Shown one piece after another: positions 1 to 64,000 of a DNA stretch of 64,000 nucleotides. Source of the stretch: an uncultured Sphingomonas sp. (lineage in GTDB: Bacteria; Pseudomonadota; Alphaproteobacteria; Sphingomonadales; Sphingomonadaceae). A program made the position numbers and the translations under genes. How positions within the stretch are numbered: position 1 is the first letter of the stretch; each line of letters opens with the position of its first letter. The DNA lies in the NCBI GenBank assembly GCA_913776045.1, contig CAJYOI010000008.1, forward strand, positions 21,495 through 85,494. The letters run 5' to 3'. Under the pieces are notes generated by a model. That model saw only the letters and a program-made list of their open reading frames with translations. It had not been told where the DNA came from and did not search any database.

Positions 1-515
1 TGCACGAAAATGTTTTCACCGAAATAGCGCGTGCCGGGCTTGGCGAGCAGATTTTCCTCGGCACCGCTGGTAAGTTCGCCGCCCATGCCGCGCGCACGAC
101 CGTTCCAATAGTCGCGATCGCTCAGCCGGCCGATGCGGACGTCATAATGTTTGCGCTCGCAAAAGGTCAGCGCCGGGTCGTCGCGCGTCGGCTTCTTCCA
201 CGCTGCCTGTTCGGGCAGGTCGGTCGTCCCTTCCGTTTCCGCCATGATCGCGACGCGGAACCGATGGTTGACCAGCGCCGCGCGGATGTCCGGGCGATCG
301 GCGAGCATCTCGACCACGATATCGCGCGCACGACGAAGCGCCGCCGGCGATACCTGTCCGGATCCGGTGACCGGAATCCCCCGCGCATCCAGATACTGGC
401 GATAAAAGGGGGCCAGCGCCATGGCGGGCGGTGGCGGCGTGATCGTCGGCGCACACGCGCCGACGCCGGCCGCCAGCAGGACGGCGATGATGATCGTGGA
501 TCGCTTGGGCATCAT
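1..515 (-). CDS. Partial secreted lipoprotein, possible metalloprotease-like
   Basis: The reading frame is open to the window edge, so the C-terminus is missing; about 171 residues are visible. It starts MMPKRSTIII with two adjacent ATG codons (515 or 512). A hydrophobic stretch ends in a lipobox-like V-G-A-C near residue 21, followed by a proline-rich linker, so it is probably an outer-membrane or periplasmic lipoprotein. The visible part ends GTRYFGENIFVH; an H right at the edge would fit the first His of an HExxH zinc site, but that is a guess. I do not recognise the family with confidence. It is translationally coupled to the small ORF at 512-625 through ATGATG. Confidence 0.6.
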   Translation of the reverse strand, partial: MMPKRSTIIIAVLLAAGVGACAPTITPPPPAMALAPFYRQYLDARGIPVTGSGQVSPAALRRARDIVVEMLADRPDIRAALVNHRFRVAIMAETEGTTDLPEQAAWKKPTRDDPALTFCERKHYDVRIGRLSDRDYWNGRARGMGGELTSGAEENLLAKPGTRYFGENIFV

Positions 516-625
516 GTCGGCAGCACGACGGCCCCCGTACAGTAAATTCCAATAGCGGCGCGCATTGCCGTTGCAGCCCGGTGCGGAACGGTTGGATCGT
601 GAACGAGGATCACGTTGCGGGCCAT
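512..625 (-). CDS. Small 37-residue ORF with strong Shine-Dalgarno
   Basis: A 38-codon frame starting MARNVILVHD. Directly upstream on the minus strand is GGAGGTCGACA before the ATG, an unusually good ribosome binding site. Its TGA overlaps the ATGATG start of the lipoprotein, which suggests coupled translation. There is no signal peptide or recognisable domain. It could be a leader peptide or a short remnant; the ribosome site and the stop/start overlap are the only evidence. Confidence 0.4.
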   Translation of the reverse strand: MARNVILVHDPTVPHRAATAMRAAIGIYCTGAVVLPT

Positions 626-738
626 TGTCGACCTCCGGCTGATGGTCGAAAGTAGCGGGTCCAGGCATAGACTTCCGCCTGGCCTGTCGAATCCCGCGGC
701 AGTATCGCCCCTCGGTCGATGCGGCGATGACCGCATCG

Positions 739-1722
739 TCAGTCCGTACCGGTCATCGCCAGCAGGGCGAAGCTGGCGAGCCAGTGTTCCCCCATATAGT
801 CTCCGGCGATCTGATCGATAGCAACGGACAGATGTTCGGCAGCGGCGGCGTGCAGGGTTTGGGCGACGGGTCCGTCGCTGGCGGCGGCAATGTCCCTCAT
901 CGCCCAGGCGCGGCTCAGGTTCAGGCCGTCGAGATGGGCGATCCGTCCGTCGCTGCGATCGCTGACGCGGACCGGGGTCAGCAGGGTCTCGGGCTGCCCG
1001 TCGGCGAGAGCGGGCAGGAAGGTGGTGAACCAGGCCGCGAAGGCAGGCGCGGGTAACAGTCGGCGCATCGCCATCGCCTCCATCAGCACCGGCGACAGGA
1101 AGTCCTCGCCGCTCGGCTCCCACGCTCGCGCATCGCGGTCGGCGCCGAACCAGTGCTGCGCCCGCTCCGCCATCAGCGTGCGCAGGCCGGTGTCGCCGGC
1201 GACGCGCGCGTAGCGATCGGCGAGCACCAGCGCGAAGGCGGTGTTGGCATGGGTGCCGACGCGCACCGGATAGGTCATCAGCGGCAGATGCGCGCGCCAG
1301 CGATCCGCGAACGCGTCGGCCAGCGGGCCGAGCGTCGCGGCGTGCGGGCTGGCGGCGACCATCAGTTCGCTCTGCAGCATCAGCAGCCACGCCCAGCCAT
1401 AGGGCCGCTCGAAGCCGCGCGACAACGGCTGGTCGAGATAGGCACGTTCCGCCTCGACCTTGTCCGCGGTGAAGGCATCGGCAAACAGCGCATCGATCGC
1501 GCCCGCTTCCGCCAGGTCGGGAAACAGTCGCCGGATCCGCGCGAGCAGCCAATAGCCGTGGACGCAGCTATGCCAGTCGAAGCTGCCGAAGAAGATCGGA
1601 TGCACGCGCCGCGGGGCATAGGCGTCGTCCGCGGTCATGACATGGTCGGGCTTGTGCGGATATTCGCGCGTCACATGGCCGAGCGCGATGCGCGCGAAGG
1701 TGGCGGCCTGGGTCGGGGTCAT
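739..1722 (-). CDS. DUF2891 family protein
   Basis: 327 residues starting MTPTQAATFA. The ATG overlaps the stop of the DUF979 gene (ATGA), so the longer upstream open frame is not used. It resembles DUF2891: an alpha-helical, probably cytoplasmic protein with conserved HPIFFGSFDWHSCVHGYW near residues 38-55 and GEDFLSP near 228, an architecture like alpha/alpha-barrel glycan- or peptide-processing enzymes. No reaction is known to me. In other bacteria DUF2891 genes occur beside DUF969/DUF979 membrane pairs and pyroglutamate genes, which matches this context with the oxoprolinase-type gene at 3979. Confidence 0.75.
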   Translation of the reverse strand: MTPTQAATFARIALGHVTREYPHKPDHVMTADDAYAPRRVHPIFFGSFDWHSCVHGYWLLARIRRLFPDLAEAGAIDALFADAFTADKVEAERAYLDQPLSRGFERPYGWAWLLMLQSELMVAASPHAATLGPLADAFADRWRAHLPLMTYPVRVGTHANTAFALVLADRYARVAGDTGLRTLMAERAQHWFGADRDARAWEPSGEDFLSPVLMEAMAMRRLLPAPAFAAWFTTFLPALADGQPETLLTPVRVSDRSDGRIAHLDGLNLSRAWAMRDIAAASDGPVAQTLHAAAAEHLSVAIDQIAGDYMGEHWLASFALLAMTGTD

Positions 1723-2684
1723 CGGACGAAGCCTCCGGGAAAGGCGCACGATGCCAGCACCGCGATGTTGAAGATGAGCAGCAGGAGCGCGGTCGGCCAT
1801 TGCACGCGGATAACGCCGAAACGGTCGCGGAGTTCGAGAATGGCGGCGGGCACGATGTTGAAGTTGGCCGCCATCGGCGTCATCAGCGTCCCGCAAAACC
1901 CCGACAACATGCCGAGCGCCGCGACGATGGCCGGGTCGCCGCCGAACTGGCGGATGACGATCGGCAGGCCGATGCCCGCGGTCATGATCGGGAAGGCGGC
2001 AAAGGCGTTGCCCATCACCATCGTGAACAGCGCCATGCCGACGCAATAGGCGATCGTCGCGACCACCGGCGTGTCGAGCGCGACGACGTTCACGACCCCG
2101 TCCGCCACGACCTTGCCCACGCCGGCAAGCGCGAAGACTCCGCCCAGCGCCGCCAACATCTGCGGCAAAACCATCGCCCAGCCGATCGCATCGACCAGTC
2201 GCCGCGCCTCCGCCACCGGCGCCGAGCGCGGCGGGCGGGTCAGGCGCATGGCCAGGATCAGCGCGACGATCGCGCCGAGCGTCAGCGCGACCAAAGTCAC
2301 CTGTTTTGCCTCGATCAGCGCGATGCCGGCTATGCGACCATCGGGGATGGATAATGTGCCCGCCAGCGTCACTGCCGGGATCGCCAGTGCCGGGACGAAC
2401 AGCCAGGCGCCAAGCCGTGAGGCTTGCGCGGCCTGGGCATCGGCATCGCTGCTGGCGATCGGGGACGGACAAAGCCCCCAGGTCGCGAGCGTGACCATGA
2501 CGAGGACGAGGCACCCGTTCAGCAGGTCGGGCAGCCACGGCCCTGCGCCGAGCAGGACGGCGAAGACGCCCCAGAAGCCGACGCTGCGCCACCGCGTCGG
2601 CTCGGCCCGATCGAGCGCGTGATGGACGGCGACCGCCGCCGGCAGCACGGCCGCGGCGCAGCCCAGCGCGTCGAGCCCGATCAT
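1719..2684 (-). CDS. DUF979 family membrane protein
   Basis: 321 residues beginning MIGLDALGCA, almost wholly hydrophobic with roughly nine membrane-spanning segments. It matches the DUF979 family, which nearly always lies next to DUF969 and is thought to form a two-subunit permease. It overlaps DUF2891 by four bases and the DUF969 gene by four bases, so the three are one operon. The divergent HyuAB-type gene suggests 5-oxoproline or a related cyclic amide as cargo; this is inference from context. Confidence 0.8.
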   Translation of the reverse strand: MIGLDALGCAAAVLPAAVAVHHALDRAEPTRWRSVGFWGVFAVLLGAGPWLPDLLNGCLVLVMVTLATWGLCPSPIASSDADAQAAQASRLGAWLFVPALAIPAVTLAGTLSIPDGRIAGIALIEAKQVTLVALTLGAIVALILAMRLTRPPRSAPVAEARRLVDAIGWAMVLPQMLAALGGVFALAGVGKVVADGVVNVVALDTPVVATIAYCVGMALFTMVMGNAFAAFPIMTAGIGLPIVIRQFGGDPAIVAALGMLSGFCGTLMTPMAANFNIVPAAILELRDRFGVIRVQWPTALLLLIFNIAVLASCAFPGGFVR

Positions 2685-3349
2685 GCGCGCTGCCGCCGCA
2701 GACGACGATCGAGCAACAGCAACCGCACGCCATGAATCAGGAAGGCAGCGATCGCGGTCGGGATCGCCCAGATCGCGACGTCCAGCGGGGCGACGGTGAT
2801 GCCGTCCTGCTCCAGGATCGCGCGGATCAGCAGGATCGATCCGATGGCGATGAACACGTCTTCGCCGAAGAATACGCCGATGTTGTCCACCGCAGCTGCA
2901 TGCGCGCGGATGTGATAGCGCGTATAGCGGTCGAGAGCGGTATTTTCGTCGCGCTCCCCCGCGCCTTCGGCCATCGGCGCGACGATCGGGCGCACCATCT
3001 GAACGTGACCGCCAAGCGAAATCAGCCCTAGCGCCGCGGTGATCTGACGCAGCGCGAGATAGCCGATCAGCACCCGCCCGGTCGTAGCCCGGCGAAGCCC
3101 ACGAACGATGCTGCGGGCCTTCACCCGCAGGCCCGCGCGCTCGAGCAACCCGATCGTCGGCAGGGCCAGAAACGGGATCGCCAGGAACCGCGCATCGACG
3201 AACGCCTTGCCGATCATCGCCACGACCTCGATCGGGCCGTGCCCGGCGGCAGCGGCGCTGGCAAGCGCAGCGACCGTGACGACGAGCAGCGGATTCACGC
3301 CGATCGCGAACCCGATGATGATGATCGCGATCCCCGACAGGACCAGCAT
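2681..3349 (-). CDS. DUF969 family membrane protein
   Basis: 222 residues starting MLVLSGIAII at 3349. A purine-rich Shine-Dalgarno (GGGAGGGAC) lies just upstream, and the longer open frame up to 3532 is shadow sequence over the MarR-like gene. It has about six hydrophobic segments and the DUF969-like text HVQMVRPIVAPMAEGAGE. It is the likely partner of DUF979 in a membrane complex. It starts 13 bp after the regulator gene, so regulator and permease may be co-transcribed. Confidence 0.8.
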   Translation of the reverse strand: MLVLSGIAIIIIGFAIGVNPLLVVTVAALASAAAAGHGPIEVVAMIGKAFVDARFLAIPFLALPTIGLLERAGLRVKARSIVRGLRRATTGRVLIGYLALRQITAALGLISLGGHVQMVRPIVAPMAEGAGERDENTALDRYTRYHIRAHAAAVDNIGVFFGEDVFIAIGSILLIRAILEQDGITVAPLDVAIWAIPTAIAAFLIHGVRLLLLDRRLRRQRA

Positions 3350-3362
3350 CCCGTCCCTCCCC

Positions 3363-3872
3363 CTACAAGGTCGCGGCGGCGCGCGCCGCCTGGTTGTACT
3401 GGCCCGACAGGCGGCGCAGCAGGTCGGCCGCATCGGACAGTCGTGCGCTGTCCGGGCCATCGGCGACGACGGCGGCCGCCAGCACGCTTTCTCGAACGTC
3501 GCGGTACTGCGCGCAGAAGTCGCGGCCCGCATCGGTCGCGGCCACCAGCTTGTCCTTTCCCGCCCGGTGGGTCGCGACCAGGCCGGCCCGCTCCAGCTTG
3601 CGAAGCGCGTAGGTCACGAGGTGCGTATCCTCGACATCCAGGACGAGTGCGATGTCGGCAATGCGCTTTGCCCGGTCGCGGTGGCGAACCGTGTGCAGGA
3701 TCAGCACCTCCAGCGGCGCCAGCGTCATACCCGCCGCCACGGCACAGCGTACGATCCAGCGCTGATAGGCCGCCGCTGCCAGCGTCAGGCTGAATTCCAG
3801 TTCCGACAGCGCAGGCGACGCGCCATCGGCGAGATGCGCGGAGGACACGATCGCCCGCTTGCCGTCAGCCAT
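3363..3872 (-). CDS. MarR-like winged-helix regulator
   Basis: 169 residues. The central region (about 45-125) reads as a winged helix: IADIALVLDVEDTHLVTYAL for the recognition part, then KLERAGLV and a basic wing. This is the predicted MarR-family type common in proteobacteria. It is divergent from the HyuAB-fusion gene with a 106-bp intergenic region holding a perfect palindrome (3942-3954), and sits first in the DUF969/979/2891 operon. It probably represses both directions and responds to the substrate of the pathway; that last point is inference. Confidence 0.75.
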   Translation of the reverse strand: MADGKRAIVSSAHLADGASPALSELEFSLTLAAAAYQRWIVRCAVAAGMTLAPLEVLILHTVRHRDRAKRIADIALVLDVEDTHLVTYALRKLERAGLVATHRAGKDKLVAATDAGRDFCAQYRDVRESVLAAAVVADGPDSARLSDAADLLRRLSGQYNQAARAAATL

Positions 3873-3941
3873 GCCACCCGCCCCTTTCCCGCGAAGGGTT
3901 GCGCTGGCCGGTCAATCTGTCAATCCACGATCACAATTTAC

Positions 3942-3954
3942 CGATAGATTATCG
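3942..3954. promoter_or_regulatory. Palindrome in divergent promoter, candidate operator
   Basis: CGATA-GAT-TATCG is a perfect 5-bp inverted repeat. A second, diverged copy of its flank (AATCTGTC at 3914-3921 against GATAGATT at 3943-3950) makes a wider inverted pair. It lies between the MarR-like gene and the HyuAB gene, 25 bp before the latter's ATG, a typical place for autoregulatory binding. Confidence 0.45.
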
Positions 3955-3978
3955 ACGAACCATATCGAGGAACGCGCG

Positions 3979-6900
3979 ATGGCGGGCTGGGCATTCTGGA
4001 TCGATCGGGGTGGCACCTTCACCGACATCGTCGCCCGCGCCCCGGACGGGTCGCTGACGACCGCAAAGCTGCTGAGCGAGAACCCCGAACTTTATGCCGA
4101 CGCCGCGATCGCCGGCATCCGCGCGATCCTGCAGCTGGATAGCGACGCACCGCTGCCGACCGACCGGATCGAGGCGGTCAAGATGGGGACGACCGTCGCC
4201 ACCAATGCGCTGCTGGAGCGCAAGGGCGCGCGAACGCTGCTGGTGGTCGATCGCGGTTTCGCCGACCTGCTGGCGATCGGCGACCAGACCCGCCCGCGGC
4301 TGTTCGACCTCGCCATTCGCCGCCCCGCCCCGCTGTACGACGACGTCATCGAAATCGGGGGGCGGATCGATACGAACGGCAACCCGGTCACCCCCCGCGA
4401 CGACGCCGAAACCGCCGCCCTGCTCGCCGCCAAGCGCGCCGAAGGGTTCGACGCGGTGGCAATCGCGCTGACGCATAGCTGGGCACATGGCGCGGCCGAG
4501 GCGCAGGTCGCCGCCCTCGCCCGACAGGCAGGCTTCGCGCAGGTCTCGGCCAGCCATGCGGTCAGCCCGCTGATCGGTCTGGTGTCGCGCGGGCGGACGA
4601 CCGTGGTCGATGCCTATCTGTCGCCCATCCTCCGCCGCTATGTCGATCGCGTTGCCGGCGCCCTGGGACCGATCCCGCTGCACTTCATGCAGTCGAGTGG
4701 GGGGCTGGCCGACGCGCAGGCGTTCCAGGGGAAGGACGCGATCCTGTCCGGCCCGGCCGGCGGCGTCGTCGCGGCGGCGCGCACGGCGGCTGCGGCCGGC
4801 TTCGACCAGGTGATCGGTTTCGACATGGGCGGCACCTCGACCGATGTCGCGCTTTACGCCGGCCGGTTCGAACGCGTGCTCGACGCCGAGATCGCCGGAG
4901 TCGAAATGCGCGTGCCGATGATGGCGATCGAAACGGTCGCGGCGGGCGGCGGGTCGATCCTCCATTACGACGGATCACGCTTCCGGGTCGGCCCGGATAG
5001 CGCCGGCGCGCATCCCGGCCCGGCCTGCTACCGCCGCGGCGGGCCATTGACCGTGACCGATGCCAATGTGCTGGTCGGCAAGGTGCAGCCGGACTATTTC
5101 CCGGCGGTGTTCGGCGCCGGCGGCGACGAACCGCTCGACGCCGATGCGACCCGCCGGGGGTTCGCCGATCTGGCTGAGCGGATCGGCATGGACGACCCCC
5201 GCGCGGTCGCGGAAGGGTTTCTGGAGGTGGCGGTCGCGCACATGGCCGCGGCGATCAAGCGGGTCGCGCTGGAACAGGGCGCGGATGTCACCAGCTTCGC
5301 GCTGCAATGCTTCGGTGGAGCCGGCGGGCAGCACGCGTGTCGCGTCGCCGAGGTGCTGGGGATGCGCACCGTGCTGATCCATCCCTTCGCCGGGGTGCTG
5401 TCGGCGTACGGCATGGGGCTGGCCGACCGGGTGGCGATCCGCCAGCGCTCGGTCGAGCGTCCCTTCGGCGAAGCGCTGGACGATCTGGTCTCGGCGCTGG
5501 GCGAAGAGGCGGCGGCGGAGGTCGGAGCGCGCGCGCGGCATGTCGCGACCGTCCGTCTGCGCTATGCCGGCACCGATACCGCGCTGGCCGTGGACTGGAC
5601 CGACACCGCGACGATGCGCGCCGCGTTCGAGGCGGCGCACCACGCACGCTTCGGCTTCGTCAGTCCCGACCGGGACATCTTGATCGAAAGCGTTCTGGTC
5701 GAGGCGATCGTAGCCGGTGAGCCAGTCACCCCGCCCGCGCTGCCACCGCGCGCCGGACCGACGCCGCCGCCGATCGCGCACGTCGCCATCTGGACCGGAG
5801 CGGCCGAACACACCGCCCCCGTCCACGACCGCACCGAACTGCGCCCCGGAGATCGCATCACGGGTCCCGCGCTGATCCGCGAAGCAATCGCGACGACGAT
5901 GGTCGAACCGGGTTGGGCATTGGCGGTCGGCACTGGCGGCGAGTTGGTCCTCACCCACGAGAGTGCCGCGGCACACGAGACGCGCGATCCGACGCGCGTC
6001 GATCCGGTCCAGCTCGAACTGTTCAACACCCGCTTCATGGGGATCGCCGAGCGGATGGGCGTCGTGCTGCGCAACACTGCCAGCAGCGTCAACATGAAGG
6101 AGCGGCTCGATTTCTCCTGCGCGCTGTTCGACGCACAAGGTCGTCTGATCGCCAACGCGCCGCATGTCCCGGTTCATCTGGGTGCGATGGGCGAAAGCGT
6201 GCGGACGGTGATCGCCGGCCGCGGCGCGACGCTGAAGCCAGGCGACGTCGTGGCGCTGAACAACCCGTTCAACGGCGGCACCCACCTGCCCGACGTGACA
6301 GTGATCGCGCCCGTGTTCGACGACGCCGGCGCCGAAATCCGCTTCTTCGTCGCCAACCGCGGTCACCATGCCGACATCGGCGGCCTGACTCCGGGATCAA
6401 CCCCGCCCGCCTCGCATACGCTGGAGGAGGAAGGCGTGGTCATCGACGATTTCCTGCTGGTCGATGGCGGGCACCTTCGCGAGGACGCGTTCCGCCGGCT
6501 GCTTGCCGATGCGCGCTATCCCGCCCGCAGCCCGGACACCAATGTCGCCGATATCAGGGCCCAGCTTGCCGCCAATGCGACCGGCATCGCCGAGCTGAAC
6601 GCGTTGGTCGCCAGCAGCGGGTGGCCGGTCGTGCAGGCGTATATGAGCCATGTCATGGCCAACGCGGAGGAGAGCATCCGTCGCGTCCTGACCCGCCTGT
6701 CCGACGGCGCATTCGATTATGCGATGGACGACGGCACGCCGCTCAAAGTCTGCGTGACGATCGACCACGCGGCGCGTGCAGCGACGATCGACTTCACCGG
6801 GACAGGGCCGGCGAGCACCGGTAATTTCAACGCCCCGCCGGCTGTAACGCGTGCGGTGGTCCTGTACGCCTTTCGCTGTCTGGTCGGCGATGACCTGCCG

Positions 6901-7527
6901 CTCAACGAAGGCTGCCTCGCCCCGCTCACCATCGTCATACCGGACGGCTCGTTTCTGTCGCCCCCGCCGGGCCGCGCGGTCGTCGCGGGCAATACCGAAG
7001 TCAGCCAGGCGGTATGCAATGCTTTGCTCGGTGCGCTCGGCGCCTCGGCCGCCGCGCAAGGCACGATGAACAACTTCCTCTTCGGCACCGACCGCTACCA
7101 ATATTACGAGACGATCTGCGGCGGCACGGGCGCGGGGCCGGACTTCGCCGGCGCGTCTGCGGTGCACAGCCACATGACCAATACCCGCATCACCGATCCC
7201 GAAATCCTCGAACACCGCTATCCCGTCCGGCTCGACACCTTCGCGATCCGCCGCGGATCGGGCGGCGGCGGTCGGTACCGCGGCGGTGATGGTGCGATCC
7301 GCGCGATCACCGCGCTGGAGACGATGACCGCGACCATCGTCGCCTCCCGCCGAACTATCGCGCCGTTCGGCCTGGCCGGCGGGGGTGACGGCGCCGTCGG
7401 CACGCAACGCGTCGAAGGGCGCGATGGCCACATCACGACGCTGGCAGGGGTCGATCAGATCGAGCTCCAGGCCGGCGACCGCTTCGTGATCGAAACGCCG
7501 GGCGGCGGCGGCTACGGCGGGACCTGA
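3979..7527 (+). CDS. Fused hydantoinase A/B protein, 5-oxoprolinase-type
   Basis: 1182 residues starting MAGWAFWIDRGGTFTDIVA; the frame is open upstream but this ATG has GAGGAA eight bases before it and matches family N-termini. The HyuA half (about 1-680) has the actin-like nucleotide signatures DRGGTFTD and GFDMGGTSTDVALY. The HyuB half (about 680-1182) starts near VDPVQLELFNTRF and includes NPFNGGTHLPDV and the C-terminal GGGGRYRGG. Fused A-B proteins of this length are ATP-dependent 5-oxoprolinases (5-oxoproline to glutamate) or related hydantoinases; sequence alone does not separate them. The divergent DUF969/979 permease pair favours an imported cyclic amide. Confidence 0.85.
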   Translation: MAGWAFWIDRGGTFTDIVARAPDGSLTTAKLLSENPELYADAAIAGIRAILQLDSDAPLPTDRIEAVKMGTTVATNALLERKGARTLLVVDRGFADLLAIGDQTRPRLFDLAIRRPAPLYDDVIEIGGRIDTNGNPVTPRDDAETAALLAAKRAEGFDAVAIALTHSWAHGAAEAQVAALARQAGFAQVSASHAVSPLIGLVSRGRTTVVDAYLSPILRRYVDRVAGALGPIPLHFMQSSGGLADAQAFQGKDAILSGPAGGVVAAARTAAAAGFDQVIGFDMGGTSTDVALYAGRFERVLDAEIAGVEMRVPMMAIETVAAGGGSILHYDGSRFRVGPDSAGAHPGPACYRRGGPLTVTDANVLVGKVQPDYFPAVFGAGGDEPLDADATRRGFADLAERIGMDDPRAVAEGFLEVAVAHMAAAIKRVALEQGADVTSFALQCFGGAGGQHACRVAEVLGMRTVLIHPFAGVLSAYGMGLADRVAIRQRSVERPFGEALDDLVSALGEEAAAEVGARARHVATVRLRYAGTDTALAVDWTDTATMRAAFEAAHHARFGFVSPDRDILIESVLVEAIVAGEPVTPPALPPRAGPTPPPIAHVAIWTGAAEHTAPVHDRTELRPGDRITGPALIREAIATTMVEPGWALAVGTGGELVLTHESAAAHETRDPTRVDPVQLELFNTRFMGIAERMGVVLRNTASSVNMKERLDFSCALFDAQGRLIANAPHVPVHLGAMGESVRTVIAGRGATLKPGDVVALNNPFNGGTHLPDVTVIAPVFDDAGAEIRFFVANRGHHADIGGLTPGSTPPASHTLEEEGVVIDDFLLVDGGHLREDAFRRLLADARYPARSPDTNVADIRAQLAANATGIAELNALVASSGWPVVQAYMSHVMANAEESIRRVLTRLSDGAFDYAMDDGTPLKVCVTIDHAARAATIDFTGTGPASTGNFNAPPAVTRAVVLYAFRCLVGDDLPLNEGCLAPLTIVIPDGSFLSPPPGRAVVAGNTEVSQAVCNALLGALGASAAAQGTMNNFLFGTDRYQYYETICGGTGAGPDFAGASAVHSHMTNTRITDPEILEHRYPVRLDTFAIRRGSGGGGRYRGGDGAIRAITALETMTATIVASRRTIAPFGLAGGGDGAVGTQRVEGRDGHITTLAGVDQIELQAGDRFVIETPGGGGYGGT

Positions 7528-7545
7528 CGGGTCGAGGGCGGCGGT

Positions 7546-7995
7546 CAGATCTTCGCTGCGCAGACCGCCCGCTGGAAGAAGGTGTATGGCGGGCTGGGGG
7601 CGCTGCGGCAACCCGAGGACAAGAACCGGAAGCTGAGGCAGATCTTCGCGGACCTGAGCCCGGACAGGCATATCCTGCAGAATGTCCCGGCAAAAAAGCT
7701 CTGACGCCCGGGCGGCGCGAGATCGTCGCGCACGTCCAGGCGTCCCGCGTCAGCGAGCGGCGCAGTTACATCGCGCTCGGCGTCGACCGCTCATCGGTGC
7801 GATACGTGTCGCACAAGCCGGTCCAGGCGCCGCTGCGGTTGCGCATCCATGATCTGGCGGCGGCACGGGTGCGCTATGGCTATGTCCGGATCTCCCTCCC
7901 ACTGCGACGGGAGGGCTGGCTGGTGAACCGCAAGCGGGTTTAACGCTGACGCTGGTCGACGCCTTCACCCGCGAGGCGCGCCACCGTTCATTCAT
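7546..7995 (+). pseudogene. IS3-family (IS407-like) transposase remnant, 5' part
   Basis: The C-terminal part of OrfA is readable from QIFAAQ to PAKKL with its TGA at 7702-7704. An A-AAA-AAG slippery heptamer lies just before the stop, as in IS3-family programmed -1 frameshifting. In the -1 frame OrfB continues KKALTPGRREIV..., with the IS407-type motif RVRYGYVRI then LRREGWLVNRKRV before a TAA. A detached piece LTLVDAFTREAR follows, so an internal deletion has removed the middle. The catalytic core and C-terminus are absent. Confidence 0.75.
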
Positions 7996-7999
7996 CCAG

Positions 8000-8300
8000 A
8001 TGTGATGTGCTTTATCGCGAAGACGGCGAGATCATGAGATTGAGCCAGACCGGTTCATCGTAAATCCGATCCACCAGACGCCGGGACTGAACACCTAGGA
8101 TCAAGCGAACACGATGGAGCATCATCGCGCTCGGTTGCTTGCAATCGGCAGCGGTTGGGTTCGGCATGCTGCGGCTCTTTCCTAACGACACGGGCCACTC
8201 AGCTCTCGCTCTTATTCCCTCTCCCCCCACACGCAGGTGACCTGCTTCTCCCCGCGTGAACGAAAACATGTGATCGAAACAACGCGCTAACCCTGTGAAA
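8000..8300. other. Intergenic stretch without a recognisable gene
   Basis: Between the IS remnant and the TonB receptor I see no supportable reading frame, tRNA or terminator. It is probably eroded mobile-element flank plus the receptor's upstream region. Confidence 0.4.
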
Positions 8301-8303
8301 GAT

Positions 8304-8324
8304 GATATTGATAGTGACTCGCAT
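8304..8324. promoter_or_regulatory. Fur-like box upstream of TonB receptor
   Basis: The segment contains GATATTGATA followed by GTGACTCGCAT; its complement starts ATGCGAGTCAC, close to the TGCGAATnATT-type Fur sites of proteobacterial receptor genes. It ends 41 bp before the receptor ATG, so iron repression of this operon is likely. The match is by eye only. Confidence 0.5.
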
Positions 8325-8365
8325 AAGCGATCGCGCTAGGGTGCTCCCGACCAAGAGGAACACCG

Positions 8366-10645
8366 ATGCGATTGACAATTCTACTAACCGGCGGGGCGGC
8401 GCTTGGCATCGCAGTCGCGATCTCGGCTCCGGCGTTTGCCGCTGATGACAAACACCATTCCGCAGTCGACGTTACAGCCGATCCCGAGCAGCGCAGCGAC
8501 GACGTAGTCGTCGTCGGCAAGAGCTACGGCCAGGAAGTTGGTAAGACGGTCACCCCGCTGAAGGACGTCGCCAACACCGTCACGGTCATCGATCGTGCGC
8601 AGATCGAAGCGCAGAACCTGTTCACGCTGGAGGACGCCCTCACCGCCACAGTCGGCGTGACGGTGAATGGTGTCAGCAGTGAAGACCCCTCGTTCTTCTC
8701 GCGCGGGTTCGCCATCAACAATTATCTGGTCGACGGCGTGCCGACGCTGGCATTCGGCTTCCCAGGCGTCGTGCCCGACCTGTTCGCGTACGATCGGCTG
8801 GAGGTGCTGCGCGGTCCGGCAGGCCTGTTCAGCGGCACCGGCAATCCGGCCGGCAGCATCAACCTAGTACGCAAGCGGCCGCTCGACATCTTCACCGTAC
8901 GAGCCGCCGCCGGCTATGGCAGCTGGGACAACACGCGCTTCGAACTCGACGTGTCGACGCCCCTGGGTCAGCGCGCCGGCATTCGCGGCGGCCTGATGGT
9001 GCAGGACCAGGACCAGTTCTTCGACGTTGGCCATCGCAACCGCCTGAACGCCTTCGCCGTCGCCGACATCGAGCTCGGTGTCGACACGACTTTCACCTTC
9101 GGCGGCTCGTACGACCGCTTCAGACCGGCGATCCAGTCGGGGCTACCGGGCTATGTCGGCGGCGCGACCGACGGAAGCGAAGGGCGTCTGCTAGACGTCG
9201 ATCGGTCGACATATCTGGGTGCCGACTGGAACCGCTTCCGGTCAGACACCTACACCGGCTTCGCCGAGCTGACCCATCGCATCTCGAACCGCTGGACGCT
9301 GCGCGCTACGGGGCTGTATAACAAGGTCGATCGCATCGATATCTACAGCTACATCGGCAACCAGCCGGTGACACCGGCCAACGCCGGGACGACCAACCAC
9401 ATCGCGTTCCGCGGCGACAGCTTTTCGGAAACCCGGTCGGTCGACGTCAATGCGATCGGATCGTTCCTTGCGTTCGGGCAGGACCAGACCCTCATCCTGG
9501 GCGCCGATTACCAGGCGCAGGATTTCGACAGCTATTCCACCCGCCTGTCAAACTATGCGCGGATCAACGTCTTCAACCCCGTCTCGCCCGCGGAACCGCC
9601 GCTCAATCCCTATGCCCCCTCGCCGCTTTATCCGGTACAGGGGTCGGGGGCGACCTGCGCCGGCGTGACCGCGCCCACCGCGACCTGCGTGGCGCAAACT
9701 TATGGCGCGACGAATACCGTCGTTGAGCAGTATGGTCTTTACGGCCAGGCCCGCATCCAGCCGGTCGCCGGCATGACGCTGATCGGCGGCGGACGCCTCA
9801 CGTGGTGGGAACAGGCCGCGACGACGCTGCTACCAGTCCGCGGTCCCCAGCGCGCGACGACGATCGATGCCCAGTTCACGCCCTATGCCGGACTGGTATG
9901 GGACGTGACGCGTGACCTGAACCTCTACGCCAGCTACGCCGACAGCTTCGCGCCGCAGTCGACCCCCGCCGGACGCACCCTGTTCGGTGGCGGCGAGGTG
10001 AAGCCGCTGGTCGGCGACCAGTATGAAATCGGATCGAAGCTGGCGCTGATGGACGACCGCCTGTTGCTGACCGGCGCGGTCTATCAGATCACGCAGAGCA
10101 ACCGGAACTTCAACGTTGCCGACGATCCGCTGCTGTTCCTGCAGGTCGGCAAGGTCCGCGCGCGTGGCATCGAGGCGGCGGCGCAGGGCGAGATCCGGCC
10201 TGGCTGGTTCGTGAACGGCGGCTATACCTACACGAAGACCAAGTATCTGGAGGATACTCAGCCCCAGTTCGAAGGGCTGGCGCTGACCCCGATCATCCCG
10301 GAACACATGGTCAAGCTCTTCACCAACTATGCGTCCAAGTCAGGCATGCTGGACGGCGCGAGTCTGGGCGGCGGGGTGACGTGGTTCAGCGAGACGTTCG
10401 GCGGAACGCCGTCGGTAGTGAACGCGAACGGCACTCGCACCGTGTCGTCGATCGTTCGCCAGCCGGCCTATGCCGTGGTCGACCTGCGTGCCGGCTATGC
10501 GTTCACCGACCTGATCTCGCTCGCGGTCAACATGAACAACCTGTTCGACAAGAATTATTATTCGCGCATCTCGTCGACCGGTCGCGGCAACTATTATGGC
10601 GCACCGCGTAGCGTGTTCGCGACGCTCAGGGTCGGCTTCCGGTGA
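8366..10645 (+). CDS. TonB-dependent siderophore receptor
   Basis: 759 residues with a signal peptide (about 1-25, cleaved after AFA). A TonB-box-like DVVVVG lies near 46-51. The plug domain carries VANTVTVIDRAQI, RLEVLRGPAGLFSGTGNPAGSIN and related FhuE/FpvA-like motifs, then a 22-strand barrel ending RVGFR. It should bind a ferric siderophore at the outer membrane and import it with TonB-ExbBD energy; the ligand cannot be told. It heads an operon with DUF3649, PepSY and DUF3325 genes, linked by 4-bp stop/start overlaps. Confidence 0.9.
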   Translation: MRLTILLTGGAALGIAVAISAPAFAADDKHHSAVDVTADPEQRSDDVVVVGKSYGQEVGKTVTPLKDVANTVTVIDRAQIEAQNLFTLEDALTATVGVTVNGVSSEDPSFFSRGFAINNYLVDGVPTLAFGFPGVVPDLFAYDRLEVLRGPAGLFSGTGNPAGSINLVRKRPLDIFTVRAAAGYGSWDNTRFELDVSTPLGQRAGIRGGLMVQDQDQFFDVGHRNRLNAFAVADIELGVDTTFTFGGSYDRFRPAIQSGLPGYVGGATDGSEGRLLDVDRSTYLGADWNRFRSDTYTGFAELTHRISNRWTLRATGLYNKVDRIDIYSYIGNQPVTPANAGTTNHIAFRGDSFSETRSVDVNAIGSFLAFGQDQTLILGADYQAQDFDSYSTRLSNYARINVFNPVSPAEPPLNPYAPSPLYPVQGSGATCAGVTAPTATCVAQTYGATNTVVEQYGLYGQARIQPVAGMTLIGGGRLTWWEQAATTLLPVRGPQRATTIDAQFTPYAGLVWDVTRDLNLYASYADSFAPQSTPAGRTLFGGGEVKPLVGDQYEIGSKLALMDDRLLLTGAVYQITQSNRNFNVADDPLLFLQVGKVRARGIEAAAQGEIRPGWFVNGGYTYTKTKYLEDTQPQFEGLALTPIIPEHMVKLFTNYASKSGMLDGASLGGGVTWFSETFGGTPSVVNANGTRTVSSIVRQPAYAVVDLRAGYAFTDLISLAVNMNNLFDKNYYSRISSTGRGNYYGAPRSVFATLRVGFR

Positions 10646-10956
10646 CGACCGTCGCGGACATGGGCGCCGCGCGATGGCGGCGGCGCGTGGACATAGCCCT
10701 GCGCATCGTCGCCGCGGTGCCGATCGGCTACGGCGTTTCGAGCCTGTGGGCGATGGCTCTTGCGCGCGTTCTGCCGATGGCGCGATCGGAAGCCACCGTT
10801 ACCGCGACGCTGGTCGCGCTGGCGTTGTGCGCGGTGACAGTGATGTACGCCTTCGCCGCGCGAAGCGGCCTCCGCGCGCTTGTCGTGCTGCTCGTGCTGG
10901 GCGGGCTCGCGGGCGCGATCGCCTGGTCTTCGATCGCCAGCGGGGGGCGGGCGTGA
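10642..10956 (+). CDS. DUF3649-like inner-membrane protein
   Basis: 104 residues, GTG start overlapping the receptor's TGA (GTGA). Three hydrophobic segments fit the small iron-uptake-associated membrane protein family DUF3649, which recurs between TBDR and PepSY genes. No catalytic motif is visible. It probably works with the PepSY protein in releasing or reducing iron in the periplasm; inference from conserved neighbourhood. Confidence 0.7.
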   Translation: MTTVADMGAARWRRRVDIALRIVAAVPIGYGVSSLWAMALARVLPMARSEATVTATLVALALCAVTVMYAFAARSGLRALVVLLVLGGLAGAIAWSSIASGGRA

Positions 10957-12542
10957 AAAGCTTCCGGCAGAGCCAGGCGTCACTCCACACCTGGTCGGGG
11001 CTGTTGCTCGGCTGGGTGCTGTTCGTCGTGTTCGTGACCGGCACGATCGCCTTTTGGCGCGAGGGGTTGAATCGCTGGATGCGCCCCGAACTCGCCCGCG
11101 TCGAGAGCCCCGCAACCGTCCTCGCCGGCGCGCAACGCTTCCTTCAGGGCAAGGCGCCGGACGCAAAAAGCTGGTTCATCACGATGCCCGGCGTCAGTTC
11201 CCCCGGCGCGCAGGTGCTGTGGATCCCGCAGCCCAAGCCCGGCGAAATTGCCCGTGGTCGGCGCGGACGACGCGACACCCAGGCGCTGATAGGCGCCGAC
11301 GGTCGGCCGACGGTGGCGCGAGAGACCCGTGGCGGCGACTTCTTCTATCGTTTCCATTTCGACCTCTATTACATGCCCGTCATATGGGCGCGCTGGCTGG
11401 TCGGCGTGGCCTCGATCATGATGCTGGTCGCAATCCTGACCGGGATCGTCACCCACAAGAAGATCTTCCGCGATTTCTTCACGCTGCGCCGCCAGAAGGA
11501 CCAGCGGTCTTGGCTCGATGGGCATAACGCCACCGCGGTGCTGGCGCTGCCGTTCCACCTGATGATTACCTATACCGGCATCGTCACGCTGATGGCGCTG
11601 CTGATGCCGTGGGCGACGATCGCGAATTACGAGGACGAGGCGAAGTTTTCCGACGCGATGTTCCCGCATGTGAAGGCGGAGGAGCGCAGCGGTACCGCCA
11701 CCCCCCTTACCGACCTGCGCCGCATCGTCCGCGATGCCGAGGCACGGCTGGGCGGCCCCGCCGGGTTCATCGAAGTGACCCAGCCCGGAGATGTGGTGTC
11801 GCGCGTGACGGTCAGCCGCACGCCGGGATCGATGCTCAACACCCGTACCCCGCTCGCGACCTACGACGGCGCGACCGGCAAGCTCGTCTGGCAGTCCCCC
11901 GCCCCCGGGGGCGCGGCGGCGACCGCGGGAGTGATGATCGGCCTTCATGCCGGCCGCTTCGGCGATACGACGATGCGCTGGCTGTACTTCCTGTGCGGCG
12001 TCGCCGGTACGCTGATGGTGGCGAGCGGCCTCATACTGTGGACGGTCAAGGGCCGCGGGAAGCTGCCCGATCCGGCGCGGCCGCATTTCGGCTTTCGGCT
12101 GGTCGAACGGTTGAACGTAGCGGTGATCGGCGGCTTTCCGCTGGGCGTCGCGTGCTTGTTGTGGGCCAATCGTCTGCTGCCGGTCGCTATGAAGGGGCGC
12201 GCGGCCTGGGAAGTCCACGCGCTGTTCCTCGCCTGGGGCGCGGCACTGTTGCTGGCGCTGGTCCGCAAACCGCAGCACGGCTGGGTGGCGCTGCTCGGCG
12301 CGACTGGCGGTCTGCTCGCGCTGCTCCCGGTGTACAATATCGCCTTTACCGAACGGGGGCTGTTCGCGTCGCTGTCGAGCGGCGACTGGCTGCCGGTCGG
12401 CGTCGACCTGACGCTGATCGTCTTCGCAGCGGGTTTTCTTGCCACCGCCCGCCGGGTCGTCCGTCATGAACCGGGACGGCGCAAGCTCCGCCGGGCACGT
12501 CCCGCCGCCACACCCGCCGCCCTACCGGAGCCCGCCGAATGA
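10953..12542 (+). CDS. PepSY-associated transmembrane protein (possible ferric reductase)
   Basis: 529 residues, GTG start at 10953 overlapping the previous stop. It begins with the family motif QASLHTWSGLLLGWVLFVVFVTG, and has four or more membrane segments with periplasmic PepSY regions. His residues sit in the segments (LHTWSG, FHFDLYY, LPFHLMITYTG, GLHAGRFG), consistent with heme binding as proposed for PepSY-TM ferric-siderophore reductases. An open frame reaches further upstream but overlaps the receptor gene and is not used. Confidence 0.85.
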   Translation: MKSFRQSQASLHTWSGLLLGWVLFVVFVTGTIAFWREGLNRWMRPELARVESPATVLAGAQRFLQGKAPDAKSWFITMPGVSSPGAQVLWIPQPKPGEIARGRRGRRDTQALIGADGRPTVARETRGGDFFYRFHFDLYYMPVIWARWLVGVASIMMLVAILTGIVTHKKIFRDFFTLRRQKDQRSWLDGHNATAVLALPFHLMITYTGIVTLMALLMPWATIANYEDEAKFSDAMFPHVKAEERSGTATPLTDLRRIVRDAEARLGGPAGFIEVTQPGDVVSRVTVSRTPGSMLNTRTPLATYDGATGKLVWQSPAPGGAAATAGVMIGLHAGRFGDTTMRWLYFLCGVAGTLMVASGLILWTVKGRGKLPDPARPHFGFRLVERLNVAVIGGFPLGVACLLWANRLLPVAMKGRAAWEVHALFLAWGAALLLALVRKPQHGWVALLGATGGLLALLPVYNIAFTERGLFASLSSGDWLPVGVDLTLIVFAAGFLATARRVVRHEPGRRKLRRARPAATPAALPEPAE

Positions 12543-12823
12543 CCGCCCTCGCGCTTATCGCCCTGGTGATCGCCTTCTCCCTATTCGCGCTGGCGACCGA
12601 TCCGCATGCGCTCGCCTGTCTTGGCGCGCGACCTGGCGCCAAGACCCGCCGCCTGCGGCGTGCGGGGGCGTGGGGATTGCTCGCGCTCGCGTTCCTGCTG
12701 ACGATCGCCGCGCATGGCTGGCGGTTCGGCCCGGTATTGTGGACCGGTCTCGTCATGGTCGCCGCCGGCATCGTCTTCCTGTCGCTCAACCTACTGCCAC
12801 TCCGAGTGAGGATGCCCAAATGA
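12539..12823 (+). CDS. DUF3325-like small membrane protein
   Basis: 94 residues with three hydrophobic segments, overlapping the PepSY stop (ATGA). It matches DUF3325, the usual last membrane gene of TBDR-DUF3649-PepSY operons. Its stop overlaps the ATG of a broken DUF4198-like frame. Confidence 0.7.
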   Translation: MTALALIALVIAFSLFALATDPHALACLGARPGAKTRRLRRAGAWGLLALAFLLTIAAHGWRFGPVLWTGLVMVAAGIVFLSLNLLPLRVRMPK

Positions 12824-12897
12824 GCGTCTGCCGCTCGGCACCGCGGCCCTGTTCGGACTGTCGACCGCCGCTGGTGCGCACGAGGTCTGGATCGAGG
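12820..12897 (+). pseudogene. Truncated DUF4198-type gene start
   Basis: After the ATG at 12820 the frame is shifted; reading from 12825 gives a signal-peptide-like RLPLGTAALFGLSTAAGAHEVWIE. This is the typical start of DUF4198 proteins (AHE-W-E after cleavage), which follow DUF3325 in such operons. Homology stops at WIE, where IS3-family sequence begins, so an IS event cut the gene. Confidence 0.55.
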
Positions 12898-13240
12898 CGC
12901 TGGATGAAGCGCTGGCCCGCCATGCAGGCCGGCAATCTTCCATAGCGACCACGGTTCGCAATTCACGAGCACGGCGTTCACCGCCGTCCTCCTGCACGAG
13001 AGGATCGCCATCGTCATGGACGGGACAGGCTGCTGGCACGACACTGTGTTCGTGGAGCGCCTTTGCCGCTGGGTGAAATACGAAGAGGTTTACCTCAACG
13101 CCTATAGGTCCGTCGCCGAGGTCCGCGCCAGCATCGGCCGACACCTCGACTCCTACAATGCCGTTCGACCGTATTCGGCACTTGGCGGCCGAACGCACGA
13201 CCCGATATGTTTCCAAAAGCCGCTTCTCGCAGCGGCATGA
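12898..13240 (+). pseudogene. IS3-family transposase remnant, C-terminal part
   Basis: Begins EALDEALARH, then after a frameshift IFHSDHGSQFTSTAF, then VMDGTGCWHDTVFVERLC, VKYEEVYLNAYRSV and SYNAVRPYSALGGRTHD to a TGA at 13238-13240. These are the last two acidic regions of the DDE integrase core. The motif style (D-VFVERLWRS-KYEEVYL) belongs to a different IS3 subgroup from the remnant at 7546. The N-terminal half and OrfA are missing. Confidence 0.75.
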
Positions 13241-13302
13241 TCAACAAGCGGCGATCCACTCAACGACCTCGCGAGGCTGTTCGAACAAGCCGAGCCATCT
13301 CT

Positions 13303-13672
13303 GTTCTGCTGCATGATGGAGGCGATGACCGCCAGCGGCATCGATTACACCATCTTCTTCTACACCCCCGACATCCATCCCCAAGAGGAAAACCTCCCGC
13401 GGAAGGACGAGAATATCCGCCCCGCCGATGACCACGGCATGCCGTTCGTCACTGCCGACCATGATACGGCCAACCGGTTCAAGCGGGCAAAGGGCATGGA
13501 ATGCGCACCGGAGCGCTATGAGCGCTGCACGATGTGTTTAGACATGCGGTTCGAACGTACCGCGCTCTATGCGCATGAGAACGGTTTTCCCGCGATCACC
13601 TCGTCGCTCGGCATCTCGCCCTGGAAGGACATGTGAATCAGATAGACTCGGGCGAGCGCGCGGCGCCGACGG
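13303..13672 (+). pseudogene. queH: Broken queH (epoxyqueuosine reductase)
   Basis: The 107-residue frame at 13313-13636 reads [44 protein letters not shown] and [14 protein letters not shown], clear QueH family text. Upstream, VLLH (13303-13314) joins directly to MEAM, so the segment with the catalytic CC-P-C motif has been deleted along with the frame. Downstream a two-base insertion (13634-13635) makes a stop; skipping it restores NQIDSGERAAAP, then homology ends. QueH performs the last step of queuosine synthesis in tRNA; this copy cannot be active. Confidence 0.75.
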
Positions 13673-13685
13673 CGGAGGAACGGAC

Positions 13686-13705
13686 ATATAAAGATATCTT
13701 TATAT
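13686..13705. promoter_or_regulatory. Perfect 20-bp palindrome, candidate SahR-type operator
   Basis: ATATAAAGAT-ATCTTTATAT is perfectly self-complementary over 20 bp and stands out as AT-rich in this genome. It lies 5 bp upstream of a consensus -35 (TTGACA). Palindromes of this kind are recognised by ArsR-family regulators; SahR, which senses S-adenosylhomocysteine and controls methionine-cycle genes in Proteobacteria, is the obvious candidate. The assignment to SahR is inference. Confidence 0.6.
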
Positions 13706-13710
13706 CATGA

Positions 13711-13739
13711 TTGACAGCATCGAGCCGATGGTGTTGAAC
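13711..13739 (+). promoter_or_regulatory. Promoter of the mes operon
   Basis: TTGACA at 13711-13716 is a full -35 match; TTGAAC 17 bp later (13734-13739) is a weak -10. This would start transcription near 13746, immediately before the riboswitch, and place the palindrome against the -35. Confidence 0.45.
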
Positions 13740-13750
13740 GGCCATGTCGA

Positions 13751-13938
13751 GGTTCCCCATTCCAGGCATGGCGATGGGGCTAAGACGGGAAGCCGGTGGT
13801 GTCCTTCGGGGCAGAGTCCGGCGCTGCCCCCGCAACTGTAAGCGGCGAGCGGCGGCTCCATTTCGTGTCACTGGGTTTTCGCAAGAAGCCCGGGAAGGCC
13901 GGAGCCACCGCGTTGACCCGTGAGCCAGGAGACCTGCC
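13751..13938 (+). ncRNA. Cobalamin riboswitch
   Basis: The classic elements are in order: GGTTCCCC start, GACGGGAAGCCGGTG (13785-13799), CCGGCGCTGCCCCCGCAACTG, the GTAAGCGG strand, CACTGG, CCGGGAAGGC, GACCCGTGAGCCAGGAG and the B12 box AGCCAGGAGACCTGCC ending at 13938. It faces mesX 143 nt downstream with no gene between. Cobalamin binding should switch off the operon. That fits a B12-independent methionine synthase, which is redundant when MetH can work. Confidence 0.93.
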
Positions 13939-14081
13939 TTTCGACGCCATAACGTTCCTCGGACGGGGGTTCCTCCGGTGGATCGCGCTTGATGCGACGG
14001 TTCGTGGTTTGCCGCCATCCGGGCCCGTTCACGCCTTGCGCGCTTTCGCCTGACCTCCCGCCCGCAAAGCCTGGGTGAGTC

Positions 14082-15065
14082 ATGACGAATAGCGGGTTCA
14101 CATTTTCAATCAGCAGTATCCCGTTCGACGAGGATTATCGTCCGGCCGACAACACGCGCATCACCACGAACTTCGCAAATCTCGCGCGCGGGGACAGCCG
14201 CCAGGAGAATTTGCGCAACACGCTGGTGATGATCGACCACCGCTTCAACGCGCTGATGCACTGGGATAATCCCAAGGGTGATCGCTACACGCTGGAGCTG
14301 AAGATCGTCTCCGCCGCGCTTTCACTCGGCGATGGCGCAGACGACGAACCGTTTCCGCTCATCGAAATCCTGCACACGACCGTCACCGACTGTATCAGCG
14401 GCGAGCGCAATGACGGCATGATCGGTAACAACTTCTCATCCTATGTGCGCGATTACGACTTCAGTGTCGTCCTGCCCGATCACCTGAAGGCCGGGGGCGG
14501 GGGCGCGCCGGAGGGATTCGGCGATCTGCACGGCAATCTTTTCAAGCATTTCCTTGCATCAGCTGCTTACCGCGAAAACTTCCGCAAGCCGCCGGTCATC
14601 TGCCTCAGCGTATCGAGCAAGGAGGTCTATCATCGGACCGCCAATGTCCATCCGCTCCTCGGCGTCGAGTATCGCAACGACAAATTCTCGCCCACGGATC
14701 AGTATTTCGCCAAAATGGGCATGAAGGTGCGCTATTTCATGCCGCCTCACAGCGTCGCGCCCTTCGCCTTCTACCACACCGGCGATCTGGTCAGCGACTA
14801 CACCAACCTGGAACTCGCCAGCACCATCGCCACGATGGAGACGTTCCAGAAGATCTATCGCCCCGAAATCTACAACGCCAATTCTGTGGCGGCGGAGCAT
14901 TACCAGCCGAGCTTGAGGTATCAGGACTATTCGCTGACGCGCATCGTCTACGATCGCGAAGAGCGTAGCCGCCTCGCCGTCGAGCAGGGCAAATTCGCCG
15001 AAGAGCATTTCATCAAGCCGCATGCTGCCGCGCTTCAGCGCTGGTCCGCAACCTGCGGCCTCTGA
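14082..15065 (+). CDS. mesX: MesX, DUF1852 partner of MesD
   Basis: 327 residues, a soluble DUF1852 protein recognisable by the N-terminal FTFSISSIPFDEDYRP and by its invariable pairing with a MetE-like core protein. Price and co-workers showed that MesD-type methionine synthases need DUF1852 (MesX) and oxygen, but not cobalamin or methyl-folate; the chemistry of MesX is unknown. Here it is the first gene after the cobalamin riboswitch. The ribosome site (GGGTGAG before ATG) is modest. mesD follows after 25 bp. Confidence 0.9.
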   Translation: MTNSGFTFSISSIPFDEDYRPADNTRITTNFANLARGDSRQENLRNTLVMIDHRFNALMHWDNPKGDRYTLELKIVSAALSLGDGADDEPFPLIEILHTTVTDCISGERNDGMIGNNFSSYVRDYDFSVVLPDHLKAGGGGAPEGFGDLHGNLFKHFLASAAYRENFRKPPVICLSVSSKEVYHRTANVHPLLGVEYRNDKFSPTDQYFAKMGMKVRYFMPPHSVAPFAFYHTGDLVSDYTNLELASTIATMETFQKIYRPEIYNANSVAAEHYQPSLRYQDYSLTRIVYDREERSRLAVEQGKFAEEHFIKPHAAALQRWSATCGL

Positions 15066-15090
15066 TCCCCACGACACGAAGGTATCATCC

Positions 15091-16119
15091 ATGACGACAT
15101 TGTTGCCGACGACGACCGCGGGCAGCCTGCCCAAGCCATCCTGGCTCGCCCAGCCCGAGACGATCTGGTCGCCGTGGCGGCTGGAAGGCGAGGATTTGGC
15201 GAGGGGGAAGCAGGACGCGCTGCGCCTTGCCGTCGACGACCAGCGGCAGGCGGGCATCGACATCATCGGGGACGGCGAGCAGACGCGCCAGCATTTCGTC
15301 ACGACGTTCATCGAGCATCTGGGCGGCGTCGATTTCGAGAAGCGCGAGACGGTCCGCATCCGCAACCGCTATGATGCCAGCGTGCCGACTGTCGTTGGTG
15401 CCGTGTCGCGACCGAAGTCGGTGTTCGTCGAAGACGCCAGATACCTGCGCGCGCAGACCGATCAGCCGATCAAATGGACGCTGCCTGGCCCAATGACGAT
15501 GATCGATACGCTGTACGATGCGCATTACCTCAGCCGCGAGAAACTGGCCTGGGAGTTCGCGCTGCTCCTGAACCAGGAAGCGAAGGAGTTGGAAGCGGTC
15601 GGCGTCGACATCGTCCAGTTCGACGAACCCGCCTTCAACGTGTTCTTCGAGGAGGCCAACGACTGGGGCATCGCCACGCTGGAAAAGGCGGCAGAGGGAC
15701 TGAAGGCCGAAACCGCGGTCCACATCTGCTATGGCTACGGCATCAAGGCGAATACCGACTGGAAGAAGACGTTGGGGGCCGAATGGCGTCAATATGAGGA
15801 AACCTTCCCCAACCTGCTGAAGTCGACGATCGATATCGTGTCGCTGGAGTGCCAAGCGTCGCACGTTCCGATGGACCTGATCGAACTCATCCGCGGCAAG
15901 AAGGTGATGGTCGGCGCGATCGACGTCGCGACCGATGTCGTCGAAACGCCCGAGCAGGTCGCCGACACGCTGCGCACTGCGCTGCGCTTCGTCGATGCCG
16001 ACAAGCTCTTGCCCGCGACGAACTGCGGCATGGCGCCGCTGTCGCGGGACGTCGCACGGGGCAAGCTCAAGGCGTTGGGTGCCGGTGCGGAGATCGTCCG
16101 CAAGGAACTGGCGGCCTGA
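15091..16119 (+). CDS. mesD: MesD, folate-independent core methionine synthase
   Basis: 342 residues starting MTTLLPTTTAGSLPKPSWLA; the open frame runs to 15022 but that part overlaps mesX. It is the catalytic half of MetE without the folate-binding N-terminal domain. Zinc and homocysteine residues are in place: H211 and C213 in VHICYGYG, C312 in ATNCGMAP, plus E179 in QFDEPAF. It transfers a methyl group to homocysteine to make methionine; the methyl donor for the MesD family is not known. A degraded copy of residues 73-121 lies at 37498-37644. Confidence 0.92.
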   Translation: MTTLLPTTTAGSLPKPSWLAQPETIWSPWRLEGEDLARGKQDALRLAVDDQRQAGIDIIGDGEQTRQHFVTTFIEHLGGVDFEKRETVRIRNRYDASVPTVVGAVSRPKSVFVEDARYLRAQTDQPIKWTLPGPMTMIDTLYDAHYLSREKLAWEFALLLNQEAKELEAVGVDIVQFDEPAFNVFFEEANDWGIATLEKAAEGLKAETAVHICYGYGIKANTDWKKTLGAEWRQYEETFPNLLKSTIDIVSLECQASHVPMDLIELIRGKKVMVGAIDVATDVVETPEQVADTLRTALRFVDADKLLPATNCGMAPLSRDVARGKLKALGAGAEIVRKELAA

Positions 16120-16242
16120 TCGTTCCCCCGCCGTCGATCTCTCCTCCTTGGCGGAGGCGGGGTCGACGCGCGGCGACACATTCACGAGTACGCTCGACAG
16201 GCCAGGGCGACGACAGCGAACCGTAAGACCGGGGTATCCAGC

Positions 16243-17241
16243 ATGAATGCCATTCTCAGTCGATTGCGGATCGACGCCTACATCCTCGCGATCGTCGGAA
16301 TGGTGGTGCTCGCCGCGATCCTGCCTGCCAGGGGCACGGGCAAGGACGTGCTAGACATCGTGGTCCATGCCGCCATCGCGCTCCTGTTCTTCATCTATGG
16401 CGCGCAGATTTCCCGACAGGCGATCTGGACGGGCATCCTGCACTGGCGACTGCAATCCCTGGTGTTCGCGACGACATTCGTGGTGTTTCCGCTGCTGGGC
16501 TTCGGAATCGCCAAACTCGCCGATGGGCATCTAGACAGTGGGCTCGTCACCGGGCTGATGTTCGTTGCGCTGCTACCCTCAACGGTGCAGTCGTCGATCG
16601 CCTTCACGTCGATCGCACGGGGCAACGTCCCCGCGGCCCTGTGCTGCGCATCCCTGTCGAACCTGGCGGGTGTCGTTATTACGCCGCTGCTGGCGACGAT
16701 GGTCCTCAGCGCCGGGACGGGCGGCATGTCGCTGGATGCGGTGGGCGATATCGCGCTGCAGATCCTGTTGCCGTTCGTGGTTGGTCAGTTCGCACGACCG
16801 CTCATCGGCGAATGGCTGAACCGCCAGAAGACGCTGACGATGGTCGTCGATCGCGGCTCGATCCTGCTGGTCGTCTATTCCGCGTTCAGTGCGGGCGTCG
16901 TAGCCGGAATCTGGAGCCGGGTGACGCCGCACAGCCTCGGGCTCGTCATCGTCCTCGACCTTGTCATGCTGGCGATCGTGCTGGTGATAACCACGGCGGC
17001 AAGCCGCTTCCTGCGTTTCACCACCGAAGACGAGATCGCCATCGTGTTCTGCGGATCGAAGAAGAGCATGGCGAGCGGCCTGCCGATGGCCAACATCATC
17101 TTCCCCGCCAGCGCGGTCGGTCTGATTGTCCTGCCGCTGATGCTGTTTCACCAGATGCAGTTGATGGTCTGTGCCGCACTTGCCCGGCGGTACGCCCGGC
17201 GGGCCAAGACCTCCGTTCCGACCGTCCCCGCGCGGATATGA
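16243..17241 (+). CDS. BASS-type (bile acid:Na+ symporter-like) transporter
   Basis: 332 residues with about ten membrane segments and the SBF-like signature FCGSKKSMASGLPMANIIFP near residues 268-287. The family (YfeH-like, bile acid:sodium symporter fold) moves organic anions with sodium. It is 123 bp after mesD and overlaps the flavin reductase by four bases, so it probably belongs to the mes operon. Plant BASS5 carries 2-oxo acids of methionine-derived glucosinolate synthesis, so a 2-oxo acid or methyl-donor precursor is possible; that is speculative. Confidence 0.8.
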   Translation: MNAILSRLRIDAYILAIVGMVVLAAILPARGTGKDVLDIVVHAAIALLFFIYGAQISRQAIWTGILHWRLQSLVFATTFVVFPLLGFGIAKLADGHLDSGLVTGLMFVALLPSTVQSSIAFTSIARGNVPAALCCASLSNLAGVVITPLLATMVLSAGTGGMSLDAVGDIALQILLPFVVGQFARPLIGEWLNRQKTLTMVVDRGSILLVVYSAFSAGVVAGIWSRVTPHSLGLVIVLDLVMLAIVLVITTAASRFLRFTTEDEIAIVFCGSKKSMASGLPMANIIFPASAVGLIVLPLMLFHQMQLMVCAALARRYARRAKTSVPTVPARI

Positions 17242-17786
17242 CTCCATCCCCCGATGCCGATGCGTCCGGCGCTCCAGGACCGAAGCCGATGAACCTATTG
17301 GCTCCGATCGATGAAGAGACAGACCTGCGCCGTGTGTTCAGCCGGTTCCCGACCGGAGTCACGGCGCTCTGTGCAATGGATCAGGGAACGCCTGTCGGCA
17401 TGACGGCGAGCGCGTTTGTCGCCATCTCCATCACGCCGCCCCTCGTCTCGGTCTGCATCAAGCATGGCTCGGCGACCTGGCGGCAGTTGCGGGGGTTCGG
17501 ACGCATCGGCATTTCGTTCCTCGGAGCGAGCCATGCCGCAACGGCGCGTCAGTTGGCGCAAAAGGGCAGTGACCGCTTCCACGGGCTTGGATACGAGACG
17601 ACCCCGGACGGTGCGGTGTTCCTGACCGATGCCGGCGCCTGGCTGGAATGTTCGGTGGAGCAGGAGATCGCGGCGGGCGATCACGACATTGTCCTCTTCC
17701 GGCTCCACCGTGCGGCGACCGCGGACGGGATAATGCCGCTGGTCTTTCACTCCAGCGTCTTTCACACGCTGACACCGATCGGGTAG
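17238..17786 (+). CDS. Flavin reductase family protein
   Basis: 182 residues from MTPSPDADAS at 17238 (ATGA overlap with the transporter); MNLLAPIDEE at 17289 is an alternative start. The flavin-reductase-like fold is shown by FSRFPTGVTALCAMD, PVGMTASAFVAISITPPLVSVCI and the SD-RF-GL motif. Such proteins make FMNH2 or FADH2 from NAD(P)H for two-component monooxygenases. In an operon with the oxygen-requiring MesX/MesD pair it is a plausible supplier of reduced flavin; this link is inference. Confidence 0.85.
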   Translation: MTPSPDADASGAPGPKPMNLLAPIDEETDLRRVFSRFPTGVTALCAMDQGTPVGMTASAFVAISITPPLVSVCIKHGSATWRQLRGFGRIGISFLGASHAATARQLAQKGSDRFHGLGYETTPDGAVFLTDAGAWLECSVEQEIAAGDHDIVLFRLHRAATADGIMPLVFHSSVFHTLTPIG

Positions 17787-17791
17787 CGCCG

Positions 17792-17835
17792 GAGCGGGAT
17801 CGCGACCGGTTTCTCACCGGCCGCGATCCCCGCTC
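17792..17835. terminator. Bidirectional terminator-like hairpin
   Basis: GAGCGGGATCGCGACCGG and CCGGCCGCGATCCCCGCTC form a long, nearly perfect stem around TTTCTCA. It lies between the convergent ends of the flavin reductase and prpB genes. No long T-run follows. Confidence 0.65.
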
Positions 17836-17837
17836 GA

Positions 17838-18758
17838 TCATGCTTGCGGCATGGCTTCGGGCACGATCGTCTTCACAATCGAGGCGTCCAGCGCCTCGTA
17901 ATCGTGCAGTCCGATCACATCGTAAAGTTCGGCCCGCGTCTGCATCCGCTCGACCATGTTGTGCGTGCCACCATCGCGCTGGATCGCGGCGTATAGCTCT
18001 CCTTGCGCCTTGTTGGCCACACGTAAGGACGACACCGGCCAGATCACCATCTTGTACCCCATCGCCTCGAACTCTTGCGCCGTGAAGAACGGGGTCTTGC
18101 CGAACTCGGTCATATTGGCGAGCAGCGGCACGCCCGGCATGGCGTCTGCGAACGCCTCGAACATCTCGCGACTGGTCAGCCCTTCCGGGAAGATCGCGTC
18201 AGCACCTGCCTCGACATAAGCGTGGGCGCGCTCGACTGCGGCATCGAAGCCATCGACCCCGACCGCATCCGTGCGTGCAACGATCACCAGATCGCGCGCC
18301 GCCTTTCTGGCAGCCGCGACCTTGGCCGCCATGTCGACGGTCGGGACCAGACTTTTGCCGTTCAGGTGCCCGCATTTCTTGGGCAGGATCTGGTCTTCCA
18401 AATGCACCGCCCCGGCCCCGGCATCCTCGAACGTCCGCACCATGTGCATGACGTTGAGCGCCTCGCCATAGCCTGTGTCGCCATCGACCAGCAGCGGCAG
18501 CGCGGCCGAGCGTGCGATCTGGCGGATGAAGAATGCCACCTCATCGATGGTGATGATGCCGAGGTCGGGAAGGCCCATCGACGCGGTCATCGCCGCCCCC
18601 GACAGATAGAGCCCGTCAAATCCGGCGTTGCGGGCCTGGATCGCGGACTGGCCGTTGTGAGCGCCCGGCAGACGGTAGATGCCCGGTCGCGACAGCGCGG
18701 CGCGGAAGCGCTTGCCTGCGGATTCGGTCGGCAGTTCGGCGGCAACCAGATATGGCAA
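17838..18758 (-). CDS. prpB: 2-methylisocitrate lyase
   Basis: 306 residues. I place the start at TTG 18758 (reading PYLVAAELP) because AAGGAG lies eight bases upstream; the longer open frame overlaps prpC. The ICL/PEP-mutase fold has the metal-binding VDGDTGYGEA (about 91-100) and the catalytic KKCGH (C129). It cleaves 2-methylisocitrate to pyruvate and succinate, the last step of the methylcitrate cycle. It follows prpC by 14 bp and is the final gene of the operon. Confidence 0.93.
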   Translation of the reverse strand: MPYLVAAELPTESAGKRFRAALSRPGIYRLPGAHNGQSAIQARNAGFDGLYLSGAAMTASMGLPDLGIITIDEVAFFIRQIARSAALPLLVDGDTGYGEALNVMHMVRTFEDAGAGAVHLEDQILPKKCGHLNGKSLVPTVDMAAKVAAARKAARDLVIVARTDAVGVDGFDAAVERAHAYVEAGADAIFPEGLTSREMFEAFADAMPGVPLLANMTEFGKTPFFTAQEFEAMGYKMVIWPVSSLRVANKAQGELYAAIQRDGGTHNMVERMQTRAELYDVIGLHDYEALDASIVKTIVPEAMPQA

Positions 18759-18772
18759 AGCAGAATACTCCT

Positions 18773-19936
18773 TCAGGCAGCGAGATGGTCGCCGCGGGCG
18801 GCGAGCGGCACCCAGGCGAGATCTTCGGGGCCGGTGTAATTGGCGGACGGGCGAATGATCTTGTTGTCCTGGCGCTGCTCGATGACATGTGCCGCCCAAC
18901 CGCTGGTGCGCGCGATGACGAAAAGCGGCGTGAACATCGCGGTCGGCACGCCCATCAGATTGTAGGAAACGGCAGAGAACCAGTCGAGGTTCGGGAACAT
19001 GCGCTTGGCGTCCCACATCACCTCTTCAATGCGGGCGGCGACGGCGAACTGGCGCCGAGCACCTGCCTCGTCGGCAAGCGCCTTGGCGACACGCTTGATG
19101 ACGACGTTGCGCGGATCGGCCACGGTATAGACCGGATGGCCGAAGCCGATCACGACCTCCTTGGCCTCGACGCGGCGACGGATGTCGGCGTCTGCCTCGT
19201 CGGGGGTCGCGTACCGTTTCTGGATTTCATAGGCGACCTCGTTCGCGCCGCCATGCTTGGGGCCGCGCAGGGCGCCGATCGCGCCGGCGACGGCCGAATA
19301 CATATCCGATCCGGTGCCGGCGATCACGCGGGCGGTGAATGTCGAGGCGTTGAACTCATGCTCGGCATAGAGGATGAGCGAGGTGTGCATCGCGCGCACG
19401 AAGCTGTCGGATGGTGCCTCGCCGTGCAGGAGGTGGAGAAAATGCCCGCCGATGCTGTCGTCGTCGGTCTCCACCTCGATCCGGCGGCCGTGATGTGCAA
19501 AATGATACCAGTAGAGCAGGATCGACCCGAGCGACGCCATCAGCCGGTCGGCGATATCGCGTGCGTCGGCGACGTTGTGATCGTGCGCTTCCGGCAGGAC
19601 GCACCCTAACGCCGACACGCCCGAGCGCATGACGTCCATCGGATGTGCTGCAGCGGGGATCGCCTCCAGAGCGTCCTTCACAGAGCGCGGCAAGCCACGC
19701 AGAGCCCGCAGCTTCTTCTTGTACGACGCGAGTTGCGCCGCTGTCGGCAGGGCACCGTGGACCAGCAGATGGGCGATCTCCTCGAACTCGCTCGTCTCGG
19801 CGAAGTCGAGTATGTCGTAGCCGCGATAATGCAGGTCGTTGCCGGTACGGCCGACGGTGCACAGCGCGGTGTTCCCGGCCGTCACGCCCGAGAGCGCGAC
19901 CGATTTCTTCGGCTTGAAGGTGGGGACGTCGTTCAT
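18773..19936 (-). CDS. prpC: 2-methylcitrate synthase
   Basis: 387 residues starting [10 protein letters not shown], with GAGAGGAAA upstream. It is a type II-like citrate synthase: HRGYD-like [11 protein letters not shown], catalytic HAEHEFNAS-type [21 protein letters not shown], and GFGHPVY. Within the prp operon it should condense propionyl-CoA with oxaloacetate. Flanked by prpF and prpB with short gaps. Confidence 0.93.
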
Positions 19937-19952
19937 CGGCTTGGCTTTCCTC

Positions 19953-21113
19953 TCAGAAACTGTCGGCGGGGACGTGGACATGACCGTCCATCAGCACCCG
20001 CGCGCTGCGGCTCATGACCGCCTTGGTGATGATCCATTGGCCGTTCGCCTGGTGCGCCTCGGCGCCGACACGCAAGCTGCCGGAAGGGTGGCCGAAGCGG
20101 ATCGATGTCCGCCCGCCCCCCCCGGCGGCTTTGCTGACCAGCGTGCCCGGCACCGCCGCCGCGGCGGCAATCGCGACGGAGGCGGTGCCCATCATCGCGT
20201 GGTGCAGCTTGCCCATCGACAGCGCACGGACGAGCAGGTCGACCTCGCTGGCCAGCACTTCCCGACCGCTTGACGTGCGATGGTCGATGGGCGGCGCGAC
20301 GAAGGCGATAGCCGGGGCGCGCGTCGTTTTGACGATGCCCATCGCCTCGGCTCCGGACGTGCGCAGCGCCTCGAGGCGGGCGAGCGCGTCCACGTCACCG
20401 TTAATGGCGTCACGAAGCTCGGCGCCGGAATATCCCAGATCCTCCGCCACGACGAAAACGGTCGGCACCCCGGCGTTGATGAGGGTCGCCAGGATCATAC
20501 CGCCCGGCACGACGGCGTCGTCGACCTTCAGCGTGTCGATTGGCTGCCCGGTCGGAAACAGCGCGTCCGACGCGTCGGCGGGGTCGACGAACTCCAGCAC
20601 AATCTCGGCAGCCGGGAAGGCTACACCATCGAGCTCGAAATCACCGGTTTCGACGATCTGCCCGTCGGCGACAGGCACATGTGCGACGATCGTCTTGCCG
20701 ATATTCGACTGCCAGATGCGAACCGTGCAGACGCCGTCGACCGCGCGGGCGGCCTCGACATAGCCAGCCGCAATCGCAAACGCCCCGACCGCGGTGGACA
20801 GGTTCCCGCAATTGCTCGACCAGTCGAGCGCACCGCTGTCGATCGCGATCTGCCCATAAAGGTAATCGACGTCATGGCCCGCCCGCGTCGCCGGGGAGAC
20901 GATAACGCATTTGGACGTGCTCGACGTCGCACCGCCCATGCCGTCGATGTGTGCGCCATAGGGGTCGGGACTGCCGATCACACGGCGAAACAGCCGGTCG
21001 CGTGCTTCCCCCGGCGTCCGGGCGCGTTCGGGTAGGTCTTCGAGCCGGAAGAACACGCCCTTGCTGGTGCCGCCACGCATATAGGTGGCCGGGATACGCA
21101 GCTGCGGCTTCAT
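19953..21113 (-). CDS. prpF: PrpF, accessory protein/isomerase for AcnD
   Basis: 386 residues from [20 protein letters not shown], the standard start of the PrpF/AcnD-accessory family with a diaminopimelate-epimerase-like fold. PrpF is needed with AcnD and isomerises the trans-aconitate product. The start overlaps the acnD stop (ATGA); the much longer upstream frame is shadow. Confidence 0.93.
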
Positions 21114-23734
21114 GCCGCCGCGCTCGACGCGAGGAAGTCCTGCGCGAAGCGTTGCAGCACGCCGCCCGCCTCGTAGATCGACACCTCTTCGGCGGTATCG
21201 AGGCGGCACAGCACCGGCACCTCTTCGGTCGATCCGTCGCGCCGCTGAATCACCAGCCGCAGCTCCGCGCCGGCATCCGGGACACCCGACACGTCGAACG
21301 TCTCGGTACCGTCGAGCTTCAGCCCCAGACGCGTGGTGCCATGCATGAACTCCAGCGGCAGCACGCCCATGCCGATGAGGTTGGTGCGGTGGATGCGCTC
21401 GAACCCCTCGGCGACGATCGCCTCGACACCCGCGAGCCGGACGCCCTTCGCCGCCCAGTCGCGCGACGATCCCTGGCCGTAATCGGCGCCGGCGATGATG
21501 ATCAGCGGTTGCCGGCGACCGAGATAGGTTTCGATCGCCTCCCACATGCGTACGACTTTGCCGTCCGGCTCGATCCGGGCGAGGCTGCCCTTCTTCACCG
21601 CGCCGTCGACCACCGCCATTTCATTGACGAGCTGAGGATTGGCGAAGGTCGCGCGCATTGCCGTCAGGTGATCGCCGCGATGGGTAGCGTAGGAATTGAA
21701 GTCCTCCTCCGGCACCCCCATCGCCGTAAGATACTCGCCCGCCGCGCTGGTCGGCAGGATCGCGTTCGATGGCGACAGGTGGTCGGTGGTGATGTTGTCG
21801 GGCAGGATCGCGAGCGGGCGCATCCCCGTGAGCGTGCGCGGACTGGCGGCAAGCGCACCCAGGCCGGCGGTATCCCAATAGGGTGGCCGGCGGATGTAGG
21901 TCGATTGCGGACGCCAGTCGTAGAGCGGGCTGACCGGTGCGCTGCCGTCGCCCGAACGGGCGAACATCGGCTCGTACACGTCGCGGAACTGCTCTGCCTT
22001 CACATGGTCGCGCACGATCGTGTCGATCTCGGCATCGCTCGGCCACAGGTCGGCAAGCCTGACGTCGCGGCCATCCGGTGCGATGCCCAGCACGTCCCTC
22101 TCGATATCGAACCGGATCGTGCCGGCGATGGCATAGGCGACGACCAGCGGCGGTGAAGCGAGGAATGCCTGTTTGGCGTAAGGGTGGATGCGGCCGTCGA
22201 AGTTGCGGTTCCCCGACAGAACGGCGGTCGTGTAAAGGTCGCGCTCAACGATCTCGCGCTGAATGACCGGATCGAGCGCCCCCGACATGCCGTTGCAGGT
22301 CGTGCAGGCGAAGCCGACGATGCCGAAACCGAGCTGTTCCAGCTCGCGCAGCAGGTCGGCTTCCTCCAGATAAAGCGCGGGCACGCGCGAGCCGGGCGCG
22401 AAGCTGGTCTTGACCCACGGCTTGCGCGTCAGGCCGAGCGCGTTCGCTTTCTGCGCCACGAGCCCCGCCGCCACGACGTTGCGTGGGTTCGAGGTGTTAG
22501 TGCAGCTCGTGATCGCGGCGATGATGACCGCGCCGTCCGGCATCAGTCCTTCACGCTCCTGCGCGATGGCACCTTCAAGATCCTTCGCAACGCCGCGGTC
22601 GCGGAGCGCGGCGGTCGGCAGGCGCCGATGCGGATTCGAGGGGCCGGCAAGGTTGCGCTCGACGCCGCCCAGATCGAAGGTCAGCACCCGCTCATATTGC
22701 GCGGTCGCCAGAGCATCGCCCCACAGGCCCGTCGACTTGGCATAGGTTTCGACCAGCGCGACCTGCTCGGGCGCGCGGTTGGTCAGCAGCAGATAGTCGA
22801 GCGTCTGTTGGTCGATGTAGAACATCGCCGCGGTCGCCCCATATTCCGGGCACATGTTGGAAATGGTCGCACGGTCGCCGATCGACAGGCTGTCGGCGCC
22901 GGCACCGAAGAATTCCAGCCAGGCTCCGACGACGCGCTCCTTGCGCAGGAACTCGGTCAGCGAGAGGACAATGTCGGTCGCGGTAACGCCCTCCAGCCGC
23001 CGCCCCGTCAGCTCGACACCGACGATATCGGGAAGCCGCATCATGGAGGGCCGGCCGAGCATGACCGTCTCCGCCTCAAGGCCACCGACCCCCACCGCAA
23101 TGACGCCTAGCGCGTCGACATGCGGTGTGTGGCTGTCCGTGCCCACACAGGTATCCGGGAACGCGACGCCGTCTCGCACCTGAACGACCGGCGACATCTT
23201 CTCCAGATTGATCTGGTGCATGATGCCATTGCCTGCCGGCACCACGTCGACATTGTCGAAGGCGCGTTTGGTCCACTCGATGAAGTCGAAGCGATCCTCG
23301 TTGCGCCGCTCCTCAATCGCGCGGTTCTTGGCGAAGGCGCCGGGGTCGAAACCGCCATGCTCGACCGCCAGGCTGTGGTCGACGATGAGCTGCGTCGGCA
23401 CGACGGGATTGACCTTGGCGGGGTCACCGCCCTGGTCAGCAATGGCGTCGCGCAGACCTGCAAGATCGACTAGCGCGGTCTGGCCGAGAATGTCGTGGCA
23501 GACGACGCGGGCCGGATACCAGGGAAAATCGAGATCGCGCCGGCGGTCGGCGATCTGGATCAGCGCATCGGTCAACAGCGTGGGCGCGCACCGGCGAACC
23601 AATTGCTCGGCCAGCACGCGCGACACATAGGGAAGCGTGTCATAGGCGCCGGGGCGAACCGCTTCGATCGCGGCCCGCGCGTCGAAAAAGGTGAGAGCGG
23701 TGCCGTCGAGCGGCTTTCGATAGGCACTGTTCAT
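21110..23734 (-). CDS. acnD: 2-methylcitrate dehydratase, Fe/S-dependent
   Basis: 874 residues starting MNSAYRKPLDGTAL. An aconitase-family enzyme with the 4Fe-4S cysteines in ITSCTNTSNPRN and FACTTCNGMSG and the swivel-domain motif GADYGQGSSRDWAAKG. It dehydrates 2-methylcitrate to 2-methyl-trans-aconitate; the adjacent prpF and the missing prpD confirm the AcnD/PrpF branch. Overlaps the small upstream gene by four bases. Confidence 0.95.
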   Translation of the reverse strand: MNSAYRKPLDGTALTFFDARAAIEAVRPGAYDTLPYVSRVLAEQLVRRCAPTLLTDALIQIADRRRDLDFPWYPARVVCHDILGQTALVDLAGLRDAIADQGGDPAKVNPVVPTQLIVDHSLAVEHGGFDPGAFAKNRAIEERRNEDRFDFIEWTKRAFDNVDVVPAGNGIMHQINLEKMSPVVQVRDGVAFPDTCVGTDSHTPHVDALGVIAVGVGGLEAETVMLGRPSMMRLPDIVGVELTGRRLEGVTATDIVLSLTEFLRKERVVGAWLEFFGAGADSLSIGDRATISNMCPEYGATAAMFYIDQQTLDYLLLTNRAPEQVALVETYAKSTGLWGDALATAQYERVLTFDLGGVERNLAGPSNPHRRLPTAALRDRGVAKDLEGAIAQEREGLMPDGAVIIAAITSCTNTSNPRNVVAAGLVAQKANALGLTRKPWVKTSFAPGSRVPALYLEEADLLRELEQLGFGIVGFACTTCNGMSGALDPVIQREIVERDLYTTAVLSGNRNFDGRIHPYAKQAFLASPPLVVAYAIAGTIRFDIERDVLGIAPDGRDVRLADLWPSDAEIDTIVRDHVKAEQFRDVYEPMFARSGDGSAPVSPLYDWRPQSTYIRRPPYWDTAGLGALAASPRTLTGMRPLAILPDNITTDHLSPSNAILPTSAAGEYLTAMGVPEEDFNSYATHRGDHLTAMRATFANPQLVNEMAVVDGAVKKGSLARIEPDGKVVRMWEAIETYLGRRQPLIIIAGADYGQGSSRDWAAKGVRLAGVEAIVAEGFERIHRTNLIGMGVLPLEFMHGTTRLGLKLDGTETFDVSGVPDAGAELRLVIQRRDGSTEEVPVLCRLDTAEEVSIYEAGGVLQRFAQDFLASSAAA

Positions 23735-24063
23735 CGGGTCCCCGGGTTCCATTGGGCGAGCCGCGTGGCGATCGACGCGCTCGGTCGGGTGAAGGTCGAG
23801 AAGGTGAAGCGGCCAGCGGCAACCATGCCGTCGCATCCCGCTGCGTCGCGCCCGCTCGCGAAGACGGCGACGACGAGGCTATCGTTACTGCGGCTGACGC
23901 ACGATGTCTCGAACACGACATCATCCAGTTCGGCACGCAGTTCGATGTCGTGGCAGTGATGGAGCGAAACGCTTTCACCCAGAATATCCTGTGCGCGTGC
24001 CGTCGCTGCCCCGAGGGCACGCTCAAGAAGGTCGGCACCTTGCGGTCGGGCGGTAGCAAGCAT
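23731..24063 (-). CDS. Unknown first gene of the prp operon
   Basis: 110 residues from MLATARPQGADLLERALGAA. The text (HCHDIELRAELDDVVFETSC, SLVVAVFASGRDAAG, AAGRFTFSTF) resembles a small hotdog/thioesterase-like domain, but I cannot assign it. It is coupled to acnD by a 4-bp overlap. The ATG is immediately preceded by the inverted repeat ATTCGC-N7-GCAAAT, leaving no room for a ribosome site, so a leaderless mRNA is possible. A role in handling acyl-CoA is inference from position. Confidence 0.65.
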   Translation of the reverse strand: MLATARPQGADLLERALGAATARAQDILGESVSLHHCHDIELRAELDDVVFETSCVSRSNDSLVVAVFASGRDAAGCDGMVAAGRFTFSTFTRPSASIATRLAQWNPGTR

Positions 24064-24154
24064 ATTCGCATAATCCGCAAATATGTACACTTTCACAGAG
24101 CTGAAAGCGTGAAATCTTGCGAACGGTGATCGGCAAATCTGCGAAGGTTGCGAA
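24064..24154. promoter_or_regulatory. Divergent prp promoter with TTGC/GCAA repeats
   Basis: The intergenic region holds ATTCGC-N7-GCAAAT (24064-24082), TTGCGAA (24117-24123) and two TGCGAA repeats nine bases apart (24140 and 24149). ScfR-type regulators (RamB, PrpR, PccR) bind TTTGCAAA-like sites, so these are likely PrpR operators controlling both the operon and prpR. Confidence 0.5.
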
Positions 24155-24157
24155 GTT

Positions 24158-25561
24158 ATGGTAGCGCGCAAGGCATTCATGGGGGTTCGGCTTCGGCGGT
24201 TGCGCGAGGAGCGCAAGCTTAAGCAGGTCGAGCTTGCCCGGGCGCTTGGCATCTCGCCCAGCTATCTCAATCAGCTCGAGCAGAACCAGCGCCCGCTGAC
24301 CGTCCCGATCCTGCTGAAGCTCAATGCGGCCTTCGATGTCGACGTGCAGATTTTCTCGGAGGACGACGAGGCTCGACTGATGACCGACATCCGCGATGCC
24401 ATCGCCGACGTCGAGGAAGCGGTGTCCGTTGCCGAGCTGCGCGAGCTGGCGACGAACATGCCCGCCGTCGGTCGCACGTTGATCGCACTGAATCGACGAT
24501 ATCGCGATGCCGTCGAACGCGGCGATGCGATGGCGGCCGAACTCGGCGATGAATGGACTATCGGGGACCGCGCCCGTCAGCCCTTCGAGCAGGTCCGGGA
24601 CTTCTTCTACGCCCGCCACAATCATGTCGAGTTGCTGGATGAGGCGGCCGAGCGCCTCTATCGCGATGCGGGCCTGAGCCCGCGCACGATACACGCCGGG
24701 CTGACGGCATGGTTGAAAGCGCGCCACGGGATCGCGGTGCTGACTGACGTCACCACCGCGCCACGACGCTTCGATCCCGCTGCACAAGCACTCACGCTGT
24801 CCGCTTCGCTGACACCCGGTCAGCGCGTGTTCCAGATGGCGACCCAGCTCGCCTTTCTCGAATTGAGCGAAGTGATCGACGACCTTGCCGACGACCCCGT
24901 GCTCGCCGATGCCGAGGCGCGCCGCCTTGGGCGGATCGGCCTCGCCAATTATTTCGCGGGGGCGCTGGTCCTACCCTACGCCGACTTCCTTGCTGCCGCC
25001 GAAGCCGAGCGGTACGATATTGAGCGTCTTGGACGGCGCTTCGGGGTCGGGTTCGAAACCGTATGCCACCGCCTGTCGACGCTCCAGCGGGCGGGTGCGC
25101 GCGGCGTGCCCTTCTTCTTCGTCCGCGTCGACCGGGCAGGCAATATCTCAAAACGGCAGTCCGCGACCGACTTTCATTTCTCGCGCGTCGGCGGCACCTG
25201 CCCGCTCTGGAATGTCTATGAGGCATTCGCACAGCCGGGGCGCGTCCTGCGTCAGGTCGCGCAAATGCCCGATGGGCGCAGCTATCTTTGGATCGCGCGA
25301 ACGGTAGCAAGCGGGTCTGCCGGTTTCAGCGAGCCGGAGAAGGTGTTCGCGATCGGACTTGGCTGCGATCTGCGTCATGCGGGCCAGCTCGTCTATTCGC
25401 GTGGCCTCGATCTCGCCGATCCTTCCTTCGCGACGCCGATCGGCGCTGGGTGCAAGGTGTGTGAGCGCCCAGCGTGCCCGCAGCGGGCGTTTCCGCCGAT
25501 CGGGCGGGCCCTCACTATCGACGAGAACACCGCCGCCCCCGTGCCCTATCCTGTTGCCTGA
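24158..25561 (+). CDS. PrpR/ScfR-type short-chain fatty acyl-CoA regulator
   Basis: 467 residues. An XRE helix-turn-helix at about 8-62 (LRRLREERKLKQVELARALGI), an IrrE/ImmA-like middle domain, and the ScfR C-terminal domain with GTCPLWNVYEAF and a cysteine trio C432, C435, C440 (CKVCERPAC). In Mycobacterium tuberculosis the PrpR relative uses three C-terminal cysteines for a 4Fe-4S cluster and binds acyl-CoA. It should activate the divergent methylcitrate operon during propionate use. The C-terminal 16 bases overlap the convergent gene. Confidence 0.88.
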   Translation: MVARKAFMGVRLRRLREERKLKQVELARALGISPSYLNQLEQNQRPLTVPILLKLNAAFDVDVQIFSEDDEARLMTDIRDAIADVEEAVSVAELRELATNMPAVGRTLIALNRRYRDAVERGDAMAAELGDEWTIGDRARQPFEQVRDFFYARHNHVELLDEAAERLYRDAGLSPRTIHAGLTAWLKARHGIAVLTDVTTAPRRFDPAAQALTLSASLTPGQRVFQMATQLAFLELSEVIDDLADDPVLADAEARRLGRIGLANYFAGALVLPYADFLAAAEAERYDIERLGRRFGVGFETVCHRLSTLQRAGARGVPFFFVRVDRAGNISKRQSATDFHFSRVGGTCPLWNVYEAFAQPGRVLRQVAQMPDGRSYLWIARTVASGSAGFSEPEKVFAIGLGCDLRHAGQLVYSRGLDLADPSFATPIGAGCKVCERPACPQRAFPPIGRALTIDENTAAPVPYPVA

Positions 25562-25947
25562 CGCTCGGCGCTGGCATCAGCGCACCGCCATGCGGCGATG
25601 ATCGATGGATCGGCTACCAGCCTGGCGACATCATCTACCCCGTACGTTCCGACAGATACGGGGTGTACTACGCGGGTCGTGACGGATCCCGAACGCGGCA
25701 AGCGCCCATCCTTGGTCCAGCGCAGCCGCTTATTTTTGGTGATCGGCAGGGCGGCCATGAACAGGCGCGGTGTGAGCGGACGGCGCGCCGGCCTCACCAG
25801 CGCATCCGTAAACGGCAGGATGATCGATCGCAGCGACAGGTTCGGGTGGACTGTTTCAACCAGCAGGTGATCCGCACCGCCGATCCATTCACGCTCCACC
25901 ACCCCGCCGACTGTGGCAAACGTCGGCCCCGCATAGCGAGCCGTCAT
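25546..25947 (-). CDS. Hypothetical protein
   Basis: 133 residues if started at MTARYAGPTF (25947, weak AGCGGAAG upstream); a GTG at 25983 would give 145. Most codons end in G or C, like the real genes here and unlike the overlapping plus-strand frames, which argues it is coded. No signal peptide, membrane segment or known motif. It overlaps the prpR-type gene's end by 16 bp and may be co-oriented with the TonB receptor, but a strong hairpin separates them. Confidence 0.5.
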   Translation of the reverse strand: MTARYAGPTFATVGGVVEREWIGGADHLLVETVHPNLSLRSIILPFTDALVRPARRPLTPRLFMAALPITKNKRLRWTKDGRLPRSGSVTTRVVHPVSVGTYGVDDVARLVADPSIIAAWRCADASAERQATG

Positions 25948-26006
25948 TTGGCTTCCGCTGACATTGGCTTCGAAAACTGACACTAGGAAAAGCCGGGGCG
26001 GGGTCC

Positions 26007-26034
26007 GGTGTCACAACCAGACGGTTGTGACACC
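26007..26034. terminator. Perfect 12-bp hairpin after TonB receptor
   Basis: GGTGTCACAACC and GGTTGTGACACC surround the tetraloop AGAC, a perfect stem. It lies 19 bp beyond the receptor stop, so transcription termination is the simplest reading although no T-run follows. Confidence 0.6.
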
Positions 26035-26052
26035 TGCCGAATGAAACTTACG

Positions 26053-28383
26053 CTAGAATCGCTTACGGATCGTCCCGAACACTTGGCGTGGCGACCCCGC
26101 TTGCAACGTGTTGTTGAGGGACGCGGCCGAGTTGAAGAACTGACCGGATCCCAAAGCAGCTATATAACGTTTGTTGAACAGATTAGCGCCATTGACCTGA
26201 ATTTCAAAGCCGGCCAGCGGCCCATCCACAGGGAAGCGTACCCCCAGCGCAGCGTCAAACAACACGTAGCCCTTAACCGTCACGTCCCCGGTGTAGGTGA
26301 CGTTCCGGCGCGACGTGTATGCCCCGGCCAAATTGCCGAAGAACTGCCCGTCGTCGTAATTGACCTCCCCCTTGGCCAGATGGGCCGGGGTATCCACTGT
26401 CCGCACGCCCTTGGTTGCAACGGTCGCGGTGCCGTTCACCGTGTTATCGTCATAGGTGCTGTCGTTGTAGGAGTAGGAACCGATCAGCGACAGGCTCCGC
26501 GCCAGACGATAGGTCGCCGCAACCTCAACGCCCCGGCTGCTGACGCTGCCGACGTTCTGAAGGATGCTAGGGTTGCCAAGGATGTTGGCCCCGCTGAACG
26601 CCGCCAGCAGACGGTTCTCGAACTTTACATCATAGAGCGCCAGCACGCCCCGCAACGGACCGGCATCGAACCGCCAGCCAGCCTCGATCGTGCGCGACGT
26701 CTCGGGCTTTAGCACGCCGCGGATCGCTTCGAACCCGACCTGAGTGGTGCCGAAGGGTCCGCGAAAAGAGCTGATATAGGCGCGCATGTTCTCCGCATAG
26801 TTGGCGAAGAACTCCTGACGACCGGCACGATAGGTCGCGCCGATCTGCGGCTGAAACCAGTCCGTCGCAGCGATCCTGCCGTTGATGAAGGGCGTTCCGA
26901 ACGTCGTCGTGATGCCGTTCGACACTCGCGCCCCCTTGAAACCGCCCGCGATCGTCAGCGCGTCGCTTAGCTTCCAGGTGTCGCTGATGTGAAAGTGATT
27001 GGTAACGGTCGTCAGATCGGTCAGGAAGTCGGAGCGGAACGGGTTCTTGAGCAAGTCCGTCACATCGGGCCGATCGGTCTGGCTCACAGCATAATAGTTG
27101 CGATCGGTGATGGCATCATTGTCTTCGTGCCAGTAGCCGAGCTGGAAGGTATGATCGCCTAGGCGAGCCGTGGCGTTGACGATCCCTCCATCACGATTGA
27201 TGCCGTATTCGGTCGTGCGAACCGACAGCGGGACGCCGTCAGGCGAGAAGACTGCCGGCGTGTAAATCCCGCCCGACCCCTTGTCGGCATGATGATAGTA
27301 GGTGGCCAACAGATCGAGCCAGTCGGCAATCGGCACGGCGAGTTGCACGGCACCCAGATAGTCCCGCCGGATGCCGCCGCTGTCGTAGTAGGTGTCGTTG
27401 ACGTTGGTGTAGGGTGCCGGAAAGACCAGCCCAGCGGTTGGGAACGGTAATGGCCGTCGCGCTGCGTTGGCGGTCTGGTTGGCGCTGATCTGAGACAGGC
27501 GGACGGCGGTGTCGAAATCGGGACGGAGAAAATCGAGGTCGTAGCCGATCCGCGAAAGCGAAGAAGGCGACAAGTCGGCGTAGTTGCGTTCCTTATGCAA
27601 CGAGTAGTTGAGCCAGCCGGTCAGCGTCGCGTCGCCGATGCGCTGGACGATCTTGCCGTTCAGCTTGCGGTCGGTCTGCTGGCCGAAGCCCTTCCATTTG
27701 TCGGCATCGTGATAGACGCCGGAGACGGATATCAGCGTTCCGGTGGGCAAGAGCCCGCTGTCGATCCGTCCGTAGAGATGCAAGGTGTCGTACATGCCAT
27801 AGGTGGCCGCAACCTCGCCGCCTAGCGTTTCCGATGGCGCGCGCGACACGAACTCTAGGTTGCCGCCGAGATTGCTGGTCGAGGCGATGGCAAGCGACCC
27901 CGCCCCCTGCGACACATCGACACGCGCGATATTCTCTGCCGCGATTGCCCGGCTGATATGGAGGCCGTTGTGGTTGTTGTAGAACATGTCGCCAAGCGGC
28001 ACACCGTCCAGCGCGTAGCCCATCTGGCTCTGGTTGAAGCCGCGAACCGACAGGCGCGTGCCCAGCTCGTAGCTGCCGAACGGATCGGAACTTTGCAGTG
28101 CCACGCCGGGCAATCGCGCGACCGCCTTCAGCGGTGAGCTGCCCGGCGGCAGGATGTCTATCGCTGCCTTCGTAACGGTCTGTTCCTGACGGACCCTGCC
28201 GGCCCCGTAAACGACGATCTCACCCTGTTCGTCGGAGGATTCCGCGCCATTGGCGTCTGTGACTGCGTCCGAAGAAACACTTTGCTGGGAGGTTACCGAC
28301 TGCGCCTCTGCGGCCTCGGATGCCATCAGCAACGTGCTGGCGGAGCTTAGCAGAAGTGCACTCAGAATCTTGTATTGGCCCAC
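26053..28383 (-). CDS. TonB-dependent receptor paired with phoD
   Basis: 776 residues from a GTG start, signal peptide about 1-27 (cut near AEAQ), TonB-box-like GEIVVYG near 54-60, plug with DPFGSYELGTRLSVRGFNQSQMGYALDGVPLG, barrel ending in the typical terminal Phe (TIRKRF). It lacks the ferrisiderophore plug motif and resembles receptors of unknown organic ligands. The divergent neighbour is a PhoD phosphatase, so the ligand may be an organophosphate compound; this is contextual inference. Confidence 0.85.
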   Translation of the reverse strand: MGQYKILSALLLSSASTLLMASEAAEAQSVTSQQSVSSDAVTDANGAESSDEQGEIVVYGAGRVRQEQTVTKAAIDILPPGSSPLKAVARLPGVALQSSDPFGSYELGTRLSVRGFNQSQMGYALDGVPLGDMFYNNHNGLHISRAIAAENIARVDVSQGAGSLAIASTSNLGGNLEFVSRAPSETLGGEVAATYGMYDTLHLYGRIDSGLLPTGTLISVSGVYHDADKWKGFGQQTDRKLNGKIVQRIGDATLTGWLNYSLHKERNYADLSPSSLSRIGYDLDFLRPDFDTAVRLSQISANQTANAARRPLPFPTAGLVFPAPYTNVNDTYYDSGGIRRDYLGAVQLAVPIADWLDLLATYYHHADKGSGGIYTPAVFSPDGVPLSVRTTEYGINRDGGIVNATARLGDHTFQLGYWHEDNDAITDRNYYAVSQTDRPDVTDLLKNPFRSDFLTDLTTVTNHFHISDTWKLSDALTIAGGFKGARVSNGITTTFGTPFINGRIAATDWFQPQIGATYRAGRQEFFANYAENMRAYISSFRGPFGTTQVGFEAIRGVLKPETSRTIEAGWRFDAGPLRGVLALYDVKFENRLLAAFSGANILGNPSILQNVGSVSSRGVEVAATYRLARSLSLIGSYSYNDSTYDDNTVNGTATVATKGVRTVDTPAHLAKGEVNYDDGQFFGNLAGAYTSRRNVTYTGDVTVKGYVLFDAALGVRFPVDGPLAGFEIQVNGANLFNKRYIAALGSGQFFNSAASLNNTLQAGSPRQVFGTIRKRF

Positions 28384-28462
28384 GATCTAGTTTTCCGTAT
28401 TTTTTGGCAAATCTTGAGAAGTGGCCGTTAGTTTCGCTCAATGGCGGTTTCATTTCGGATCC

Positions 28463-28480
28463 GGGACAATCCCATGACAG
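28463..28480 (-). promoter_or_regulatory. Possible Pho box
   Basis: On the minus strand CTGTCAT-GGGA-TTGTCCC: the first half is a perfect PhoB half-site, the second matches 4 of 7. It sits between the receptor and phoD, 80 bp before the receptor start. Suggestive only. Confidence 0.3.
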
Positions 28481-28526
28481 TAAAAATCGTCATGCCGGGG
28501 TCACGCGCGCGGCTTATCGGCAACCG

Positions 28527-30056
28527 ATGATCGACCTCCCGCCTCCAACACTGTGGCATCGCCGGGCCGTGATGATGGCGATGGCATCGCTCGCGGTTGC
28601 GCCATCCTTCCCACCAGATGCCCAAGCCCGTGCCGATAATGACCCGTTCGCGCTCGGCGTCGCCAGCGGTGATCCGTCGGGCGACGGCTTTGTCCTGTGG
28701 ACACGGCTTATTGGACCGGCCCTCTTGCCGCTCGACGCGGCATCGGTCGCCGTGCGGCACGAGATCGCCGCCGATCCCGGGTTTCGCACTGTCCTTCGTC
28801 GCGGGGTGACGCCGGCCCGGCGGGAAGGCGCGCACAGCGTTCACGTCGAGGTCGTCGGCCTGCCCCCTGGCCGGCGTTACTGGTATCGTTTCCATGCCCT
28901 TGGCGCGACAAGCGCAGTCGGCTGCGCTGTCACTGTCCCCCCGACGAGCGATCGTCTGCGGCTCGCGGTATCATCCTGCCAGCATTGGGAACAGGCGCGC
29001 TTCGGAGCGTATCGCGACATGATCGCGCAGCAGCCCGATATAATCCTTCAACTCGGCGACTACATCTACGAGCAATCCTATCCGGACCAGCCCAAGGTTC
29101 GATCCTTCGGCGCACCGGAGCCGCTTGATCTCGCCGGCTATCGTCAGCGACACGCGCTCTACAAAACCGACCCCGATCTTCAGGCCGCGCACCGCGCCTG
29201 TCCGTGGGTGGTGACGTGGGACGATCACGAAGTGCTGAACGACTATGCCGGGCTCGCCAACCGGACCGGCGAGCCTGCCGCCATCTTCGCGGCCCGGCGT
29301 GCAGCGGCGTATCAGGCCTATTTCGAGCATATGCCGATCCGGCCGAGCCTTTGGCGCGGGTTATCGGAACCACGCCTCTACCGGGCGGTCGATTGGGGCG
29401 ACCTCGCCTCGCTCGCAATCCTCGACACGCGCCAGCATCGCAGCGCGCCGCCGTGCGCGGACCCCGGCATTGCTCGCAACGTCCGGCTGGACGGCTGCGC
29501 GGACGCGGCCGCGCCTTCAGCGACCATCATGGGGGCGGCGCAGGAACGCTGGCTCGACGCTCGTCTCGCCAGCGAGCGGCGGCCTTGGACGCTGATCGGG
29601 CAACAGGTATTTTTCGCACCCCTGTATCTCGACAGCGCGGCGCGATCGACCTTCAGCGATCAGTGGGACGGCTATGCCGCCAACCGCAATCGCCTGCTGC
29701 GTGGCCTGTCGCGCATGAACACCCCCGGCCCGGTCATCCTGAGCGGGGATGTCCACTCCTTTTGGGTGAACGACCTCAATGATAGCGATGGTCGTCCGGT
29801 CGCAGGCGAAATCGTCACGTCGGCCTTGGCTGCGGCTTCACCCCCGGCAGGCCGCTTCGGTGACGTGCTGGCAAACAACGGCCACATACGGTTCAGCGAT
29901 GTGGAACGTGCCGGCTATGTGCTGATTGATGTCGGCCGCACCCGGCTTACCGCCAATCTGCGCGCGATCACGAACCGACAACAAGTGGACAGCCCCGTCA
30001 CGAGCATCGCGGCTTTCGCGATGGAGCGTGGGAGTCGCCGGCTCGTGCGCGCCTGA
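28527..30056 (+). CDS. phoD: PhoD-family alkaline phosphatase
   Basis: 509 residues from MIDLPPPTLWHRRAVMMAMA; the twin Arg followed by a hydrophobic run suggests Tat export. The metal-ligand motifs are SCQHWEQARFGAYRDM, LQLGDYIYEQ, VTWDDHEVLNDY and ILSGDVHSFW, as in PhoD enzymes using Ca2+ and Fe3+. It hydrolyses phosphomono- or diesters in the periplasm or outside. The frame is open to 28320 but that part overlaps the divergent gene's start. Its product would release substrate near the divergent receptor. Confidence 0.9.
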   Translation: MIDLPPPTLWHRRAVMMAMASLAVAPSFPPDAQARADNDPFALGVASGDPSGDGFVLWTRLIGPALLPLDAASVAVRHEIAADPGFRTVLRRGVTPARREGAHSVHVEVVGLPPGRRYWYRFHALGATSAVGCAVTVPPTSDRLRLAVSSCQHWEQARFGAYRDMIAQQPDIILQLGDYIYEQSYPDQPKVRSFGAPEPLDLAGYRQRHALYKTDPDLQAAHRACPWVVTWDDHEVLNDYAGLANRTGEPAAIFAARRAAAYQAYFEHMPIRPSLWRGLSEPRLYRAVDWGDLASLAILDTRQHRSAPPCADPGIARNVRLDGCADAAAPSATIMGAAQERWLDARLASERRPWTLIGQQVFFAPLYLDSAARSTFSDQWDGYAANRNRLLRGLSRMNTPGPVILSGDVHSFWVNDLNDSDGRPVAGEIVTSALAAASPPAGRFGDVLANNGHIRFSDVERAGYVLIDVGRTRLTANLRAITNRQQVDSPVTSIAAFAMERGSRRLVRA

Positions 30057-30147
30057 ACGGTCAGAGACGTTCGATCGACGACGCTGCGGACTGGGGCCGC
30101 CCGGTGCATTTGGCGAACAGGGCGATGGTTTGATCGCGGACACGGCC

Positions 30148-30318
30148 ATGCTGGGCCGCTCGTTCCGGCAGGGCCGGTTCCTCGTTGCGCTGGTCGCGAC
30201 CAACTTCGCCGTCGTGCCGATGTTGGTCGCGGTGCTACTGGCGTTCGCGCCGGCGGACCCGCTGGTGCGCCTAGACGTGCCGCTCTGCCCCTGCATCGAT
30301 TACGTCGTCATCCGGGCG
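30148..30318 (+). pseudogene. Fragment of an ACR3-type arsenite permease
   Basis: MLGRSFRQGRFLVALVATNFAVVP and DPLVRLDVP-CPCIDYVVI match the middle of ACR3/bile-acid-symporter-fold arsenite exporters, with about three codons missing before PCIDYVV. Both ends are absent and homology stops before a TAG. There is no other ars gene nearby. It marks an old deletion or insertion boundary after phoD. Confidence 0.55.
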
Positions 30319-30397
30319 CTCCCGTGTAGAACCTGTCCCATAGTGCATCCCTCCAGGCTTGCGCCGATGATGCACCATCAAATGCCGGGATCAGACA

Positions 30398-30416
30398 CCT
30401 AGAGCGGTTTCCGACC
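30398..30416 (+). repeat. Left copy of 19-bp inverted repeat
   Basis: CCTAGAGCGGTTTCCGACC is found exactly, in opposite orientation, at 40724-40742; the match extends to 24 bp with one mismatch (AATCT against GATCT). The pair brackets the accessory segment. Confidence 0.8.
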
Positions 30417-30539
30417 AATCTGCATCGTCGAGGATCCACAGGGGCACGGCTTTCTGATGGAGTGGACACCCCCGACGGCATCGATGAGCCAGAGTGGAGG
30501 AGTTGAAGCACCATTGTGGGAGGCGTCCGTACCAGAGGT

Positions 30540-30885
30540 TACTACGATCGGATGGGATATGGCCAAGAATGTTTCCCTGCGCACGGAGTTGATGCTTCTG
30601 GTCGGGCGGTGTTCGGTCGAAGGCTCACGCGTGGCAAGCTGCTCGACTTCCTCTCTGCGCATCCGCGCTCTTGGTGGCGCTGGAGGCGTGCGGTGGTGCG
30701 CATCGTCGGGCGCAAGACCTGCGGGCGATGGGTCATGAGGTGCGGCCGATCCCACCGGCGTACGCCCAACCCGTTCGTGAAGCGCCACAAGAACGACGCG
30801 GCGCATGCCAAAACCACGAGCTTTCGCCGCGAAGGCAAGTGCGGAACTACGGTCTGGTCACTCGACAGCGCGGCGTGAGGGCATT
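30540..30885 (+). pseudogene. IS110-family transposase remnant
   Basis: Frame-shifted text reads TTIGWDMAKN, HGVDASGRAVFGRRLTRGKLLDFLSAHP, VALEACGGAHRRAQDLRAMGHEVRPIPPAY and NPFVKRHKNDAAHAKT. This is the N-terminal DEDD domain of IS110 transposases (D in GWDMAK, E in ALEACG). At least two frameshifts and loss of the C-terminal half make it inactive. Confidence 0.75.
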
Positions 30886-30894
30886 ACTGTCGAT

Positions 30895-30904
30895 GATATG
30901 TTAT
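30895..30904 (+). promoter_or_regulatory. Possible Zur half-site
   Basis: GATATGTTAT matches nine of ten bases of the alphaproteobacterial Zur half-site (GAAATGTTAT), but the opposite half is poor. It overlaps the proposed ATG of the DUF1826 gene, so it is weak evidence. Confidence 0.2.
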
Positions 30905-31536
30905 CCCATCTCAATAGGGCCGCAACCACCGCCCACTTTGGCGCAACGTGGGGATGCGACCTGTCCGCGATTGCCGATTTGACGACGAACCTCGCGGTCT
31001 GCCGCCGACCGACCGCTACCACTGCGTTTAATCCGAAAAACCTGAGCCAGGTCGACGACCTGTCGGGTGAATTCTCCGTCGCGGCGCTGGCGTCCAACCT
31101 ACCGGGACGTATGAGCGATGCTGGCTATGAGACGCCGGAAATGGACGCGCTTGCCAGCGACATCGCCAGTCTCGCCACGCAGTTTGCGCAGATCATGGAT
31201 ACCGACCGGGTCGCAATCCGACTGGAGGTGGTCGAAACCGATGCCTGCCGCCGCTTCCACGCCGACTACGTCACCGCGCGGCTGATCTGCACCTATGTCG
31301 GACCGGGTACGCAGTGGCTCGACGCCGCCGATGCGGCCGCGCTGGCAGCGGGCGCCGATCCCGAGATGCTGACGATCCGCGACATCGGAACCGGCGACGT
31401 GGCGATCTTCAAGGGGCGGCTCTGGGCACCAGACGCGCCGGCCATCCACCGATCTCCGCCGATCGCCGGCACCGGCGTACAGCGATTGGTGCTCGTCATC
31501 GATCCGGCCGCGTTGACGTCGACTTCTTACGCCTGA
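30898..31536 (+). CDS. DUF1826 family protein
   Basis: 212 residues from MLSHLNRAATTAH; the frame extends to 30805 over IS110 debris, so I take the later ATG. Family features: DLTTNLAVCRRP near 27-38 and RFHADYVTARLICTYVGPGTQW near 121-142, a His/Asp-containing motif that may bind metal. DUF1826 genes are often in Zur-controlled, zinc-related clusters. Here it is 20 bp before the TonB receptor and likely co-transcribed. Confidence 0.75.
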   Translation: MLSHLNRAATTAHFGATWGCDLSAIADLTTNLAVCRRPTATTAFNPKNLSQVDDLSGEFSVAALASNLPGRMSDAGYETPEMDALASDIASLATQFAQIMDTDRVAIRLEVVETDACRRFHADYVTARLICTYVGPGTQWLDAADAAALAAGADPEMLTIRDIGTGDVAIFKGRLWAPDAPAIHRSPPIAGTGVQRLVLVIDPAALTSTSYA

Positions 31537-31556
31537 CCATCTTTTCGGGGGACATC

Positions 31557-33668
31557 ATGCACATCTTCTACCGAGCCGTGCTGTGCGCGGTCGCCTGCGC
31601 GCCGAACATCGCGACTGCACAGGACGTCGAAAGCGCGCCGGCTGACGACAAAGAGGTTCTCGTCCTCGGCACGCGCGAACAAGGCTATCGTGCGACCGTC
31701 GCGCCGCAGACGAACAAATCGACGACGCCGATCAAGGAAACGCCCTTTTCGGTCCAGGTCGTCACCCGGGAACTGATCCGCGACCGCGGCATTACGACCA
31801 TCGGCGAGGCGCTGCGCTACGTCCCCGGCTTCAGCCCGCAGGTCGGCTTCGGTGCATCCAACGACCGCTTCTATATTCGTGGCTTCATCACGCCCTATAA
31901 TCTGAAGAACGGCCTGCGCAGGTCGGCCTATGCGCCAGACGAGCAGTTGCAGAATGTCGAGCAGGTCGAGGTACTGAAGGGCCCTGCGTCCGCCCTTTAT
32001 GGCCGGTTCGAACCCGGTGGCGTCGTCAACTTCGTCACCAAGAAGCCGCTGGCCGTGCCGTTCGCCGAAGTCTCCGCACTCTACGGATCCTTCGACCATC
32101 TGCGCCTGACCGCCGACGTGTCGACGCCGATCACCGACACGCTGGGCTTTCGCATCAACCTCTCTCGCGACACCCGCGACGGCTTCCGCGACTTCGTATT
32201 CGCACGCGACACCTTCGTGGCGCCGGTACTGCGATGGAAGCCGTCCGATCGGACCACGATCACGGTCGAGGGCGAGTATGCGCACAAGCGGGGCTATTTC
32301 GATCGCGGCTTCGCGAACGATCCCATCTTTCTCCTCGCCCCGCGCGAACGCCAATATGGCGAGCCCGACGCGCGCTACACCAACAAGGGCGGCATCGGCA
32401 GCCTGTTCGTCGATCACCGCTTCTCCGACGCCATCTCGGGACGGATCGCTTTCGGCTATTCGGACTTCACCAAAGACAGCTACTACTACGCCTACGGCTT
32501 CCCGCCGATCAGCCTTGCCGATCCCGCCCGCCCGCGCGTCAACCGGCGGCCGACCCTCGCCTATGACCGCCAACGCGACCTGACCGCGCAAGGCGAGCTG
32601 TACGCCCGCTTCACCACCGGCGACGTCGAACACAAGGCGCTGGTCGGCGTGGAATATGGCTATGACCATTGGCGCTTCGACGTCCGCACGCCGCCATTCG
32701 GCGTCAACATCTCCGTCGATTTCTTCGCGCCCGTCTATGGCCAGCGGGCGACGCCGAACGTGCTGGTATCCGACGGCAGGTGGGACAGCGATTCGACCGC
32801 AATCTACGGCCAAGACGAACTTAAGCTGGGCGATTTGCGCCTGCTGGTCGGGGGACGCTACGACCGGAACACGCTGCGCAACCGCGACTTCCTGACCGGC
32901 AGCGGCGCGGAGCCTACGAACCGCGGGGCGTTCAGCCCGCGTGCCGGCGTCACGTGGACACCCGTCCCGGCAGTGTCGCTGTACGCCAGCTGGTCGCGCT
33001 CGTTCCGGGGCCAAGTCGACGTCGGCCGGCTGCGCGACGGCGCACTGCCCCGCCCGCTGATCGGCGAAAGCTGGGAGGCCGGCGCCAAGGGCAGTTTTCT
33101 GGGCGGACGCTTGACCCCGACGATCTCGGTGTTTGACATCATCCGTCGCAATGTCGCGGTGTCCGACCCCGACGACTTCGACCTAGTGCTCCAGATCGGC
33201 CGGTCGCGGTCGCGCGGCATCGAGATCGAGTTACCCGCGGTCATCACTCCGCGCTGGCGCGTCATCGCCAACTACACGCATCTCGATGCGATGGTCGAGG
33301 AAGACAGCTTCGTCACTCCAGGAGCGCGGCTGGTGAACGCACCGCGCCATTCGGCAAGCCTGTGGACGACCTACGACCTCGCCGGTCGCCTGCGCGGCGC
33401 CAGCATCGGGTTGGGCGCGCAACACATCGGCGAGCGAGCGGGCAATACCAGCAATTCGATCGTGCTGCCCGCCTATACGCGGATCGATGCCAATCTAGCC
33501 TATGACTTCGACGCCGGCTTCGGGCCGCTCCGGGCGCAGCTCAACGTGCTGAACCTGTTCGATCGTTTCAATTACGACAGCGGCGGCGCGTTCATCCCGC
33601 TCTATCCCGGCGCACCGCGGACAGTGACCGCCAGCCTGGCCTATCGTTTCGGCGGCGCGCGGCGGTGA
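31557..33668 (+). CDS. TonB-dependent receptor of a metallophore-type operon
   Basis: 703 residues from MHIFYRAVLCAVACA, signal peptide ending near ATAQ. Siderophore-receptor plug motifs: TPIKETPFSVQVVTRELI, YIRGFITPY, VEQVEVLKGPASALYGRFEPGGVVN. The barrel ends AYRFGGARR, lacking a terminal Phe. It is followed at once (GTGA overlap) by a binding protein, a FecCD-type permease and an ATPase. A chelated metal or corrinoid is the likely cargo; with DUF1826 upstream, zinc is a real option beside iron. Confidence 0.88.
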   Translation: MHIFYRAVLCAVACAPNIATAQDVESAPADDKEVLVLGTREQGYRATVAPQTNKSTTPIKETPFSVQVVTRELIRDRGITTIGEALRYVPGFSPQVGFGASNDRFYIRGFITPYNLKNGLRRSAYAPDEQLQNVEQVEVLKGPASALYGRFEPGGVVNFVTKKPLAVPFAEVSALYGSFDHLRLTADVSTPITDTLGFRINLSRDTRDGFRDFVFARDTFVAPVLRWKPSDRTTITVEGEYAHKRGYFDRGFANDPIFLLAPRERQYGEPDARYTNKGGIGSLFVDHRFSDAISGRIAFGYSDFTKDSYYYAYGFPPISLADPARPRVNRRPTLAYDRQRDLTAQGELYARFTTGDVEHKALVGVEYGYDHWRFDVRTPPFGVNISVDFFAPVYGQRATPNVLVSDGRWDSDSTAIYGQDELKLGDLRLLVGGRYDRNTLRNRDFLTGSGAEPTNRGAFSPRAGVTWTPVPAVSLYASWSRSFRGQVDVGRLRDGALPRPLIGESWEAGAKGSFLGGRLTPTISVFDIIRRNVAVSDPDDFDLVLQIGRSRSRGIEIELPAVITPRWRVIANYTHLDAMVEEDSFVTPGARLVNAPRHSASLWTTYDLAGRLRGASIGLGAQHIGERAGNTSNSIVLPAYTRIDANLAYDFDAGFGPLRAQLNVLNLFDRFNYDSGGAFIPLYPGAPRTVTASLAYRFGGARR

Positions 33669-34843
33669 GGATGGCGGCCCTCGCGATTGGCCTGGCGGTC
33701 GCAGGGTGCGATGCCCTTCCACCGACCCCGTCGCGTGCGACCATCGCAGGCGGGCGCGAGATCGCGATGCCGCATGCCCGCACCTTTCGCGTCGTTGCGC
33801 GCGATGGTTACCGTATCGTCGACCTGAAGGCGTCGGTCGTCGGCTGGGGCGGTGCCGCGCTCGGGGAGGAACAGTTCCAGCGGCTGGTACTGGTGCCGCA
33901 CGGCGTGCCGGCGCCCGCGCTGACCGGCGATCTGGCTGGCGCGACGCTGATCCACACGCCCGTGCAGCGCATCGCGAGCAACGCGGTCTTCCACGAAGCG
34001 ATCACCAAGGTGCTCGGCATCAACGACCGGCTGGTCGCGGTCGGCGGGGTCAAATCCTGGGACGACGCCGTGCGCGCGCGGGTCCGGTCGGGCGCGCTGC
34101 GGCAGATCGGCTATGGATGGCACAGTCCGCCGCAGCTCGATGCGCTGGTCGCAGCCCAGCCCGACGTGCTGTTGATGACGATGGGCGACCTGCGTTCGGT
34201 CGGCGCCAAGCCGCGCATCGAATCGCTCGGCATCGCGGTGGTGCCGATCTTCCTCGACAACGAGCCCGACTATCTGGGCCGTATCGACTATGTGCGGTTG
34301 ATCGGCATGCTCGCCGGTCACGAAGCGCAGGCCGACGCGTTTGCGGCGATGGTGACCCGCAACGTCGCCGCGCTGAAGGCCGCCGCCGCCGCCCAGCCGA
34401 CGCGCAACGTGCTGTCCGCGTGGTTCGCAGGGGGCGACCGCTGGAATCCGACCGTGCGCAATGCGGACGCCAAGTTGCTGCGCGACGCGAACGGCCGCAA
34501 CCTGTTCGCGAAGCCGGACGATCCCACCCGCGACAGCTTTCAATCTGTGACGACCGAACAGCTGATCGCGCGCGGGCGCGACGCCGACTGCTGGATCCTG
34601 CGCGATACGCATTCCGCGCGCTTCACCGACCTGTCCGTCCTTCGCCGCTTCCGCGCGTATCGCGACGGGTGCCTGTTCGCCGCCGATGGGATGACCAAGC
34701 CCGATGCCGATGCCTTCGACCTGTATGAGACAGCCGTGATTCGCCCGGACCTGATCCTAGGCGACCTTGTCCGCATGTTGCATCCACGCTTACGCGACCA
34801 GCCGTTTCGCTACATTCGCCCTGATACGACGGTGCCGCGATGA
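33665..34843 (+). CDS. ABC transporter substrate-binding lipoprotein
   Basis: 392 residues from GTG 33665 or 390 from ATG 33671; the GTG overlaps the receptor stop. Signal with lipobox LAVAGC (Cys near residue 15). A class III (BtuF/FhuD/FepB-like) binding fold is indicated by the two lobes joined by a long helix: GINDRLVAVGGVKSWDD, AAQPDVLLMTMGD, ESLGIAVVPIFL. It hands the ligand from the periplasm to the permease. Confidence 0.85.
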   Translation: MRMAALAIGLAVAGCDALPPTPSRATIAGGREIAMPHARTFRVVARDGYRIVDLKASVVGWGGAALGEEQFQRLVLVPHGVPAPALTGDLAGATLIHTPVQRIASNAVFHEAITKVLGINDRLVAVGGVKSWDDAVRARVRSGALRQIGYGWHSPPQLDALVAAQPDVLLMTMGDLRSVGAKPRIESLGIAVVPIFLDNEPDYLGRIDYVRLIGMLAGHEAQADAFAAMVTRNVAALKAAAAAQPTRNVLSAWFAGGDRWNPTVRNADAKLLRDANGRNLFAKPDDPTRDSFQSVTTEQLIARGRDADCWILRDTHSARFTDLSVLRRFRAYRDGCLFAADGMTKPDADAFDLYETAVIRPDLILGDLVRMLHPRLRDQPFRYIRPDTTVPR

Positions 34844-35865
34844 CGCGCCTCCTGCTCGGCAATACGGCGCTGATCGTCGTCGTTCTGGCGTCGGCGTTAG
34901 CCGCGCTGTCGTGGGGCGCGATCGCGATAGAGGTCGATGCGGTGCTGGCTGCGCTGGTTGGCCGCGGCGATCCCGGCATGGTGCAGATCGTCACGGACCT
35001 GCGCCTGCCACGCGTCGCCACCGCGATCGTGGCGGGCAGTGCACTCGGCATCGCCGGCGTGTTGATGCAGGCGCTGTTCCGCAACCCGATGGCGGATGCC
35101 TGGTCGCTGGGCCTGACTGCCGGCGGCCAGTTGGGCGTGGCCCTGCTCGTCACCGCCGCCGCCTTCGCCGGGCCACGGGCGATCGCCGCCCTGCGCGCCT
35201 TGGAAGGACTGTCGATCACCGCAGGCGCGATGATCGGCATCGCCGTCTTCGCGCTCGCCATGGCCAGCCTTGCCCGCCGCGTCGGCACGGTGACCCTGCT
35301 CGTCGTCGGGCTGATGCTCGGCTTCACCGTGCAGGGTATCGTCAGTGTCGTCATTCATTTCGCCAATCGCGTCGGTGGACGTGTCTTCTCCGGCTGGAAC
35401 GACGGCAATTTCGCCAGCGTCACGCCTGCCGACCTGCCGATGCTCGCGGTGCCGGTCGCGGTCGGCGTCGCCTTGGCGCTGACAAATGCCAAGCCGCTGA
35501 CCGCCCTGCTGCTCGGCGAAACCTATGCTAAGAGCCTCGGCACCGACGTCACCCGCCTGCGCCGCCTGACATTGGCCGCCGTCGTACTGCTCGTCGCGCC
35601 CGTTACCGCTTTCTGCGGGCCGGTCACCTTCGTCGGGCTGATCGTACCGCACTTCGCGCGGGCGATCGCCGGCACCGCACGCATCCTGCCGCTGCTGCCG
35701 CTGGCGGCCCTGTCGGGCGCGCTGCTGGCGCTCGCGGCGGACATCGTCGTCCACGCGCCGTGGGAGCAGCATTTCTTGCACCTCAACGCGGTGCTGGCGC
35801 TGGTCGGCGCGCCGATCGTCATCGCGCTGCTGATCTTTTCATCGATCATGCGGGGGCAACGCTAG
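34840..35865 (+). CDS. FecCD-type ABC permease
   Basis: 341 residues with about ten membrane segments and the family motif LRLPRVATAIVAGSALGIAGVLMQALFRNPMADAWSLG plus FCGPVTFVGLIVPHFARAIAG. This BtuC/FecD/FhuB family imports iron-chelates, heme or B12. Start overlaps the binding-protein stop (ATGA). Confidence 0.9.
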   Translation: MTRLLLGNTALIVVVLASALAALSWGAIAIEVDAVLAALVGRGDPGMVQIVTDLRLPRVATAIVAGSALGIAGVLMQALFRNPMADAWSLGLTAGGQLGVALLVTAAAFAGPRAIAALRALEGLSITAGAMIGIAVFALAMASLARRVGTVTLLVVGLMLGFTVQGIVSVVIHFANRVGGRVFSGWNDGNFASVTPADLPMLAVPVAVGVALALTNAKPLTALLLGETYAKSLGTDVTRLRRLTLAAVVLLVAPVTAFCGPVTFVGLIVPHFARAIAGTARILPLLPLAALSGALLALAADIVVHAPWEQHFLHLNAVLALVGAPIVIALLIFSSIMRGQR

Positions 35866-36633
35866 ATGCTGCGACTATCTGCGCTATCGGTCGGCTATTC
35901 CGGCGCGCGCGGACGCGTGCTCGGTGACCTCGACGTAGCCGTCGTGCCGGGCAGCTTCGTCTGCGTGCTTGGTCGCAACGGCGCTGGCAAGTCGACGCTG
36001 ATGCGGACGCTGGCCGCGCTCCAGCCCGCGCTCGGCGGCGGCGCACTGCTGGATGACGAGGACATCGCCGCGATGCGCCCGCAGACCCGCGCGCGCCGTG
36101 TGGCCGTGGTCCTGACCGAACGCGCCGCCAGCCCCGGCCTGACCGTCGACGACGTGGTGTCGCTCGGCCGCCAGCCCTTCACCGGCTGGCAGGGGCGGCT
36201 GTCCACCAACGACCGCGCGCAGGTGACTTCTGCGCTGGCGCTAGCCGGGGCAAGCACCTTTGCCGGCCGCCTGTTCGACGACCTGTCCGATGGTGAACGC
36301 CAGCGCGTAATGATAGCCCGTGCTATCGCGCAGGCACCACGGCTGATGATCCTCGACGAGATCACCGCCTTCCTCGATCTGCCCGGTCGCGTCGAGACGA
36401 TGGCGCTGTTACGCAAGCAGGCACGGGTGACAGGCGCGATCGTGCTGTTGTCCAGTCACGACCTCGACCTGTCGCTGCAACTTGCCGACAGCGTGTGGCT
36501 GCTCGATGGCAGTAGCGGCATGGCAGTCGGCAGCGCGGCGGACCTGATCGCCAGCGGCAGCATCGGTGCCGCCTTCGACACGCCGTCAGTGCGCTTCTCT
36601 CCCGCGATCGGTCGCTTCGAGTTGATCGCATGA
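35866..36633 (+). CDS. ABC transporter ATP-binding protein
   Basis: 255 residues starting directly after the permease TAG. Walker A GRNGAGKST, a signature LSDGERQRVMIARAIAQ, Walker B LMILDEITAFLD and a switch His (SSHDLDL). It energises the FecCD-type permease. The C-terminal 30 residues (FDTPSVRFSPAIGRFEL) extend past the usual core. Confidence 0.92.
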   Translation: MLRLSALSVGYSGARGRVLGDLDVAVVPGSFVCVLGRNGAGKSTLMRTLAALQPALGGGALLDDEDIAAMRPQTRARRVAVVLTERAASPGLTVDDVVSLGRQPFTGWQGRLSTNDRAQVTSALALAGASTFAGRLFDDLSDGERQRVMIARAIAQAPRLMILDEITAFLDLPGRVETMALLRKQARVTGAIVLLSSHDLDLSLQLADSVWLLDGSSGMAVGSAADLIASGSIGAAFDTPSVRFSPAIGRFELIA

Positions 36634-37463
36634 AGGCGGCAATCATCGCGGCTTCTTTCCTCGCTGCGTCGGCCGCAGAGGCGCGCCCCGCGCTGAACCA
36701 CGTCTATGTCGTGCTCGATCAGGCGACGTTCGATGCGATGCGCAACGATCCGCGGGTAACCGAATTGCTTGGACCGAGCGACGCCGGCCTGCCCGATCAC
36801 GCGCCGCCACGCCCGGACGCCGATCGCATCTTCCTGCGCGGGCGCACCACGTATCTGGAGCTCTTCGCACCGAAGAACCGCTTCAATGAGCCGGTCGGCA
36901 AAGTCGGAATTGCCATTGCGGAAGACCGCCCGCGCGAATTCGAACAGTTGGCAAGACGATGGCGGATCCATTGCGCAACCAGTTTCTATCGGACCACAGT
37001 CGCCTGGACACGCAGCCAACCGCCGATCCCCTGGTACGACTCGATCCAATGTGACGAAACGGCGGTTCGCAAAGACCTGTCGATCTGGGCGATGATCTAC
37101 AAACCCGCGTTCGGACGGTGGCAGACGGGATCGCCGACGACTTCTCGACGCACGATACTCGCGCCGCGCAGGACAGCGGGCCAAGGTCGGTTCGACTTGA
37201 CCGGATTGGACCTGTCTATCCCTGCCGCGGATCAAAGGCGGATCGCACAACAGCTGACTGCGGCAGGGCTAAGGCCGGAATACCGTGGCGACCGGATAGT
37301 GCTTCGCGGCGGCGGCTGGTCGATCACCCTTCGATCCACGAATATCACCAGCGCCGCCATCACAACCATCCGAATGCGCGTTCCCACGACGCAAAAGTCG
37401 ACACTGCGATTCGGCAACTGCTTGCTCGAGTCTGGATTGCGTGAAGCCGCGCTGACATTTTGA
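36630..37463 (+). CDS. DUF5829-like secreted protein
   Basis: 277 residues from MKAAIIAASFLAASAAEARP, a clear signal peptide, so periplasmic. LNHVYVVLDQATFDAM and the glyoxalase-like pattern RTTYLELFAPKNR suggest a DUF5829/VOC-like fold; no function is known to me. It overlaps the ATPase stop (ATGA), so it belongs to the metal-uptake operon and may process or chaperone the ligand in the periplasm. Confidence 0.65.
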   Translation: MKAAIIAASFLAASAAEARPALNHVYVVLDQATFDAMRNDPRVTELLGPSDAGLPDHAPPRPDADRIFLRGRTTYLELFAPKNRFNEPVGKVGIAIAEDRPREFEQLARRWRIHCATSFYRTTVAWTRSQPPIPWYDSIQCDETAVRKDLSIWAMIYKPAFGRWQTGSPTTSRRTILAPRRTAGQGRFDLTGLDLSIPAADQRRIAQQLTAAGLRPEYRGDRIVLRGGGWSITLRSTNITSAAITTIRMRVPTTQKSTLRFGNCLLESGLREAALTF

Positions 37464-37497
37464 CCCACATCCGATCGTTCGCGCGCGTCGTACGCCC

Positions 37498-37644
37498 TTC
37501 GTCGAGCATCTCAGTGGCGTCGACTTCGAGAACCGCGAAACTGTGCGCATCCGCAACCGATACGACGCCAGCGTGCCGACGGTGGTCGGCGCCGTGTCAC
37601 GGCCCAAGCCTGTCGTTGTGGAGGACGCCCGGCTCCTGCGCGCG
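37498..37644 (+). pseudogene. mesD: mesD fragment (49 codons)
   Basis: FVEHLSGVDFENRETVRIRN... to ARLLRA matches residues 73-121 of MesD encoded at 15307-15453, without gaps and with many synonymous differences, so it is an old or separately acquired copy. Neither end of the gene is present. It is wedged between the DUF5829 gene and a truncated PepSY gene. Confidence 0.85.
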
Positions 37645-37686
37645 ATCCCATGCCGGCGAGGCCAGCCCAGGCGGCGCATCGCCCGG

Positions 37687-37860
37687 TCAGGCTTCGACCA
37701 CCGGATGGAGCACGGCATCGATACCGGTGTGGAACACCAGCGCCGACCCAGTGAGGCCCAGCACCGCGAACGGCAGCCCCAGGCTCAACCCCAACCACAG
37801 ATGAACGCGGCTCACGAGAATGCGCGCGCCCGTTGCTGCCGATCGCGAGTGCCCGGCCAT
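37687..37860 (-). pseudogene. Truncated PepSY-associated membrane protein
   Basis: 57 codons: MAGHSRSAAT..., then the family start VHLWLGLSLGLPFAVLGLTGSALVFHTGIDAVLHPVVEA and a TGA. Reading on in the same frame gives PGDAPPGLASPAW, still PepSY-like, until the mesD fragment begins near 37645. So the gene has an in-frame stop and has lost about 85 percent of its length. Its ATG overlaps the receptor stop, as in the intact operon at 10953. Confidence 0.7.
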
Positions 37861-40079
37861 CAGAACCGCGTCGCCAGCGCCACTTCGAACGATCGCGGCG
37901 CACCGATATAGACGTTGGTGGTCGGGTAGCCGGAATATTCGCCGTAGAAGGTGTCGGTCAGGTTCCGACCACGCAGCGTCAGTGTCGCTTGAGGCGCGAT
38001 CGGGAACGACAGGCTGGCATCCAGCACGTTATGCCCGGCGACGCGGATGGTATTGGCCGTGTCGGTGTAGAAGGCGCTGGCGTGTCGCAGAAAGCCGCCC
38101 AGCGTCACCTTGTCGGCGATCGTGTAGAGCGCTGAGGCGTTGACCGTGGTCGAGGGGACATTGATCGGGCGGTTGTCGCTCCGATCGATCCGCACGCCTC
38201 CAACCAGCTCGGACAGCTCGTCATATTGCGCGTCGGTGTAGGACACGCCGCCCGAGAGGCGCAGCGCCTTCACCGGAGAGACGACGCCGGACAGTTCGAC
38301 GCCCTGCGACGACTGCCGCCCGCCCTGAACGGCCAGCGCCGGGTTGACCGGATCGCGGGTCAGGATGTCACGCTGCTCTATGCGGTAGGCCGCGCCGGTG
38401 ACGCTTGCCCGACCGCCCCATGCGGTCGCCTTGAACCCGGCCTCGTAGGCGCGACCCTTGGTCAGCCGAAACCGGCTGTTGGCGATCGAGGCCAGCAGGA
38501 TCGAGGACACCGGCGATACCGCCGTCGTATATTGCGCGTAGAGCGTCAGGCCCGGTGTCACCTCCCACGTCGTGCCCGCCCGCCACGACATGGAGTCGAA
38601 GGTCGGGCTGTTGCGATCGACCGCGCCGCCGACGTTCTGGATCGTCGCACGGTCCAACTCCATGTGGTCCCAGCGTATCCCGCCGACCAGCAGCCACTTC
38701 GGCGTCAGGTTCAGCGCATCCTCCGCGAACACGGAGGTCTGCTTCAGCTTGGAGTCGAAGGTGACATTGCCGGCGGTGAAGATCGCCGTCCCCGTGGGCC
38801 GGGGCACGACGGCCGGATTACGCACGTCCACCGCCGGCAGGGCCGAGGTGGGGGCCGTCTGACGCAGACTGACGAAATCGGTGTCGTTGTGTTCGACGCC
38901 AAGGCTGAAGCGGTTGCGCAGCCCCGCGATGCGGCTGTCGTTGCCGACGACCCCGCGCGCGTTCCAAAACTTATGATCGTGGCGGAAATCCTGATAGGTC
39001 TGGCGAAAGCTGCCGTTCGGGAACGCTGCGGTGGGCGTGACAAAGATCTGGCTGTCGGCGAGCAGGAACGCACGCTTCGCGGTGTAACCGGTCAGGTCGA
39101 GCGCGAAGGTCCACCCGCTGCCGATCGACCAGTCGAGCCGCGAGCGCACCGTCGTCTCGTCGGCACCGGAATAGGCACCCTGGGGATTGTAGTTGCGCCG
39201 GCGCAGCGCGCGATCGACAACCAGGCCGTTCGCGCTCGTTACAGCGTCGGTCGGGCGCAGCGCATATTGACCGGGGATCAGCGGCAGGCCCTGATAGGTG
39301 GCGTCGTAGCGATCCTCGAAATGATCGACCGCGACGAGCAGCGACAGACGATCACTTGGTTTCCACAGCGCGCTCGCGGTCAGCCCGGCCGAGAAGGTGT
39401 CGTTATTATCGACGTCGTAGAGACTGTCCGATCGCTGGTAACTGGTATCCGCCCGCACTGCGATCGTGGACGATACCGGCAGGTTGACCCCGCCGGCTGC
39501 AAACAGGGTGTCGAAGCTCCCGACCGACAGCAGCGTGTCGAGGTGGCGTTCGCCCAGCACCGGCTTGCGCGTCACCTTGTTGATGACGCCCGCCAGCGCA
39601 CCCTCGCCGTACAATACCGACGCCGGTCCCTTCAGCACCTCGACGCGATCATAGTGCCAGTTGTTGCTATCGCGCTGGACGACGGTCGAGGTCGAAATCC
39701 GCACGCCGTCCTGAAGGATCGATACGGTGTTGCCGGCGAAGCCGCGCAAGCTGACGACGGCCGGATTGCCCGGCACGTTGCCGGCGATCGCCCCCACCAC
39801 GTCGTTGAAGGTCTCGCGCGCGGTGCGAAGGCCACGGACCTGAAGGTCGTCCTGCGTCAGTACCTCGACGCTCGCCGGCGTCTCGCGGATCGACAGCCCG
39901 AGGCGGCTGCTCGCTTGCGCCTGATTGTCGAGCTTCAGTGGATCGCGCTGGCCGGTGACCACGATTGTCGCATCGGTGCGATCGTCAATGGTGTCGGTGC
40001 TGCGCACCTGTGCGCCGGCCGGCACGGCCAGTAGTAGGCAGGGCGCAGCCGCGCCCGCCAGAAGATTGGATCGGAACAT
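37860..40079 (-). CDS. TonB-dependent siderophore-type receptor
   Basis: 739 residues from MFRSNLLAGAAAPCLLLAVP, signal cut near AGAQ, TonB-box-like TIVVTG near 37-42. Ferrisiderophore plug motifs: LSIRETPASVEVLTQDDL, VVSLRGFAGNTVSILQDG, YDRVEVLKGPASVLYGEGALAG; barrel ends FEVALATRF with terminal Phe. The upstream DUF2946 gene and the PepSY remnant downstream mark a second TBDR-PepSY operon. Ligand unknown; the DUF2946 protein's Met/His-rich loop hints at copper or a copper-sensitive chelate. Confidence 0.9.
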   Translation of the reverse strand: MFRSNLLAGAAAPCLLLAVPAGAQVRSTDTIDDRTDATIVVTGQRDPLKLDNQAQASSRLGLSIRETPASVEVLTQDDLQVRGLRTARETFNDVVGAIAGNVPGNPAVVSLRGFAGNTVSILQDGVRISTSTVVQRDSNNWHYDRVEVLKGPASVLYGEGALAGVINKVTRKPVLGERHLDTLLSVGSFDTLFAAGGVNLPVSSTIAVRADTSYQRSDSLYDVDNNDTFSAGLTASALWKPSDRLSLLVAVDHFEDRYDATYQGLPLIPGQYALRPTDAVTSANGLVVDRALRRRNYNPQGAYSGADETTVRSRLDWSIGSGWTFALDLTGYTAKRAFLLADSQIFVTPTAAFPNGSFRQTYQDFRHDHKFWNARGVVGNDSRIAGLRNRFSLGVEHNDTDFVSLRQTAPTSALPAVDVRNPAVVPRPTGTAIFTAGNVTFDSKLKQTSVFAEDALNLTPKWLLVGGIRWDHMELDRATIQNVGGAVDRNSPTFDSMSWRAGTTWEVTPGLTLYAQYTTAVSPVSSILLASIANSRFRLTKGRAYEAGFKATAWGGRASVTGAAYRIEQRDILTRDPVNPALAVQGGRQSSQGVELSGVVSPVKALRLSGGVSYTDAQYDELSELVGGVRIDRSDNRPINVPSTTVNASALYTIADKVTLGGFLRHASAFYTDTANTIRVAGHNVLDASLSFPIAPQATLTLRGRNLTDTFYGEYSGYPTTNVYIGAPRSFEVALATRF

Positions 40080-40163
40080 GGGAATACCTTTGACCGGCCC
40101 GACGCCTGAGAACGCGGGCCGCAATTCATGGTCGCGCCGGATGAAGCGGCGCGGGATGACAGG

Positions 40164-40574
40164 TCAGAGGCAGGAAGGTGGTCCGCGTAGCGGAGGCCGT
40201 AGGTAGACCGGACGTAAGGGTGCCGGCGGGATGATTGCCATCAGGCCGAGGGCCAGGATGAAGACGATCAGCGCGGCGAGCTGGACGGGGTCGATCGAGC
40301 CCAGCATCGCGGCCGACAGTCCCGAGAAGGCGCAGGGCATCTCTGCCTTGCCGTGATCCTTGGACTTGCCGTCGTCAGGCATGTCGCCATGCATTCCCGG
40401 CATGTCCATCGTCATGGTCGCCGGGCCGTAGCCGGAGCAGATCGTGACGGTCATGCGACCGGACCCGTTGTCGATCATGTAGCCGGTGGGAACCAGCAGC
40501 TTCAACAGCAGCGTCGCCGCGCACAGCAGCACGGCAAAACGGCGTTGCGCAAGAATTTGCCGGACGGCCTGCAC
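40164..40574 (-). CDS. DUF2946-like Met/His-rich membrane protein
   Basis: 136 residues, GTG start. Two hydrophobic segments (about 12-30 and 92-115) flank a Met/His/Asp-rich loop (TMTMDMPGMHGDMPDDG, KDHGKAEMPC) typical of DUF2946 and suited to binding copper. It is 84 bp upstream of the receptor in the same direction. A longer leader with an inverted repeat lies upstream. Confidence 0.7.
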   Translation of the reverse strand: MQAVRQILAQRRFAVLLCAATLLLKLLVPTGYMIDNGSGRMTVTICSGYGPATMTMDMPGMHGDMPDDGKSKDHGKAEMPCAFSGLSAAMLGSIDPVQLAALIVFILALGLMAIIPPAPLRPVYLRPPLRGPPSCL

Positions 40575-40659
40575 GAGGGCTACCTAACTGTGCATATGGG
40601 ACGTGTCACTGAGGCAATCGGTCCCACGGCCCTTTCTCAAAAGGCGTCTCGCAAATCGC

Positions 40660-40687
40660 TTTTGGGAAGCCAGTCGCGTTCCCAAAA
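40660..40687. repeat. Inverted repeat upstream of DUF2946 gene
   Basis: TTTTGGGAA and TTCCCAAAA are perfect 9-bp arms around a 10-base loop. It could be an operator or an old IS end; nothing downstream tells which. Confidence 0.35.
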
Positions 40688-40723
40688 TTTGATCCCAATC
40701 GGGACGGTTTCCGGGCTTAGATC

Positions 40724-40742
40724 GGTCGGAAACCGCTCTAGG
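40724..40742 (-). repeat. Right copy of 19-bp inverted repeat
   Basis: Exact reverse complement of 30398-30416, lying 13 bp outside the 3' end of the IS5-type transposase. Confidence 0.8.
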
Positions 40743-40754
40743 CCGCGTCTGCAT

Positions 40755-41568
40755 TTAGCGTAGCCAGATCATGGCGGATGCGAGATGAACGAGGCCCATG
40801 AAGGCGGTGATGGTTTTCTCGCAGCGCAGGGCGATGCGCCGGAAGCGTTTGAGCTTGTTGAAGCAGCATTCGACCTGATGGCGTTCCTTGTAGAGGCGCC
40901 AGTCGATGGGAGGTTTGGCGGTCCGGCTCGGATTGGCCTTGATCTGCGCGGTGGCGCCAAGGTCGTCGGCGATGAAGGTGCGCAACGGATCGGCGTCATA
41001 AGCGGCATCGGCAATGACGTGGCCGACGCCCTTCAAGCCAGCCAGCAACGTCTCAGCTCGGGGTCGATCGCCCCGCTGGCCGGGCGTCGGATGGATGCGG
41101 ATCGGCAGGCCGATGGCATCGACTAGGGCATGAACCTTGGTGCCAAAGCCGCCCCGCGAGCGGCCGAGAGCCCGGGTCGCAGCCCCCCCCCCTTTTGACC
41201 CGGGCGCCCGCCGCCTGGGCCTGAGCGCGGATGTTGGTCGCATCGATCAACAGCCATTCGAAGTCAGGGTCGGCAGATACCGCATCGAACATCCGGTCGA
41301 ACACCCTTTGCTCGACCCAGCGATAGTAGCGTCGCTTGGCTGTCTGATACGCTCCAAACCGATCCTCCGGCAGATCCCGCCATCGCCCGCCCGAAGGCGC
41401 CAGCCACAACAGCGCATCGAGGAACCGTCGACCATCGCTCCTCGGACCACGCGGCCCCTTGCGGCCACACGGCACAAACGGCTTCAACCGCTCCGATTGA
41501 TCGTCCCGAAGAACCTCACTTCCACGCCAGCCTCCAAAAGCCAGCGTTGAATTAGAATAGGCCCCCAA
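40755..41568 (-). mobile_element. IS5-family element, transposase in two overlapping frames
   Basis: The upstream frame (41568-41053) starts MGAYSNSTLAFGGW and has WRDLPEDRFGAYQTAKRRYYRW and the first catalytic Asp in LLIDATNIRAQ. The second frame (to 40755) has GGFGTKVHALVDAIGLP, VIADAAYDAD with the second Asp, and the DDE Glu region YKERHQVECCFNKLKRFRRI. The frames meet at AAAA followed by ten G on the coding strand (41183-41192 as C), where slippage could join them into one protein. I could not define the terminal repeats. Confidence 0.85.
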
Positions 41569-41600
41569 ACGGAATCCCTAATTCGTCACTACAGCCTAAA

Positions 41601-42026
41601 TCAGCTGCGGATGTAGTCGCGCATCGCCGCGGCTTCGGCCTCGATCCGGTCGATGCGATGCTTCACCAGGTCGCCGATCGAGACGATGCCGATCAACGCG
41701 CCGTCGTCGACCACCGGCAGATGGCGGATGCGGCGGTGGGTCATGACCGACAGCGCGCCGAGCACCGGTTCGCCCGATGCGATCGTTTCCACCGGTGTTG
41801 ACATAACCGTGCGGACCGGGGCGTCGAGTCCACCCACGCCATCGCTCGCCATATGCTGGATCAGGTCGCGTTCGGAAAAGACGCCGGCGACCGCGCCGTC
41901 CGCCATCACCGGCACCGCGCCGATCCGGTTGTCGGCGAGCAGTCGCACCGCATCGCGCACGCTTGCGTCCGCGTCGATCGTCACCACGTCATGGCCCTTG
42001 CCGCCCAGGATTACCGCGATTGTCAC
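41601..42026 (-). CDS. CBS-domain protein
   Basis: 141 residues from a GTG at 42026 with GGAGGG upstream; the longer frame is not used. Two CBS motifs: VTIDADASVRDAVRLLADNRIGAVPVM (about 14-40) and VETIASGEPVLGALSVMTHRRIRHLPVVDDG. A stand-alone CBS pair of this kind usually binds adenosine nucleotides and regulates a partner that is not encoded next door. Confidence 0.88.
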   Translation of the reverse strand: MTIAVILGGKGHDVVTIDADASVRDAVRLLADNRIGAVPVMADGAVAGVFSERDLIQHMASDGVGGLDAPVRTVMSTPVETIASGEPVLGALSVMTHRRIRHLPVVDDGALIGIVSIGDLVKHRIDRIEAEAAAMRDYIRS

Positions 42027-42101
42027 CGCATTCCCTCCGTCATTGCCGACTGTTGTGGATTGAGCATCGCGCAAACGCCGGCCATTGGCAAAAACATAGT
42101 T

Positions 42102-42437
42102 ATGCCCCGACATGATCCCCTGCCCCGCGACACGCGCCCCGATCCGCTCGACGACCCGGCCTATGCCGCGCATGTCTGGGGACGGTTCCGCCGTATCCTG
42201 GCGTGGATGACAGTGTTTTCCATCGGGATAGGTGTCGGCGCGGTCGCGATCCTGTGGCGGTCGGTCGGACCGCTGCCGATCCATATGGCCATCGCGACAT
42301 TTCTGGGCGTGACGCTGACCATCCTGATGGCCGCGCTGCTGATGGGATTGATCTTCCTGAGTTCGGGCAGCGGGCATGATGAGGCAGTCGAGCGGCATGA
42401 TCGACACGAGGATTCTGCGGCCTGGCGCGACGAATAG
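42102..42437 (+). CDS. Small two-helix membrane protein
   Basis: 111 residues from MPRHDPLPRDTRPDP. Two hydrophobic segments (about 32-52 and 60-88), a charged His/Asp-rich tail. Conserved-looking but no function recognised. Divergent from the CBS gene with a 75-bp gap. Confidence 0.6.
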   Translation: MPRHDPLPRDTRPDPLDDPAYAAHVWGRFRRILAWMTVFSIGIGVGAVAILWRSVGPLPIHMAIATFLGVTLTILMAALLMGLIFLSSGSGHDEAVERHDRHEDSAAWRDE

Positions 42438-42539
42438 GAAAAGGCCGGGATCGCACGATGGCGGCCCCGGCCCTTTAGTATTGCACGATGAAGCGTCCGC
42501 CTTACCGGTGCTGGCCGGCATCGGTTACGCTACGGCGCC

Positions 42540-43340
42540 TTACGCCGCGGGCGGAACCGCTTCGTCTTCGGTTCGAACCCGACGCGGGCGACCACGGCGC
42601 GGCCGTTCGGCCGGAGCCTCGTCGTGCGACGCGACCGATACGATCGCATCGGTCGATATCGCCGGCGGCAGCAGCGTGGCGTCGAAGCCGTTGCCCTGAT
42701 CGACATCCTGCGCCGCCTCGCGCCGCGGGCGGCGGGTGCGGCGGGGTTCGTCATTGGCCGGGATCGGCGCGGCGCGTTCGTCCGCAGCCGAAGCGCCCTC
42801 GCCCATAACCTCGCGGGGCTGGCGGCGCGGACGCTCCTCACCCTCGTCAGCGCCGGCATCGCGATCCCGGTCGCGGCGCGGGCGAGCCTCGCGGTCGCCG
42901 CGAGGGGCACGATCGCCCCCGTCACGGTTCTCGCGATACTCGCGGCGGGGGCGGTCCTGACGCTCCGGCCGGTCGCCGTCGTCCGAGCCCTGCTGATACT
43001 GCGCCGGGCTGGCGACTTCGCCTTCGAAGCCGAAATCCTCGCCCTCATCGTCCATGTCCTCGTCGCGCTGGCGACGGGCCTGGCCATTCTCTTCGGCGCG
43101 CGACCGGGTTTCGGCGAGCACGCGGAAATAATGGTCGGCGAACTGAAGGTAATATTCGGTGTTCACCCGGTCGCCCGCGCGTTGCGCGTCGGCGGCAAGA
43201 TTCTTGTATTTCTCGAGCAACTGGGCGGCATTGCCGCGGGCACGATTGTCGATGCGATTGCCGTTATCCGGGCGACCGGGGTTACCCCCTTGACGCTGCC
43301 CGCCGCGGCCGCGACGGCGGCCCGCCTGACGATTGTTCAT
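42540..43340 (-). CDS. DUF4167 protein, RNA-binding-like low-complexity tail
   Basis: 266 residues from MNNRQAGRRRGRGG. The conserved N-terminal DUF4167 core (about 30-85: ARGNAAQLLEKYKNLAADAQRAGD, YYLQFADHYFRVLAE) is followed by a long RD/RE-rich disordered tail. Many alphaproteobacteria carry this gene beside prfA-prmC, as here; its role is unknown, though the basic low-complexity sequence suggests RNA or ribosome contact. Confidence 0.85.
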   Translation of the reverse strand: MNNRQAGRRRGRGGQRQGGNPGRPDNGNRIDNRARGNAAQLLEKYKNLAADAQRAGDRVNTEYYLQFADHYFRVLAETRSRAEENGQARRQRDEDMDDEGEDFGFEGEVASPAQYQQGSDDGDRPERQDRPRREYRENRDGGDRAPRGDREARPRRDRDRDAGADEGEERPRRQPREVMGEGASAADERAAPIPANDEPRRTRRPRREAAQDVDQGNGFDATLLPPAISTDAIVSVASHDEAPAERPRRGRPRRVRTEDEAVPPAA

Positions 43341-43430
43341 CAAAGTGTTCGGTCCTGTCCTATACTGGCACCTGCCCGCGCGCGCCTCAAAACCGCTGCG
43401 CACTGCAGATGCGTGACATCCCCCCGGATA

Positions 43431-43600
43431 CCAAACCTCTTTCCCTGAAAAAGAGGTTTGGCCTCCCGCCAAGGCCGCCGGACGTCAGCGGCTCTGTAGC
43501 TTGATGGAGCCGGCCCCAACCAATTCATCGATTTGGAAGTGGGTGCCTGCCCTGCCGCCGTTCTTAGCGGTTAGGGCATCGCTCGCCAAGCATTATATTG
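43431..43600 (-). ncRNA. Candidate structured RNA or 5' leader
   Basis: On the minus strand a TATAAT (43592-43597) with TTGAAG 19 bp upstream could start transcription near 43585. The RNA would hold GCCCT-ACCGC...GCGG-AGGGC, a CCAAATCGATGAATTGG stem, GGCTC...GAGCC, and a 12-bp perfect hairpin CCAAACCTCTTT/AAAGAGGTTTGG (43431-43461). It ends 90 bp before the DUF4167 start. It may be a leader of that gene or a separate small RNA; I could not place it in a known class. Confidence 0.4.
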
Positions 43601-43618
43601 TGCAGCCGCGCACCGGCT

Positions 43619-44428
43619 TCAAGTGACGATCAGGCACCGCGCGCGGCCGGCGAGGTCATTACGCAGCGACACCGCAAACCCGTGGACGGCGAAGAGCGCA
43701 CCGACGCTGTCGGCCTGGGTCGCGCCGATCTCGATACAGGCGACGCCGCCGGGCGCGAGCTGCGGGCGGAGTACGGCGGCGATCTGGCGATAGTCGTCGA
43801 GGCCGTCGGCGCCGGCGAATAGCGCGGTGGCGGGCTCCCACTCGGCGACGTCGCGCGGCAGGGGCTCATCGGTTCCGATGTACGGCGGGTTGCAAAGAAT
43901 GAGGTCGTGCGGGCCGCCGTAGCCCGTCCAGTCGCCGCGCAGGATCTGCGCGCGATCGGTCATGCCCAGCCGCTGCGCGTTATCCCGAGCGATGGCAATC
44001 GCTGCCTCTGAGGCGTCGATGCCGATGCCGGTCGCCTGCGGCCACTCCGCAAGCGCGGCCAGCAGTAACGCGCCCGAGCCGGTGCCGAGATCGAGCACCG
44101 AGCGCGGGCCGGTCGTGCCGTCGAAGTAGTCGACCGCCGCTTCGATCAACGTTTCGCTGTCAGGACGCGGGATGAGCACGCCCGGCGCGACGTGGAGCGT
44201 GATCGTCCAGAAATCGCGGGTGCCGGTGATATAGGCGACCGGTTCGTGGGCCAGGCGGCGGAGGACGAGGTCGGCGACGGCTGGCGGTGTGGGATCGTCG
44301 AGATAGCGCAGGATCAGCGCATCACGGGTGGAGCCAAGCGCGTGCGCCATCAGCAGCTCGGCGTCGAGGCGGGGGGTGTCGGAGACGCCGTCGAGTTGGG
44401 TCGTCGCCGCGCGGAGGGCGTCCCGCAC
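43619..44428 (-). CDS. prmC: Release-factor glutamine methyltransferase
   Basis: 269 residues if started at GTG 44428 (VRDALRAATTQL, the usual family start). SAM motif VLDLGTGSGALLLAAL and the catalytic NPPY in LILCNPPYIGTDEPL. It methylates the Gln of the GGQ motif in RF1, whose gene lies directly upstream. An ATG at 44560 overlapping the prfA stop gives a 313-residue form, but its first 44 residues are encoded by an inverted CTCTCCCC repeat, so the shorter form is preferred. Confidence 0.92.
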   Translation of the reverse strand: MRDALRAATTQLDGVSDTPRLDAELLMAHALGSTRDALILRYLDDPTPPAVADLVLRRLAHEPVAYITGTRDFWTITLHVAPGVLIPRPDSETLIEAAVDYFDGTTGPRSVLDLGTGSGALLLAALAEWPQATGIGIDASEAAIAIARDNAQRLGMTDRAQILRGDWTGYGGPHDLILCNPPYIGTDEPLPRDVAEWEPATALFAGADGLDDYRQIAAVLRPQLAPGGVACIEIGATQADSVGALFAVHGFAVSLRNDLAGRARCLIVT

Positions 44429-44435
44429 ACGATAG

Positions 44436-44540
44436 CCCTCTCCCCGCTCGGGGAGAGAGTTGGGAGAGGGGCAGTGCCGCGAGTTCAGGTCTCGGTGAGA
44501 CACCTTCCCCTCTCCCAACCCTCTCCCCTGAAGGGGAGAG
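44436..44540. repeat. Paired REP-like CTCTCCCC/GGGGAGAG repeat
   Basis: Units 44436-44471 and 44507-44540 are near-identical inverted copies, each itself palindromic (CTCTCCCC...GGGGAGAG). Together they can fold into a long cruciform between prfA and the likely prmC start. This style of repeat is common in intergenic DNA of related genomes. Confidence 0.75.
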
Positions 44541-44552
44541 TGCTTTACCGGC

Positions 44553-45626
44553 TCACTCATTGATAGAAGCCAACCGCTCGGCCTCGTCCTCGGCCACCAG
44601 CGCGTCGATCAGTTCGTCCATCTCGCCCATCAGGATTTCCGGCAGGCGGTGCAGCGTCAGGTTGATGCGGTGGTCGGTCACGCGCCCCTGCGGGAAGTTG
44701 TACGTCCGAATCCGCTCCGACCGGTCGCCGGAGCCCACCATCGACTTGCGCGCGCCGGCGCGTTCGAACGCCAGCCGCTCGCGCTCGGCCTCGTACAGGC
44801 GCGTGCGCAGCACTTTCAGCGCCTTTGCCTTGTTCTTGTGCTGGCTGCGTTCGTCCTGCTGGATGACGACGAGGCCCGTCGGCAGGTGGGTGATGCGGAT
44901 CGCCGAATCGGTCGTGTTGACGTGCTGCCCGCCCGCGCCCGACGCGCGGTAGATGTCGATCTTCAGGTCCTTGTCCTGGATGTCGACGTCGACCTCCTCG
45001 GCCTCCGGCAGCACCGCGACGGTCGCGGCGGAGGTGTGGATGCGCCCGCCGCTTTCGGTCACCGGCACGCGCTGGACGCGGTGGACGCCGCTTTCGAACT
45101 TCAGCTTGGCGAAAACGCCCTTGCCCGCGACGGAGGCGACGACTTCCTTGTACCCGCCGGCGTCGCTGTCGGAGAAGGAGATCAGCTCGACCTTCCACCC
45201 TTGGCGATCGGCATAGCGCTGGTACATGCGCAGCAGGTCGCCCGCGAACAGCGCGGCTTCGTCGCCGCCGGTGCCCGCGCGGATTTCGAGCATCGCCGCG
45301 CGTTCGTCCGCCACGTCGCGCGGCAGCAGCGCGAGCGCAAGCGCCCGGTCGGCGGCCTCCAGCGCGCGCTCGTTATCGTGCAGTTCCTCGATCGCCATCG
45401 CGCGCAGTTCGGCATCGCCGTCCTGCGACATGTAGGTCAGGCTCTCGGCCTCTTGCCGCAACCGGCGCACTTCGGCGGCGGCCAGCGCGACGGGTTCGAT
45501 CTCGGCATATTCCTTCGACACCGCAACGAAGCGGTCGCCCGGCAGATCGCCGGTCGCCATCAGCGCCTGCAGTTCGTCACGCCGCGCCTCGATCTGGCGG
45601 ATGCGGTCGGCGGGGATGCGGGTCAT
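44553..45626 (-). CDS. prfA: Peptide chain release factor 1
   Basis: 357 residues. Anticodon-like PVT in [16 protein letters not shown], catalytic GGQ in [19 protein letters not shown], and the RF1 C-terminus ([17 protein letters not shown]). It ends translation at UAA and UAG. Overlaps hisS by four bases and is followed by prmC. Confidence 0.96.
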
Positions 45627-46873
45627 TCGATCCCGCTCGTCGCGCGCTCGATCTCCGCACGAAAGCTGCTAGGATCGAATTTGGCTCGCAGGCCGCGCTC
45701 GCCGATGTGGAGCAGACCATCACGGCGCGAAAGCGAGATCGTATAAGCTGGGTTGCTCTTCAGAGCGCGATCGTAGCGCTTCTTCGGACTGCCTGTAATG
45801 GTCGCTTCGGTCGCATGTCCTGCGCGACGCAGCAAAGCCGTCAGCGCAACTGCCACGGTTTCGAACTCCACTGCTTCGGCAATGACGGCGACATCGATAC
45901 CAGGCGTTGCCGGCGCATCCAGCAACATCGCCAGCCGCTCGATCCCCGCGGCCCAGCCCACGCCCGGCGTCGACGGCCCACCCAGGCTCTCGACCAGTCC
46001 GTCGTAGCGCCCGCCGGCAAGCACCGTGCCCTGCGCACCCAGCCGATCGGTCACGAACTCGAACGCCGTGTGACGATAGTAATCGAGCCCGCGGACCAGG
46101 CGGTCGTTGCGGATCCACTTCACGCCCGCTGCATCGAGACCCGACGTCACGGCAGCAAAGAATTCGCTCGCTTCCGCGGTCAGGAATTCGTCGATTCCCG
46201 GCGCCGAGTCCGCGATCGGCCGGTCGCGCGGGTCCTTCGAATCGAGGATGCGCATCGGGTTCTTTTCGAGCCGGACCAAGCTGTCCTCGCTCAGCACGTC
46301 TCGCGCACTCGCGAAATGCTCGACCAGCGCCGCGCGCCACGCGTCGCGGGTCGCCGCATCGCCCAGCGTATTGAGCTGGAGCGTCACGCCCTCGGCGATC
46401 CCCAGCTCGTTCAGCAACTGGTCGGCGAGCGCCAGCAGTTCGACGTCCGCCGCCGGTTCCGCCGCGCCCAGGATTTCGGCGTCGATCTGGTGAAACTGGC
46501 GATAGCGCCCCTTTTGCGGGCGTTCGTAGCGGAATACGGGCCCGTGCGTCGTGACCTTGATCGGCGCATGCTGCTGCCAGCCGTTGCCGATATACGCCCG
46601 CGCGATGCCGGCGGTGAATTCCGGCCGCAGCGTCAGCGAATCGCCGCCACGGTCGGGGAAGGTGTACATTTCCTTCGACACGACGTCGGTCGTCTCGCCG
46701 ATCGATCGGGCGAAGACTTGCGTATCCTCGAACACCGGCAGTTCGACGCGGCCGAAGCAATAGAGTTTGCGGATGCGGTCGAACGCCTCGACCACGCGGG
46801 CGAAGCGGCGTTCCTCGTCGAACGCGATGTCCTGCGTGCCGCGCACGCGCTGCGGAGTCTGGATGCGGGCCAT
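45623..46873 (-). CDS. hisS: Histidyl-tRNA synthetase
   Basis: 416 residues, class II: motif 1 region near [11 protein letters not shown] and [21 protein letters not shown], motif 2 [22 protein letters not shown], histidine motifs [15 protein letters not shown] and [15 protein letters not shown]. Charges tRNA-His. First gene of the hisS-prfA-prmC set; its C-terminal anticodon domain is short but present. Confidence 0.96.
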
Positions 46874-46913
46874 AAGCGCCGCGCCTTATGTCAGGCCGTG
46901 CGCAAACGCTACC

Positions 46914-47597
46914 CTATCCCGCCGCAGCCAGCCGATAGCCGACACCGCGCACGGTCTGGAGCAAAGGCTTGGCGAACCCGTCGTCGACCTTGCGACGCAG
47001 GCGGCTGAGGTGGACGTCGATGACGTTGGTGCCGGGATCGAAGTGATAGTCCCACACCGCCTCCAGCAGCATCGTACGGGTCACCACCTGATCGGCATGG
47101 CGCAGCAGGAATTCGAGCAGGCGGAATTCGCGCGGTTGCAGGTCTATCGTCTGCCCCGCGCGACGCACGCGGCGGGCGAGCAGGTCCATCTCCAGATCGT
47201 CGTACGACAACTGCGTCTGTGGCGCGTTGGTCGCAGCACTCCCGCGGCGGATCAGCAGCGCGATGCGGGCGGCGAGTTCGGCGAAGGCGAAGGGCTTGGT
47301 CAGATAATCGTCGGCGCCCTTGGTCAGGCCGGCGATCCGGTCCTCGGGCGCACCCAGAGCAGACAGGACGATCACCGGCGTCTCGATCCCCGCCCCGCGC
47401 ATGCCGGCCAGCACCGCCATGCCGTCGATCCCCGGCAGCATCCGGTCGAGCACGATGCAGTCGTAACTGCCGTCGGTCGCCAGGAACAGGCCGTCGCGCC
47501 CCGTCGCGGCGCGGTCGACGGTATAGCCCGCCTCTTCCAACCCTTTGGTCACGAAGGCGGCCATCGCCTCGTCATCCTCGATCACCAGGATCTTCAT
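46914..47597 (-). CDS. OmpR-family response regulator
   Basis: 227 residues: receiver with D51 (IVLDRMLPG) and K near 102, and a C-terminal winged helix (LQPREFRLLEFLLRHADQVV, VHLSRLRRKVDDG). No sensor kinase gene is adjacent on either side, so its partner must be elsewhere. It sits 40 bp upstream of hisS in the same direction but is unlikely to be functionally tied to it. Confidence 0.9.
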   Translation of the reverse strand: MKILVIEDDEAMAAFVTKGLEEAGYTVDRAATGRDGLFLATDGSYDCIVLDRMLPGIDGMAVLAGMRGAGIETPVIVLSALGAPEDRIAGLTKGADDYLTKPFAFAELAARIALLIRRGSAATNAPQTQLSYDDLEMDLLARRVRRAGQTIDLQPREFRLLEFLLRHADQVVTRTMLLEAVWDYHFDPGTNVIDVHLSRLRRKVDDGFAKPLLQTVRGVGYRLAAAG

Positions 47598-47713
47598 CGT
47601 CGCTTCCTTGGGCTCACCCGCCCTTCATACCGCGATGTCGGCGCAAGAAAACATTACGGATCGGTCATGTCGCGGTCAGCGCGGCGCAGGGTCGCGCGCG
47701 GCAGACAGGTCGC

Positions 47714-48070
47714 ATGACGGAGACGAGCCGCCATCGCCTGCGCCGCGCAGACCGGGCCGCCGAGCTCGACGAACGGACCTGCGCGATGATCTGTCCGGTG
47801 TCGGCGGGCCTCGTCGGCGTGTGCCTGACCGCAATCAGCATAATACAGGTCGCGATCCAACCGCATCACGGTCGGACGATCGCCGACGATATGCTGGCGG
47901 TCGATGCGCTGCTGTTCCTCGCCGCGATGCTGTCGTCCTATTTCGCGCTGCGCATCCAGGCGCATGCGCGGTTGCACTGGCTGGAGCGGATCGCGGATGC
48001 GACCTTCATCACCGGCATGATCGTCCTGACGATCGCCAGCTTCGTGTTGACCTACCGGATCGGCGCATGA
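47714..48070 (+). CDS. Small membrane protein
   Basis: 118 residues from MTETSRHRLRRADRAAELDE. A charged N-terminus, then three hydrophobic segments (about 27-46, 62-80, 93-113). No known family recognised. It overlaps the VirJ-like gene by four bases and so leads the lipid-modification operon. Confidence 0.65.
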   Translation: MTETSRHRLRRADRAAELDERTCAMICPVSAGLVGVCLTAISIIQVAIQPHHGRTIADDMLAVDALLFLAAMLSSYFALRIQAHARLHWLERIADATFITGMIVLTIASFVLTYRIGA

Positions 48071-48825
48071 CCCGGCGGTGGCTGGCGCTGCTCGTTCTGT
48101 GCCTCGGACTCGTGGCCGGAACGCTCGGCTATGTCTGGCACCTCGGCTATTTCGGCGGTTCGCTCTACACGCTGGTCCCAGCCGACGCGCCCGCCCCGCC
48201 CGATCGGCAAGGGCTGGTCGCGGTGCTGTTGTCGGGCGACATGGGCTTCAACATCGGCATGGGGCCGCGGATCGCCGATCATCTGGCGGCCGAGGGGATG
48301 CCGGTGCTGGGCGTAAACTCACTGACCTATTTCGCCAGACGCCGCACGCCGGCCGAGGCCGCGGCGTACGTCGAACAGGCCGTCGCCCGCGCGGCGGCGC
48401 TGCCGAGCGCGCGGCGGGTCGTGCTGATCGGCCAGTCGTTCGGTGCGAATGTCGCGCTGGTCGGCGTGTCGAGGCTGCCGGCGGCCCTCCGGGCAAAGCT
48501 CGCCGCGGTGGAGCTGGTCGTGCCGGCCGACACGATGACGTTCCGCGCGACGCCGGGCGGGGTGATCGATCTGGGCCATGACGGCCCGGCGCTGCCCTAT
48601 GCGCGCGCCGTGACCGGCGTGCCGGTGCTGTGCATCCACGGCGCCGAGGAAGCTGACAGCCTCTGCCCGATCTGGCACGCGCCCAATGTCCGCTCAGTCA
48701 CGCTGCCAGGCGGGCATTTCCTCGACAACGACGCAGCCGCCGTCGCCCATGCGCTGGTCGCGGGGCCGATCATTACGGAAAGTTCAGGCACCGGCCAACG
48801 CCCCGCAACATCGCGCAGGCCATAG
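48067..48825 (+). CDS. AcvB/VirJ-like periplasmic hydrolase
   Basis: 252 residues with an N-terminal signal anchor (about 5-25). The alpha/beta-hydrolase core has the nucleophile region VVLIGQSFGANVAL (G-Q-S-F-G) and PDxH-like GGHFLDND at the end, as in the VirJ domain. AcvB of Agrobacterium was shown to hydrolyse lysyl-phosphatidylglycerol. With mprF two genes downstream, this protein probably tunes aminoacylated lipid levels in the same way; inference from family plus operon. Confidence 0.78.
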   Translation: MTRRWLALLVLCLGLVAGTLGYVWHLGYFGGSLYTLVPADAPAPPDRQGLVAVLLSGDMGFNIGMGPRIADHLAAEGMPVLGVNSLTYFARRRTPAEAAAYVEQAVARAAALPSARRVVLIGQSFGANVALVGVSRLPAALRAKLAAVELVVPADTMTFRATPGGVIDLGHDGPALPYARAVTGVPVLCIHGAEEADSLCPIWHAPNVRSVTLPGGHFLDNDAAAVAHALVAGPIITESSGTGQRPATSRRP

Positions 48826-48858
48826 CCACGACAACGCTGGACGGAGGATGGGCAGAAC

Positions 48859-49281
48859 ATGGCGACGTGGAGAGCGATCGGACTGGCAACCGTCGCGATG
48901 CTGGCAGCCACTCCGGCTATCGCCGCCCCCATATCGCCCGAAGGCCTGTGGCTCAGCCCGCACAAAAGCGTCATCGTCCAGACCGGCCCGTGCGGCGACA
49001 GATTATGCGGCCGGATCGTCTGGGCGAACGGCGAGGCAGAGAGCGATGCCCGCGACGCGGGGGTCGAGCATCTGGTCGGCACCATGCTGCTTCAGGACTA
49101 TCGCCCCGATGGCGACGGGCGTTGGAAGGGCACCGTCTTCGTTCCCGACATGGGTCATAGCTTCGCGTCGGAAATCGACACCGTCTCGCCCGAGGCGTTG
49201 CGGGTGAAGGGCTGCGTCCTGGGCGGATTGCTCTGCAAGTCGCAGCTGTGGACGCGCGTCGCGGCGGTGCCGCATGAGTAG
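48859..49281 (+). CDS. DUF2147 secreted protein
   Basis: 140 residues with a signal peptide (cut near AIAA). DUF2147 motifs: GLWLSPHKSVIVQTGPCGDRLCGRIVWA and a C-terminal GCVLGGLLCKSQLWTRV, with paired cysteines likely disulfide-bonded. Lipocalin-like fold in known members. Overlaps mprF by eight bases, so the two are co-translated. Confidence 0.85.
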   Translation: MATWRAIGLATVAMLAATPAIAAPISPEGLWLSPHKSVIVQTGPCGDRLCGRIVWANGEAESDARDAGVEHLVGTMLLQDYRPDGDGRWKGTVFVPDMGHSFASEIDTVSPEALRVKGCVLGGLLCKSQLWTRVAAVPHE

Positions 49282-51898
49282 ACTGCGCGCGATCGCCGAG
49301 CGCTATCGCGGCTGGATCATCGGCGGCGTCGCGCTGTCACTGCTCGTCGTGGCGCTGGGCGCGCTCTACCGGCTGACGCACGAAGTCCATCTGAAGGACG
49401 TCAATGCGGCGCTTGCGGCGCTCTCCACGCAGCGCATCGTACTGGCCGGTGCACTGACCGCGGCGAGCTATCTCGCGCTCACCTTCTACGACGTGTTGGC
49501 ACTGCGCATCATCGGCAAGCCGCTGCCGTGGCGGACGGCGGCGACCGCGTCATTCACCAGCTACACATTGAGCCACAATCTCGGGCTGGCGCTACTGACC
49601 GGCGGGTCGGCACGCTACCGGGTGTACACCGCCGCCGGGCTCGACGGGCCGGACGTCGCGCGCGTCGTCGGCCTGGCGGGAGCGACCTTCTGGGCCGGTG
49701 TCGTCGCGGTCACGTCGCTCGCGCTGATGCTGCACGACGGGCCGCTGGTGCTGCCGGGCGTAACGTTCCGTGCCGGGCAGACGCAGCTGCTGGGCGGCGC
49801 GGTCCTGGCGCTGATCGCCGCCACCTTCAGTGCGACCGCGATCATACGTACGCCGATCAGGCTGTTCGGCTTCGTCGTGCCGCTGCCGGGCTCCGGCCAG
49901 TTCGCCGCGCAGCTTCTGGTCGCGGCGGTCGACCTGTCCTGCGCCAGCGCTGCGCTGTTCGTGTTGTTGCCGCAGGCCGCACCCGCGCTGCTGCCGGCGT
50001 TCGTCCTCGCCTATGCACTGGGCATCGTCGCGACCGTCCTCACCCATATCCCCGGCGGGATCGGGGTGTTCGAGGCGGTGGTGATGAGCGTCCTGCCGGG
50101 CGATCGCACGACATTGCTCGCCGCGCTGGTCGCCTATCGCGCGATCTACTACCTCGCCCCACTGGCGGTCGGCATCGTCATGCTGGCGTGGCACGAGGGC
50201 CGCCGCCAGCGCGGCACCGCGCGGTTCCTGACCGGGCTGGAGGACGCCGTTGCCAGCCTCGCCCCGCTGCTGCTTGCCGCAGCGGCGTTCGGCGGCGGAG
50301 CGTTGCTGCTGCTATCGGGCGCGCTGCCCGCGCTTCAGCCGCGGATGCGCGACCTCGCCCACGTCCTGCCGCTGCCGTTCATCGAGGCGAGCCATCTGGC
50401 CGCCAGCGTGGTCGGCACGTTGCTGCTGATCCTCGCACCGGGGCTCTACCGCCGGCTCGACGGCGCGAACCTCGCGGCGCGGGTGCTGCTCGTCGCCGGT
50501 GCCGTCTTCTCGCTGACCAAGGGCATCGATTACGAGGAGGCCGCGGTCTGCCTGGTCATCGCCGGGCTGCTGCACTGGACCCGCGGCGCCTTCTACCGCC
50601 GCACCGCGCTGACCCACGCGCCGTTCAGCATCGGCTGGCTGGCGAGCGTCGCCGCCGCCTTCGGTGCGGCCACCTGGGCTGGCTTCTTCGCCTTCCGCCG
50701 CGTGGCCTATTCCGACGACCTGTGGTGGCGATTCGCGCTCCACGGCGACGCCCCCCGGTTCCTGCGCGCAAGTGTGGCGAGCGGCGCGGTGCTGGCCGCG
50801 ATCATCCTCTGGCGGTTCCTGTCGCCCGCGCGCCTGCCCGCGATACCCGACCGCGTCGACCCCGCGCGGCTCAACCGCGCGCTTGACCATGCCGACCGCA
50901 CCGACGCGATGCTGGCGCTGACCGGCGACAAGCGCTTCTTCTGGTCCGTCGATGGGTCGGCCTTCGTCATGTATGCGGTTGCGGGCGGAACCTGGGCGGT
51001 GATGGGCGACCCCGTCGGCCCGCGCGATGCCTGGCCAGAGCTCATGTGGGACCTGCGCGAGGCCGCCCACCGCGTTCAGGCGCGGCTGCTGCTCTACGAA
51101 GTCTCCGGCGCGCTGCTCGACCTCGCCATCGGCATGGGGCTGGAGATCGTGAAGTTCGGCGAGGAGGCGATCGTCGACCTAGCCGATTTCGACCTGGAAA
51201 CGCCCCGCCTGCGCAATGCCCGCCGTTCGGCACGCACCCTGGAGAAGAAGGGCCTGACCTTCCGCATCGTGCCGGCCGGCGCGGTACCGGTCATTCTCGA
51301 CGAGCTGCAGGCGGTGTCCGACGCCTGGCTGGCGGCGAAGGACGGGCGGGAAAAGCACTTTAGCCTCGGTCGGTTCGACCGCGAGTATATCGCGCGGTTC
51401 GACACCGCGATCGTCCAGATCGACGGCCGCATCGTCGCCTTCGCCAACCTATGGCTGACGCCGAACCATAACGAGGCGTCGGTCGATCTGATGCGCCACA
51501 CCGACGACGCGCCCGCCGGCACGATGGATTTCCTGTTCGTGCAGTTGATCCTGTGGGCCAAGGCACGCGGCTACGCGCAATTTTCTCTCGGCATGGCGCC
51601 GTTGTCGGGAATCGAGGATCGCCGCCTCGCCCCGGCGTGGGCGCGGATCGCCGCCTTCGCCTTCCGCCATGGCGAGCGCCTCTACGGCTTTCGAGGCTTG
51701 CGCGCCTATAAGGACAAGTTCGCGCCCCGATGGGAGCCGCGCTATGTCGCAGGGCCGCATGGCGTCGGCCTGTTGCTGGCATTGCGCGACGTGACGCGGC
51801 TGATCGGCGGCAGGCCTGAGCCAGCGCCTCGCGACCGTCCGGCATCGGGCGCCAGCGTGCCGCAGCCGGTTTCGCCCCGGCTTGCGCTCGCCGGCTGA
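49274..51898 (+). CDS. mprF: Bifunctional phosphatidylglycerol lysyltransferase/flippase
   Basis: 874 residues: about 14 membrane segments over residues 1-520 (the flippase and synthase membrane part, with SYTLSHNLGLALLTGGSARYR), then a cytosolic DUF2156 aminoacyl-transfer domain (about 555-840: GDPVGPRDAWPEL, RRSARTLEKKGLTF, ASVDLMRHTDDAPAGTMDFLF, YAQFSLGMAPLSGI). It moves Lys (or Ala) from tRNA to phosphatidylglycerol and flips the product, lowering surface charge against cationic peptides. Confidence 0.92.
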   Translation: MSRLRAIAERYRGWIIGGVALSLLVVALGALYRLTHEVHLKDVNAALAALSTQRIVLAGALTAASYLALTFYDVLALRIIGKPLPWRTAATASFTSYTLSHNLGLALLTGGSARYRVYTAAGLDGPDVARVVGLAGATFWAGVVAVTSLALMLHDGPLVLPGVTFRAGQTQLLGGAVLALIAATFSATAIIRTPIRLFGFVVPLPGSGQFAAQLLVAAVDLSCASAALFVLLPQAAPALLPAFVLAYALGIVATVLTHIPGGIGVFEAVVMSVLPGDRTTLLAALVAYRAIYYLAPLAVGIVMLAWHEGRRQRGTARFLTGLEDAVASLAPLLLAAAAFGGGALLLLSGALPALQPRMRDLAHVLPLPFIEASHLAASVVGTLLLILAPGLYRRLDGANLAARVLLVAGAVFSLTKGIDYEEAAVCLVIAGLLHWTRGAFYRRTALTHAPFSIGWLASVAAAFGAATWAGFFAFRRVAYSDDLWWRFALHGDAPRFLRASVASGAVLAAIILWRFLSPARLPAIPDRVDPARLNRALDHADRTDAMLALTGDKRFFWSVDGSAFVMYAVAGGTWAVMGDPVGPRDAWPELMWDLREAAHRVQARLLLYEVSGALLDLAIGMGLEIVKFGEEAIVDLADFDLETPRLRNARRSARTLEKKGLTFRIVPAGAVPVILDELQAVSDAWLAAKDGREKHFSLGRFDREYIARFDTAIVQIDGRIVAFANLWLTPNHNEASVDLMRHTDDAPAGTMDFLFVQLILWAKARGYAQFSLGMAPLSGIEDRRLAPAWARIAAFAFRHGERLYGFRGLRAYKDKFAPRWEPRYVAGPHGVGLLLALRDVTRLIGGRPEPAPRDRPASGASVPQPVSPRLALAG

Positions 51899-52009
51899 CC
51901 GCAATCGTCAACATGACGGAAACTTAACCCAAGGCTAAGTGGCCGGTCATATGCGCGATGCCACAGCAGCGGGATCGCGCCGGTTTCCGGGTGCGAGTGG
52001 CAGGGGCAT

Positions 52010-55000
52010 ATGGCGCAGAATCCGATTTTCTACGATCCGACCGGGCGGCGCGGGCGCTGGGCGAAGCGCATCCTGGCGCTGGCGATCGGCCTGATTTTGC
52101 TGGGCGGCGTCGTCTTCGCGACCACGCTGGTCATGGTCCCGCGTGGGCGCAACGTCGCGCTGCCGCTGCCCCAGCCGAAGGCCGCCGCGATGCGCGGGTC
52201 GCCGCCGCGCAAGGGGCTGGCCCGGTGGCTGCCGCACGAAACCGGGCCGGCCGGCAATACGCCGCTGTCGGTCGGCTTCTACGTACCCGGCGACGAATCG
52301 AGCCTGGCGTCGCTGCGCCGAAATGTCGGCGCGCTCGATTGGGTCGTGCCATCGACGATCAACGTGGTCGGCCCGACGCACCAGACGACCGTCCTGCCCG
52401 ACGTCCATTTCGACCGCATGATCGCCGCGATGCCGCGCCCGCCGCGCGTCCTGCCGATGGTCCAGAATTTCAAGGACGGGACGTGGGAGGGCGACCGGAT
52501 CGCCGACCTGCTCGCGAACCCGGCCGCACGGACGAGGCTGATCCAGCAACTCGCCGCGGTCGGCAAGCAGCCCGCCAATGGCGGCCTGGTGCTCGATTTC
52601 GAAGCGCTGCCGGCACGCGCGATGTCCGACTATCTGCGCTTCATACCGCAACTGCGCGCCGCACTGCCGACAGGTGCGCAGATCGCTGTGACCGTTCCCG
52701 CGGAAGACGACGTCTGGCCGCTGGGCGCCATCGCCAAGGTCGCCGACCGCGTCATCTTCATGGCGTACGACCAGCACTACAGCGGCGGCTCCGCCGGCCC
52801 GATCGCAGCACAGGACTGGTTCATCCGCGAAGTCAGCGCTGCGCGTCGCAAGATCGGCACCGACAAGATGGTCGTGGCGCTGGGCAGCTATGGCTATGAC
52901 TGGCACGGCGGCGATACCGATGCGCTGACGATCGAGGAGGCCTGGCTCGCCGCGCACGACAGCGATGCGAAGCCGCAATTCGATCACGCCAGCGGCAACA
53001 GCTATTTCGCCTATGACGAGGATGGGCAGCGCCACACCGTCTGGATGATGGACGCCGCGACCAGCTGGAACCAGTTGCAGGTCCTCAAGCGCCTGGGCAT
53101 CGACGACGTCGCGATGTGGCGGCTGGGCAGCGAGGATGCCGGATTCTGGTCGTCGCTTCGCGCGTTCCGCAAGGGCGGCACCCCCGACCTGTCGACTCCG
53201 CGCGCGCTGTTGGAGACCGACGTCGAGGGTGCGGGCGAAATCCTGAAGATCACCGACACCCCGTCGGTCGGCCACCGCAACGTCAGTTACGACAAGAGCG
53301 GCTTGATTCGGCAGGTCGAATATACGGCGATGCCGACGCCCTATGTCGTCAAGCGTGCGGGTGCTGCCGATCCCAAGGCGATCGCACTCACTTTCGACGA
53401 CGGACCCGACGGCAAATGGACGCCCCAGATCCTCGATGTGCTGGAGCGCGAGAAGGTGCCCGCGACCTTCTTCGTCATCGGCCAGAACGTGCTCGAACAT
53501 CCGCAGCTGGTGAACCGCATCATCGCCGGCGGCAGCGAGCTGGGCAACCACAGCTACAGCCACCCCAATCTGGCCGGCGCGTCCGAGACGATGACGATGC
53601 TGGAGCTGAACACGACCCAGCGGCTGGTCGAGGCCTATACCGGCCGCCGCATGACACTGTTCCGCGCGCCCTATTTCGGCGACGCCGAACCGACGACGAC
53701 CGACGAACTGCTGCCGGCCCTCGCCGCCCAGCAGGCGGGCTATACGATCGTCGGGCTGCACGTCGATCCGAACGACTGGCAGCGTCCGGGCGCGGACGAG
53801 ATCGTCCGCCAGACGCTGACCCAGGTCCGCAAGGCGACGCCGGAAGTCCCCGGCAACGTCGTTCTGCTGCACGACAGCGGCGGCGACCGGTCGGAAACCG
53901 TCGCGGCGCTGCCCCGCATCATCGCTGCGCTTCGGGCGGCGGGCTATCACTTCGTCACCGCATCGCAGCTGGTCGGCGTGTCGCCGGCGCAGGCGATGCC
54001 CAGAGTCGCGGGCGAGGATCTGGCCGCCGTCCGCTACGACGTCGCCGGCTTCATCTTCGTCGCGGGCGTCCTGTTCGTAATCGGCTGGCTGTTCTACCTC
54101 GCCATCGCCTTAGGCATCGCCCGCGCCGTCCTGATGGCCGCGCTCGCGTGGTGGCAAAGTCGCCGTCGTCGTCCAGAACCGCCGGTCTTCACCCCCAGCG
54201 TGTCGGTCATCATCCCCGCCTATAACGAGGACCGCGTCATCCGATCCTCGGTCGAGCGGATTCTGGCGAGCGACTATCCCGCGCTTCAGGTGATCGTCGC
54301 CGACGACGGGTCGCAGGACGCGACCAGCGCAATCGTTGCCGAGGCGTTCGGGACGGACCCGCGCGTCACGCTGCTGACGCTGCGGAACGGCGGCAAGGCA
54401 GCCGCGCTCAACCGCGCGCTGCAGGACGCGACCGGCGAGATCATCATCGCGCTCGACGCCGATACCCAGTTCGAGGCGGGCACGATCCGCCGCCTCGCCC
54501 GCTGGTTCGTCGACCCGAAGATCGGCGCGGTCGCCGGTGATGCGCGCGTCGGCAACCGCGTGAATCTGGTCACGCGCTGGCAGGCGGTCGAATATATCAC
54601 CGCGCAAAATCTGGAGCGCCGTGCGCTCGCCGGGTTCGACGCGATGACCGTGGTGCCGGGCGCGGTCGGTGCGTGGCGCCGCGCGACGCTCGATCAGGTC
54701 GGTGGCTACCCCGAGGATACACTGGCCGAGGATCAGGATCTGACCATCGCCATCCAGCGCGCGGGCTGGCGCGTGACCTACGACCCGATGGCGGTCGCCT
54801 GGACCGAGGCGCCCGAAAGCTTCAAGGGTCTGGCCAAGCAGCGCTACCGCTGGGCGTTCGGCACGCTGCAATGTCTGTGGAAGCACGCCGGCATCTGGCG
54901 CACGCGTCGCCCGCGGGGTCTGGCGCTGGTCGGGATGCCGCAGGCGTGGCTGTTCCAGATCATGTTCGCCGCGATATCGCCGCTGATCGACCTTGCGCTG

Positions 55001-55327
55001 ATCCTCTCGATTGTCGGCACCGTCACCCGCGTGCTCCAGCACGGCTGGGCGCAGACCGCGGGCGACGTCAGCACGATGGGCCTCTACTGGCTCGCGTTCA
55101 CCGGCATCGACGTCGTGTGCGGCTGGATCGCGTACCGGCTGGACGGCAAGGGCGTGCGGTACCCCGCGCACCTGCTGATCGCGCAGCGGCTGGTCTATCG
55201 CCAGATCATGTACTGGGTAGTCATCCGCGCAGTGAGCTCCGCGATCGGCGGCTGGGTCGTCGGCTGGAGCAAGCTCGAACGCAGCGGTCGCGCAACGACC
55301 GACGGGACGAAGGAAGCGGCGGCCTGA
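52010..55327 (+). CDS. Three-domain GH18-like / NodB deacetylase / GT2 synthase
   Basis: 1105 residues. Membrane anchor 20-42; GH18-like barrel about 84-400 with LVLDFEAL (D196, E198 at the catalytic position); NodB polysaccharide deacetylase about 455-655 with TFDDGP (461-466) and NHSYSHPN (513-520); membrane segments about 678-715; processive GT2 about 728-950 with ADDGSQD, DADT, EDQD and QRYRW (944-948); four or so C-terminal segments. It should polymerise a GlcNAc-type sugar inside, and deacetylate and trim or bind it outside. The polymer is inferred. Confidence 0.9.
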   Translation: MAQNPIFYDPTGRRGRWAKRILALAIGLILLGGVVFATTLVMVPRGRNVALPLPQPKAAAMRGSPPRKGLARWLPHETGPAGNTPLSVGFYVPGDESSLASLRRNVGALDWVVPSTINVVGPTHQTTVLPDVHFDRMIAAMPRPPRVLPMVQNFKDGTWEGDRIADLLANPAARTRLIQQLAAVGKQPANGGLVLDFEALPARAMSDYLRFIPQLRAALPTGAQIAVTVPAEDDVWPLGAIAKVADRVIFMAYDQHYSGGSAGPIAAQDWFIREVSAARRKIGTDKMVVALGSYGYDWHGGDTDALTIEEAWLAAHDSDAKPQFDHASGNSYFAYDEDGQRHTVWMMDAATSWNQLQVLKRLGIDDVAMWRLGSEDAGFWSSLRAFRKGGTPDLSTPRALLETDVEGAGEILKITDTPSVGHRNVSYDKSGLIRQVEYTAMPTPYVVKRAGAADPKAIALTFDDGPDGKWTPQILDVLEREKVPATFFVIGQNVLEHPQLVNRIIAGGSELGNHSYSHPNLAGASETMTMLELNTTQRLVEAYTGRRMTLFRAPYFGDAEPTTTDELLPALAAQQAGYTIVGLHVDPNDWQRPGADEIVRQTLTQVRKATPEVPGNVVLLHDSGGDRSETVAALPRIIAALRAAGYHFVTASQLVGVSPAQAMPRVAGEDLAAVRYDVAGFIFVAGVLFVIGWLFYLAIALGIARAVLMAALAWWQSRRRRPEPPVFTPSVSVIIPAYNEDRVIRSSVERILASDYPALQVIVADDGSQDATSAIVAEAFGTDPRVTLLTLRNGGKAAALNRALQDATGEIIIALDADTQFEAGTIRRLARWFVDPKIGAVAGDARVGNRVNLVTRWQAVEYITAQNLERRALAGFDAMTVVPGAVGAWRRATLDQVGGYPEDTLAEDQDLTIAIQRAGWRVTYDPMAVAWTEAPESFKGLAKQRYRWAFGTLQCLWKHAGIWRTRRPRGLALVGMPQAWLFQIMFAAISPLIDLALILSIVGTVTRVLQHGWAQTAGDVSTMGLYWLAFTGIDVVCGWIAYRLDGKGVRYPAHLLIAQRLVYRQIMYWVVIRAVSSAIGGWVVGWSKLERSGRATTDGTKEAAA

Positions 55328-55369
55328 TGCGGGCTGTCCCCGCCCCGAGTTTTCGCTATCGGGGCCGGC

Positions 55370-55600
55370 ATGAAAGCCAGCGACCTGCAAGACCGGATCA
55401 TCGCGCAACTGCTGCGCGACCATGGCGGGACCAAGCGTCGCTGGCGTACGGTCGTCGGCCGCGTGAAGCTCTACGATCCGGCGACGCATCCGCATTGCAA
55501 CTGGTCGCTCGACCCGCAGGGCAGCGCGAAGGAGAATGCGGTGATCGAGGCGATGATGGACGATCTGCGGCTGCGTCTGCGCATCGTGACGCCCGGTTGA
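55370..55600 (+). CDS. Small conserved hypothetical
   Basis: 76 residues from MKASDLQDRIIAQLLRDHGG, hydrophilic, no signal peptide. Text such as WNLDP-like NWSLDPQGSAKENAVIEAMMDDLR looks like a small conserved family seen beside transporter genes; function unknown. Same direction as the MFS gene 37 bp on. Confidence 0.6.
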   Translation: MKASDLQDRIIAQLLRDHGGTKRRWRTVVGRVKLYDPATHPHCNWSLDPQGSAKENAVIEAMMDDLRLRLRIVTPG

Positions 55601-55637
55601 CGGATCGACCGGGCGGTTTCGGCATTCTCCCCGTCAC

Positions 55638-57293
55638 ATGACCGCCGCCACCCAACCCTTCCCGTCCTCCCCCTTCGGCATATCGCTCTACCGGCAGGTT
55701 TGGGTCGCCAGCCTGTGCTCGAACTTCGGCGGCCTGATCCAATCGGTCGGCGCGTCGTGGATGATGACGGGATTGGGCGCCTCGCCGCAGATGATCGCGC
55801 TGGTCCAGGCATCGACCAGCCTGCCGATCATGCTGCTGTCGCTCTGGGCGGGCGCGATCGCCGACAATCTCGACCGCCGCCGTATCCTGCTGACCGCGCA
55901 GAGCTTCATGCTGACCGTCTCGCTGATGCTGGCCTTGGGCACCTACCTTGGCTGGATCACACCGTGGCTGCTGCTGACCTTCACCTTCCTGATCGGCTGC
56001 GGCACCGCGATCAACGGCCCGGCCTGGCAGGCGTCGGTCGGCGACATGGTGCCGCGGCCGCTACTGTCGAGCGCCGTCGCCTACAACAGCATGGGCTTCA
56101 ACATCGCGCGTAGCGTCGGGCCCGCGATCGGCGGCGCGATCATCGCGGCGGCAGGCGCAGCCGCCGCCTTCGCGGTCAACGCGGTCAGCTATGTCGGGCT
56201 GATCGTCGTGCTGAAACGCTGGCAGCCGAACCTGCCGCCCCGCCATCTGCCGCGCGAACGACTGGGCGTCGCGATGGTCGCGGGCGTCCGCTACGTCCGC
56301 CTATCGCCACCGATCCTAACCGTGCTGATGCGCGCCGCGTTGTTCGGGCTGGCTGCAAGCGCGATCCCGGCGCTGATGCCGCTAGTCGCCCGCGACCTGG
56401 TGCGCGGCGGGCCGCTGACTTACGGCATCCTCCTCGGCGCATTCGGCCTGGGTGCGGTCGGCGGCGCGCTGCTGGCCCGACGGCTGCGCGAGAAGGCGAC
56501 GACCGAGCAGATCGTCCGCCTTGCCTCGACCGGCCTAGCGATCGGCGGCGTGACGACGTCCTTGGGAATCCTGCCGCTCGCCCTTCCCGCCCTGGCGCTC
56601 GCCGGTGGGGGCTGGGTGCTCGCGTTGTCGACGTTCAACGTCAGCGTTCAGCTCGCCTCGCCGCGCTGGGTGGTCGCGCGCGCCATCGCACTCTACCAGA
56701 TGGCCGCGTTCGGCGGGATGGCGGCGGGTAGCTGGCTGTTCGGCTCGGTCGCGAGCGTCCACGGCGTCGCCGAAGCGCTAATCGCCGCCGCCGGCGTCCA
56801 GTTGCTGAGCGTGGTTGCCGGTTTCGTGCGGCGGATGCCCGAAATCACGCAAGCCGACCTCGCGCCGCGCTCCGGCTGGGTGGAGCCGAACACCGCCGTC
56901 CCCATTCAGCCGCGCAGCGGGCCGATCGTCATCACGGTCGAACATCGCATCGCCGAGGCCGACGTCGCGCGCTTCCTGACGGTCATGAGCGAACGCCGCC
57001 GCATCCGCCGCCGCGACGGCGCCCGCGCGTGGCAGTTGCTTCGCGATCTCGGCGAGCCGACTTTGTGGGTCGAACGCTTCCACTTCGGCACCTGGCTCGA
57101 CTATGTCCGCCACAACGAACGCCGTACCCAGGCCGATGCCGCCAACAGCGATGCACTCCACGCGCTATGGATCGACGACAAGCCGCCGGTGATCCACCGC
57201 CGCATCGAACGCCAGACCGGATCACTGCCCGCGGCCGGCGAGGACGACGCCCAAACGCTCGATCCGGTCACCGACCCGACGCGGTCGAGCTAA
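55638..57293 (+). CDS. MFS_3-type exporter with C-terminal soluble domain
   Basis: 551 residues. Twelve membrane segments in the first 400 residues with the MFS motif AGAIADNLDRRRILLTAQ and an EntS-like ALINGPAW-type motif (GTAINGPAWQASVGDMVP). The extra 130 residues after about 415 form a soluble ferredoxin-like/ABM-type domain (ITVEHRIAEADVARFLTVM, WQLLRDLGEPTLWVERFHFGTW). Probable exporter of a small molecule; substrate unknown. Its stop overlaps the convergent gene's stop. Confidence 0.85.
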   Translation: MTAATQPFPSSPFGISLYRQVWVASLCSNFGGLIQSVGASWMMTGLGASPQMIALVQASTSLPIMLLSLWAGAIADNLDRRRILLTAQSFMLTVSLMLALGTYLGWITPWLLLTFTFLIGCGTAINGPAWQASVGDMVPRPLLSSAVAYNSMGFNIARSVGPAIGGAIIAAAGAAAAFAVNAVSYVGLIVVLKRWQPNLPPRHLPRERLGVAMVAGVRYVRLSPPILTVLMRAALFGLAASAIPALMPLVARDLVRGGPLTYGILLGAFGLGAVGGALLARRLREKATTEQIVRLASTGLAIGGVTTSLGILPLALPALALAGGGWVLALSTFNVSVQLASPRWVVARAIALYQMAAFGGMAAGSWLFGSVASVHGVAEALIAAAGVQLLSVVAGFVRRMPEITQADLAPRSGWVEPNTAVPIQPRSGPIVITVEHRIAEADVARFLTVMSERRRIRRRDGARAWQLLRDLGEPTLWVERFHFGTWLDYVRHNERRTQADAANSDALHALWIDDKPPVIHRRIERQTGSLPAAGEDDAQTLDPVTDPTRSS

Positions 57294-58249
57294 CTCCGCC
57301 GGATCAGCGCCCGCGCCAGCTTGCGGTCCTCCAGCGAATAATAGAGCCACACCGCATCGCCATCGACCACGACCGATGCGGCAAAGGCGATGTCGGTCTG
57401 CGCGCGATCCTCGGGCGGCGGCGGTGTGACCAGGGGTTCGATCCCGCGATCGACGACGCGCGTATAGTCGCGGTCGAACGCCACCCAGCCGATCCGCCAC
57501 CGCGCGTCCCGCGTCGCGCCGTTGTAGAACATCACCGGCATGTCGGGATCGGTCGTCAGCAGCGGTCCGGTCGACAGGTGCCAGTCGTCCCAGCTATCGG
57601 TGCGCGGCATGAACGGCGTGGGCTGTTCGACCCACGGCCCCACCTCGGTCGCCCCGATCGCCAGCCCGACGCGCGATGCCTGGTCGGCGGCATATTCGTA
57701 GAACAGGCGCCAATACCCGTCGGGCGTGCGATCGATCGTCGCTTCCTTGGTATTGCCCTCCGACTTCGACGATGCGAGCGCGACCCCGCGCTTTTCCAAG
57801 CGGTCGAGCGACGGGCCGGTCGCATAGGCGAGTTCGCCATGCGCCATGTCGGCGAGGACGCAGGTGTAATAGACAGTGTAGCTGCCGTCGGCATGGCGCA
57901 GCACGGTCGGATCCTCGACCCCGCCCGCATCATGCTCGCCCGGTCCCGGCACGATCGAGGGCGCATCGAGCATAGCAAAGCGCCGGCCGTCGTCGCTCCA
58001 CCCGGCCCAGATCACGCCGGTGTCGGTCATCGTCTGGCCGACACGGACGACCGCGCGGACCATGATGCCCCAGCGCCCATCGGGTTCGCGCCAGACGTAC
58101 GGACTCATCAGGTCGCGTGCCATCAGCGCGGGCGGGCCGTCGAGCACGACGTCCTCGATCCGCTTGACGTTGAAGTCGACCGGCGTCCGGCTGTCCTCGA
58201 CGCGGTCCTTCCTATAGGTATCCGTCGCCCCCGGCTCGAGCGCGCTCAT
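57290..58249 (-). CDS. GH130-like glycosidase/phosphorylase
   Basis: 319 residues with the five-bladed propeller pattern of GH43/GH130 enzymes: FNVKRIEDVVLDGPPALMARDLMSPYVWRE, GGVEDPTVLRHADGSYTVYYT, TKEATIDRTPDGYWRLFYEY, VMFYNGATRDARWRIGW. Family members act on beta-mannosides, often by phosphorolysis. No signal peptide, so cytoplasmic. Overlaps the SDR gene by four bases, which suggests joint sugar metabolism. Confidence 0.8.
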   Translation of the reverse strand: MSALEPGATDTYRKDRVEDSRTPVDFNVKRIEDVVLDGPPALMARDLMSPYVWREPDGRWGIMVRAVVRVGQTMTDTGVIWAGWSDDGRRFAMLDAPSIVPGPGEHDAGGVEDPTVLRHADGSYTVYYTCVLADMAHGELAYATGPSLDRLEKRGVALASSKSEGNTKEATIDRTPDGYWRLFYEYAADQASRVGLAIGATEVGPWVEQPTPFMPRTDSWDDWHLSTGPLLTTDPDMPVMFYNGATRDARWRIGWVAFDRDYTRVVDRGIEPLVTPPPPEDRAQTDIAFAASVVVDGDAVWLYYSLEDRKLARALIRRS

Positions 58250-59013
58250 GCCCCGATCGCCTGAAGCAGCGACAGCCCGCCGTCGATGACGATCCGCGAG
58301 CCGGTGATGTAGCGTGCCTTGTCGGAGGCGAGGAACACGGCCAAGTCGGCGACCTCCGAAGGATCGCCCGCGCGGCCCATCGGGATGTTACGCTCGAGCG
58401 ACTGGCGGTAGGCGGCGTCCTTCATCGCGCGGTCGTTCATCGGGGTCAGGATCATCCCCGGCTCGATTGCATTGACGCGGATGCCGCGCGGCGCTTCCTC
58501 GATCGCCAGTGTCTCGACCAGATTAGTAAGCCCGCCCTTCGCCGCGCAATAATCCGCGCCGCCCGCCCGCACCGCATAGGCGTGGATCGACGAGATATGC
58601 AGGATCGTGGCCGGCCCCGTCACCTCGCCGCGTCCGGTCAGGAACCGGCGCGAGGTCAGGAAGGCGCCCGTCAGGTCGGTGTCGATCAGGCGCCGCCACT
58701 GCTCCAGCGTCATCTGGCGCACGGTGACGCCGGTCATGTTGAGTCCGGCGGAATTGACCAGCACCTCGGCCGGCCCCCACGCCTGTTCGACCGCGGCGAA
58801 GGCGTCGGCGACCGAGGCCTCGTCATCGACCGCAGCCTGCACGGTCATCGCCGCACCCCCGGCGTTGCGGACAGCATCGGCGGTCGCGTCCGCTGCGGCT
58901 GCATCGCTGTGATAGAGGACCGCGACCCGGTCGCCCGCCGTGCCGAAGCCGACCGCACAGGCCGCTCCGATCCCCGATTCCGCACCCGTCACCACCACTG
59001 TCCGCGTCGTCAC
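58246..59013 (-). CDS. SDR oxidoreductase, glucose-1-dehydrogenase-like
   Basis: 255 residues. Rossmann motif TGAESGIGAA, NSAGL (NNAG variant), catalytic Ser in HISSIHAY and YCAAKGG with Tyr/Lys, and the C-terminal TGSRIVIDGGLS. NAD(P)-dependent dehydrogenase, likely on a sugar released by the GH130-like enzyme. Confidence 0.88.
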   Translation of the reverse strand: MTTRTVVVTGAESGIGAACAVGFGTAGDRVAVLYHSDAAAADATADAVRNAGGAAMTVQAAVDDEASVADAFAAVEQAWGPAEVLVNSAGLNMTGVTVRQMTLEQWRRLIDTDLTGAFLTSRRFLTGRGEVTGPATILHISSIHAYAVRAGGADYCAAKGGLTNLVETLAIEEAPRGIRVNAIEPGMILTPMNDRAMKDAAYRQSLERNIPMGRAGDPSEVADLAVFLASDKARYITGSRIVIDGGLSLLQAIGA

Positions 59014-59079
59014 CCGTCGCCTCCGAAAGATTGCGTTACCGCGTCGAAACGATTGAGGGGCGAAACGGCTTCGCGCAGA

Positions 59080-59646
59080 TCAGGATTTCGCCGCGACCCG
59101 TCGGCGCACCAGCCAGGTGATTCCGCCCGCGACGATCGCGAGTCCGCCGATCGCCAGCACTATATGCTCAACCGAATGCAGCCGCCCTACCGCCTTCGCC
59201 AGCGCTTGACCGAAGACGTACCCGATCGTCGAGATCAGCACGGCCCACACGACCGCCGCCGCGGCGTTGAGCGCCAGGAACCGCCGCGTCGACACGCGCG
59301 TCGTCCCGATCGCCATCGGGCTGACCGTGCGCAGGCCGTAGAGAAAGCGGAAGGCGAAGATGAAACCGGTCGGATAGCGTTCGAGCATGTCGAGCGCTCG
59401 CCCGAACGCCGGCTTGGCGCGGATGCGCGCCACCCAGCGGTGATCGCGAAATTTTCGGCCGATGGCAAAGAACAGCCCATCGGCCACCGCCGATCCCGCC
59501 GCCGCGGCGGCCATGACGCCGGCGAGCGGAAACATCCCCTGATGCGCCAGCAATCCGCCGCCCGCGACGACCGTTTCCCCCTCGACGCCAGCGCCGACGA
59601 AGATCGCAAGCAGACCGTAGCGCGCGACGAGCGTTTCTATCGTCAT
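59080..59646 (-). CDS. DedA-family membrane protein
   Basis: 188 residues, four to five membrane segments with the DedA/SNARE-associated core: GAGVEGETVVAGGGLLAHQGM, FRDHRWVARIRAKPAFGRALDMLERYP, RFLYGLRTVSPMAIG. DedA proteins are undecaprenyl-phosphate or lipid flippases. It overlaps the kinase gene by four bases, so it is part of that operon and may be its output. Confidence 0.88.
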   Translation of the reverse strand: MTIETLVARYGLLAIFVGAGVEGETVVAGGGLLAHQGMFPLAGVMAAAAAGSAVADGLFFAIGRKFRDHRWVARIRAKPAFGRALDMLERYPTGFIFAFRFLYGLRTVSPMAIGTTRVSTRRFLALNAAAAVVWAVLISTIGYVFGQALAKAVGRLHSVEHIVLAIGGLAIVAGGITWLVRRRVAAKS

Positions 59647-61004
59647 ACGGGCGCACCCGCCGGCAGGAACAGCCGCACGCGCAGCCCGCCGCCCGGCGCA
59701 TCGTCAAGCGTCAGCGCCCCGCCGTAGAGCGCGACCAGATCGGACACGATCGTCAGGCCGAAGCCATGGCCATCGCCGCGCTCGTCGAGCCGCATGCCGG
59801 GCCGCGCCACCTGCGCGCGGGCTTCGGCTGGAATGCCGGGGCCGTCGTCGATGATCGTCACTTCGACGCGGCGGGCATCGTCGGCTATCACGGCAGCGGC
59901 CACCATCACACGCGACCGCGCATGCCGCGCGGCGTTGTCGAGCAGGTTGCCGATCAGTTCGTCCAGGTCGTGCGGATCGACCGCGACCCGCACGTCGTCC
60001 GCGACGTCGATCGCCAGCGTCCGATCGTCGTACAGCCGGCGGATGACCGCAGCGACGCCCTCTACCGCTACCCCCAACGCCGTCGAGCTACGGCGATCGG
60101 TCGCCTCCGTACGCGCGCGCGCCAGGTGATGGCGGATCGTCGCATCGATTCGTGCGACCTGAGCCGCAGCCTGCGGCTGGTCGCGCAGGTCGATCGCCAA
60201 CGTCGCGACCGGCGTCTTGAGCGCATGGGCGAGATTCACGGCCGAGGCGCGCGCGCTCGCCAGCGCCGCCGCATTCTCGGCAGTCAACGCATTGAGTTCG
60301 GTCGCCAGCGGCTGGAGCTCGGTAGGCAGTTCGTCATCGACCGTCGCCCGCGTTCCGGCACGGATCGCGGCGACCTGATCGCGAAGCGTACGCAGCGGTC
60401 GCAGGCCGATTCGTACCTGCACCAGCATCGCCACGCTAAGCAGCAGTCCCAGGATCAGCAGCGCGCCAAGCAACGGCATCATCGCCGCCCGCACCGGCCG
60501 CCGTACGACGTCGCGCGGCGCGGCCGCGGTGATCGTCACCGGCCCGCGGCGGGTGTCGAAGGTGATGCGGCGGGCGTGGACGGCCACACCATCCTCGCTC
60601 GCGCCCTCCAACGAGGACAAGCGGCCGGGCGGCGCATGCCGCGGCGGCACTGGGCCGGGGCCGGGCGGCGGCAGCGGTGGGCCAACGTCGGTCAGGGTCG
60701 GAAAGTCATTCGACCCGACCGTCCCGTCCGGCCCGGCGATCTGCCAGCGCCAACCGGGGCCGCTCTCGGCCAGCCCGGCGCGCGCCTGAAGTCTAGCGCG
60801 ATCGACGCGGCCATAGTCATCGACCGCGCCCGACAGCATCGTCACTTCCGAATCCAGCCGGCGATCGAGCCCGTCGACGACCAGCCGTTCGAGCAATCCC
60901 GCGATCGACACGCCGGCGATGGCGAGCGCGACCAACGTCGCGACCACCGACAGCACCAGCATCCGGCCATGCAACGAGCGCGGCACGATCCTCACGAGTC
61001 GCAC
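59643..61004 (-). CDS. Sensor histidine kinase, QseC/PhoQ-like
   Basis: 453 residues: membrane segment 15-40, a periplasmic loop 41-172 with a proline-rich stretch at 109-127, segment 173-196, HAMP, phospho-acceptor H260 in NLAHALKTPVATL, N-box LIGNLLDNAARHA and G-box GDGHGFGLTIVSDL. The HAxKTP form is typical of PhoQ/QseC-type kinases. Overlaps the regulator gene by 13 bp and DedA by 4 bp. Confidence 0.9.
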   Translation of the reverse strand: MRLVRIVPRSLHGRMLVLSVVATLVALAIAGVSIAGLLERLVVDGLDRRLDSEVTMLSGAVDDYGRVDRARLQARAGLAESGPGWRWQIAGPDGTVGSNDFPTLTDVGPPLPPPGPGPVPPRHAPPGRLSSLEGASEDGVAVHARRITFDTRRGPVTITAAAPRDVVRRPVRAAMMPLLGALLILGLLLSVAMLVQVRIGLRPLRTLRDQVAAIRAGTRATVDDELPTELQPLATELNALTAENAAALASARASAVNLAHALKTPVATLAIDLRDQPQAAAQVARIDATIRHHLARARTEATDRRSSTALGVAVEGVAAVIRRLYDDRTLAIDVADDVRVAVDPHDLDELIGNLLDNAARHARSRVMVAAAVIADDARRVEVTIIDDGPGIPAEARAQVARPGMRLDERGDGHGFGLTIVSDLVALYGGALTLDDAPGGGLRVRLFLPAGAPV

Positions 61005-61654
61005 GCCACGCGATAGCCGCGCCCGCGCACCGTCTCGATCATCGCCGCGCCGATCTTTTTGCGCAGCCGGCCGACGATCACTTCCAAGCTGTTCGAATCG
61101 ACATCGGCATCGCCCTCATAGACGCGTTCGAGCAACTCGAGCCGCTCGATCACTGCACCCTTCCGCAGCATCAGTTGCGACAGCACCCGCCATTCGAATG
61201 CGGTCAGCTTCAGCGGCAGTCCGTCGAGCTCGAACTGGCCGAGCTGGCTGTCGAAGCTCAAGGGCCCGCATTCCAGCCGGGGTGCCGCGTGGCCGGCCGA
61301 GCGGCGGACCAGCGCGCGCAGCCGCATGACCAGCTCCTCGACGCGAAACGGCTTGACCAGATAGTCGTCGGCCCCGGCCTTGAACCCCTGCACCTTGTCC
61401 GACCACGCATCGCGCGCGGTCAGGATCAGCACCGGCAACGTGCGCCCGGCGTCGCGCCACGCTTTCAGCACGCTGACCCCGTCCTGCCCGGGCAACCCCA
61501 GATCGAGCACGGCCGCGTCGTAGCTCTCCGTCTCGCCCAGATGCGCAGCATCGATGCCGTCGGCGATCAGGTCGACCGCAAAATGCTCGTCGCGCAGCGC
61601 GCGCGCGATGGTCGGTCCCAGGTCGCGATCGTCTTCTACCAATAGGATGCGCAT
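60992..61654 (-). CDS. OmpR-family response regulator, QseB/PhoP-like
   Basis: 220 residues; receiver with D51 (AVLDLGLPGQDG) and KPFRVEELVMRLRAL, winged helix with LKLTAFEWRVLSQLMLRKG and EVIVGRLRKKIGA. It is first in the operon with the kinase and DedA and is divergent from an OB-fold secreted protein, as in the ygiW-qseBC arrangement. Confidence 0.92.
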   Translation of the reverse strand: MRILLVEDDRDLGPTIARALRDEHFAVDLIADGIDAAHLGETESYDAAVLDLGLPGQDGVSVLKAWRDAGRTLPVLILTARDAWSDKVQGFKAGADDYLVKPFRVEELVMRLRALVRRSAGHAAPRLECGPLSFDSQLGQFELDGLPLKLTAFEWRVLSQLMLRKGAVIERLELLERVYEGDADVDSNSLEVIVGRLRKKIGAAMIETVRGRGYRVACDS

Positions 61655-61687
61655 CTCACAGCCCTATGCCCGGTGCCTAAACCGAAA

Positions 61688-61705
61688 CTGAACCGCTTGG
61701 TTCAG
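61688..61705. promoter_or_regulatory. Inverted repeat in two-component divergent promoter
   Basis: CTGAACC-GCTT-GGTTCAG, perfect 7-bp arms, centred between the response-regulator gene and the secreted-protein gene. A candidate binding site for the regulator. Confidence 0.45.
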
Positions 61706-61764
61706 CGGAGGTGGGCAAGGAGCCGACTAAAACCCGATCATCGATTGATGAAAAGGAGTCGATC

Positions 61765-62448
61765 ATGAAGTTCGATAGACGATTTATCCCGCATCTCGGC
61801 ACACGCCAGCGGCTCGCGCTTGGCGGTGCGGCGTTGCTCGCGATCGGTGCGACCGGCGGTGCCGCGGCGATGTCGATGACGCGGCCGACGATTGAGATGG
61901 CGCCGACCGTGCCGACCGCGGTCGCCAAGCTGCCCGCCACCTCCGGCCTGGTCACCGTCCGCGGGCGCGTAGCGGGCGTGTACGGCGACCGGGTGATGGT
62001 GCAGGACCAGACCGGCCGCGCGCTGGTCGATGTCGGCCGCGATGCCGCCGCGGGCCTGCGCACCGGCGCACCGCTGCTGGTGCAGGGCCGCTTCGACGAC
62101 GGCCAGTTGCGCGCGCATTATCTGGTCGATAGCGCCGGTGCGGTCCAGCAGGTCGGCCCGCCTCCACCCCCGCCGGGCGCCCGTCCGGGGCCGCCGCGTG
62201 GTTCGGGTGCAGGCGCTCCCCCGCCCCCACCGCCACCGCCGGGTGCCGGCGCACCGCCTCCTCCGCCGCCGGGTGGTCCGGGCGCGCCACCACCGCCCCC
62301 GCCGGGCGCGGGCGCACCGCCGCCGCAGGGAGCCGGGGCACCCCCGCCCCCGCCGCCGGTCGGTGCTGACGCTCCGCCGGCGCCTGCAGCCGGGCAGGTC
62401 CAGGCGCCCCCGCCTCCCCCGCCGCCGCCCGCTGCACGGGCTCGCTGA
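61765..62448 (+). CDS. Secreted OB-fold protein with proline-rich tail
   Basis: 227 residues from MKFDRRFIPHLG with AAAGGAG upstream; an earlier ATG at 61711 lacks such a site. After a signal or anchor (about 15-38) comes an OB-fold like the BOF/YgiW family: VTVRGRVAGVYGDRVMVQDQTG, ALVDVG, PLLVQGRFDDGQLRAHYLV. Residues from about 132 on are poly-proline/glycine/alanine blocks. Divergent from the regulator-kinase operon; likely its target or its ligand-sensing partner. Confidence 0.75.
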   Translation: MKFDRRFIPHLGTRQRLALGGAALLAIGATGGAAAMSMTRPTIEMAPTVPTAVAKLPATSGLVTVRGRVAGVYGDRVMVQDQTGRALVDVGRDAAAGLRTGAPLLVQGRFDDGQLRAHYLVDSAGAVQQVGPPPPPPGARPGPPRGSGAGAPPPPPPPPGAGAPPPPPPGGPGAPPPPPPGAGAPPPQGAGAPPPPPPVGADAPPAPAAGQVQAPPPPPPPPAARAR

Positions 62449-62538
62449 AGAGTAAGATGGGAGCGGCTCGGCGACGGGCCGCTCCTTATTCGCGTCACGC
62501 GCTCTGGATTTTCGGAGCGGTTGCGGTAGCGCTTCGGC

Positions 62539-63783
62539 ATGACCGGACCCGATCGCGCGCAACTCTATGACATCCTGATCGTCGGCGGCGGCCATGGTGG
62601 CGCGCAGGCGGCGATCGCGCTCCGCCAGCGCGGGTTTGCCGGCAGTATCGCCATCGTCGGGGAGGAAGCCGAACTCCCGTACGAACGCCCCCCGCTCAGC
62701 AAGGAGTATCTGCTGGGCGACAAGCCGTTCGAGCGCATGCTGCTCCGCCCCGCCGCCTTCTGGGCCGAACGTGACGTGATGATGCTGCTTGGGCAGCGTG
62801 TGACCGCGGTCGATGCGGAGGCCAGGCAGGTGACGACCGCGGATGGCACTACGATCGGCTATGGCGAGCTTATCTGGGCGACCGGCGGCAGCCCGCGGCG
62901 GCTGGTGTGTGCGGGCCATGATCTGGCCGGCGTCCATTCGGTGCGCACCCGCGCCGACATCGACCGGTTGATGGACGAACTGCCCGGCGTCACGCGCGTC
63001 GTCGTGATCGGCGGCGGCTATATCGGGCTGGAGGCGGCAGCGGCGCTGACCAAGCTCGGCAAGCCGGTAACGTTGATCGAAGCGCAGGACCGTGTCCTCG
63101 CGCGCGTCGCCGGGCCGACGCTGTCGGCCTTCTACGCAGCCGAGCACCGCGCAAAGGGCGTCGACCTGCGCACCGGTATCGGCGTCGACTGTATCGAGGG
63201 CGGTACGCGCGTCACCGGCGTACGTCTGTCCGACGGCACGCTGCTGGCCTGTGAAATGGCGCTCGTCGGTATCGGCATCGTGCCCGCGGTCGACCCCCTG
63301 CTCGCGGCCGGCGCGGCGGGGGGCAACGGCGTGCAGGTCGATGCGCTATGCCGTACCAGCCTGCCGCACGTCTATGCGATCGGCGACTGCGCGGCGCATG
63401 CGAACGGCTTTGCGGACAACGCCGAAATCCGCCTGGAATCGGTCCAGAACGCCAACGACATGGCCGCCACCGCCGCCCGCGCGATCCTCGGCGATCCGGT
63501 CCCCTACCATGCGATGCCGTGGTTCTGGTCGAACCAGTATGACCTGAAGCTCCAGACCGTTGGCTTGTCGGCGGGTCACGACGCCGAAGTCGTCCGTGGC
63601 GATCCGGCGACGCGGAGTTTTTCGGTCATTTATCTGAAAGGCGGTCGCGTGGTCGCGCTGGACTGCGTCAACGCGGTAAAGGATTACGTTCAGGGCCGCG
63701 CGCTGGTCGAGCGCGGAGCGGTGATCGATCCGGCGCGGCTGGCCGATGCGGGGGAACCGTTAAAGACGATGCTCGCCGACTAG
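62539..63783 (+). CDS. FAD-dependent ferredoxin/rubredoxin reductase-type enzyme
   Basis: 414 residues. FAD-binding [36 protein letters not shown]-binding [16 protein letters not shown], and the second FAD motif VYAIGDCA, then the reductase C-terminal domain ([17 protein letters not shown]). This class passes electrons from NAD(P)H to a ferredoxin for P450s or ring hydroxylases; no such partner is in the window. Confidence 0.9.
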
Positions 63784-63908
63784 CCCCACAACCGTCATTC
63801 CCGCGAGGCGAGGATAAAGTGTCGCTGAACGTCGTCAGTTTCACGACCACCAGCGACTATTGATTCCCGTCTTCGCGAGACCTCTGCGAAAGTAGCTGAC
63901 TGGCGGTG

Positions 63909-64000
63909 ATGGATCTGATTCACTGCTGGAGAGCAGCGGAAGGGATCGGGATGGATCAGCGTGGGTTTGCCGAGGCGTTTCTGCCGGCGAGTTTCGGTCG
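63909..64000 (+). CDS. Partial reading frame at window edge, possibly transposase
   Basis: MDLIHCWRAAEGIG-MDQRGFAEAFLPASFGR with start at 63909 or 63951, running off the window. The upstream segment GAGACCTCTGCGAAAGTAGCTGA has the look of an IS terminal repeat, so this may be the first codons of a transposase. Too short to classify. Confidence 0.3.
   Translation, partial: MDLIHCWRAAEGIGMDQRGFAEAFLPASFG

Follow-up and report, generated by a model that had tools for sequence, protein, structure and literature searches.

The mesX-mesD locus analysed here raises the question of where MesD, a core methionine synthase without a folate domain, takes its methyl group. That donor was an open question in print in 2021, in the parts of Price et al. 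(PMC7857596) drawn on here, and we found no answer in the literature searched. The locus comes from an uncultured Sphingomonas and lies in a 64,000-nucleotide stretch of DNA (the window). An earlier sequence-only reading of this DNA had given the order palindrome, promoter, cobalamin riboswitch, mesX, mesD, BASS transporter and flavin reductase; our analysis confirmed the palindrome, the riboswitch and the four genes, the last two as an SBF-like (BASS) transporter and a PF01613 flavin reductase. The same reading had suggested an undescribed methionine route; the route has been described, but its donor has not. MesX and MesD of Sphingomonas koreensis and Acinetobacter baylyi, as presented in the consulted parts of Price et al. 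2021 (PMC7857596), belong to the same adjacent families and have a reductase nearby. The mesX/mesD core is already published; the Sphingomonas locus varies it in its regulatory setting and accessory genes, and the words riboswitch, SahR, transporter, permease and symporter occur 0 times in the main text of Price et al. 2021 (PMC7857596).

We read the whole locus, with a probability of about 0.6, as an aerobic backup that makes methionine without B12, governed by two switches, in which reduced flavin is delivered to MesX and the methyl group passes through MesD. Comparisons below refer to a survey of 131 mesX loci, from which two broken or cut loci were left out.

Two putative regulatory elements upstream of mesX

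The locus opens with a perfect 20-bp palindrome, ATATAAAGATATCTTTATAT (13686..13705, no strand assigned). Allowing up to 3 mismatches, the palindrome occurred at four places in the 3.15-Mb draft genome, against 0 for the backwards control. The copy at mesX had 0 mismatches; one with 1 mismatch stood ahead of an ArsR+methyltransferase gene that has metF and metH behind it, and those ahead of metK and ahcY had 3 each. The SahR core regulon, as given in passages of Leyn et al. 2014 (PMC4239095), consists of sahR, ahcY, metH, metF and metK and carries a 20-bp palindrome; in the draft genome the palindrome likewise precedes the putative sahR, metF/metH, metK and ahcY. Because its copies precede mesX, sahR-metF-metH, metK and ahcY, we infer that the palindrome is a SahR-type operator, and the ArsR+methyltransferase protein, named from its place and regulon, is a putative SahR. 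Among the surveyed loci the palindrome (≤5 mismatches) was present in 24 of the 27 that bear a riboswitch vs 1 of the 104 others, and at the same threshold it was found in 5 of 655 shuffled upstreams.

A promoter had been proposed just 3′ of the palindrome, and this claim stands in part. The sequence TTGACA (13711..13716, + strand), a likely −35 hexamer, is indeed there, and TTGAC follows the palindrome in 18 named Sphingomonas-like and Brevundimonas loci, on which the −35 assignment rests. The promoter scan did no better than chance: it gave 1 hit where 1.0 was expected, and this hit is not TTGACA.

The cobalamin riboswitch aptamer follows at 13732..13955 (+ strand). It matched the full RF00174 model with 111 bits (E 6e-27) against a gathering score of 31.5; no other Rfam match within the 64-kb window reached its gathering score. 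Published data for Acinetobacter baumannii AB5075 put the drop caused by B12 at 8.3 log2 for the DUF1852 gene and at 2.5 log2 for a flavin reductase gene two tags away. No B12 box was found at L124 and L151, the two named Acinetobacter loci of the survey. The second B12 riboswitch of the Sphingomonas genome precedes genes for a TonB receptor and a periplasmic binding protein; the best NCBIfam match of this receptor is the B12 receptor, at a score below that model's cut-off. No full-length MetE was found among the PF01717 matches of the genome. MetH is split into two parts that lie on different contigs; the one on contig C21 ends in its own stop and adjoins MetF. The organism thus appears to scavenge B12, and to run MetH and MetF when B12 is present.

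Control of a B12-free substitute isozyme by a B12 riboswitch follows the logic described in passages of Sun et al. 2013 (PMC3766115); the target in the present locus is mesXD, whereas metE2, metE and DUF1852 occur 0 times in the main text of that paper. In the passages of Leyn et al. 2014 (PMC4239095) considered here, the PF08908-metE2 pair is already placed in MetR and SahR regulons, and metE2 is listed among genome-specific SahR members; these passages describe no B12 riboswitch stacked on a SahR site. Nor did we find, in the literature searched, an earlier description of a SahR-type operator stacked on a B12 riboswitch before mesX. Together the two elements would form a simple two-input design that selects a methionine synthase according to B12 and the state of the SAM cycle.

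MesX, MesD and the linked flavin reductases

The mesX gene (14082..15065, + strand) encodes a 327-aa DUF1852 protein that matched PF08908 with 557 bits (cut-off 25; E 1.4e-167) over model positions 3-323 of 323, and no other Pfam family. Behind it lies mesD (15091..16119, + strand; 342 aa); in 131/131 counted loci mesD follows mesX and shares its strand. The only Pfam match of MesD was PF01717 (residues 5-329), the MetE catalytic domain, with no N-terminal folate domain; it scored 663.9 bits against NF006589 'methionine synthase' (cut-off 392), and 3rpd is a solved relative. We aligned residues in 132 rows, which represent the 131 loci with the window counted twice. The MesD zinc-ligand pattern H211, C213, E253, C312, its positions matched by motif rather than structure, was complete in 132/132 rows, with the residue types His, Cys, Glu, Cys given in the consulted part of Price et al. 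2021 (PMC7857596).

The flavin reductase gene (17238..17786, + strand; 182 aa) encodes a protein with 114.7 bits against PF01613. Its family match and the names of its PDB relatives, mostly flavin reductases or FMN oxidoreductases, place it among the PF01613 flavin reductases; it scored below every NCBIfam equivalog cut-off and is the only PF01613 match in its draft genome. The overlap coupling that had been claimed for this gene depends on its start: the first ATG gives an ATGA overlap with the BASS stop, whereas the alternative start at 17289 leaves a 47-base gap. In the related locus L096 the reductase starts at a Met that matches the ATG at 17289, and there that Met itself overlaps the BASS stop.

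Same-strand flavin reductases were present in 54 of the 131 mesX loci and fell into two unrelated families. PF01613 was confirmed for all 44 members of the first group, and the MsuE type for all 10 of the second, with PF03358 in the one checked by Pfam. In a single case (L085) the reductase gene lies between mesX and mesD. The background was judged low, with 58 PF01613 matches in 26 of 50 mesX genomes. The sequence-only reading had named random association with mesXD as grounds for refutation; linkage of the reductase was non-random. According to the part of PMC7857596 seen here, the S. koreensis tags are Ga0059261_2928 for mesX, _2929 for mesD and _2931 for the reductase; _2930 may stand between mesD and the reductase, as BASS does in the window.

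Characterised members of the HpaC, StyB and MsuE families serve FMNH2-consuming monooxygenases. The mes loci share these reductase families with two-component FMNH2 monooxygenases; MesX differs from such systems in matching no other Pfam family, PDB sequence or confident PDB fold. The recurrence of two unrelated reductase families in 54/131 loci favours a MesX that uses reduced flavin, presumably as co-substrate. The sequence-only reading, which had MesX using O2 and reduced flavin, is supported and strengthened by this linkage, but flavin use was already predicted for MesX by Price et al. 2021 (PMC7857596), who also report, in the parts drawn on here, that O2 and MesX are required and MetF is not.

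A different possibility, which we consider unlikely, is that MesX is a metal-dependent oxygenase (e.g., with non-haem iron), the reductase keeping the metal reduced or acting as a general electron source. H150 and H190, the only invariant histidines of MesX, and C174 were present in 132/132 rows. At least 130 rows had E95 and E196, which belong with D124, D126, D235, E244 and E262 to several nearly invariant carboxylates; these residues would suffice for a 2-His-1-carboxylate site if they meet in space. No solved relative of MesX was found among PDB sequences, and comparison of its model with PDB folds gave no confident match; no flavoprotein fold was found, as a metal oxygenase would allow. 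Against it, the two unrelated FMN reductase families adjoin mesXD in different lineages, and it is monooxygenases consuming FMNH2 that their characterised members serve.

The BASS transporter and the methyl donor

Separated from mesD by 123 bases, the BASS gene (16243..17241, + strand; 332 aa) encodes a member of PF13593 SBF_like (322 bits vs 25; E 5.6e-96), the only PF13593 match in its draft genome. It scored below the cut-off for the PanS pantoate transporter (NF047939, 25.4 bits vs 400). No transporter tied to mesXD was found in the literature searched.

BASS was in line with mesXD in 8/131 loci, and so was rarer than the reductase. Random association had been offered as grounds for refutation here too; linkage was non-random, if weakly so, with more than one recruitment. 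Well-supported branches force two separate recruitments, and either tree needs three. The background was 68 PF13593 matches in 50 genomes (∼1.4 per genome, one gene counted twice), in 3 of which a PF13593 gene lies beside mesXD. These recruitments at such a background speak against BASS being a mere passenger, linked by chance insertion and shared regulation only. That most loci are without BASS, that its two nearest plasmid relatives (63% and 62%) have no mesX next to them and that gene order differs between lineages nevertheless make a passenger a possibility to be taken seriously, at well under even odds.

More doubtful is the idea that MesX yields an acid as by-product and that BASS exports or exchanges it, for which all the pointers are indirect. 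L077 has a gene of TauE/SafE, a named sulfite exporter family, after its reductase, and the purely illustrative reaction in the consulted part of Price et al. (PMC7857596) would leave glyoxylate. One of five non-mes plasmid relatives of BASS adjoins genes for glyoxylate carboligase and 2-dehydropantoate 2-reductase, whereas the other non-mes relatives adjoin unrelated genes.

Import of the methyl donor by BASS, as first proposed, is quite improbable. It would account for the recurrent placement in 8/131 loci, with more than one recruitment, but two genes, mesX and mesD, are enough in minimal glucose medium for the rescue of both delta-metE and delta-metF E. coli (Price 2021, PMC7857596, in the part seen here), and 123/131 loci have no BASS in line. 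Because these two genes suffice there, the donor must already be inside E. coli and BASS is no obligatory importer; an extra supply could still be imported.

The favoured scheme for the Sphingomonas locus would run as follows, with both controls in their presumed direction. Scarce B12 would lift riboswitch repression, and a build-up of SAH would take the SahR-type repressor off the palindrome, allowing the mesX-mesD-BASS-flavin reductase message to be made. The reductase would supply reduced FMN, with which MesX and O2 would convert a common metabolite to an activated methyl donor, unless MesX carries the methyl itself. MesD would hold homocysteine on zinc and transfer the methyl, giving methionine. 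BASS, helpful and not required, would presumably move a small organic anion of that chemistry (substrate, by-product or counter-ion), its entire role being as conjectural as the identity of the donor. Its substrate could name the MesX/MesD chemistry; the repeatedly recruited transporter, the two reductase families and the reductase inside mesX-mesD in one genome are handles on the donor question.

It is very improbable that MesX joins FMNH2 and a one-carbon unit, by a reaction that requires O2, into an N5-methylated flavin which MesD then demethylates; the reductases would in that case feed carrier as well as electrons, and BASS would handle the acid that loses the carbon. As a point of chemistry, N5-methyl-flavin is similar to 5-methyl-tetrahydrofolate; flavin would there replace folate.

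Operon order and the surveyed loci

A sequence-only reading of the window had proposed an order of elements that proved correct. On the forward strand (13686-17786), a palindrome (13686-13705), a TTGACA motif and a cobalamin riboswitch (13732-13955; Rfam match to RF00174) precede mesX, mesD, an SBF_like transporter gene of the BASS type (PF13593) and a flavin reductase gene. The first ATG of the reductase overlaps the BASS stop (ATGA); in L096, another Sphingomonas locus, the reductase starts 17 codons further in, at the counterpart of window position 17289, and the true start of the window reductase is uncertain. Converging on the operon from downstream are prpB for methylisocitrate lyase (TIGR02317; 17838-18776, reverse strand) and a gene resembling citrate synthase (18773-19981, reverse strand). 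The contig spans 85 kb of a 3.15-Mb draft genome. Among the named matches listed (best 80 of at least 593), the closest MesX proteins are those of Sphingomonas IC-56 (94%) and Leaf9 (89%).

Searches for mesX matched 44 of 398 genomes in a phylum set and 9 of 298 in a family set, the window genome included in each. From these, 52 stretches were taken and two (L093 and L094, with mesX broken or contig-cut) removed. The final 131 loci comprise the remaining 50, the window and 80 named loci; these 80 scored highest in similarity to the window among at least 593 and are skewed towards its relatives. No pair of loci shares more than half of its 20-mers across 1,800 bases of mesXD. In all 131, mesX is followed by mesD on the same strand. 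The genome of L093 (G082:C1:2172000-2180000) carries an intact mesX-mesD pair besides this decayed second one, whose mesX is split into two fragments, one of them interrupted by an internal TGA. Two records titled Arthrobacter sp. TPD3018 (L102) and Bacillus subtilis SK6B4 (L142) have the mesX/mesD layouts of Sphingomonas (L103) and Pseudochrobactrum (L141), respectively; these assemblies are likely mislabelled or contaminated.

Reductases and transporters beside mesXD

The names MesX and MesD come from Price et al. 2021 (PMC7857596), who showed with S. koreensis and E. coli that the pathway requires both proteins but not MetF and that rescue fails without oxygen. The idea that MesX uses O2 and reduced flavin, also put forward in the sequence-only reading, is already in that paper, and Pfam titles PF08908 'Putative oxygenase MesX'. 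For A. baumannii AB5075, PMC12892962 reports that B12 lowers a DUF1852 gene by 8.3 log2; the drop for a flavin reductase two locus tags off is 2.5 log2. The sequence-only reading was confirmed in its observation and partly supported in its interpretation, which was largely anticipated in print.

Flavin reductase genes stand in line with mesXD at 54 of 131 loci: PF01613-type genes at 44 (5/51 phylum/family loci plus window; 39/80 named) and MsuE-type genes at 10 (4/51 and 6/80), with neither at 77. PF01613 matched all 44 of the former and TIGR03566 (FMN_reduc_MsuE) all ten of the latter; the single MsuE-type protein tested belongs to PF03358. The PF01613 frame opens within 270 bases past the mesD stop in 42 loci, and sits after BASS in the other two, the window and L096. 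MsuE-type genes end 57-59 bases 5′ of mesX at six Stenotrophomonas loci and at L065, L067 and L068, nine in all, whereas the one of L085 lies between mesX and mesD. Identity to the window's PF01613 protein is just 19-29% outside Sphingomonas and Brevundimonas. As background, 26 of 50 mesX genomes picked to span families hold 58 PF01613 matches; in the window genome the operon's reductase is the sole match. Since two unrelated reductase families adjoin the same mesX-mesD pair, reduced flavin is probably consumed, and this is the best genomic evidence for its use.

The transporter is less constant, being in line with mesXD at 8 of 131 loci. It follows mesD in Sphingomonas (window, L095, L096, L097), follows the reductase in L121 (Devosia) and L075 and lies upstream of mesX in a Pseudomonas (L118); L089 (another Sphingomonadaceae genus) also bears it. 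Two BASS trees built on different rows each need three label changes, two of them forced by well-supported branches, and share a single well-supported clade, of five Sphingomonadaceae proteins (100/99). Judged by position, we would say that BASS was recruited three or four times, but long branches lead to the proteins of Devosia, Pseudomonas and L075. PF13593 has 68 matches in the 50 mesX genomes, ten of which have none and three of which have one adjoining mesXD. Together, trees and counts indicate a linkage beyond chance, real but accessory, and the proposed import of the methyl donor by BASS is unsupported. In S. koreensis, by the locus tags in PMC7857596, one tag (2930) would fall between mesD (2929; mesX is 2928) and the reductase (2931), the slot of BASS in the window. 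A TauE/SafE gene follows the reductase in L077. Elsewhere (L230:4980-7358), an SBF_like gene lies 25 bases 5′ of an O-acetylhomoserine sulfhydrylase gene (TIGR01326) on the same strand, with no mesX in the 8-kb stretch that holds them. The literature searched, with bioRxiv and most subscription journals outside it, yielded nothing on the MesD methyl donor, on a transporter adjoining mesXD or on a B12 riboswitch together with MesD.

Regulation and other methionine genes

At ≤3 mismatches, four sites in the window genome match the palindrome (backwards control, none): before mesX (0 mismatches), before a gene that joins ArsR-HTH and methyltransferase domains and has metF and metH after it (1), before metK (3) and before ahcY (3). 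As these targets match the SahR core regulon described by Leyn 2014 (PMC4239095), we read it as a candidate SahR operator. The same paper lists metE2 as a genome-specific member of SahR regulons and PF08908-metE2 within MetR regulons.

A riboswitch precedes mesX at 27 of 131 loci; Rfam identified 14 of these, and the conserved box alone points to the further 13. The Rfam search covered the full set of 50 phylum and family loci (5 with a riboswitch before mesX) and 11 of the 80 named loci (8 with one); for the remaining 69 the box was the sole criterion. Of the 27 riboswitch loci, 24 also have the palindrome (L046, L084 and L133 do not), and the 104 loci lacking a riboswitch gave a single weak match (L043, 5 mismatches). 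This stack of candidate SahR operator and riboswitch is the clearest addition to prior knowledge. MetR-like TGAA-N5-TTCA sites lie upstream of mesX at 37 of 131 loci versus 3 of 655 shuffles, and in L086 and L088 an ArsR-methyltransferase gene is directly 5′ of mesX instead. Extra cobalamin riboswitches beside mesX, on the opposite strand and pointing away, occur in L096 (5322-5521, reverse) and L158 (4204-4425 and 5585-5798, reverse).

Matches to PF01717 revealed no full-length MetE in the window genome. MetH is divided between two contigs: the part on C21 ends at its own stop, and the second part starts at the edge of its contig. A true split is likely and an assembly effect less so; a split MetH is reported for S. 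koreensis by Price et al. 2021 (PMC7857596). Contig C10 holds two distant PF01717 genes (L182, L183) and a weak MTHFR-like match. MesXD is the only strong candidate found for a B12-free methionine synthase, betaine-type enzymes lying outside the search. The genome's second riboswitch precedes genes for a periplasmic binding protein and a TonB receptor closest to the B12 receptor model, below cut-off (308 vs 600 bits). In Alcaligenes (L130, L136), a gene of MetE size (763-764 aa) and look, matched by the local MesD profile, lies upstream of mesX (about -2560 to -250) on the same strand, possibly placing two B12-free methionine synthases in tandem. N2O tolerance is reported for two MesD carriers in PMC13059711.

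MesX structure and mobility

No relative of MesX was found among PDB sequences. A model predicted from 62 sequences (pLDDT 83.7, pTM 0.85) had no confident fold match in the PDB or among viral models. An alignment of 132 rows (131 loci, window twice) has 115 positions conserved in 130 rows or more, and H150 and H190 are the only invariant histidines; these results are compatible with either a flavin or a metal chemistry.

MesX relatives are carried by 208 of 72,556 plasmid records, indicating that mesX travels. Plasmid NZ_CP101723.1 (Sphingomonas sp. NY01 p1; L231) bears mesD and a mesX copy 93.9% identical to the window's, with neither BASS nor reductase within 5 kb. An IS66 element lies 2 kb 5′ of this mesX.
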